From Actinomycetota bacterium (GTDB lineage Bacteria > Actinomycetota > Acidimicrobiia > Acidimicrobiales > Ilumatobacteraceae), in contig SXPW01000115.1 of the NCBI GenBank assembly GCA_005793785.1, forward strand, positions 1 through 39,018: a DNA stretch of 39,018 bases. The letters are read 5' to 3'. Position numbers and translations under genes: made by a program. This document shows positions 1 to 39,018 of the stretch, in pieces. The notes under the pieces were generated by a model. The model searched no databases, was not told the DNA's origin, and saw only the letters and a list, made by a program, of their open reading frames with translations. Each line of letters begins with the position of its first letter. Within the stretch, counting starts at the first letter, position 1.

Positions 1-27
1 ATGCTCTACCAACTGAGCCACGTCCGC
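1..27 (-). tRNA. partial tRNA (5' part: acceptor 5' strand and D-arm), probably tRNA-Gly; truncated by window edge
   Basis: Reverse complement reads GCGGACGTGGCTCAGTTGGTAGAGCAT, a canonical tRNA 5' acceptor plus D-arm. Identity is a guess because the anticodon is off-window. Confidence 0.85.
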
Positions 28-28
28 G

Positions 29-973
29 TTAGGGATTTGAGTTTAGCAACGGGTCGACGGTCCCCACCGCGTCGCTCTTCGTGGTGCGAACCGAGGTCGT
101 GCTGAGGATGACACCGCCCAAACCCAACAGCACCACCACTCCACCGAGCATCTGCACGAGCGACACTCCCTGATCGAGGAACACGAACGCCAATGCCGTC
201 GACATGACGGGCCCACCGAGCGTGATGAGCGATGACACGGTCGTGTCGAGATAGCGCTGTGCCCAAGTCATGAGATAGTGCCCCGTGGTTCCCGGGATCA
301 ACATCATGAGCACGAGGAACATCCAATCGCGCGCCGTGACGGAACCGAGATCGTCGCTGGTGATGAGTGCCCAGGGAATGGCGAGCAACACGTTGGTGAG
401 GCAGACGCCGGTGAGGAACGACCAACTGTTCGTACCCTCGTCGCGCGCGCGTTTGGCGGCGATGAAGTACACGGTCCAGATCAACATGTTGCCGAGCGCC
501 ATCGAGTCACCGAGCAAACCGTGTTCACTGTCGGCGCCACCCGACTCGGCGCCGGCAACGACGGCCACGACTCCGACGAAACTCACGAGCGAATACACCA
601 CCCGTTGAGCCGTGATTCGTTCGCCCAGGATTCGCGGCGCGAGGAAGAGCAGCACCGCCGGCGTCAAACTGCCGATCAGCGTGGCGTTGGCAATCGTGGT
701 GTGCTGGAACGAACCGAAACCCAGTGCCGCCGAGACGGAGAAGAACACTCCCGGCTTCCACGACACGGCCAGATGGTGACGGGTGAACCCGTCGCCGGCC
801 AGGTGTGCCAACGTGAACAGCACCGGCAGCCAGATGAGTTGGCGGTACAACACGATGGTCGGCAACGAGATGGAAAGACTCGAGACGAAGATCGGTCCGA
901 CCGCCCAAGCCACGACGGCAACGACGACGGCGGCAATCGGGGCGGCGCGCACGCCACGAACCGACTCGCTCAT
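29..973 (-). CDS. EamA/DMT-family transporter
   Basis: 314 aa ORF with about 10 hydrophobic segments and EamA-like repeats (ALGFGSFQHTTIANATLIGSLTPAVLLFLAPRILGER). Confidence 0.85.
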   Translation of the reverse strand: MSESVRGVRAAPIAAVVVAVVAWAVGPIFVSSLSISLPTIVLYRQLIWLPVLFTLAHLAGDGFTRHHLAVSWKPGVFFSVSAALGFGSFQHTTIANATLIGSLTPAVLLFLAPRILGERITAQRVVYSLVSFVGVVAVVAGAESGGADSEHGLLGDSMALGNMLIWTVYFIAAKRARDEGTNSWSFLTGVCLTNVLLAIPWALITSDDLGSVTARDWMFLVLMMLIPGTTGHYLMTWAQRYLDTTVSSLITLGGPVMSTALAFVFLDQGVSLVQMLGGVVVLLGLGGVILSTTSVRTTKSDAVGTVDPLLNSNP

Positions 974-986
974 CGATCGCCGCCGA

Positions 987-1211
987 CTACGAACGCTTGT
1001 CGGCGGGACGCAGATCGATGCGTAACGTCAGAATGCCGTCGTCGAGGGTCGCCTGCGCGTCACCGATCATCGCGAAGTCCTGGAAATCGGTGTTGGCCTG
1101 GGCGATGAATTGTTGGCGCTCCTCCCCCGCGACGGGAGGCAATGGACGCTTGCGGACCGCGGCGGCTCGTTCCTTGAATCGCTGAATCATCTCGACTGGA
1201 TCGAAATTCAC
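987..1211 (-). CDS. conserved hypothetical protein (small, 74 aa)
   Basis: ORF overlaps the upstream ORF by 4 nt (1208-1211) and is collinear with neighbours. Confidence 0.6.
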   Translation of the reverse strand: MNFDPVEMIQRFKERAAAVRKRPLPPVAGEERQQFIAQANTDFQDFAMIGDAQATLDDGILTLRIDLRPADKRS

Positions 1212-1402
1212 GGCTCCACCGTAGTTCGCACGTCACGCAACATCGCCTTGCGCGTGTCTTCATCGGCGTCCTTGAAAGCGCGCTCACCGATGACTTCGAG
1301 TGGTGCGAGGACGGGATTGTCGACGCGTGACGCCTTCCAGAACCACGCGGTGACACCAGCGAGCGCGATACCGACGGCAATCATGAGGAGACCGACGAGC
1401 AC
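1208..1402 (-). CDS. small membrane protein (one N-terminal TM helix)
   Basis: 64 aa, GTG start, hydrophobic N-terminus MLVGLLMIAVGIALAGVTAWFW; coupled to the downstream ORF. Confidence 0.6.
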   Translation of the reverse strand: MLVGLLMIAVGIALAGVTAWFWKASRVDNPVLAPLEVIGERAFKDADEDTRKAMLRDVRTTVEP

Positions 1403-1419
1403 GATGCCAAACTAGTTGG

Positions 1420-1800
1420 GTGACCAACGCGCTCTCCACACTTGGATTCCTCGCTGTCATCGGATTCCTCGCCTGGTTGGGTTGGGGGCTCGAGCCGCAC
1501 TGGGCGTCGAAGGATGGACGAAAGTTCATGTGTCGCATGCAGTTGCACACCGACGACCGCGACCCACGGACGCGGTGGCGTGACGTCAAGGTCGGCATCG
1601 ACGGTGACGAGTTGCTGGTGTTCGCGCGATCCCGACGAACCGGCGACCTCCGCGGAGTATGGAGGGTCGTCGGCGCGAACAACGACGACGCCAAACGACG
1701 ACGCCTCTACGAGATCCGAACCGCGAACGACGCCAGCGCAACGTTGCGCCTGCCCAAGTCGAGTCGCGCAGTCCCGCTCCTCGACGAATTGGTCCCCTGA
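1420..1800 (+). CDS. hypothetical protein with N-terminal TM helix; distantly DUF2550-like
   Basis: 126 aa, GTG start; TM followed by a soluble domain (FMCRMQL...WRDVKVGIDGDELLVFARS). Confidence 0.55.
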   Translation: MTNALSTLGFLAVIGFLAWLGWGLEPHWASKDGRKFMCRMQLHTDDRDPRTRWRDVKVGIDGDELLVFARSRRTGDLRGVWRVVGANNDDAKRRRLYEIRTANDASATLRLPKSSRAVPLLDELVP

Positions 1801-1834
1801 CGATCCGTGCCTCGACGTCGGCGGGCTCGCCACC

Positions 1835-2998
1835 TCACCCGGACGTGAGCAACCGCGTGATGGGACCACCAACTTGCGCGAGGTCGATCAGGAAGGCATC
1901 GTGTCCGTGCGGGGAGTCGATCTCCGCGTAGTCGGCCTCCACCCCGTTGCGAGCGACGAGGTCGCGAATCTGGCGCTGCTGATACGTCGGATACAGGATG
2001 TCGCTCGAGATTCCCATTGCCAGGGTTCGCGCGGAGATACGGGCCATGGCCTTCTCGAGACCACCACGACCGCGCGAAACATCGTGCAGGTCCATGGCCT
2101 TACCGATGAGCAGATAACTGTTGGTGTCGAAGCGTCGGATCAAGCGGTCGCCATGGTGGTCGAGGTAGCGCTCCACCTCGAACTTGTCCCACAGTCCGAT
2201 GCCGTTGTTTTCCGCGTCCATGTCCGCAAGGTCGCGACCGAACCTGTCGGTGAAGACGTTGTCGCTTCGGAACGTCACTTGTGCGACCATTCGCGCGATC
2301 GCCAAGCCCTCCCATGGACCTTCTCCCGTGCTCGCGTCGTAGTAGTCGCCGCCCCGCCAGCGGGGGTCCAACCGGATGGCGCGACGACCGATGGCTCCCC
2401 AGGCAATCTGTTGTGCGGTGGACTGTGCGCACGTGCCAATCACCGCCAACGAGCCCACACGATCCGGATAGGTGATCGCCCACTCGAGCGCCTGCATCCC
2501 GCCCATCGATCCGCCCATCACGTTGTGCCATCGCCGCACACCGAGGTGGTCCGCGAGTCGCACCTGTGCGCGAACCATGTCGCGAACCGTAATCACCGGA
2601 AAGCGCGAGCCGTACGGCACGCCATCGTCGGGATGCGGTGACGCCGGACCTGTGGTGCCCTGACAACCACCGAGCACGTTGCTACAAACGACGAACCACT
2701 CGTTGGTGTCGATGGCGAGACCTGGTCCGACCAAACCCTCCCACCACCCGGGAGTTGGATGGCCGTCCTCGGCTGCACCGGCGACATGACTGTCACCCGT
2801 CCACGCATGGCAAACGAGTACGGCATTGGAGCCGTCGGCGTTGAGTTGACCCCATGTTTCGTATGCGATCGTCACGTCACGAAGCGTGACGCCCACGTCG
2901 AGCGCGACGGCTCGTTCACCCAACGACAGGAACCGTCGACGCCCCACCGGCTGTGCAGCCGACCACGCGCCCGTGGCGGGGTAATCGGTGCGTTGCAT
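1835..2998 (-). CDS. metX: homoserine O-acetyltransferase
   Basis: 387 aa alpha/beta hydrolase; LVCHAWTGDSHVAG, GGSMGGMQALEWA and C-terminal SPHGHDAFLID motifs. Confidence 0.95.
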   Translation of the reverse strand: MQRTDYPATGAWSAAQPVGRRRFLSLGERAVALDVGVTLRDVTIAYETWGQLNADGSNAVLVCHAWTGDSHVAGAAEDGHPTPGWWEGLVGPGLAIDTNEWFVVCSNVLGGCQGTTGPASPHPDDGVPYGSRFPVITVRDMVRAQVRLADHLGVRRWHNVMGGSMGGMQALEWAITYPDRVGSLAVIGTCAQSTAQQIAWGAIGRRAIRLDPRWRGGDYYDASTGEGPWEGLAIARMVAQVTFRSDNVFTDRFGRDLADMDAENNGIGLWDKFEVERYLDHHGDRLIRRFDTNSYLLIGKAMDLHDVSRGRGGLEKAMARISARTLAMGISSDILYPTYQQRQIRDLVARNGVEADYAEIDSPHGHDAFLIDLAQVGGPITRLLTSG

Positions 2999-3068
2999 GG
3001 TGTGTTCCCTCTTCGTTCCGCCACCACGCTGGGTTTTGCCACCAAACGATCCGTTGTCCCTTGCGGGA

Positions 3069-3140
3069 CCACATCGCCACCGAAGTGACTTGGCACCGTG
3101 GATTCCCGGTTGCCGGACCGTTTGGTCGCTCGTGATGTAG
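3069..3140 (-). promoter_or_regulatory. candidate SAM-clan (SAM-I/IV-like) riboswitch aptamer upstream of metX
   Basis: Minus strand CTACATCACGAGCGACCAAACGGTCCGGCAACCGGGAATCCACGGTGCCAAGTCACTTCGGTGGCGATGTGG. P1 CTACATC/GATGTGG, P2 GACC/GGTC, P3 ACCG/CGGT, P4 GTCAC-TTCG-GTGGC, with GGCAACC and GGTGCCAA core motifs. Confidence 0.8.
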
Positions 3141-3168
3141 CGGTACAGAGGCTAGCGGTAGCGTTTGA

Positions 3169-3537
3169 CTACCCGACGGGCGGAGTTGGGGCTGCACACG
3201 TTCGTCGTGCCGCCACTCGGCGATACACCACGGCGGCAATCTGGCGGATGACCGGCAATGCAATAAGCCAGCCGGCGACCGACCAGGGTGCACGCGCATG
3301 ACGCAGGGCGCTCGCAACAGCAACGTGTGCCGAGGAAACGACACCCTCTGCACTCACCCATTGCACGGCGGCCTCACAATCCGCGCGACTCAGTCCGAGC
3401 GCGGGGAGATCGGCGCTCTGGAACGCGACGGCAGTCAGCGGCCGACTCGTTCGTCGTTGGAGAAAGCGGACGCACGACCGACAGAAATCGCACTCACCGT
3501 CGAACACGAGTACCGCACTCGTTAGCGTTGCAGCCAC
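3169..3537 (-). CDS. DCC-family (DUF393) thiol-disulfide oxidoreductase-like protein
   Basis: VLVFDGECDFCRSCVRFLQRR motif (DxxCxxC). Start taken as GTG at 3537; the track ORF extends to 3588. Confidence 0.8.
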   Translation of the reverse strand: MAATLTSAVLVFDGECDFCRSCVRFLQRRTSRPLTAVAFQSADLPALGLSRADCEAAVQWVSAEGVVSSAHVAVASALRHARAPWSVAGWLIALPVIRQIAAVVYRRVAARRTCAAPTPPVG

Positions 3538-3538
3538 C

Positions 3539-4276
3539 GTGGCTCGCGTGTTGCTGTCAGTCAAGATGATCGCGCTCCATGTCTTCACGATGGTATTGGT
3601 CGTGGTGATGGTAAACCTCGGATTGTGGCAACTCTCTCGTCACAACGACCGTGCCATGTTCAACGAGGCCGTACGGGCTCGCGCGGACCAGGCACCACGC
3701 CCTGCGGACGAGATCCTGGCGCTCGACCCTGATGTCGCCGATCTCGAGTGGTACCCGCTGTCGGCCACCGGCGAATACGTCCCCAACGAGGACCTGCTCG
3801 TGGTGAACGTATCGCAGGACGGCCAGGCCGGTGTCGACCCGGTCGCTGCGATGCGTCTCGACGATGGCTCGATCCTCCTCGTCAACCGTGGGTTCATTCC
3901 CCTGGCTGCCCAGGTTCCGGAGCCACCGGCGGGTCGTGTCACCATCGTCGGTCGAGTGCGGGTGAGCAACGCACGCAAGCGTGGCGCATTGACCGACGCA
4001 CCGACCGGTGACTTGCGCGAAATCCAGCGCATCGACATCCCCCGTCTCGCGGAGCAATTACCGGGTGACGTCCTTCCCATCTACGTCGACCTTCTCGGGA
4101 GCAACCCGCCGGATTCCCCGGTACTCTCGCGCATCGCCGACCCACAACTCACGCTCGGACCGCACTTGTCCTACGTCGTGCAGTGGTTCGTCTTCTCCCT
4201 GTGTGCCATCGCTGCATGGGTGTTCATCGTGCGACGAGCGCTCGCCACATCGCGCCAGGCGACGACATCAGCCTGA
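3539..4276 (+). CDS. SURF1-family cytochrome oxidase assembly protein
   Basis: 245 aa; two terminal TM helices, NLGLWQLSRH, LLVNRGFIP and HLSYVVQWFVFSL motifs. Confidence 0.9.
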   Translation: MARVLLSVKMIALHVFTMVLVVVMVNLGLWQLSRHNDRAMFNEAVRARADQAPRPADEILALDPDVADLEWYPLSATGEYVPNEDLLVVNVSQDGQAGVDPVAAMRLDDGSILLVNRGFIPLAAQVPEPPAGRVTIVGRVRVSNARKRGALTDAPTGDLREIQRIDIPRLAEQLPGDVLPIYVDLLGSNPPDSPVLSRIADPQLTLGPHLSYVVQWFVFSLCAIAAWVFIVRRALATSRQATTSA

Positions 4277-5423
4277 GTCGCGTCGCTGCGCTCACCCGCC
4301 CGAAGACGCCGAGCATCGTGGCCCGAACGTCGCGCGGGTCGGCATCGACACGGAGGTAGGCGGCCCACCGGGAGGTCGGCAGCGAGAAGAAGGCGTCGAA
4401 AAAGTCGGGAAGCGACTCGGCGGGGAGCGACTGCAACACTGCCAGACCCATGTCGTACCACGCCCGCGTACGAATCTGCGCCTGCGGCCACACGGCGTCC
4501 CACACGGCACCACTCACGTCGCCACCCGAACGTCGACGCACGAGAGCGACTCGGATCGCCTCCGCGACACGCGGAGCCGCGCGCAATGACGCCGCCACCG
4601 AGTACCCCGTCACGGGGTGTACGTACCCCGCCGACGCCCCGAAACCAACGACACGCGTCGTTCGCGCCGGCAATGGCGCTCCCATGGGGATGCGCACGTG
4701 CTCGACGGCTCGCGCCGAGGATGTGAGGTCCACCTCCATACGACGAACCAATCGTTCACGCAGCGGTTCGATCGGCACCGGTGGCCGCGCGTACAACGAG
4801 GTCTCCTCGATCAGCGTCGATCCGTCGGGGAACGATGCTCCATAGAAGAACGTCGGCGGTCGACTCCAATCCATCAACGTGAATTCCCCGGGTCGGATGC
4901 CGGTCGAGGACGCGAGTGCCGAGTCGACGACGAGACCGTAGGCGGTTTGCGCACCGCCCGCGCGATCGTCGCTCCGTCGGGCTGATGGTTCGGGTCGATG
5001 TGCGAGCAGGACCCCGCTACCGGTCGCGTCGACCACCAAACGTGCGACCACCTTGGCACCGCCGTGCAGGCGCACGGTGCTCGTGTCGAGGTCGTGCTGC
5101 ACATCGATGACGGAATCGTCGATCGTTGCAACGCCCTCGAACAGTGCGGAACGTGTTCGCTGGTTGTCGAACACCATGTACGGACGTTGGAGCAGGTGCT
5201 CGCGCTCGGCGACCACGCGAACGACGTTCCACCTGCCGCGTTGGAGCGATGCCAACGGTGCACCCGTCTCGCATTCGACGACGTCGTCCTCCCATGCACC
5301 GTAGGTGGCGAGCCACGGCGTCGACGGCGAGACCACGAGCACGTCGACGCCGCGCGTGCGGAGCGATCGCGCGAGCGCCGCCCCGGCGGGACCTCCGCCG
5401 ACCACCACGACGTCGTGCCGCAC
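4224..5423 (-). CDS. lycopene cyclase (plant/cyanobacterial CrtL-type)
   Basis: Rossmann VVVGGGPAGAALA; FTLMDWSRPPTFFYGASFPDGSTLIEETSLYARPP; GFGASAGYVHPVTGYSVAASL; RAWYDMGLAVLQSL...FFDAFFSL. Confidence 0.88.
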   Translation of the reverse strand: MRHDVVVVGGGPAGAALARSLRTRGVDVLVVSPSTPWLATYGAWEDDVVECETGAPLASLQRGRWNVVRVVAEREHLLQRPYMVFDNQRTRSALFEGVATIDDSVIDVQHDLDTSTVRLHGGAKVVARLVVDATGSGVLLAHRPEPSARRSDDRAGGAQTAYGLVVDSALASSTGIRPGEFTLMDWSRPPTFFYGASFPDGSTLIEETSLYARPPVPIEPLRERLVRRMEVDLTSSARAVEHVRIPMGAPLPARTTRVVGFGASAGYVHPVTGYSVAASLRAAPRVAEAIRVALVRRRSGGDVSGAVWDAVWPQAQIRTRAWYDMGLAVLQSLPAESLPDFFDAFFSLPTSRWAAYLRVDADPRDVRATMLGVFGRVSAATRLRLMSSPGAMWRALVAR

Positions 5424-5426
5424 CGA

Positions 5427-6062
5427 TTACTCCACGTTGGCGAGATGGGCGTGATCGTTGTACCGCAGCAGACGCCAGATGTTCTCCCGCGGGCGGTACA
5501 ACTCGGTCAACGAACAATTCTTGGTGAACACCTCGAACCGCCCGCTCGAGGGCGCCTGCAAACAGTGCCGCAGGAGTGCGTCGATGGTGCCGCCGTGGCA
5601 GGTGACGACCACCGACTTGCCGCGGTAATCACGTTCGAGCTCACCGAACGCCGCGACGACACGCTCATGGAACTGCCCGAGCGTCTCACCGCCGGGGAAC
5701 ACCACGGTGTCGGGATCGCCATTGAAATCCGGTCGCCCGTACTTTGCCACGAAGTCGTCGTACTGCAGACCGTCACACAACGGTCCCGGATCGTGTTCGC
5801 CGAAACCAGGACGGATGTCGAGATCGTGGTGACCGATCATCGGGCCGAAAATCTCGGCGGTTTGTCTCGCGCGCGGATACGAACTCGACACCACGACGTC
5901 GACGCTCAGTTCCCCGGTCCTCTTCAACCGTTCACCGAGGGCCTCGGCCTGGGCGCGACCGAGATCGGTGAGACCACGACAACTTCGCAGGCCTCCGATG
6001 AATCGCTCGACGGTGGCGAAGGATTCGCCGTGGCGCACGAGCACCACGCGGGTGTCGGTCAT
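5427..6062 (-). CDS. histidine phosphatase (phosphoglycerate mutase-like) family protein
   Basis: VVLVRHGESFATVERFIGG...LTDLGRAQAEALG...VVSSSYPRARQTAEI...VVTCHGG. Start MTDTR at 6062. Confidence 0.9.
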   Translation of the reverse strand: MTDTRVVLVRHGESFATVERFIGGLRSCRGLTDLGRAQAEALGERLKRTGELSVDVVVSSSYPRARQTAEIFGPMIGHHDLDIRPGFGEHDPGPLCDGLQYDDFVAKYGRPDFNGDPDTVVFPGGETLGQFHERVVAAFGELERDYRGKSVVVTCHGGTIDALLRHCLQAPSSGRFEVFTKNCSLTELYRPRENIWRLLRYNDHAHLANVE

Positions 6063-7510
6063 ACGAGTTTTTCGACGAATCCCTCGAGCTGGCGCAGGTT
6101 CCTGCACTCATAGACGCCATCGGTGTTTCCGCCGTACTCGCCGACGATGGAGTCCCCCGTGTTCCAATACGACCGTGGCTCGGGATTGAGCCAGTACACG
6201 TGTCGAGCATGCTTGCGCATTTCCTTCACCACCCAACTCTGTGATGCGTGGTAGTTGTTGCGCGCGTCCCCGAGGAGGAGCACCGTGGTTTTCGGATTGA
6301 TGTCCTTGCCGTAGCGCTCCCAGAACACCTCGAAGGCATGTCCGTAGTCGCTGTGTCCGTCCACCCACACCACGTCTGCCTCCGTGTTCACCTTGTGGAT
6401 CGCCTCCTGGATGTCCTCCGTGGCACGGAAGTGTTTGGTGACCTCGTCGATGCCGTCGATGAAGACGAACGACCGTACCTTGCTGAACTGACTTTGAATG
6501 GCGTACACCAACATGAGCGTGAAACGCGCGAATGCTGCAACGCTCCCGGAGATGTCGGCGACGACCATCAATTCCGGTTTGGCGGGTCGCGGATACTTGA
6601 ACTTCGGCTCCGCGGGCACTCCGCCGTAGCTCAACGAATGTCGGACGGTGTTGCGGAAGTCGAGCGGACCCTTCCGACCATGACGTCGCTTGCGTGCCAG
6701 TCGGGCGGCGAGTTTGCGAGTCAGTGGGAACAACGCCTTCTTGAGCGACTGCATCTCCTCCCTGCTGGCGTGCATGAACTCCACGTCCTCGGGTAGGGGT
6801 TTGCGGAGCGTCTTTGCCATCGCCTCGGCACCACGATCGGCGACGAGCCGGCGTCGAATCTCTGCTTCGACTTCCTTCTTGAATTGCTCGATCCGCATCT
6901 CGTACTCGTCCTTGGCCAGACGTTGCTCCAGGCTGGTCGACTCCCTCTGTGTCGACGCCTTGTTCGCCTCGAGCAACTTCGCGAGCATGTTGTCCAAATC
7001 CAGGTTGCGCAGCGTCCGGTACAGGTAGTACGTACCGCCGACGGGTCGCCCAGGCTCCATCCCGGCGAAACGTGCCACCGACTGCCGTGCCAACGCGCGC
7101 ATCATCGCCTGATCGCCCTGCATGAGCGCGCGCATGAGCATGTTGGCAAGTTCCTCCGGAGTGAGTGCCTCGAGCCCGCCCCCGCCGGCCCCCTTGCCCT
7201 CACCCTTGCCGAGCTGTGCGTCGTCCTGCTCGTCGCGCCAGAACTCGTCGGCTTGGTCCTCGCTCGGGTCGACGATGTTGTATTGCGATCCCCGTAACGA
7301 GAAGTACACCTCGAAGATGGTCTCGAACACCCTCCAGTGCGACGAGTTCTTGACGAGCGTTGCACCGAGGGCGTACTTGAACGCTTCGCGATCCTCGATC
7401 GGGATGACCTTCACGGCCTCCATCGCATCGAGATTCTCCGTCAGGCTCACCGGCAGTCCGGCGCGGCGCAGTTCGACCACGAATCCAGACATCAGGTCGA
7501 TGACCGGCAT
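6059..7510 (-). CDS. VWA domain-containing (CoxE-like) protein
   Basis: PELMVVADISGSVAAFARFTLMLVYAIQ (MIDAS-like) and DGHSDYGHAFEVFWERYGKDI. Start MPVIDLMSGF at 7510; adjacent to a MoxR ATPase gene. Confidence 0.85.
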   Translation of the reverse strand: MPVIDLMSGFVVELRRAGLPVSLTENLDAMEAVKVIPIEDREAFKYALGATLVKNSSHWRVFETIFEVYFSLRGSQYNIVDPSEDQADEFWRDEQDDAQLGKGEGKGAGGGGLEALTPEELANMLMRALMQGDQAMMRALARQSVARFAGMEPGRPVGGTYYLYRTLRNLDLDNMLAKLLEANKASTQRESTSLEQRLAKDEYEMRIEQFKKEVEAEIRRRLVADRGAEAMAKTLRKPLPEDVEFMHASREEMQSLKKALFPLTRKLAARLARKRRHGRKGPLDFRNTVRHSLSYGGVPAEPKFKYPRPAKPELMVVADISGSVAAFARFTLMLVYAIQSQFSKVRSFVFIDGIDEVTKHFRATEDIQEAIHKVNTEADVVWVDGHSDYGHAFEVFWERYGKDINPKTTVLLLGDARNNYHASQSWVVKEMRKHARHVYWLNPEPRSYWNTGDSIVGEYGGNTDGVYECRNLRQLEGFVEKLV

Positions 7511-7517
7511 GCGACCC

Positions 7518-8387
7518 CTATTCGTCGACCGACAGCTCTTTGGCGGCCTTTGCAATGTCGGTTTGGTACTTGAGGAGCACGTGCAGCGTTTCCTTGGCTT
7601 GCTGTGCATCGATGTGGTCCACACCGAGCAGGATCAGCGTGCGCGCCCAGTCGAGCGTCTCGCTCACCGACGGCGCCTTCTTCAGATCCAACTGGCGGAT
7701 GCTACGTACGATCCGCGCACTCTGGTCGGCGAGGTTCGCACTGATGTCGGGAACCTTGGCGAGCACGATCTCCTTCTCGCGCTCCATGTCCGGATAGTCG
7801 ACGTGGAGATAGAGGCAGCGGCGCTTCAGTGCCTCGGAGAGTTCGCGGGTGTTGTTGGACGTGAGGAACACCATCGGGATCTGCTTTGCGGTGATGGTGC
7901 CGAGCTCGGGAATCGAGACCTGGTACTCACTCAGCACCTCGAGCAACAGGGCTTCGGTTTCGACTTCGACGCGGTCGACTTCGTCGATGAGGAGGACCAC
8001 CGGGTCGGGCGCCGAGATTGCTTCGAGCAGTGGTCGAGTGAGGAGGAACTCGTCGCTGAAGATGTCGTCGTGCACCTCCGACCAGGAGTCGCTCTTCTTG
8101 TCGGCTTGAATGCGGAGCAACTGTTTCTTGTAGTTCCATTCGTAGAGCGCCTTGGACTCATCCAGACCCTCGTAGCACTGGAGACGAATCAGTCGAGCGC
8201 CGGTAAGTTCGGCGACGCTCTTGGCCAACTGGGTCTTGCCCGTACCGGCCGGACCTTCGATGAGTACCGGCTTGCCGAGGCGTTGCGCCAGGTACACGAC
8301 TCCGGCGATGCCGTCGTCCGCGAGATAGTTGATTTTCTTGAGGCCATCACGCACCTGCGCAACGGTGGTGAATGCACTGCTCATCAT
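7518..8387 (-). CDS. MoxR-family AAA+ ATPase
   Basis: 289 aa; Walker A GPAGTGKTQLAKS, Walker B VVLLIDEVDRVE, sensor VFLTSNNTRELSEALKRRCLY. Confidence 0.93.
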   Translation of the reverse strand: MMSSAFTTVAQVRDGLKKINYLADDGIAGVVYLAQRLGKPVLIEGPAGTGKTQLAKSVAELTGARLIRLQCYEGLDESKALYEWNYKKQLLRIQADKKSDSWSEVHDDIFSDEFLLTRPLLEAISAPDPVVLLIDEVDRVEVETEALLLEVLSEYQVSIPELGTITAKQIPMVFLTSNNTRELSEALKRRCLYLHVDYPDMEREKEIVLAKVPDISANLADQSARIVRSIRQLDLKKAPSVSETLDWARTLILLGVDHIDAQQAKETLHVLLKYQTDIAKAAKELSVDE

Positions 8388-8446
8388 GGCAAGGCTACTC
8401 AGGCTTCCTCTCGGTGAACGAGCGCTGGCAATAGCATTTCATCACC

Positions 8447-9817
8447 ATGACTCGTCGCTCGCATTTCGCGAGCAATCTCGGTGTGGCTGGCGGAACGCTC
8501 GCTTCTCGACTCACCGGACTGATCCGCATCGTGGTGTTCGCCGCCGTCATCGGGCAAACTGCGCTGGCGGACGCCTTCGACGTCGGCAACAACGCACCGA
8601 ACGTGATCTACGAGCTGTTGCTGGGCGGCACGTTGACCGCGGCCCTCGTCCCGTTGTTCGTCGCACAGCGGGAGACCAACGACCGCGAAGGCACCGCGGC
8701 AGTCGTCGGCACCTCGTTGATTGCACTGTTCGTGGTCACCATCGCGGCGGTGTTCGCAGCACCCCTCGTGTTCCGGTTGTACGCACTCTCTCCATCCGGT
8801 GACGTGCAACTGTTCCATTCCGTGGGAACGGCGCTCACTCGGGTGTTCCTCGTTCAGATCTTCTTCTACGGTCTGAACGCACTCGCGACGGGACTCTTGA
8901 ATGCCCGGGGAAACTTCGTCGTTGCCGCATGGGCACCGGTGGCCGCCAATCTCGTGGCGATCGGTGCACTGCTCGGAATTCGCGGCGATGCCACCATCGA
9001 GAACGTCGACTTGGCCTCCGCTTCGGAGGGATCCCGACTGTTCTGGTGGTTCTCCCTCGGACCGACGCTGGGTATCGCCGTCATGTCCTTCATCGTGGTG
9101 GCGACCGCGATTCGGCTCGGTGCGCTACCGACGCCGAGGTTCGCCCCGCGACATCCGGCCGTGCGCCGACTCGTGCGAGTGTCGACGTGGGCGATCGGCT
9201 ACATCGCATCGAATCAGATCGCGCTGGTGGTGGTGAAGAACCTCGCCGAGCCCGGTTCGGGTCGACTCGACGCCTACGCCAAGGCGATGACCATCTTTCA
9301 ATTGCCGCACGGGTTGCTGGCGGTCACCATCGTGACGACGACGGCACCGCTCCTCTCGAGTGCCGTGGTGCGCGGCGACCGCGCCGAGTTCGTCGATCAT
9401 TTTCGACGGGGCGCCCGAACGACACTGGCCCTCACGCTCCCATCGTCGGTGATCATGGCGGTCTTCGCGCCACTCATCGTGCGGGTGCTCCTCGGGTGGG
9501 GTGCCTTCAGCGACGATGCAGTCACCGCCACCGCCCGCGCATTGACGGGTTTGGGGGTGGGACTTGCCGGTTTCTCGCTGTATCTCTTCGCCTTGCGAGG
9601 TTTCTACAGTCACAACGACACACGAACGCCGTTCTTCATCAATGTCGGGCAGAACGGTCTCAACATCGTGCTGGCGATCCTCCTCTCGAATCGCTACGAC
9701 GTGCTCGGACTCGGGCTCGCCTTCGCGGTGTCGTATCTGGTGTTCGGTGTCGTCGCCGTCGAGATGATGGCTCGTCGACACGGCACGGCACGACTCACCA
9801 CGCTGTTCTCGCGATAG
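8447..9817 (+). CDS. murJ: lipid II flippase MurJ (MviN family)
   Basis: 456 aa multi-TM; TLASRLTGLIRIVVFAAVIG...ADAFDVGNNAPNVIYELLLGGTLTAALVPLF. Confidence 0.92.
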   Translation: MTRRSHFASNLGVAGGTLASRLTGLIRIVVFAAVIGQTALADAFDVGNNAPNVIYELLLGGTLTAALVPLFVAQRETNDREGTAAVVGTSLIALFVVTIAAVFAAPLVFRLYALSPSGDVQLFHSVGTALTRVFLVQIFFYGLNALATGLLNARGNFVVAAWAPVAANLVAIGALLGIRGDATIENVDLASASEGSRLFWWFSLGPTLGIAVMSFIVVATAIRLGALPTPRFAPRHPAVRRLVRVSTWAIGYIASNQIALVVVKNLAEPGSGRLDAYAKAMTIFQLPHGLLAVTIVTTTAPLLSSAVVRGDRAEFVDHFRRGARTTLALTLPSSVIMAVFAPLIVRVLLGWGAFSDDAVTATARALTGLGVGLAGFSLYLFALRGFYSHNDTRTPFFINVGQNGLNIVLAILLSNRYDVLGLGLAFAVSYLVFGVVAVEMMARRHGTARLTTLFSR

Positions 9818-9842
9818 TCGTCGGAATTGCCCCGACTTCGAC

Positions 9843-10952
9843 CTAGTAGACGATGAGATCGTCGCGGTGCACGAGCTCCGTCGCCACGTCGTCGGGCAAT
9901 TCACTGCTCTTCTTTCCCGCCGCAGCCGTGGCATGACGAGCGTCGACCCGGCTCAAACCACGACCGACGAGGCCTCCGTCCGGCGCCACCACGTCGATGA
10001 CGTCACCGGCGACGAAATCGCCACGCACCTCGACCACACCGGCGTGCAGGAGTGAAACACCACGACCCACCAGTGCGTCCCGCGCTCCGCCATCGACGAT
10101 GACGCTGCCGGCTGGTTGTGCCGCGAAGGCAATCCACAGCTTGCGCGAGGTGAGGCTGCGGTCGTGCGCCGCGAAACTGGTGCCGACGCCGCGTACATCT
10201 TCCACGGCGTCGCGCAACACGTGATCTCGCGTGGCGCGGGCGATCACGGCCCGGACACCGGACCAACTCGCGATTCGCGCCGCAGCCAACTTCGACGCCA
10301 TTCCCCCGCTACCCCGCGCCGTGCCCGTGCCACCGGCACGCACGGTCATGAGCTCGTCGTTGGCGGCCACGTGGGTGATGAGCGTCGCGCTCGGGTCGAG
10401 TGCGGGATCGGAGGTGAACAACCCGTCGGTATCCGTGAGCAGGACCAGGACGTCGGCGTCCACACTGTGCGCCACGAGTGCCGCGATGCGATCGTTGTCG
10501 CCGAAGCGAATCTCATCGCTGGCGATCGCATCGTTCTCGTTGATGATCGGAACGCACCCGAGTTCGAGCAGGCGCAGCATGGTGTTGCGCGCATGCAGGT
10601 ACTGCGATCGGTCGATGAAGTCGTTCGGCACGAGCAGCACCTGCGCGCCGACGAGATCGTGTTCGTCGAGGGCAGCGTTGTAATGACCCATCAACCGACT
10701 CTGACCGGCGGCGGCCAACGCCTGCAGGGTTGCGGTGTCGGTCGGTCGCTGCGACATGCCGAGGGCGGCAACTCCGCCGGCAACCGCCCCACTGGTGACG
10801 ACGAGGACCTCGTGGCCGTCCCTGCGGAGTTGCGCCACTTGCGCACACAACGACGAGATCATCGCGACGTCGATTGCACCCTGCGCATCCGTGATCGACG
10901 ACGTTCCGATCTTTGCAACGACCCTCATGCGGCCACCATGCTCGTTCGTCAC
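9843..10952 (-). CDS. proB: glutamate 5-kinase (AAK plus PUA domains)
   Basis: VVAKIGTSSITD, VTSGAVAGGVAALG, INENDAIASDEIRFGDND. ATGA overlap with the obg stop. Confidence 0.95.
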   Translation of the reverse strand: MTNEHGGRMRVVAKIGTSSITDAQGAIDVAMISSLCAQVAQLRRDGHEVLVVTSGAVAGGVAALGMSQRPTDTATLQALAAAGQSRLMGHYNAALDEHDLVGAQVLLVPNDFIDRSQYLHARNTMLRLLELGCVPIINENDAIASDEIRFGDNDRIAALVAHSVDADVLVLLTDTDGLFTSDPALDPSATLITHVAANDELMTVRAGGTGTARGSGGMASKLAAARIASWSGVRAVIARATRDHVLRDAVEDVRGVGTSFAAHDRSLTSRKLWIAFAAQPAGSVIVDGGARDALVGRGVSLLHAGVVEVRGDFVAGDVIDVVAPDGGLVGRGLSRVDARHATAAAGKKSSELPDDVATELVHRDDLIVY

Positions 10953-12211
10953 CCGACCACGTGGGTGTATTCGAAGCTGAATTCCTTGATGTGGATCGTC
11001 GCACCGTCATGTGCACCGGCCCGTGCAAGGAGCCGCGGTACACCGAGCCCGTTGAGACGATCGTCGATGTAGTTCAAGGCGTCGGGAGACGATACATCGC
11101 TCAGCGCCACCGCCCGCTCCACCGCCCGACCATGCAGGCGAAACTCGTTGTCGGCGACCTTCTCCACTCGGGTGCCCTCTGGTTCGGGCCGGATCGTGAT
11201 CTCGGTGTCGTCGATCGGCGGTACCTCGCGGGCCTCGTGCACGAGTTCGGCGAGGGCTCCCACGACCTCGCGGACTCCGGCGCGCGTCACCGACGACATG
11301 GTGCGATGACCGGCAGCCTCCCAGCGCGCCTTGGTGTCGGCATCGACCGCGTCGAGTTTGGTGCCGACGACGAGGCGAGGACGGTCGAGCAGCTCGGGCC
11401 GGTACGCCCGAAGTTCGTGCATCAATACCTCGACCTGCGTCTCGGGTGCAACACCTTCCATCGACACGAGATCGGCGAGGATGCACAGCACCCGCGCGCG
11501 TTCGATGTGACGCAGGAACTGGTGACCCAGTCCACGACCCTCGCTCGCTCCCTCGATGAGGCCGGGACTGTCGGCGATGACGAATTCGGTTTCGGAATCC
11601 ATCCGCACCACGCCGAGGTGCGGTTCCAATGTGGTGAAGGGATAGTTGGCGATCTTCGGCTTGGCAGCAGACACCGTCGAGATGAAGGTGCTCTTCCCTG
11701 CATTCGGATACCCGACGAGTGCAACGTCGGCCATCAGCTTCAGTTCCAACATCAGCCAGCGGGTCGGGCCGTGCTCACCCTGCTCGGCGAACTTCGGAGC
11801 ACGCCGTTTGTTGGTGAGGAATCGAGCATTACCGCGCCCGCCCTGACCTCCGGGAATCGCCTGCCAGCGCATACCATGATTGCGCAGGTCGGCGAGAATC
11901 TCGCCCGAATACAAGTCCTTCACGATCGTTCCCTCGGGCACCTTCACTTCCATGTCGCGACCGCGTCGACCGTGGAGATCCTTGCCCATACCCGACACGC
12001 CGTCCTCTCCGCGACGATGCGGGTGGTCGCGGAACGCCACGAGCGATGCGACGTTGTGGTCGGCAATCAGCCACACCGCGCCACCGTCCCCACCGTCCCC
12101 ACCGTTTGGACCGCCGTACACGACGGGTCCTTCGCGACGAAAGCTCACACAACCGGCGCCACCATCACCGCCGCGGACGTTCAATTGCGCCTCGTCGACA
12201 AACGCACTCAT
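10949..12211 (-). CDS. obg: GTPase Obg/CgtA
   Basis: Glycine-rich Obg domain (GGDGGAGCVSFRREG...), GYPNAGKSTF G1 motif and a C-terminal OCT-like region; SD AGGAG upstream. Confidence 0.96.
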   Translation of the reverse strand: MSAFVDEAQLNVRGGDGGAGCVSFRREGPVVYGGPNGGDGGDGGAVWLIADHNVASLVAFRDHPHRRGEDGVSGMGKDLHGRRGRDMEVKVPEGTIVKDLYSGEILADLRNHGMRWQAIPGGQGGRGNARFLTNKRRAPKFAEQGEHGPTRWLMLELKLMADVALVGYPNAGKSTFISTVSAAKPKIANYPFTTLEPHLGVVRMDSETEFVIADSPGLIEGASEGRGLGHQFLRHIERARVLCILADLVSMEGVAPETQVEVLMHELRAYRPELLDRPRLVVGTKLDAVDADTKARWEAAGHRTMSSVTRAGVREVVGALAELVHEAREVPPIDDTEITIRPEPEGTRVEKVADNEFRLHGRAVERAVALSDVSSPDALNYIDDRLNGLGVPRLLARAGAHDGATIHIKEFSFEYTHVVG

Positions 12212-12281
12212 GCGGGTGAACTCCTGATGACGGTGATGCCGTAGTGGCGAATATTCACGCTACAAGCGCACGCCCCGTGCG

Positions 12282-12287
12282 TATCGT
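12282..12287 (+). promoter_or_regulatory. candidate -10 element (TATCGT) for leaderless dgt-like transcript
   Basis: TATCGT followed by exactly 6 nt (TGGAGC) then the GTG start at 12294. Confidence 0.55.
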
Positions 12288-12293
12288 TGGAGC

Positions 12294-13409
12294 GTGACGT
12301 CACGCGCCGAATCGTGGGCTTCGACGATGCAAGGTCACGACGACGACGGCATCCGTTTTGCTCATGCCGATTCGTGGGCCGGAACCGGTCGCTTGCAACT
12401 GGTGTCGCGCGATGCCCGCGAGGAGCACGAAGCCGATGCCCTCGCACCGCACGCCACGCGATCCTTCGGTGCCGGCAATCGGGCGGTCGCCGAGGAACCC
12501 GATCCGTTCCGAACCTGTTTCGAACGCGACCGTGATCGCATCCTGCACGCCTCGTCGTTTCGACGACTCGCGGGCAAGACGCAGGTCTTCGTGTTCCCCG
12601 AGGACCACCAGCGAACCCGACTGACCCATGCACTCGAGGTGGCCCAGGTTGCGGTGTCCGTGTCACGCGCGCTCGGGCTCAATACGGCACTCACCGAAGC
12701 GATCGCCCTCGGCCACGACTGCGGTCACGGCCGCGGCGGGCACGCCAGCGAAGATGCGCTGTCGCCGTACGTCGACGGCGGCTACGACCATGCGGTCTGG
12801 GGCGCGGACGTGGCATTGGCATCGCTGAACCTGTGCAAGGAGACACTCGACGGCATCCGCAATCACTCGTGGTCGCGTCCCGCGCCGGCCACACCGGAGG
12901 GTGAGGTCGTGTCGTGGGCGGATCGCATCGCCTACGTGTGCCACGACTTCGAGGACGCCGTGTCAACCGGCTTGGTAGTAGCCAACACCCTTCCCGACCT
13001 CGTGCGTGCCACCTGCGGCATCACGCGAGGCTCGCAGTTGAAGTCGTTCATCACTGCGATGATCGATGCGGCTCGCGAGTCCGGGCGAATCGGCATGACG
13101 AGCAACACCGCCGATGCGCTCGCGGCATTTCGCAAGTTCAATTACGACAACATCTACATGCGCGAGGCCTCACGAAGTCAGGCTGGCGCGGTGATCGATC
13201 TGCTCCGCGCGCTCGTCGAGCACTATCACGCGAATCCCGACGACATGGCCGACGCATTTCCGGGCGGTCTTGCACCGGCACGAAGTGACGCCGCGTTGCA
13301 TCAGGCGGTCACCTACGTGGGTGGCATGACCGATCGATTCGCCTGTCGCCAGGGTCTTTCGCTTCTGAATTACGACCCCGCTCGACTGCCGCGCGGCATC
13401 GACGTGTGA
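12294..13409 (+). CDS. deoxyguanosinetriphosphate triphosphohydrolase-like (HD domain) protein
   Basis: DRDRILHASSFRRLAGKTQVF, RTRLTHALEVAQVA, GHDCGHGRGGHASEDAL, WADRIAYVCHDFEDA. Confidence 0.9.
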   Translation: MTSRAESWASTMQGHDDDGIRFAHADSWAGTGRLQLVSRDAREEHEADALAPHATRSFGAGNRAVAEEPDPFRTCFERDRDRILHASSFRRLAGKTQVFVFPEDHQRTRLTHALEVAQVAVSVSRALGLNTALTEAIALGHDCGHGRGGHASEDALSPYVDGGYDHAVWGADVALASLNLCKETLDGIRNHSWSRPAPATPEGEVVSWADRIAYVCHDFEDAVSTGLVVANTLPDLVRATCGITRGSQLKSFITAMIDAARESGRIGMTSNTADALAAFRKFNYDNIYMREASRSQAGAVIDLLRALVEHYHANPDDMADAFPGGLAPARSDAALHQAVTYVGGMTDRFACRQGLSLLNYDPARLPRGIDV

Positions 13410-13470
13410 GTCGGTTCGACAGTTCATCTCGCCGCCGTAGCGGAACCGACATCGTCTAGCGTGAGCCCGC

Positions 13471-14400
13471 GTGAAGCGACGACTCTGGATCGACACCGAC
13501 ACCGCCAGTGACGACGTCGTCGCACTGATCATCGCCCTGCGACACCCCGACGTCGAGGTGGTCGGACTTTCGGTCGTGGCGGGCAACGTACCGCTCGAGA
13601 TGGGCGTCCAGAATGCGCTCATCACCCTGGAACGTTGCGGCAGCACTGCACCGGTCCACGCGGGCGCTGCGCGACCGCTCTCGCGGGTGCTCGAATCGGC
13701 GCAAAACGTCCATGGTCACGACGGCATGGGCGACATCGGACTCGACCTCACGGGACGCGTTCCCACCTCGCTCGACGGCATCGGTGCGATGATCGCGGCG
13801 TTTCGCGAACATCCCGGCGAGATCGAACTCGTCACCCTCGGACCGCTCACCAACGTGGCGGTTGCGGTTCGTAGCGAGCCGCGGTTCGCTTCGTGGGTGA
13901 AGCGCTGCGTGAGCATGGCCGGCACCGGCATCCTGCCCGGCAACGTGACCGCCCTCTCGGAGTTCAACGTGTGGGCCGATCCGGAGGCCGCATTCGTGGT
14001 GTTCGAATCCGGCATGCGCATCGAGATGGTTGGCTGGGACGTGAGTTGGCAGGACGCGGTGGTACCCGACTCCCTCGCCGAGGAACTTCGGCTGCTGTCC
14101 CCGTTGGCGGAGTTTGCAATCGACATCCAACGCGGGGTGCGGGAGTTCTGCCGCAACGTGACGAAGATCGACGGATTCGACTTTCCCGACCCCATCGCGA
14201 TGTGCGTGGCGATCGACGATTCCATCGTCACGAAGGAGGACACTCGCTACGTGGAGGTCATCCTCGGCGAAGGCCACGCCCGCGGTCAGACGATGGTGGA
14301 TTGGCGGGGTGTCACCGGCAAGGCTGCGAACACCCGGGTGGTGTTACGAGCCGACCAGGTTCGGTTTCAACGGATGTTGCGTGACGCGTTGCGCGTCTAG
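13471..14400 (+). CDS. nucleoside hydrolase (inosine/uridine-preferring family)
   Basis: [19 protein letters not shown]-terminal signature; [28 protein letters not shown]. Confidence 0.92.
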
Positions 14401-14651
14401 GCAACGGGCAGCACGTCGACGACCTTGCGACCGCGTCGTTCGCCGAACTTGACCGCGCCGTCGACCAACGAGAACAGCGTGTCGTCACTGGCGCGACGAA
14501 CGTTCTTACCGGGATGCACCTTGGTGCCACGCTGACGAATGATGATCGTGCCGGCGGTGATCTTGGTGCCGTCGAACACCTTGACGCCGAGTCGTTGGGC
14601 GTTTGAATCGCGACCGTTCTTCGTTGAACCGCCACCCTTTGTCTTTGACAT
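14397..14651 (-). CDS. rpmA: 50S ribosomal protein L27
   Basis: [28 protein letters not shown]...[13 protein letters not shown]. Confidence 0.97.
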
Positions 14652-14654
14652 GAT

Positions 14655-14966
14655 TCAGCCTTTCGCGATGCTGGTGATCTTGATGACGCTGTAACGCTGA
14701 CGATGTCCGAAACGACGGCGTTGGTTGGTGCGACGCTTGTAGGTGAACCCGTCCACCTTGTCGCCGAGGTCCTCGCCGACGATGGTGCCCTTGACGGAGG
14801 CCTTCGAGAGTTCGTTGGGTGTGGAGAGGACCGTGGCGCCATCGACGATGAGGACGGGTCGCAGCGACACCTCGCTACCCTGCGCTCCGTCGAGCAACTC
14901 GACGCGCAAGGTCTGGCCGCTCGTCACTTTTTCCTGCTTGCCACCGGTGGCGATCACTGCGTACAT
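14655..14966 (-). CDS. rplU: 50S ribosomal protein L21
   Basis: MYAVIATGGKQEKV...KVDGFTYKRRTNQRRRFGHRQRYSVIKI. Confidence 0.97.
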   Translation of the reverse strand: MYAVIATGGKQEKVTSGQTLRVELLDGAQGSEVSLRPVLIVDGATVLSTPNELSKASVKGTIVGEDLGDKVDGFTYKRRTNQRRRFGHRQRYSVIKITSIAKG

Positions 14967-15022
14967 AACGGCTTCTCACACTATCGGCGACGAACGACGG
15001 TCGCGCCGCGTGGTCGGGCACC

Positions 15023-16066
15023 CTAGAAGAGTTCGGGTGCTCGTTCGGGTGGCGTCAGGCCGAGGTGCTCGAAGGCGGCTGGGGTGGCGACGCGTCCACG
15101 CGGGGTGCGGGCGAGGAACCCCTCCCGAATGAGGAAGGGCTCGTACACGTCCTCGATCGTCTCGGGTTGTTCGCTCACGGCAATGGCCAGGGTCGAAAGC
15201 CCGACGGGTCCACCGGCGAAGCGCTCGCACACCACCTGCAAGACCGCACGGTCGACCTTGTCGAGTCCAAGGCGATCGACGCCGAAGGTCCGCAAGGCTT
15301 CGTCGGCGATGGGCAAGGTTACGGTCGAATGAGCACGGCCCTGCACTTGGGCACTGGTTTGTACTTGGGCAAAGTCGCGCACACGGCGCAACAGCCGATT
15401 GGCGATGCGCGGCGTGCCGCGCGAACGCGAGGCGATCTCGAGCGCCGCATCTGAGTCGATCGTGATCCCCAGGATGCCTGCCGCCCGTTGCACGATCTGG
15501 CGCAATTCGTCGGGCTCGTAATACTCGAGACGCGAGACGAGCCCGAACCTGTCGCGCAACGGCCCGGTAATCATGCCGGTGCGGGTGGTGGCACCGATGA
15601 GCGTGAACTTGGGCAGGGTGAGTCGAATCGAGGACGCGGCCGGACCCTTGCCGACGACGATGTCGATCTGAAAATCCTCCATCGCCGGATACAGGATCTC
15701 CTCGACGACCCTCGACAAGCGATGCACCTCGTCGATGAACAACACGTCACGGTCCTCCAACTTGGTGAGAATCGCCGCGAGGTCACCGGCGCGTTCCAAC
15801 GCCGGCCCCGACGTGACGTGGATCTTTGCGCCCATCTCGTTCGCCACGATCGTCGCCATCGTCGTCTTGCCGAGTCCGGGAGGCCCCGCGAGGAGGAGGT
15901 GATCCGCCGCCTCGTTGCGTTGGCGGGCGGCTTGGAGCACGATGCCCAGGTGCCGTTTCAATTCACCTTGTCCGACGAAATCGTCGAGTCGGCGCGGTCG
16001 TAGTTCGCCGTCGGCACGCACGTCAGAGTCGTTCCGCGCGATCGGATCCACGAACTCCTCACGCAC
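15023..16066 (-). CDS. ruvB: Holliday junction DNA helicase RuvB
   Basis: [53 protein letters not shown]. Start taken as GTG at 16066, overlapping the ruvA end. Confidence 0.97.
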
Positions 16067-16649
16067 GACGGGCCCCCAACAGACTGAGCGCTTCGCGCAG
16101 CATGGTGGCGGTGTCGGAAATCGCCAACTCGCGCAATGCGCCACGAATCTCGGTCTCGTCGTAGCCGAGACCGGCCAGTGCGTCGCGCACGTCGCTCATC
16201 GCACCCCCACCCCGTTCACCCACCGGACGAGGCTCATCGATGGTCGGAAGATTGAGGCGGTCCTTCAATTCAAGGAGCAGTCGTTCGGCGGTCTTCTTGC
16301 CGACGCCAGGTACCGAGGTGAGGCCCGCCACGTCGGCGGCGAGGACGATGTCGACGAGCGTCCGCGGTGAGTGCGTGGCGAGGATCGCCATCGCCAGCGA
16401 CGGCCCGATGCCGTTCGTGTCGATCAACACGTCGAAGGTCCGACGTTCGTCACGGTCGAGGAAGCCGAAGAGCAATTGGGCATCCTCGCGCACGTGATGG
16501 TGCACGTGCAGGAACGCCTCGGTGGTCGGTTCCAATTCGGCGAGCGTGCGCGGCGTCACGGTGACGGTGTAACCGACACCGGCCACCTCGATGAGCACGG
16601 TCGAGTCGCTGACGCGCTCCAGGATGCGACCACGTAGCGAGCCGATCAT
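16059..16649 (-). CDS. ruvA: Holliday junction DNA helicase RuvA
   Basis: [29 protein letters not shown]...[18 protein letters not shown]. Confidence 0.96.
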
Positions 16650-17209
16650 CGTGACATCGCCCCCGCCACGCTGCGGGCGAACGGCTCGCTTGCCACGTGA
16701 CACAGCGCGAGTGCGGCGGCATCCGCGGCGTCCGCGGGCGTGGGTAACGAACCCAACCCGCAACGAATTTGCACCATGCGGGCGATTGCAGCCTTGTCCG
16801 CTCCACCGAATCCCGCGACGGCGTTCTTCACCTCGGTGGGCGTGTACTGCACCACCGCGCAGCCGCGCGAGGCAGCAAGTGCCATCACCACTCCGCTCAC
16901 TTGAGCAACTCCCATGGCCGTGCGGGTGTTGTGTTGGAAGAACACCCGTTCGACCGCGACGGCACGCGGGGCGAATTCGTCGAAGAGATCGACGAGATCG
17001 GACTGGAGTCGCGCCAAACGCTCCGGTAGGTCGTCGCTGGCCGGTGTCGTGAGCACACCCAAGGCCCGCAGGATGGGTTTGGCGCCAGGTTGCACGACTG
17101 CGTATCCGCACCGGGTGAGTCCCGGATCGATTCCCACCACCAGCGGAACATCGGCGGGTGCCAGCGCGTCGGGAACGGCGTTGTTGGACCCTCGGCGGGG
17201 GGCGAACAT
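16646..17209 (-). CDS. ruvC: crossover junction endodeoxyribonuclease RuvC
   Basis: VVGIDPGLTRCGYAVV, AVERVFFQHNTRTAMGVAQ; ATGA overlap with ruvA. The true start may be GTG near 17140/17137. Confidence 0.95.
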   Translation of the reverse strand: MFAPRRGSNNAVPDALAPADVPLVVGIDPGLTRCGYAVVQPGAKPILRALGVLTTPASDDLPERLARLQSDLVDLFDEFAPRAVAVERVFFQHNTRTAMGVAQVSGVVMALAASRGCAVVQYTPTEVKNAVAGFGGADKAAIARMVQIRCGLGSLPTPADAADAAALALCHVASEPFARSVAGAMSR

Positions 17210-17217
17210 GTGTTTGA
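17202..17217. promoter_or_regulatory. candidate LexA/SOS box over the annotated ruvC start codon
   Basis: GCGAAC-ATGT-GTTTGA, 10 of 12 fixed positions match the actinobacterial TCGAAC-N4-GTTCGA pattern. Confidence 0.65.
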
Positions 17218-17219
17218 TG

Positions 17220-17678
17220 CTAGCGGATGGCGGCGATTGCGGTGATCAATTCATCGACCGGTCGGTAGGTCACACCCACCACGGCTCGATGTGCATACCG
17301 AATGACTCCCGAGGCGTCGACCACGAACACGCTGCGACGCGGCAGGTCCATCAATCCCAGGACTCCGTAGGCCCGATGCGCCGATTTGTCCACGTCGGCG
17401 AGCAACGGGAAACCGAATCGATGCTTGGCGGCGAACTGCTCGTGACTGGCAACATCCTGGGTGCTGATGCCGAGCACCTGGGCGGACACCTGCGCGAACT
17501 GACTCAGTTCGTCGTTGTATTGGCACAACTGTCGCGTGCACACCGGGGTGTTGTCGCCGGGATAAAAGGCCAGAACGACCGTCGAGCCGCGGTACTGCGA
17601 CAGCGAATAATTCCGCGAGCCGGTGCCGGGCAAACTGAACTCGGGGGCCGTATCGCCGACGCCGACTGCTCGTGCCAT
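17220..17678 (-). CDS. peroxiredoxin (AhpC/TSA, BCP-like)
   Basis: GDTAPEFSLPGTG...VLAFYPGDNTPVCTRQLCQYND. Start MARAVGVGD at 17678. Confidence 0.92.
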   Translation of the reverse strand: MARAVGVGDTAPEFSLPGTGSRNYSLSQYRGSTVVLAFYPGDNTPVCTRQLCQYNDELSQFAQVSAQVLGISTQDVASHEQFAAKHRFGFPLLADVDKSAHRAYGVLGLMDLPRRSVFVVDASGVIRYAHRAVVGVTYRPVDELITAIAAIR

Positions 17679-17684
17679 GCCGCC

Positions 17685-17690
17685 ACCGTA
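17685..17690 (-). promoter_or_regulatory. candidate -10 element (TACGGT) for leaderless peroxiredoxin transcript
   Basis: Minus strand TACGGT-GGCGGC-ATG; ATG at 17678. Confidence 0.55.
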
Positions 17691-17724
17691 GCCGACGTTG
17701 GCAACCCGGAGCCTCAACGGCGGC

Positions 17725-18474
17725 TCACGCACCGATCGATTCGAGCAACGCCTCGGCGATGTCGAAGTTGGCGTACACATCCTGCACGTCGTCGTGCTCC
17801 TCGAGTTCGTCCATGATCTTCAGGATGGCCTTGGCATCGGAGGCGTCCGTCACGGGAACCACCGCCGACGACACCATCGTGCTCTCGGCGGACTGCACGG
17901 GCAAGGAGGCTGCGTCGAGCGCCGCCTTGATCTCCCAGACCCTCGCCGCATCGCAGGTGATGCGCCACACCGACCCATCGTCATTCATGTCGTCGGCGCC
18001 GTGTTCGAGGACGGCCGCCATCACGTCGTCCTCCTTTGCCGCCCGATCGACGAGGATCACACCCTTGCGGCTGAACTGCCACGCCACGGCACCGGGTGCG
18101 GCCATCGATCCCCCACATTTGGTGAAGATCGCACGCACGTCGGAGGCGGTTCGGTTGCGATTGTCGGTGAGGATGTCGATCAGGAGTGCCACCCCACCGG
18201 GTGCATACGCCTCGTAGGTGATGGCCTCGTAGTTCGAACCCTGTGCCTCACCGGTTGCCCGCTTGATGGCGCGATCGATGGCATCGTTCGTCATGGACGC
18301 CGCCTTCGCCTTCTGGATGATCGTGCGCAATGCGGCATTCGACGCCGGATCGCCGCCGCCGGTCCGGGCTGCGACGTCGATTTGCCGGGCCAACTTGGCA
18401 AAGGTCTTGCCGCGCTTCTGGTCGATGACCGCCTTCTTGCGCTTGATCGTCGCCCACTTGGAATGTCCCGACAC
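17725..18474 (-). CDS. YebC/PmpR-family transcriptional/translation regulator
   Basis: MSGHSKWATIKRKKAVIDQKRGKTFAKLAR signature. Confidence 0.96.
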   Translation of the reverse strand: MSGHSKWATIKRKKAVIDQKRGKTFAKLARQIDVAARTGGGDPASNAALRTIIQKAKAASMTNDAIDRAIKRATGEAQGSNYEAITYEAYAPGGVALLIDILTDNRNRTASDVRAIFTKCGGSMAAPGAVAWQFSRKGVILVDRAAKEDDVMAAVLEHGADDMNDDGSVWRITCDAARVWEIKAALDAASLPVQSAESTMVSSAVVPVTDASDAKAILKIMDELEEHDDVQDVYANFDIAEALLESIGA

Positions 18475-18480
18475 GGCCGC

Positions 18481-19071
18481 CTACCTCGTCGTCCGAACCT
18501 GTTCGATGAACAGTCGGTGGATGCGATCGTCGTCGGTGAGTTCTGGGTGGAACGATGCAGCCATTACGGACATTGAGCGTACGAGCACCGGCGTTCCGGC
18601 ATGCTCGGCGAGGACCTCGACGTCGTCGCCGGTGCGAACGATTCGCGGGGCGCGAATGAAGACGGCATGGAACGGTGCGTCACTGCCACGAATCGACAAC
18701 TCGGTTTCGAAACTGTCCACCTGTCTCCCGTAGGCATTCCTCTGCACACCGATGTCGAGCGCAGCAAACGAGCGTTGATCGTCCCGACCGTCCGTGACCT
18801 CGCGCGCGAGGAGGATCATTCCCGCGCACGTACCGAGAACGGGCATGCCGTCGGCGATTCGTTTGCCGACTGGCTCGAACAGCAATGACGACTCGAGCAG
18901 CATCGACATCGTCGTCGATTCGCCTCCCGGCAGGACGAGAGCATCGACATCGTCGAGGTCGTCCGGGGTTCGCACCTCGCTCGATTGCGCACCGATGCGG
19001 TCGAGTACGGCGCGGTGCGCAGCAAAGGCGCCCTGCAGTGCGAGCACGCCGATTCGGGTGCCCACCGTCAT
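18481..19071 (-). CDS. pdxT: pyridoxal 5'-phosphate synthase glutaminase subunit
   Basis: IGVLALQGAFAAH...LVLPGGESTTM...GTCAGMILLA...SFHPEL. Confidence 0.96.
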   Translation of the reverse strand: MTVGTRIGVLALQGAFAAHRAVLDRIGAQSSEVRTPDDLDDVDALVLPGGESTTMSMLLESSLLFEPVGKRIADGMPVLGTCAGMILLAREVTDGRDDQRSFAALDIGVQRNAYGRQVDSFETELSIRGSDAPFHAVFIRAPRIVRTGDDVEVLAEHAGTPVLVRSMSVMAASFHPELTDDDRIHRLFIEQVRTTR

Positions 19072-19090
19072 GTCTCCCCGGGCGGGGCTC

Positions 19091-19978
19091 CTACCAGCCG
19101 CGTTCGGCGTATCGCTGGTTGATTTCGTCCATCGAGATGCCGGTCATCGGTGCACCGAGTTTGCGACTCACCTTGGCGATGATGTGGGCGTCACGGAAAT
19201 GCGTCGTGGCCTCGACGATTGCCTTGGCGCGCGGTGCCGGGTCGTCACTCTTGAAGATGCCCGAGCCGACGAAGACCGATTCGGCTCCGAGTTGCATGGC
19301 CAACGCCGCATCGGCCGGTGTTGCGATTCCGCCGGCACAAAAGAGCGGCACCTGGAGCCAGCCCGTCTCGGCGATCTCCTGCACGAGCGGCAGCGGTGCG
19401 TTGAGTTTCTTCGCCCAGTCGAACAGTTCGGCGGAATCCGCCTGAGTGATCTTGCGAATGTCGCCGATGATCGACCGCAAATGCCGCACGGCCTCCACGA
19501 TGTTGCCGGTGCCCGCTTCCCCTTTGGAGCGAATGAGCGCTGCTCCTTCGGAGATTCGTCGCAAAGCCTCACCGAGATTCGTTGCACCGCACACGAAGGG
19601 GACGGTGAACTTGAGCTTGTCGATGTGGTGCGCCTCGTCGGCTGGCGTGAGCACCTCGCTCTCGTCGATGAAGTCGACACCGAGAGCTTCGAGCACCTGC
19701 GCCTCGACGAAGTGACCGATCCGCGCCTTGGCCATCACCGGAATCGACACGGCAGCCTTGATGCCCTCGATCATCTCCGGGTCGCTCATTCGCGCCACTC
19801 CGCCGTCGCGACGAATATCGGCGGGAACCCGCTCGAGCGCCATGACGGCGACGGCACCCGCGTCCTCGGCGATCTTGGCCTGGCCGGGGGTGACCACGTC
19901 CATGATCACGCCACCCTTCAACATTTCCGCCAATCCGCGTTGCACGCGCATCGAGCCGGTGGTGTTTGGGCTTGCCAT
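19091..19978 (-). CDS. pdxS: pyridoxal 5'-phosphate synthase lyase subunit
   Basis: [43 protein letters not shown]. Start MASPNTT at 19978. Confidence 0.97.
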
Positions 19979-20032
19979 GGTGTCTCTCAGCGTACCGAAG
20001 TGCCCCTGATCAGGTCCTGCGCACGTCAAAGG

Positions 20033-21109
20033 TCACGGATATTTGAACGACGTCGGGTCGGTGCCAGGGAGGTAGGAAATTCCCTTGCCGATTCGCACGA
20101 GTTCCACCCAGGTGTTCCCGGGCGTTAGTGCGATCTCCGTACCCGCGGTGTCCTTCAAAAGAAACGGCACGCCCGCATCGCTGCGCTCCCAAGTGCCCTG
20201 GAACAGCTTGCCCGCGGTGAACACCCATGCCTCGCCCGAGCCGATCGTCTTGGCGACCGGGCTGTAGCCGCTCTTGCTGTACTGCACGTAGAGCACCACC
20301 ACGTTGGCAGCGTTCACGCGCACGTCATCGACGTCGACGTGCGGCTTGTCGTCCTGGGATCGCAGGAAGCGACTGAACTCACTGCTCCACTCCCACAACA
20401 CGCGCACGCCATCCATCGAGAGTTTGATTCCAGCGGTTTCGCGAGCGGTCGCCGGAATCGACTCGTCGGCGGCACGGTACGCGAATTGTGCCGGAGGTGG
20501 AGCGGAACCCTCCGGGGCGAGCGTCCACAACTTCGAGGTGTCGGCGAGCAGGTTGTGCGGAGCCGAGCGCGAACTCTCGCGACGGTAACCGCCTTCGTCG
20601 TTCGCCGACGAATGACTGAGATCCACCATCGTGGAGGCGCGGATGAGCTTGGTGACCTCCGAGTTGCCGCCGCTCCAGGCGAACAGCGGGGCATTCAACG
20701 ACTCGAGGAGATCGACGTCCTGCTTGCGACCACTTCGGATGGGACCGACGGGGTCGCTGTCGTTGGTGTGGAAGACCGCGGCGAATCGTGTGAGCATCTC
20801 GACGTTCTCTTCGAACACGATGTCGGCTTGGTTGAGGCCCCATTGCGGGCGGGCCTTGGGATGGTTGTCGATCTTGACCACGAGTGCGGGTCGGGTGACG
20901 GGCGCAGCCACGGGTAGTCCCGTGAGCGGGGCCAACACCGGTGGAATCGTCGTGGTGGTCGTGGTGGACTCCGCCACCGTCGAGGTGGTTTCGGCGACGT
21001 CGACACCAGCCGACTCGCCCGCACTATCGGAACCCCCCGAGCACGCCGACACGGTGAGCACGGCGACCAAACCCGCCACTCCGACGAAACGACGTGAGGT
21101 ACTCGACAC
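20033..21109 (-). CDS. DUF3048-family lipoprotein
   Basis: Lipobox LTVSACSGG, Thr-rich linker, ALVVKIDNHPKARPQWGLNQADIVFEENVE...SDPVGPIRSGRKQDVDLL. Start GTG at 21109. Confidence 0.85.
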   Translation of the reverse strand: MSSTSRRFVGVAGLVAVLTVSACSGGSDSAGESAGVDVAETTSTVAESTTTTTTIPPVLAPLTGLPVAAPVTRPALVVKIDNHPKARPQWGLNQADIVFEENVEMLTRFAAVFHTNDSDPVGPIRSGRKQDVDLLESLNAPLFAWSGGNSEVTKLIRASTMVDLSHSSANDEGGYRRESSRSAPHNLLADTSKLWTLAPEGSAPPPAQFAYRAADESIPATARETAGIKLSMDGVRVLWEWSSEFSRFLRSQDDKPHVDVDDVRVNAANVVVLYVQYSKSGYSPVAKTIGSGEAWVFTAGKLFQGTWERSDAGVPFLLKDTAGTEIALTPGNTWVELVRIGKGISYLPGTDPTSFKYP

Positions 21110-21125
21110 TGGGGACTCCTTTGAT

Positions 21126-21992
21126 TTAGATCTCGCGCAGGAGCGCGATGCGCTCGGCGAGAGGGGGGTGGGTATTGAAGAGTTTATGGAAAAACCCCAG
21201 TCGACCCGTGTCATTCACCCCCGACAATGGCTGCTCTATCCACATATGGGCCGTCGCCATCGACGCCGAATGGGTCACCGTACTGTCCGCCTGCAGTTTC
21301 TCCAGCGCCGAAATGAGCCCGGGCGGGTACCGAGTCAGTTGCACAGCCGAAACATCGGCCAGCGTCTCGCGACGACGACTCACGGCCGCCTGCATGGCGC
21401 GAGCCAGGAGCGGTGCCACGATGAGCAACACCATGCCGATGATCGCGAACGGGTTGCCGCGATCGTCACGATCCCCTGCCCTCGCCACTCGACCACCGTT
21501 CCACCACATCATCCGCAATGCCACGTCGGTGAGGATCGCCACAGAACCCACCAACGTGACGGCCAGCGTCATCACGAGGATGTCGTAGTTCTTGATGTGC
21601 GACAATTCGTGGGCGACCACACCTTCCAGTTCGACGCGGTTCATCTTCTCGAGAAGTCCCGTCGTCACGGCGACTGCGGCGTTCTTGGGAGTGCGACCGG
21701 TGGCGAACGCATTCGGCGCCGGATCGTTGATGACGTACACGCGCGGTTTGGGCAGGCCGCCCGCGATGCACAGTCCCTCCACCAGATTGTGCAATCGCTT
21801 GTAGGCAACCGGATCGGCCGGTACCGCCCTACTCACACGCAGGGCGATCGCGTCGGACTTCCAGTACGAAACGAATGCCATCACACCGGAGAACACGAGC
21901 GCGGCGATCGTGCCGAGCGTGCCGTTGCCGACGAGAACACCCACCGCCATACCCACGAGCACGAGCACGAGCACGAATCCAACGACGAGCAC
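21126..21992 (-). CDS. htpX: M48 protease HtpX homolog (N-terminus probably extends to 22031)
   Basis: HELSHIKNYD zinc motif, NAFATGRTPKNAAVAVTTGLL, ETLADVSAVQLT. Upstream in-frame LNDLIAANKRRSA matches the usual HtpX N-terminus. Confidence 0.93.
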   Translation of the reverse strand: MLVVGFVLVLVLVGMAVGVLVGNGTLGTIAALVFSGVMAFVSYWKSDAIALRVSRAVPADPVAYKRLHNLVEGLCIAGGLPKPRVYVINDPAPNAFATGRTPKNAAVAVTTGLLEKMNRVELEGVVAHELSHIKNYDILVMTLAVTLVGSVAILTDVALRMMWWNGGRVARAGDRDDRGNPFAIIGMVLLIVAPLLARAMQAAVSRRRETLADVSAVQLTRYPPGLISALEKLQADSTVTHSASMATAHMWIEQPLSGVNDTGRLGFFHKLFNTHPPLAERIALLREI

Positions 21993-22027
21993 CGCGGAAC
22001 GGCGCTTGTTGGCCGCGATGAGGTCGT

Positions 22028-22582
22028 TCAGAATTTCACCGAAGGCGGCGTGGCTGCCGCGGCCTCGGCCTCGAAGTACTCACGGTCGGCAAAGTTGAAA
22101 CTGCGGGCGAACAGCACACCGGGGAACGATTGCGTCGTGTTGTTGTACCGCTCCACTGCATCGTTGTAGAACTGTCGCGCGTACGCGACGCGGCTTTCGG
22201 TGTTTTGCAGTTCTTCCTGCAAGGACAGAAAGTTCGTGTTGGCCTTCAGGTCGGGGTACGCCTCCGACAGGGCGAACAGCTGTCGGAGTGCGCCGGTCAA
22301 GCCGACGTCGGCAGCACCCTGTGCCACCGGGGTCGGTGCGGCGGACATGGCCTTGGCACGGGCGTCGATGACCGCCTCGAGCGCACCCTTTTCGAAGGTG
22401 GCATACCCTTTGACGGTTTCAACGAGGTTCGGAATGAGATCGAGTCGGCGTTTCAGTTGCACGTCGATCTGTGACCACGCGTTGTCGACCTCGTTGCGGC
22501 GGCTCACGAGGCGGTTGTAGGAGAAAATGACCCACACGGCGAACGATGCGAGCACGATGAGCACGATCCACAGCGCGTTCAT
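22028..22582 (-). CDS. LemA family protein
   Basis: FSYNRLVSRRNEVDNAWSQIDVQLKRRLDLIPNLVETVKGYATFEK; FPGVLFARSFNFADREYFE. Start at 22582. Confidence 0.95.
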   Translation of the reverse strand: MNALWIVLIVLASFAVWVIFSYNRLVSRRNEVDNAWSQIDVQLKRRLDLIPNLVETVKGYATFEKGALEAVIDARAKAMSAAPTPVAQGAADVGLTGALRQLFALSEAYPDLKANTNFLSLQEELQNTESRVAYARQFYNDAVERYNNTTQSFPGVLFARSFNFADREYFEAEAAAATPPSVKF

Positions 22583-22592
22583 GACCCTGAGG

Positions 22593-23924
22593 TTACTCCT
22601 CGCTCGATGGTTTGGCGGATTCACCTGCCACGCGTTCGCGAAATTGTGCCGACTTGTCGCGCAACGACGCCATCGTGTCGGAGACGGTGTCCGAAACGGT
22701 GTCCCGCACGACCTGGGAAATTTTCTGGAGGCGGGGTCGGCGTAACAATCGATCCTCGAAGTACCGCAGGACCGCACTCGGCTGCACGACGATGCGCGAC
22801 TCGGCTTCGGCGAGGAGGACGTCCCGGTAGATCTGGAGGTACCGCTCGGCAAGTTTGCGCATCGACAATTCTTCCGCGCGTTTGCTTCCCGCCGCGGCCA
22901 GTCGAGTCCGGAGATCGGCGTCCTCACCAACCTCACGCAGAGCCTGGGCGAGCACGACGGGGTCGCCCGGTGCGACGAGCACGCCGTTGGCGTCGGCCGT
23001 CACGACGGTGTCGTAACCGGGGATGTTGCTGGCGACCACCGCCGTTCCCGCGGCCATGGCCTCGAGCAACACCAGCCCGAACGATTCACCGCGTAGTGAC
23101 GGAGCACAAAAGACGGTGCACCGTGCGAGGCGGTCGATCTTCTCGGACTCCGAGACCTGCCCGAGCCAATCGATGCGTGCCGCAACCTTGGGGTCGCGGG
23201 AGTACCGCTTGCGAAGTTCCTCGATGTGCGGTCCGTCCGAGCAGATCCACAACCGGAAATGTTCCGGCAGCAGGAGGAAGGCGTCGAGGAGGACCTCGAG
23301 GCCCTTGCGCGGTTCATGACGACCGCAGAACAGGACCGTCGGCATCGTCTCGCGCTCCACACCACTGCGTTGGTAGGTCTCCGTGTCGATGCCGTTGTAC
23401 AACACCTCGAAACTGCCCCCGATGTGACGCGCCGCCATGTCGCGGGCGGAGTTCGACACCGCCACCCGGTGGTCGAGGTGCGTCCCGAGCCATTCGAGAC
23501 CCTTGCGCACACGGCGGTACCAGGCGATGTCTCCGGATGCATGGAACGTACCCACCATCGGCGCAAGTCGCAGCATGAGGGCGGTCACCGTGGGACCCGG
23601 AGCCATCGGTTCGTGCAGGTGCAGGATGTCGAAGGCTTCGTCGTTGAGGGCGCGCAACGTCCGCAACGCCGCGGACGGATCGGGCGCCAAGGGAACGGTC
23701 GAACCGTTCGCCGCCGTCGGGAGGCTGTTGCCGAGCGGGGTCACGAACGGCTCCGGAGGCGGTCCGTCACAGGGACCAAGGACCCGAACCTCATGGCCCA
23801 TCGCCCGGAGTTCGCGTGCCAAACCGAGCACCTGGTGCTGCACTCCCCCGGGGATGGTGAGGCTGTACGGACTCACCATTCCGATGCGCAGCATCTCGCC
23901 GTGTTGCGATGAAGCCTTCTCCAC
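22593..23924 (-). CDS. GT4 glycosyltransferase, phosphatidylinositol mannosyltransferase (PimA)-like
   Basis: IGMVSPYSLTIPGGVQHQVLGLARELRAMGHEV; HLHEPMAPG; CGRHEPRKGLEVLL; ESFGLVLLEAMAAGTAVVAS. Start GTG 23924 or ATG 23894. Confidence 0.88.
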   Translation of the reverse strand: MEKASSQHGEMLRIGMVSPYSLTIPGGVQHQVLGLARELRAMGHEVRVLGPCDGPPPEPFVTPLGNSLPTAANGSTVPLAPDPSAALRTLRALNDEAFDILHLHEPMAPGPTVTALMLRLAPMVGTFHASGDIAWYRRVRKGLEWLGTHLDHRVAVSNSARDMAARHIGGSFEVLYNGIDTETYQRSGVERETMPTVLFCGRHEPRKGLEVLLDAFLLLPEHFRLWICSDGPHIEELRKRYSRDPKVAARIDWLGQVSESEKIDRLARCTVFCAPSLRGESFGLVLLEAMAAGTAVVASNIPGYDTVVTADANGVLVAPGDPVVLAQALREVGEDADLRTRLAAAGSKRAEELSMRKLAERYLQIYRDVLLAEAESRIVVQPSAVLRYFEDRLLRRPRLQKISQVVRDTVSDTVSDTMASLRDKSAQFRERVAGESAKPSSEE

Positions 23925-23972
23925 CCACTCAACGGTACGGTAGGTTCGGCGGCGAACAGCGACGCCACTTGC

Positions 23973-24893
23973 ATGACCACCGACTCGTTCCCCGCGATCT
24001 CCCTCGTGGCTTCGCCGACGCGACGGGCGGGTGTACTGCAACTGGCACGCGAGGCACAGGACCGAGGATTCACCCACGTTGCATGTCCGAGCCTTGGTGC
24101 GGCGATGCCGTTGTGCACCTCGCTCGCCCACGCGACGACGACGCTGCATTACTTCACGTCGATCCAACCGATTTATCTCGCCCATCCGGTGGAGGCCGGC
24201 AATTCCGCCGCGCACATCCACGAGATCACCGGAGGACGATTCGCGTTCGGCATCGGCGTGAGCCACGGTCCCGTCACGCAACGACTCGGCGTCGCCACCG
24301 GCAAGCCGCTCAGTGACATTCGCGCGTACGTCGATGCAATGCGCGCCAACGAGAAATTCGGCGGCACGTTGCCACCGATCTATCTCGCCACGCTGCGCGA
24401 CAAGATGTTGGACCTTGCCGTCGAGATCGCCGACGGCGCACTGTGGGCGAACGCCTCGCTGCGAGGCATCCCGCAACAAGTGGGGCGAATTCCCGCCGAG
24501 AAGCGGTCGACGTTCTTCATGGCCAACATGATTCCCACGGTGATCTCCGACGATCTCGAGGCGGCGCGTGCGGTCAATCGCAAGACGCTCGTGATGTATG
24601 CGACGTTGCCGAATTACCGCAACTACTGGCGTGCGGCGGGCCACGACCAGCAGGTCGACGCGTTCGAAAAGGTCCTCGCGTCCGCACCACGGGAGGCGCT
24701 CGGTGACGCACTCGTCGCCGCCATGCGCAACGAGTGGCTGGACGACTGCACGATCTCGGGTTCACCCGAGTTGGTGCGCGAGCGATTCGCCGCCTGGTCG
24801 GCGACCGGAGTCATGCCGGTCGCGGTGATGTCGGCCGTCGACGGTGGTCAAGCCAAGGGCGTGGCCAATTTGTTCGCCGCCTACGCGCGATAG
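23973..24893 (+). CDS. LLM class (probably F420-dependent) oxidoreductase
   Basis: 306 aa; FGIGVSHGPVTQRLG, DGALWANAS, luciferase-like fold features. Confidence 0.85.
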   Translation: MTTDSFPAISLVASPTRRAGVLQLAREAQDRGFTHVACPSLGAAMPLCTSLAHATTTLHYFTSIQPIYLAHPVEAGNSAAHIHEITGGRFAFGIGVSHGPVTQRLGVATGKPLSDIRAYVDAMRANEKFGGTLPPIYLATLRDKMLDLAVEIADGALWANASLRGIPQQVGRIPAEKRSTFFMANMIPTVISDDLEAARAVNRKTLVMYATLPNYRNYWRAAGHDQQVDAFEKVLASAPREALGDALVAAMRNEWLDDCTISGSPELVRERFAAWSATGVMPVAVMSAVDGGQAKGVANLFAAYAR

Positions 24894-25774
24894 CCGGGGT
24901 CGCTCGGCCAGTTCGGCGAGAACAAGTGCCACTGCTCCGGTGCGCGCCGAATGAGCAGTTCCAATTCCGTGATCAGCGATTGGGTCAGCACCGCCACATC
25001 CTCCCGAAGCCGTCCGCGTTCGGTCAACGTGAGCGGCGGTCGCACCACGGTGTGATGACCGTCGACTCGTCGAGTGAAGTACACGGCCGTCGGCAGCAGT
25101 ACCGCACCTGAACGCAACGCGAAGAAGGCCGGTCCGGCCGGCGCGGTGGTCCTCTCTCCGAAGAACTCGACTTCCACTCCGTTGCGCTGGATGTCGCGGT
25201 CCGACATGAGACAGACGACGTGGTTGTTGCGCAACGCCTCGGCGACGGCGACACCCGCATTGTCGTCGAGTGGAATCACGTTGATTCCCTGCGAGCGGCG
25301 CACGTCGAGGAAGGCTTCGAACGCCTCGTTCGACTCGAGCACTTCGACGACCGCGCTGACCTTGTGTCCACGTTGAGCGAGCCAGCGGCCCGCCCAGTCC
25401 CAACCGCCGACGTGCGGCATCGCCACGATCACTCCCTTCCCCGCCGCCACGCCGCGTTCCAGGTGTCCGTAGCCCTCGACGGTGAAACCCGCATCAACTT
25501 CACGTGCCGTGAGCGACGGGAGCCGGAAGGTCTCGAGGTAGTAACGCAGGTAACTCTGGAAGGCGTCGTTGACGCGCCGTTGCATCTGCAACGAACCGAG
25601 CCCTGGTGAGATACGACGTTGATGGCGTTCCACCATCCTGCGTTCGTTGCGCATCGTCAGCGCGCCGACTCCACCGAGCGACAGTGCGGCGACGTGCGAT
25701 ACCACTGCAGGGGTAACTGCGCCGAGTACGTTGGCGAGTCGAAACGCGATGCCCGGACTCTTGTCGTCAGGCAT
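24881..25774 (-). CDS. LpxL/PatA-like acyltransferase (probable PIM acyltransferase)
   Basis: VIVAMPHVGGWDWAGRWL, GPAFFALRSGAVLLP; position between pgsA and pimA. Start MPDDKSP at 25774 overlaps the pgsA stop. Confidence 0.85.
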   Translation of the reverse strand: MPDDKSPGIAFRLANVLGAVTPAVVSHVAALSLGGVGALTMRNERRMVERHQRRISPGLGSLQMQRRVNDAFQSYLRYYLETFRLPSLTAREVDAGFTVEGYGHLERGVAAGKGVIVAMPHVGGWDWAGRWLAQRGHKVSAVVEVLESNEAFEAFLDVRRSQGINVIPLDDNAGVAVAEALRNNHVVCLMSDRDIQRNGVEVEFFGERTTAPAGPAFFALRSGAVLLPTAVYFTRRVDGHHTVVRPPLTLTERGRLREDVAVLTQSLITELELLIRRAPEQWHLFSPNWPSDPGYRA

Positions 25775-26456
25775 CACGGCGACGCGAGGCGATTCGCGAG
25801 CGACGGTCGGCGAACGCTGCACGGCGTGACGCCCGACGCGAGCGACGAGTCTCCATGCGCTCGGCAACCACGGGGGCGACCGCGGCTTGACGCCAGATCT
25901 TGACGAAGCGCTGCACTGCCGTGATGGTCACGAGGACGAGCATGGCCCACATCACCCAGTACAAACCGTTGTCGAACAACAGACCGACACACAGGATGAC
26001 GATGCGCTCTGCTCGCTCCATGAGACCACCCTTGGCCTGCAGGCCGAGCGACTCTGCCTTTGCCCGCTGGTAGGAGATGAGCGACGACACCGCCATGACG
26101 GCGAACGGCAACACGGCCGCGGTACCGCCCCGCGTGCTTCCCAGGTACCACGCGACGCCACCCAACATGAATCCGTCGGTGATGCGGTCGATGGTGGAAT
26201 CGAAGAAGGCACCACGCTGGCTCGATACGTTCGAGGCCTTGGCGAGCGCACCGTCGAGCATGTCGGGCAAAGCCGCGGCGATGACGAGCAGCAAGCCGAC
26301 CCGCAGGAATCCCGCACCGATCGTCACCGCGGCGGCGATGGAGATGAGCAGTCCGACCACGGTGAGATGATCCGGGGTGATCTTGGTACGGGTGAGCGTT
26401 ACGCCCACCGGACGCACGTACTTGTCGACATGGACGCGAAATTTGCCGTCGAACAC
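25767..26456 (-). CDS. CDP-alcohol phosphatidyltransferase (phosphatidylinositol phosphate synthase-like)
   Basis: ALPDMLDGALAKASNVSSQRGAFFDSTIDRITDG (CDP-OH-P signature D..DG.A......G.FFD...DR). Confidence 0.9.
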   Translation of the reverse strand: MFDGKFRVHVDKYVRPVGVTLTRTKITPDHLTVVGLLISIAAAVTIGAGFLRVGLLLVIAAALPDMLDGALAKASNVSSQRGAFFDSTIDRITDGFMLGGVAWYLGSTRGGTAAVLPFAVMAVSSLISYQRAKAESLGLQAKGGLMERAERIVILCVGLLFDNGLYWVMWAMLVLVTITAVQRFVKIWRQAAVAPVVAERMETRRSRRASRRAAFADRRSRIASRRRDA

Positions 26457-26465
26457 GAACCAATC

Positions 26466-26969
26466 CTACTTGTCGCGGTCGGGATTGGCCTCGACGAGTC
26501 GCTCGACGATTCGTCCGTCGATCGCATCCACGAGTACGAGGCCGCGTTGCAACGGTGGCTCTTCACCGCTGTAACAAAACACTCGCCACGTTGGCCGACT
26601 TCGCAGACCGCGCCACACCTGTTGGGCCGACGCATGTCCGACCGCGAAACCGACGGCTTGCGTGGCGCGCACCAACGCGTCGCGTTCGTCGACGTTCATT
26701 CGCCACGACGACGTGAGGCCGTAGACGCCGAACGTTCCGAGGAGCACCGCCGCGTAGAGGAAACCGTCGTTCACCAGCGCACCGTTGCCGTCGCGTGCGA
26801 CGTACCAGAGCACGGCGCACGACGCCGCGACGACGAGGTACATGATCGCCGGAATCCGCCTCCGGCTGTTGTCGGGGAATTGGTACGGCCCGACGAAGCC
26901 CGTCACGTCGAGGTCGTGCGGGAGTTCGTCGCGAATTTCGTCGGAGTCGGGCGTCGGTTGATCGGTCAT
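26466..26969 (-). CDS. uncharacterised membrane protein (two TM helices)
   Basis: MTDQPTPDSDEI... two hydrophobic segments; ATGA overlap with the HIT gene, 9 nt gap to pgsA. Confidence 0.75.
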   Translation of the reverse strand: MTDQPTPDSDEIRDELPHDLDVTGFVGPYQFPDNSRRRIPAIMYLVVAASCAVLWYVARDGNGALVNDGFLYAAVLLGTFGVYGLTSSWRMNVDERDALVRATQAVGFAVGHASAQQVWRGLRSRPTWRVFCYSGEEPPLQRGLVLVDAIDGRIVERLVEANPDRDK

Positions 26970-27487
26970 CGCGGCGCCGCCAGCGGCCACGCGTCCCGCA
27001 ATCGTGTCGCCGTGGTGCCCAAGGTTTCCGAGAGCACCTTGGTGTTGGCGATCGCCACCGTGAAGTTGGTGTCCCCGACCCAGCGGGGCAACAGATGCAC
27101 GTGGAGATGCTGCGACACGCTGCCGCCTGCGGGCGCGCCGAGATTGATGCCGATGTTGAGTCCGGCCGGTGCGTACGCCTGCTTCAACGCCACCGTCGCA
27201 TCGCGCACCGTACACCACAATTCCTCGCGTTCGGCGTCGGTGAGGTCCTCGAGGTTCGCGACTTGTCGGTACGGCAACACCAGACAGTGGCCGTTCGTGT
27301 ACGGATACGCGTTGAGGATCACGAAGGTCAACGAACCGCGGTGCACGATGTAGGTGTCGGCGTCGGACAATCCGCTCTGCAGGATTCGAGTGAAGATGGA
27401 CTCACCGTTCGACGGCGAGTTGTTGCCCTCCGGCCCGAAACCCGAAACGTACTCCGAACGCCAGCCCGCCCACAAACGTTCCAGCAT
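26966..27487 (-). CDS. HIT domain protein (Ap4A phosphorylase-like)
   Basis: SVSQHLHVHLLPRWVGDTNF (HxHxH), NAYPYTNGHCLVLPYRQV. Confidence 0.93.
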   Translation of the reverse strand: MLERLWAGWRSEYVSGFGPEGNNSPSNGESIFTRILQSGLSDADTYIVHRGSLTFVILNAYPYTNGHCLVLPYRQVANLEDLTDAEREELWCTVRDATVALKQAYAPAGLNIGINLGAPAGGSVSQHLHVHLLPRWVGDTNFTVAIANTKVLSETLGTTATRLRDAWPLAAPR

Positions 27488-27495
27488 CGGCCGAC

Positions 27496-29475
27496 CTATC
27501 GCCCGGATCCCTCGCGCACGTCGGCGCGAAGGCGTTCGAGGAAATCTGCGAACGCGGTGTCGCGTTGGACTTCGCCTCCCCGCGGATTGACGCCCACGGT
27601 GTTGGCACGCACGTCGTCATCACCGACGACCAGCACGTAGGGAATTCTCTCCAGCTTCGCGGCACGAATGCGCTTGCCGAGTTGCTCGTCGGCGACCGCG
27701 GTATCGGCCCGGTAGCCCTCGTCCACGAGTTGCGTCACGAGCGACGCGACATGCGCTTCGTGGGCGCTGGTCACGGGAAGAATTCGAACCTGCACGGGCG
27801 CCAGCCACGTGGGGAACGAACCGCCGTAATGTTCGAGCAGCACACCAAAGAACCGCTCGACCGATCCCAACAGTGCGCGGTGCAACATGATCGGTCGGTG
27901 ACGCTGGTTGTCGGCACCGACGTACTCCAAGCCGAAACGCTCGGGCAACTGGAAGTCGGCTTGGATCGTGGAAAGTTGCCACTTGCGACCGATCGCATCC
28001 CGCACGTCGATGTCGATCTTCGGTCCATAAAACGCCGCATCACCATCACCGATGGTGTACTGCGCGCCGAGTTTCTCCAGCGCACTGCGAAGCGCCGTGG
28101 TGGCTCGCTCCCACATCTCGTCGGAGCCGATCGACTTTGCTGGGTTGCGGGTGGAGAGTTTGTAGGAGAAGTCATCGAACCCGAAGCGGCGCAGCACGGA
28201 GAGTACGAAGTCGAGCAGGGACCCGATCTCCGTCGCGAGTTGTTCCTGCGTGCAGAAGATGTGGCTGTCGTCCTGGGTGAAGCCACGGATTCGCAGGAGT
28301 CCGTGCAGGGTTCCGGCACGTTCGTACCGGTACACGGTCCCCAACTCGAAGAGTCGCAGCGGAAGCTCGCGGTAACTGCGTTGGCGATCGCGGTAGATGA
28401 GACAGTGCATCGGACAGTTCATCGGCTTCGGGTAGTACGTGCCGTTGTCCATCTCCATGGGCGGATACATGCCGTCCTTGTAGAAATCGAGATGGCCGGA
28501 CGTTTCGAACAATTGCGCATTGGCCAAGTGCGGCGTGTAGACGAAGTGGTATCCGCCGTTCTGGTGGCGTTCGCGCGAGTAGTCCTCCATCAGCTTCCGC
28601 ACGATGGCACCCTTGGGATGCCACACCGCGAGGCCTGCACCGAGTTCGGGTGGGAACGACAGGAGGTCCATCTCGACCGCGAGGCGTCGATGGTCGCGCT
28701 TCTCGGCCTCCTCCAATCGCACCAAATGCTCCTGCAGCGCGGCCTTCGATTCCCAGGCGGTGCCGTAGATGCGTTGCAGCGTGGGACCCTTCTCGTTGCT
28801 GCGCCAATGGGCTCCGGCCACCTTCATGAGCGCGAAGTGACCGAGACGGCCGGTCGTTGGTACGTGGGGCCCGCGACACAGGTCCACGAAGGTGTCGCTG
28901 TTGCGGTACACGCTGACCGAGTCGCCGCCGGAGACCTCTCCCGCGTCGTTGGCATCGGCATCACCCGATGTGACCCGTTGGATGATCTCGCACTTGTACG
29001 GTTGGTCGGCAAAGAGCGAGAGCGCGTCCTTGGGCGACATCTCGGACCGAACGAACGGTTGGTTCGCCTCGACGATTTCCGACATGCGTTTGCCGATGGC
29101 AACGAGATCTTCCTCGGTGAACGTGCGACCACCCGGCAGGTCGAAGTCGTAGTAGAAACCGTCCTCGATCGCCGGACCAACGGTGAATTTCGTCCCCGGT
29201 ATCAACTGGAGCACCGCCTGCGCCAGCACGTGGGCGGTCGAATGTCGGAGCACGTGGCGTCCCGCATCGGATTCCGCGGTCACGATCGAGACCTGATCCC
29301 CATCAGCCAGCGGCGAGGACAGGTCGACCTCCCGACCGTTCACCACGCAGGACACCGCGGCCTTGGCGAGACGCGAACCGATGGCGGCGGCGAGTTGCGC
29401 CGCGGTCGAGCCCGCGGGAATGTTCTTGGTTGAACCGTCTGGCAGCCGAACGTCGATCAGCGCTGCCTCGGACAT
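27496..29475 (-). CDS. thrS: threonyl-tRNA synthetase
   Basis: 659 aa; TGS domain, HSTAHVLAQAV, PMNCPMHCLIYRDRQRSYRELPLRLFELGTVYRYE. Confidence 0.97.
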   Translation of the reverse strand: MSEAALIDVRLPDGSTKNIPAGSTAAQLAAAIGSRLAKAAVSCVVNGREVDLSSPLADGDQVSIVTAESDAGRHVLRHSTAHVLAQAVLQLIPGTKFTVGPAIEDGFYYDFDLPGGRTFTEEDLVAIGKRMSEIVEANQPFVRSEMSPKDALSLFADQPYKCEIIQRVTSGDADANDAGEVSGGDSVSVYRNSDTFVDLCRGPHVPTTGRLGHFALMKVAGAHWRSNEKGPTLQRIYGTAWESKAALQEHLVRLEEAEKRDHRRLAVEMDLLSFPPELGAGLAVWHPKGAIVRKLMEDYSRERHQNGGYHFVYTPHLANAQLFETSGHLDFYKDGMYPPMEMDNGTYYPKPMNCPMHCLIYRDRQRSYRELPLRLFELGTVYRYERAGTLHGLLRIRGFTQDDSHIFCTQEQLATEIGSLLDFVLSVLRRFGFDDFSYKLSTRNPAKSIGSDEMWERATTALRSALEKLGAQYTIGDGDAAFYGPKIDIDVRDAIGRKWQLSTIQADFQLPERFGLEYVGADNQRHRPIMLHRALLGSVERFFGVLLEHYGGSFPTWLAPVQVRILPVTSAHEAHVASLVTQLVDEGYRADTAVADEQLGKRIRAAKLERIPYVLVVGDDDVRANTVGVNPRGGEVQRDTAFADFLERLRADVREGSGR

Positions 29476-29482
29476 GCTCTCC

Positions 29483-30271
29483 TTATTCTACGCGGGCCAA
29501 CTTTGCAGGATCGGTGGACGACGCCGAGCCGAATCGGGGAATCTCCGCGGTCGCCTCCACGATCGTCTCGGTGCGCTTCTTCGTGGCGTAGGTGTTTCGG
29601 TATTCCTGGCCGGTGAGTTCACGGATCTCGAACATCAACTCGTCGGTGACCTCGCGCAACAGCATCGGGTCCGCGGCATGAGCCGAGTAGTGACCCATGT
29701 CGATGGGTCGACCGACCGAAATCTTCACCGTTCCACCCAAGCGCGGCAGTGGAGCATCCGGTGGCTGGATGTCTCGGGTGCCGACGATTCCGACCGGAAA
29801 GATCGGGCAACCCACCTTGAGCGCGAGCCGTGCCGCACCCGTGTGGCCCTTGTACAGCATTCCGTCCCTGCTGCGCGTGCCTTCCGGGAAGATGCCGAAC
29901 AATTCGCCACGACGCAGGACACCTTCGGCTGCGTCGAGTGCGGCGTGCGATTTCTCTCCACCGCTGCGATCGACGGGAATCATCCCCACCTTCGGAAAGA
30001 ACCAGCGCGTCTTCCACGAATCCATGTACTCGCTCTTGCCGATGAACGAGATGTTTCGCGGGGACAACACCATGAGCAGTGCCGAATCGAGGAAACTGAT
30101 GTGGTTGGGGCACAGGATTGCCGCACCGGACTTCGGCAGACGATCGAAGCCGTCGAGTTCGAACCGCCATGCGAGTTTGGCCAGCGGTGCCGCGACGGTG
30201 CGCAACCGCGACTGGAACCGTGTCGCACCGTGGAACACCCACTCCGGGAATTGTCGGGTGTCGGTCACCAT
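29483..30271 (-). CDS. 1-acyl-sn-glycerol-3-phosphate acyltransferase (PlsC family)
   Basis: ILCPNHISFLDSALL (NHxxxxD), FGIFPEGTRSRDG. Confidence 0.92.
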   Translation of the reverse strand: MVTDTRQFPEWVFHGATRFQSRLRTVAAPLAKLAWRFELDGFDRLPKSGAAILCPNHISFLDSALLMVLSPRNISFIGKSEYMDSWKTRWFFPKVGMIPVDRSGGEKSHAALDAAEGVLRRGELFGIFPEGTRSRDGMLYKGHTGAARLALKVGCPIFPVGIVGTRDIQPPDAPLPRLGGTVKISVGRPIDMGHYSAHAADPMLLREVTDELMFEIRELTGQEYRNTYATKKRTETIVEATAEIPRFGSASSTDPAKLARVE

Positions 30272-31416
30272 TCGACTCCCAGCAGTGCCGCAGCCGAACG
30301 AACCTCGGCTCCCTGCGCGACTGCCGCATCGATGGCCTGGACGGCACCCGGAGTGTCGAGATCATCATCGAGATGACGACGAACGCTTTCGAGCACCGCG
30401 TCACCTCCCCTCTCGTCGTTGCCTTGTCTCGGACCCCTTGAGTCAACTGTGGTTGCCATCCAATTGCCAAGCCGTGCCGTTGCCCGGTCGATGAGACCTT
30501 TGTCCCATTCCCACTCGTGGCGGTAATGGTTCATGAGCAAGCCGAGGCGAATCGCGCGTGGGTCGTAGCGCTTGCGGAGGTCGTCGATGAAGACGAGGTT
30601 CCCCCGACTCTTGGACATCTTGTGGCCGTCCATCCACACCATCGCCACGTGCATCCAGTGCTTGACGAAGGCGACCCCCGTTGCGGCCTCAGATTGGGCG
30701 CGCTCGCATTCGTGGTGCGGGTAGATGAGATCCGTTCCGCCGCCATGGAGATCGATCGTGGTGCCGAGTTCCCGCAGGGCCAGTGCGCTGCATTCGATGT
30801 GCCAGCCAGGTCGTCCCGGCCCCCAGATGGTGTCCCACGCCGGCTCGTCGTGGGCCGAAGGTTGCCACAGGACGAAGTCGAGCGGGTGTCGCTTGTTCGG
30901 GTCGTCCACGTTGCCGCCGCGCTCCCGGGCGAGGTCCAACATGCGGGCATCGTCATAGCCCGACACCGATCCGAATTCAGGTGAGCGACTGACGTCGAAG
31001 TACACCGAACCACCCGCCTCGTAGGCGAATCCCCGCTCGAGCACCTTGCCGATGAAGCCACGAATCTCCGGGATTGCCGACGATGCCCGCGGTGTTGCAT
31101 GCATGGGAATGAAGTTGAGTGCCCGAAGGTCGTCCTCGAGTCGTTGCTCCTCGCGCGCCGCGAGATCGAGGTAGTGGACGTTCAGTTCGCGGGCCTTGGC
31201 AAACAGCGGGTCGTCCACGTCGGTGACGTTGCGAACGCATTGCACGGACCTCCCGGTGTCGAGCAGTCGGCGAATGAGCACGTCGTAGACGATGAACGTG
31301 AAGGCGTGACCGAGGTGCGTCGCGTCGTACGGCGTGACCCCGCACACGTACATCTTCACCTCGTTACCGGGCGAGAAGTCGACGATGTCGCGTCGGGCGG
31401 TATCGAAGAGTCGCAC
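30265..31416 (-). CDS. mshC: cysteine:1-D-myo-inosityl 2-amino-2-deoxy-alpha-D-glucopyranoside ligase
   Basis: Short CysRS paralog with [31 protein letters not shown] and [12 protein letters not shown]; no full anticodon-binding region (383 aa). Confidence 0.85.
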
Positions 31417-31424
31417 GCCGGCGG

Positions 31425-32093
31425 CTAATCGATCCCCGTGAATCGCGGCGCAACTCGCGTCTTGTAGCGAACGTTGAGTTGCAACAGCACCGCGGTGAGT
31501 GCCTCGATGGCGAGCGCGTTCGAGAGCAAGCCGGCGTTGAGCGGGCGACAGCCCGATATCCGCGCAACGATGTCGCTCACGGTCTTGGTGGCCGCCGGGT
31601 CGTCGGAGCAGATCAGCACGTCACTATCGACGTCGTGGTCCAGTGCCCCGAGTTCCGTGGCTGGCAGGTGCTGGAATGCCGCGACGACGTTGGATCCCGG
31701 GATGGCGGCTTGCACGTGGGCGGCGATACTGCCGCGCGGCGGAATGAGCGGCTGGAATTCCTTGCCCACTCGAACGAGTGCATTGGCCATCGTGATCACG
31801 ATCTTGCCGCGCAGCGATTCCGACAGTTCCGTCACCGTGGTTGCCGCCGAGTCCCACGGCGTTGCCAGCACGATGATGTCGCACCGCGCAGCCTCCGCGT
31901 TGTCGGCGCCCTTCAACGGCAATTGCTTGGTCGGCCACTTGCGAAGGAGTTCGGCGACGACCTCGCGTCCACGTTCGGCGGTTCGCGATCCGATGACGCC
32001 TGGATACCCGACCGATGCAAGGCGGACGGCGAGTGCACTCCCCGCTGGTCCGGTGCCCCCGAGGTATCCGATGCTCGGAAGTGGCGCAGTCAC
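31425..32093 (-). CDS. NADPH-dependent F420 reductase
   Basis: IGYLGGTGPAGSALAVRLASVGYPGVIGSRTAERG; AFQHLPATELG. Start GTG at 32093 (or 32099). Confidence 0.9.
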   Translation of the reverse strand: MTAPLPSIGYLGGTGPAGSALAVRLASVGYPGVIGSRTAERGREVVAELLRKWPTKQLPLKGADNAEAARCDIIVLATPWDSAATTVTELSESLRGKIVITMANALVRVGKEFQPLIPPRGSIAAHVQAAIPGSNVVAAFQHLPATELGALDHDVDSDVLICSDDPAATKTVSDIVARISGCRPLNAGLLSNALAIEALTAVLLQLNVRYKTRVAPRFTGID

Positions 32094-32099
32094 GTCCAC

Positions 32100-32106
32100 T
32101 ACCGTA
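32100..32106. promoter_or_regulatory. candidate bidirectional -10 element TACCGTA between fabI and the F420 reductase gene
   Basis: Plus TACCGT, 6 nt, GTG (32112); minus TACGGT, 7 nt, GTG (32093). The two hexamers share the same 7 bp. Confidence 0.5.
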
Positions 32107-32111
32107 GCGAC

Positions 32112-32879
32112 GTGGCGATTCTTGCGGGTAAGCGACTCGTCATCACCGGTGTGCTCACGGATGCGTCGCTGGCGTTCGGAGTGGCAAAGTTGGCCCAAGA
32201 AGAGGGCGCCACCGTGCTGTTGACGGGTGCCGGTCGCGGTCTCTCCATCACCGAGCGCACCGCCAAGAAACTCCCGAGCGTTCCGCACGTCGCGGAGTTC
32301 GACGTGACGAATCCGGAGCACGTCGAGGGCGTTCGTGGCGTCGTCGCAGAACGACTCGGCGGCGTGGACGGGGTGTTGCACTCCATCGGTTTTGCTCCTG
32401 CTGCGTGTTTGGGTGACGATCTCATGGCGGCCACGTGGGACGACGTATCCGTCGCCTTGCAGGTTTCTGCATTCTCCCTGAAAACTCTCGCGGATGCCTT
32501 CGTGCCCCTCATGGGTAACGGCGGGAGCATCGTCGGACTCGACTTCGACAACACCGTCGCCTGGCCGGCCTACAACTGGATGGGGGTGGCCAAGTCGGCC
32601 CTCGAGTCGACCAGCAGGTACCTCGCCAAGGAACTCGGTCCGAGGAACATTCGATGCAATCTCGTGGCGGCCGGCCCCATTCGCACGATGGCCGCCAAGT
32701 CGATTCCGTCGTTCGCCCAATTCGAGGACATCTGGAGCGCTCGCGCGCCGCTCGGCTGGGACATCCACGATTCCACCGCGGTTGCGCGCGCCTGTTGCGC
32801 GCTGCTCTCCGACTGGTTCCCCGCTACCACGGGCGAGATCGTGCACGTCGACGGTGGATACCACGCCGTTGGCGCCTGA
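32112..32879 (+). CDS. fabI: enoyl-ACP reductase (FabI/InhA-type)
   Basis: [65 protein letters not shown]. Start GTG 32112. Confidence 0.93.
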
Positions 32880-32883
32880 CTCC

Positions 32884-34896
32884 GTGTCATCGGATCACAT
32901 CAATCGTCTCGCCAACGAGTCGTCGCCCTACCTACGACAGCACCGTGACAACCCCGTTGCGTGGTGGCCATGGTGCGACGACGCCTTCGCCGAGGCACGA
33001 CGGCGGGACGTACCGGTGTTGTTGTCGGTGGGATATTCCGCGTGTCACTGGTGCCACGTGATGGCGCACGAATCGTTCGAGGACACGGAAGTTGCCGAGG
33101 TGATGAATCGCTTGTTCGTCAACGTGAAGGTCGACCGCGAGGAACGCCCCGACGTGGACGGCGTCTACATGGACGCAGTCCAAGCGATGACGGGTCGCGG
33201 TGGCTGGCCGATGACCGTCTTCCTCACCCCCGACGCTCGCCCATTCTTCGGCGGCACCTATTACCCCAAGCCCACATTCCTCCAATTGATGGCGGCGGTC
33301 GATGACGCATGGCGCAATCGCAGGGAGGACATCGACAACAACGTGGCCGCACTCGTCGACAACATCGGTCGAACCTCGCGAATCGCCACCAATCCGAGTC
33401 CGGCATCCATCGACGTGTTCGTACAGGCGGTAACTCAACTCGATGAGACGTTCGACGAAGCCTGGGGTGGATTCGGAGGTGCACCGAAGTTCCCCTCCAC
33501 CATGTCCCTCGAGGTGCTCCTGCGGTCGTACCTCAACGACGAATCGCCGCGCGTCCGACACATCATCACCACATCATTGGACGCGATGGCCTCCGGCGGA
33601 ATGTACGACCATATCGGTGGCGGATTCGCCCGCTACAGCGTCGATGAACGATGGCTCGTTCCCCACTTCGAGAAGATGCTCTACGACCAGGCGCTGCTGA
33701 TTCGCCCGTACCTGCACGCGTCGCTCGTGCTGCACGAGCCGCACTGGCGCCAAGTCGTGGAGGAAACGGTCGCCTATGTGCTCCGCGACCTTCGGTCGCC
33801 CCAGGGTGCGTTCTACAGCGCACAGGACGCGGATTCACTCGACGAGTCCGGACACCCACACGAGGGTCACTTCTACGTCTTCACCCCCGACCAGGTGCGA
33901 CGAATCGTGCCCGAGCATCTCGTCGATCTCGCACTCTCCTGGTACGACATCACCGATGCCGGCAACTTCGAGGGCAAGTCGATTCCGAACCGCATCGCGC
34001 AACGAGGTCGACTCGAGCGCACGAAGGACGTCGACGAGATACGACGACTCCTCCTCGCCGCACGCGAGACACGACACCGACCATTGCTCGATGACAAGGT
34101 CATCACGGAGTGGAGCGCGCTCATGGTGTCGTCGCTCGCCGAGGCGGCGGGTGCGTACTCCAACGACGAATGGGCTGCCGCGGCACAGCAGGCGGGCAAC
34201 TTTCTCGCGACCACGATGCGTCGTTCCGATGGTCGCTGGCATCGCACGTGGCACCGCGAGGCCACACCCAAGCACCTCGCCATGGCCGCCGACCTTGCGA
34301 ACCTCGTCGACGCCTTCACCAGGTTGTACGAATTGTCCGGTGTGGCCCGCTGGATCACGCTCGCCCGCGAGGCCGCCGACCAACTGATCGCCCACCACTG
34401 GGACTCCGGCGAGGGGGGTCTCTTCACCACGCCCGACGACGGCGAACGACTGATCGTGAGGCAAAAGGACCTCATCGACAACGCCACACCCTCTGCGAAC
34501 TCGGTGGCCGCTCTCGCATTTCAACGGCTCGCGGCATTGACCGGAGCCGAGACGTACCAGGTGCATGCCGACGCCATCCTGAAACTCCTCGCGCGAATCG
34601 TGACCAGTGCACCGACCGCGTTCCCCCACCTCCTGTGCGCACTCCACCTACGACACGTCGGACCCACCGAGGTGGCGATCACCGGAAAGCGCGGTGAATT
34701 GGTGCAGCTCGTCCACTCGCGATGGCTACCCACGGTCGTTCTCGCATGGGGTGAGGAATTCGAGTCCCCGTTGTTCGCCAATCGGCGCGACGGGGTGGCC
34801 TACGTTTGTCGACAGTACGCCTGCCAATCCCCCGCCACCAGTCGAGACGAATTGGTCGCGGCGTTGCGCAGTGCGCTCTCGGCTACCAGCGGCTGA
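32884..34896 (+). CDS. thioredoxin-fold DUF255 protein (YyaL/SSP411-like)
   Basis: [24 protein letters not shown]...[36 protein letters not shown]. Confidence 0.93.
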
Positions 34897-35521
34897 AGTG
34901 CAGGATCTCTGCGACGCTCGCCCGCGGTCGTGACGCACTGAGACCCGCTCCGAACGCCACCGAGTCGCGTTCGTCGTCCGTGGGAACACGTTCGTGGCCC
35001 AGTGCAATCGCGCCGATGAGCTGCAGGTGACTCGGTACACCCAGGGCCGTTCTCAATTCACTCTCGCCACGGAAGACTCCGAAGAACAACGCACCGAGTC
35101 CGGCGTCGTGGGCGGCGAGGAGCAGCGTCATGGTGGCGAACGATGCATCGACGGTCCAGTACGGGGTTGGCCATGCATCGAGCGACGATCCGAGTTCGCC
35201 CTTGGACTTGTCCGACTCCGAATATCGCTCCAGGTAGGCCTGCGGGTCGGCGAACGAGAGCAGGATGACCGGCGCATCGAGCAGGTGCTTCCAACGGAAG
35301 GTTTCCCTCGTTTCGGGGCGCATCGTTGCCGACCAGAAGGTGTCGGTGACAGCACCCTCGAGCACGACGACATGCCACCCTTGGGTCTTGCCCGCGGACG
35401 GCGATCGCGATGCCAGGTCGACGAGGCGCTCGAGCAGGTCGCGCTCGATCGGATCGGTGCGGAATGCGCGCACCATTCGACGGCTCGCCACGAGCCTCTC
35501 GAACTCCGTCGGGTCGCTCAC
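34883..35521 (-). CDS. nitroreductase family protein
   Basis: [68 protein letters not shown]. Confidence 0.87.
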
Positions 35522-35532
35522 GGCGACGGGAA

Positions 35533-36186
35533 CTAGCGCTTCTTGCCGAGTTTGGCGAGCGACTCCGCCATCGTCCAGCCGTGCACGATGAGGACGCCAC
35601 CCTTGGCGACGTTGACTCCCTTGAAGAAAGCGACGATGTCCGGGGCGATTTTCGGCTTCTTGACGGGCTCGTAGTCGATGAAACCCGATTGGGCATTGGA
35701 CTTGGCGATGAACGACGCCGGGTCGTACTGCGGCTCGATTGCATAACGTCGGGCCAGTCGTCGACCCCACGCTCGCTCCTCGCCGACGGCGTTGTATTTG
35801 GGTCGTGGAATGATGCTCGTCACCGCGGAAAACGCTTCGAGCCCCGCCGGGGTCACGAACCGCGCGCCGACGACGACGTCCTCGTCGGGGAACGCCATGA
35901 GTGCGCGATGGTAGGCCTCGGTCATGAGTCCCTTCATCGCGGCATCACGTTTTGCCGTGCGCTTGACGCTGAGGAGGCCCATCACCACGCAGGGAGTACC
36001 ACCCAGTCGCTCCAGCGTGAGGAACATGAAGCCCGCGAGCGTCTTGCCGTCGTAGGCGGTCGTCGCCAGCACCCAGGAATCCTTCGCCTTGGAGACCGCA
36101 CCGATGCCGAATGCGCCTCCCATTGCGGCGAACTCGTCGAGATCGGCGTCGGTCAATGCGCTCGCATCGCGAGTAGCGATTTTCAC
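35533..36186 (-). CDS. conserved hypothetical protein (possible GNAT-like N-terminal region)
   Basis: 217 aa ORF, GTG start 36186; no motif I recognise confidently. Confidence 0.7.
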   Translation of the reverse strand: MKIATRDASALTDADLDEFAAMGGAFGIGAVSKAKDSWVLATTAYDGKTLAGFMFLTLERLGGTPCVVMGLLSVKRTAKRDAAMKGLMTEAYHRALMAFPDEDVVVGARFVTPAGLEAFSAVTSIIPRPKYNAVGEERAWGRRLARRYAIEPQYDPASFIAKSNAQSGFIDYEPVKKPKIAPDIVAFFKGVNVAKGGVLIVHGWTMAESLAKLGKKR

Positions 36187-36284
36187 GCCTCTAGTCTGCC
36201 AGCGAAAAGTCGAATTCTGACGCGACGCAACATTCGCGCGGAAGGGCAACGACGTGGAGGCTGCGTCACCCAACGACGACGTCG

Positions 36285-39018
36285 TCAACGAATGGAGACG
36301 GCATCACCGAACTTGGCTCGCAACAATCCGATGACCTTGCCGATATCCACGGAGAACTCGGGCCCCAGCGCCACCACCTTCGAACCGAAACCGAGGAACA
36401 CCGGTGAATCTCCGGCGTGCGTTTCCAACAACGCCTTGACGTCGGCGATCGCCTCGGGCGAAATGGTGCGTCGCGCCAGATCGATGTGCAGCGACTCGAT
36501 ACCGTTCTTGGGTACCTCGATCACGCTGACGTCCGAAGCCATCAGCGTCATTCGTGCCTCGTCGCGCCGATCCAGGCGTCCTCGAATGATGACGATCTGG
36601 TCGTCCACGATGAGATGCCCGTGCGTCTTGTAGAGCTTCGGAAACACCGTCACTTCGATTGCACCCGCCAGGTCCTCCAGCGTGAAGGTCGCCATCTGCT
36701 CACCCTTGCGAGTGAATCGTGAATCGACACCGGAGATGACCCCACCGAGTGCGAGATTCTCCTCGGTTCGGTCGGGCACCTCGACGATCGGACACGTCAC
36801 TCGCCTGCCGATGACGCTCTCTAGGCCGCGCAGCGGGTGGTCGCTCACGTAGAAACCGAGCATCTCTTTCTCCAAGCGCAGTTGTTCGGACTTGTCGAAG
36901 GCCAGGTCGGGAATCTCCTCGCGCTCCGTGAACCCGTCCGCGGACTCCTCCGCTTCACCGAAGAGACTCATCACTCCCTGGTCTCGCTCGCGGCGACGCA
37001 CCAGTGCCTGATCGACGAGTCGCTCGAACACCAACGACAATCCCCGCCGCGGATGGCCGAGTGAGTCGAAGGCTCCCGCCTTGATCAATGACTCGATGGT
37101 TCGTTTGTTCAGGGCTTGTTCCGGAACTCGTTCGACGAAATCGTGGAATGATGCGAACTTGCCCGACTTCTCGCGCTGTTCGACGATGAGGGCAGCCGCG
37201 CCCTCGCCGACGTTGCGAATTCCCGAGAGTCCGAAACTCACGGCCGACTGTCCCTCGATCGGGGCGAAGTCGACGCCGGACTCGTTGATGTCCGGCGTGC
37301 GAACCGACACCTGGTTGGCTCCGGCATCCGAGAGATACAACGCGGCCCGGTCGTTGTTGCCCTTCACCGACGTGAGCAGGCAGGCGAAGTACTGCACGGG
37401 GTGGTGCGTCTTCAACCACGCGGTCTGATACGTGATGAGGCCATAACCGAACGCATGACTCTTGGTGAAGGCGTAATCGGCGAACTTCTCGATGATGCCG
37501 AAGAGGTCCCGACCGAGCGATTCGCCGTATCCGTTCTCCGCGCAACCGCCGACGAACTTCGGTCGTTGTTCGGCCATGGCCACCGGGTCCTTCTTCGCGC
37601 AGGCCTTGCGGAGGGAGTCGGCTTGCGCCAGGGAGTATCCGGCGAACTTCTGCGCGACGCGCATGATGCTCTCCTGATAGATCATGAGCCCGTAGGTGTC
37701 TCCCAACACTTCGGTCGCGTCGGCATGGAAGAAACGGGAGGGCTTGCGGTTGTTCTTGAAGTCGGCGTAATCGTTGTGCATGTTCTCGGCCATCGGACCT
37801 GGCCGGTAGAGCGCCAACACGGCGGCGACGTCCTCGAATCGTTTGGGAACCAACGATCGCAGTAGCGCGCGCATCGGTGTGGACTCGAGTTGGAACACGC
37901 CGATGGTGTTGCCCGACGCCAGGAGTTGGTAGGTCTTGGAATCGTCCAACGGTATGTCGTTGATGTCGAAGTTCGGTTGGCGGCTCCGAATGAGCGCCTC
38001 GGCGTCAGTGATGACGTCGAGGTTGCGCAATCCGAGGATGTCCATCTTCAGGAGTCCGAGCGACTCCACACCGTGCATTTCGTACTGGGTGACGACGGGC
38101 GACTCCTCGAGTTTTCGTCCGGCCTCCGGCTTGCGCTGGATCGGCAGGTACTCGGTGAGCGGTTCCTTGGTAATAACCACCGCCGCCGCGTGGATACCGA
38201 CGGAACGTTTCAGCCCTTCCAGTCCCTGCGCAACCTCCACGACGGTCTTGGCCTGACTGTCTGATTCACAGAGGGCTCGCAGGTCGGCGGCGGCTCGGAA
38301 TCCATCCATGTGCTTTTCGTTCTGTTCGAAGCAGTAACGCAATGGTGTGTCGCGCCCCATCACCACCGGTGGCATCAACTTGGCGATCTTGTCACCGACT
38401 GCATACGGATGACCGAGTACGCGGGCCGCGTCCCGCACGGCGTTGCGCGCCTTGATGGTGCCGAAGGTGATGATCTGGGCGACATGGTCGCGTCCGTACT
38501 TCTCCGCCGCGTATCGAATCATCTCGTCGCGGTACCGCGAGTCGAAGTCCATGTCGATGTCGGGCATCGATACGCGATCGGGGTTGAGGAATCGCTCGAA
38601 GAGCAGGTCGTACTTCACCGGGTCGAGGTCGGTGATGCGCAACGCGTAGGCAACGGCGCAGCCTGCCGCGGAGCCACGACCAGGACCGACTCGAATCCCC
38701 CGTTCGCGGGCATGACGAATGAGGTCCCACACGATGAGGAAGTAGGAGGCGAATCCCATGTCGCAGATGACCTTGAGTTCGTAGGCGATGCGCTCGACGA
38801 CGGCCTTGGGGATCTCCGCACCCCAACGTCGTGCGGCACCTTCACGCGTGAGGTGCTCCAGGTATGCGCGATCATCGGCGAATCCCGTGGGAATCGGAAA
38901 GTCCGGCAATACGTATTTACCGAACTCGATCGTGGTATTGGCGCGCTCGGCGATCCACAAGGTGTTGTCGCACGCGTCGGGGGTTTCGCGGAACAACTGT
39001 CGCATCTCGGATGCCGAC
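36285..39018 (-). CDS. dnaE: DNA polymerase III subunit alpha (C-terminal part; 5' end off-window)
   Basis: GRGSAAGCAVAYALRITDLDPVKYDLLFERFLNPDRVSMPDIDMDFD; GSGNTIGVFQLES-type region; C-terminal OB-fold. Confidence 0.96.
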   Translation of the reverse strand, partial: SASEMRQLFRETPDACDNTLWIAERANTTIEFGKYVLPDFPIPTGFADDRAYLEHLTREGAARRWGAEIPKAVVERIAYELKVICDMGFASYFLIVWDLIRHARERGIRVGPGRGSAAGCAVAYALRITDLDPVKYDLLFERFLNPDRVSMPDIDMDFDSRYRDEMIRYAAEKYGRDHVAQIITFGTIKARNAVRDAARVLGHPYAVGDKIAKLMPPVVMGRDTPLRYCFEQNEKHMDGFRAAADLRALCESDSQAKTVVEVAQGLEGLKRSVGIHAAAVVITKEPLTEYLPIQRKPEAGRKLEESPVVTQYEMHGVESLGLLKMDILGLRNLDVITDAEALIRSRQPNFDINDIPLDDSKTYQLLASGNTIGVFQLESTPMRALLRSLVPKRFEDVAAVLALYRPGPMAENMHNDYADFKNNRKPSRFFHADATEVLGDTYGLMIYQESIMRVAQKFAGYSLAQADSLRKACAKKDPVAMAEQRPKFVGGCAENGYGESLGRDLFGIIEKFADYAFTKSHAFGYGLITYQTAWLKTHHPVQYFACLLTSVKGNNDRAALYLSDAGANQVSVRTPDINESGVDFAPIEGQSAVSFGLSGIRNVGEGAAALIVEQREKSGKFASFHDFVERVPEQALNKRTIESLIKAGAFDSLGHPRRGLSLVFERLVDQALVRRRERDQGVMSLFGEAEESADGFTEREEIPDLAFDKSEQLRLEKEMLGFYVSDHPLRGLESVIGRRVTCPIVEVPDRTEENLALGGVISGVDSRFTRKGEQMATFTLEDLAGAIEVTVFPKLYKTHGHLIVDDQIVIIRGRLDRRDEARMTLMASDVSVIEVPKNGIESLHIDLARRTISPEAIADVKALLETHAGDSPVFLGFGSKVVALGPEFSVDIGKVIGLLRAKFGDAVSIR

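Follow-up and report, generated by a model that had tools for sequence, protein, structure and literature searches.

The leader of metX in the window, i.e. the whole stretch of 39,018 nucleotides analysed here, raises the question of what kind of RNA precedes this gene and how it might act on it. A first-pass annotation had placed a SAM-clan riboswitch there, as a minimal variant with a possible switch between its P5 and P3 regions. In an Rfam scan of the whole window, the metX leader is the sole match at curated cut-offs, namely to RF01725 (SAM-I-IV; 3143-3040, minus strand). The score is 51.5 bits against a gathering cut-off of 41.1 (E = 9.8e-6 for the whole window, both strands), and the match covers model positions 1-99, the full length. 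The leader also folds far better than its dinucleotide shuffles (z −3.9, 0/200).

The metX leader RNA is a member of the known SAM-I/IV riboswitch family, RF01725, and since it is an ordinary member it does not represent a new type of sensor. The clan assignment of the annotation is thereby upheld and narrowed, and its placement of the element upstream of metX is right as well. Of the other SAM-clan models, RF00634 has no match anywhere in the genome, and the search with RF00162 did not return the metX leader site. The idea of a minimal variant, on the other hand, has to be abandoned, as the compact P2, the P4 and the GNRA hairpin are standard features of SAM-I/IV RNAs (PMC2864571, PMC6890682, PMC5393176). 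The functional sequence reaches to at least 3038, while the element had earlier been taken to stop at 3056. The features are collected in Table 1.

Table 1. Features of the metX leader and of the surrounding genes in the window.
Feature	Position	Strand	Remarks
SAM-I/IV aptamer core, P1 to P5	3056..3139	-	RF01725; pairs 97% kept in 12 leaders
P1, UACAUC/GAUGUG	3139-3134/3075-3070	-	six pairs, one U-G wobble
P2 hairpin, GACC-AAAC-GGUC	3127-3116	-	stem invariant in 12 genus leaders
P3	3114-3107/3098-3092	-	SAM-pocket motifs GGCAACC and GGUGCC
P4 hairpin, GUCAC-UUCG-GUGGC	3089-3076	-	five pairs, 100% kept
P5 hairpin, GUCCC-GCAA-GGGAC	3069-3056	-	five pairs; directly 3' of P1
Candidate PK-2 5' strand, AUCC	3100..3103	-	in P3 loop; pairs with GGAU
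Candidate PK-2 3' strand, GGAU	3049..3052	-	pairs with AUCC
Anti-P2 helix, 5' strand, GCGACCAAACGGUCCG	3129-3114	-	P2 with its loop
Anti-P2 helix, 3' strand, CGGAUCGUUUGGUGGC	3053-3038	-	candidate switching segment just 3' of aptamer
TAGCCT, possible -10 promoter element (inferred)	3149..3154	-	TAG[C/T]CT in 12/12 genus leaders, same place
CGUGGUG, candidate sequestor of metX start codon (CACCAUG)	about 3026-3020	-	p 0.10 vs shuffles
metX, homoserine O-acetyltransferase	1835..2998	-	387 aa; NF001209 480 bits, cut-off 331
DCC1-like thiol-disulfide oxidoreductase	3172-3588, end at 3169	-	directly upstream of metX leader
SURF1	3539-4273	+	
Lycopene cyclase	4227-5423	-	
Histidine phosphatase	5430-6107	-	
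CoxE-like VWA protein	6062-7624	-	

Occurrence in the genome and its relatives

The assembly is fragmented (1.48 Mb, 81% complete) and holds the RF01725 element in a single copy. Among 121 related genomes, 68 have a match at E ≤ 0.001, 55 of them above the cut-off, and within the window's genus the element is found in 11 of the 13 genomes. Where the start of the downstream frame can be placed, most of these frames begin like MetX. One genome of the sample (G008) has two riboswitch metX leaders, L011 and L035, which lie on separate contigs, are 104 nt each and are nearly identical; this may be a duplication or an effect of assembly or contamination. The neighbour genes of the metX riboswitch are ordinary.

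The genome of the window contains a second SAM-clan candidate outside the window (L073:1501-1586; contig C154:5938-6023 of assembly G000). It is 86 nt long, scores 41.2 bits with the SAM-I model RF00162, just under the cut-off of 44.4, and ends a few bases upstream of the ATG of a 159-aa ORF that has no Pfam match. Candidates of this type, of the same length and never above the RF00162 cut-off, occur in 8 of the 13 genomes of the genus, and their P3 core reads ACCAACC/GGUGGU in place of GGCAACC/GGUGCC.

The aptamer compared with known SAM riboswitches

Helices P2, P3 and P4 were found on the minus strand as the annotation had described them. P1 had been given as seven base pairs; the helix and its wobble are present, but with six pairs, as the seventh, a C-G, would take G3069, the first base of P5. 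P2 is a single helix of 4 bp closed by a loop of 4 nt and has neither an internal loop nor a kink-turn; J3/4 of the metX leader has just two bases, which makes it too short for pairing with L2 (PK-1). This agrees with the earlier expectation that the P2 kink-turn and the P2-loop pseudoknot are absent. The GNRA hairpin noted right after P1 is P5, in which two relatives carry a compensatory change from U-A to C-G that keeps the hairpin.

Over the 12 leaders of the genus, 97% of the P1-P5 structure is paired, compared to 28-41% when the pairing is slid. In these leaders P5 changes in a compensatory manner, the P2 stem is invariant and the variation of P4 is one-sided (U-G/U-A and C-G/U-G). The P3 loop segment of 10 nt (other genera: 11-17) is the shortest in the sample, and so is the Rfam match length of 104 nt, which is common to all 12 genus leaders. 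A P2 span as short as that of the window was found in 22 parsed relatives, these 12 included.

In SAM-I, the residues within 5 Å of SAM are 6-8, 11-12, 44-47, 57-59 and 87 (PMC6890682). Mapped by motif, the counterparts in the window are A, U, C; G, A; C, A, A, C; U, G, C; and A, respectively; all those checked are identical to SAM-I and invariant in the genus. For residues 57-59 and 87, the counterparts are those that we take to correspond by motif. At the positions checked, the SAM pocket of the metX leader is intact, and SAM binding is predicted.

SAM-I/IV RNAs have a P2 without internal loop (PMC2864571) and are distinguished from SAM-IV by the unsplit P2, the missing PK-1 and the presence of P4 (PMC6890682). 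The reference for our comparison is the crystallised 96-nt SAM-I/IV RNA 4L81, to whose sequence (PMC5393176) we assigned the helices P2 (GGGG-GAGA-CCCC), P4 (CACCG-GAGA-CGGUG) and P5 (GGCCC-GAGA-GGGC); by the same assignment, its 3' end GUCCGU is complementary to its P3 loop, ACGGAC. The metX leader shares with the SAM-I/IV family (RF01725, 4L81) P1, an undivided P2 (4 bp, 4-nt loop), P4, P5 after P1, a P3 with GGCAACC and GGUGC, the SAM-pocket residues and a downstream methionine gene. The candidate PK-2 differs: in the metX leader it has 3-4 bp and lies 3 nt after P5, while the values for 4L81 are about 6 bp and 6 nt. The metX leader further differs from 4L81 in its 10-nt P3 loop segment and in the 16-nt segment past P5 that is complementary to P2; at such strength this complementarity is found only in the window's genus. 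SAM-IV (RF00634) has the core pocket, P5 and the position of the candidate PK-2 in common with the metX leader, but its P2 is divided into P2a and P2b with PK-1, and it lacks P4 (PMC6890682), whereas the metX leader has a single P2 and a P4. With SAM-I (RF00162) the leader shares the core pocket and P4, but neither the kink-turn nor the P2-loop pseudoknot.

Two candidate pairings downstream of P5

The RNA that follows P5 can engage in two pairings, PK-2 with the P3 loop and a longer helix with P2. PK-2 is evident in most other genera, where its strands differ yet complement each other (for example GGAAGC/GCUUCC, GAACGC/GCGUUC and GGACAC/GUGUCC). Taking one leader per genus, the mean is −11.8, compared to −9.3 ± 0.5 for permuted strands, and none of 2000 permutations is as good. 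Inside the window's genus the UCC/GGA pairs are invariant, without any variation, and the fourth pair (A-U) is present in 4 of 11 distinct leaders. Neighbouring small-genome genera have CCC/GGG at this place, pointing to the same short pseudoknot after a change in one pair.

We now turn to the helix with P2. The segments CGGAUCGUUUGGUGGC and GCGACCAAACGGUCCG are complementary at 15 of 16 positions, including one G-U, with one G-G mismatch. All 12 genus leaders preserve this register, with at least six pairs (GGUCCG/CGGAYC) running into the P2 loop, and 79% of the anti-P2 cells are paired in the genus, compared to 16-41% when slid. The per-leader p values against shuffled segments are 0.000-0.044 (0.000-0.090 with a slightly different setting), and within the genus own partners pair better than swapped ones (permutation 0.0012). 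The covariation is modest, with a score of 0.120 compared to 0.073 for shuffles, none of 500 of which reaches it; the two-sided changes are at columns 22/99, 23/98 and 24/97, i.e. in the P2 loop, whose bases have no partner in the aptamer. It is important to note that the 12 leaders are closely related and that their gene tree is poorly resolved, so that the compensatory changes may represent only one or two events. Because of these few independent events and the state of the tree, the covariation is suggestive but not a proof.

According to folding calculations, the predicted ensembles are aptamer-like at lengths of 75-90 nt and mostly in the anti-P2 form at 98-108 nt in 12/12 leaders; in the latter state P1 and P2 are lost, while P3 and P5 are largely kept. 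The window leader, when lengthened so as to reach into the gene, has a minimum of −72.7 kcal/mol if folded freely, compared to −61.7 with the aptamer forced, in an energy model that includes neither SAM nor PK-2, both of which would act in the opposite direction, i.e. against the anti-P2 helix. At full length, three of the 12 leaders (L015, L016 and L033) do not favour this helix.

The reading that we favour, and consider fairly probable, is that the metX 5' leader contains a SAM-I/IV riboswitch by which MetX production is reduced when SAM is plentiful, and in which the segment after P5 displaces P2 when SAM is absent. Another explanation, which we judge unlikely though clearly the most serious competitor, is that the switch works through PK-2 and nearby RNA only, like other members of the family, with the anti-P2 complementarity being incidental or a by-product of the conserved GGUCCG and the PK-2 strand GGA. 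It would account for the clear PK-2 of most other genera with its compensatory changes, for the invariant UCC/GGA in this genus, and for the near-invariance of the six-pair anti-P2 core, which therefore offers little covariation. However, GGA(U) would suffice for PK-2, and still the conservation extends to the flanking C91 and C96, which match P2, as does the longer GGUGGC kept in most leaders. The advantage of own over swapped anti-P2 partners also speaks against this explanation, and PK-2 is here just 3-4 bp long.

Very improbable in our estimation is a SAM-clan RNA that has diverged and either lost its response to SAM or come to recognise a related compound, for example SAH. The weak PK-2 would be in line with it, and so would the P3 loop segment, the shortest of all those sampled, but the checked pocket positions match SAM-I without exception and do not vary in the genus, the score lies 10 bits above the RF01725 cut-off, and metX is located downstream. 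The switch of the first-pass annotation, in which UCCC of P5 would pair with GGGA of the P3 region in one state, is scarcely credible, as these four bases could pair in the window but compete with the five-pair GNRA hairpin, show no covariation, are mismatched in L033 (GGGA to GGAA), and face a P5 that the compensatory U-A to C-G change preserves and whose predicted probability is 0.85-1.0 at 90 to 160 nt of the window leader. The alternative pairing with better support is that between P2 and the segment downstream of P5.

An anti-P2 helix common to the whole family was also considered and rejected (permutation 0.32 over 30 genera). Pairing of the J1/2-P2 5' counterpart gives a permutation value of 0.022 (30 genera); it is strong in certain genera only, such as g7, g8, g13, g21 and g27. 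Leaders L012, L018, L028, L034, L037 and L056, from other genera, have a CCGCUCG-like strand 12-15 nt after P5 that is complementary to J1/2 and the P2 5' strand (CGAGCGG), and in L012 matching changes are seen in this pairing (UUGAGCGGU/AUCGCUCAA). Other genera of the family may use different invading strands, such as CCGCUCG against the CGAGCGG of J1/2-P2.

Level of control and proposed mechanism

The hexamer TAGCCT had been put forward as a promoter element. It is present, within a block conserved in the genus (CCGCTAG[C/T]CT), but a promoter scan gave no sigma-70-type hit. No terminator-like site was found in the metX leader; control by transcription termination was rejected on this ground, and translation is for the same reason the likelier level.

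In the free fold of the window leader, CGUGGUG pairs with the leader's 5' end. The predicted probability of the metX AUG being unpaired is 0.15 with the aptamer forced, compared to 0.81 in the free fold, which fits an OFF switch in the window leader. A consistent occlusion of the start site in the bound state was rejected, as the direction of the accessibility change differs between the 12 leaders. In a comparison of 21 genera, the RNA past P5 is a better complement to the start region of its own leader than to those of other genera (permutation fraction 0.0013), with striking pairs in L003 (GAACUCC/GGAGUUC), L041 (GUCCUCCU/AGGAGGAC) and L007 (CUGUCCCU/AGGGACAG). The element is probably a SAM-responsive OFF switch at metX acting at the translational level; the repressive direction is assumed by analogy with the SAM riboswitches known to precede methionine genes.

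In the proposed mechanism, the aptamer would fold first during transcription of the leader. Binding of SAM would hold P1 and P2 in place and let the P3 loop pair with GGA(U) as PK-2, and RNA close to the start codon would remain available for blocking translation. When SAM is lacking, P2 would be displaced by the segment that follows P5 while P3, P4 and P5 stay, whereby P1 and the binding site would be destroyed and the start region freed. The anti-P2 segment is possibly a new, genus-specific expression platform. More tentatively, and with considerable doubt on our part, PK-2 could be vestigial in this genus and the riboswitch could have moved to strand displacement, with the RNA 3' of P5 invading P2 rather than P1.

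Family membership alone makes this one more metX leader in a well-known class. Should the anti-P2 switch prove real, it would provide a natural and compact expression platform for SAM-I/IV, with a switching segment of ~16 nt, and would mean that the platform varies between genera while the aptamer core remains fixed.
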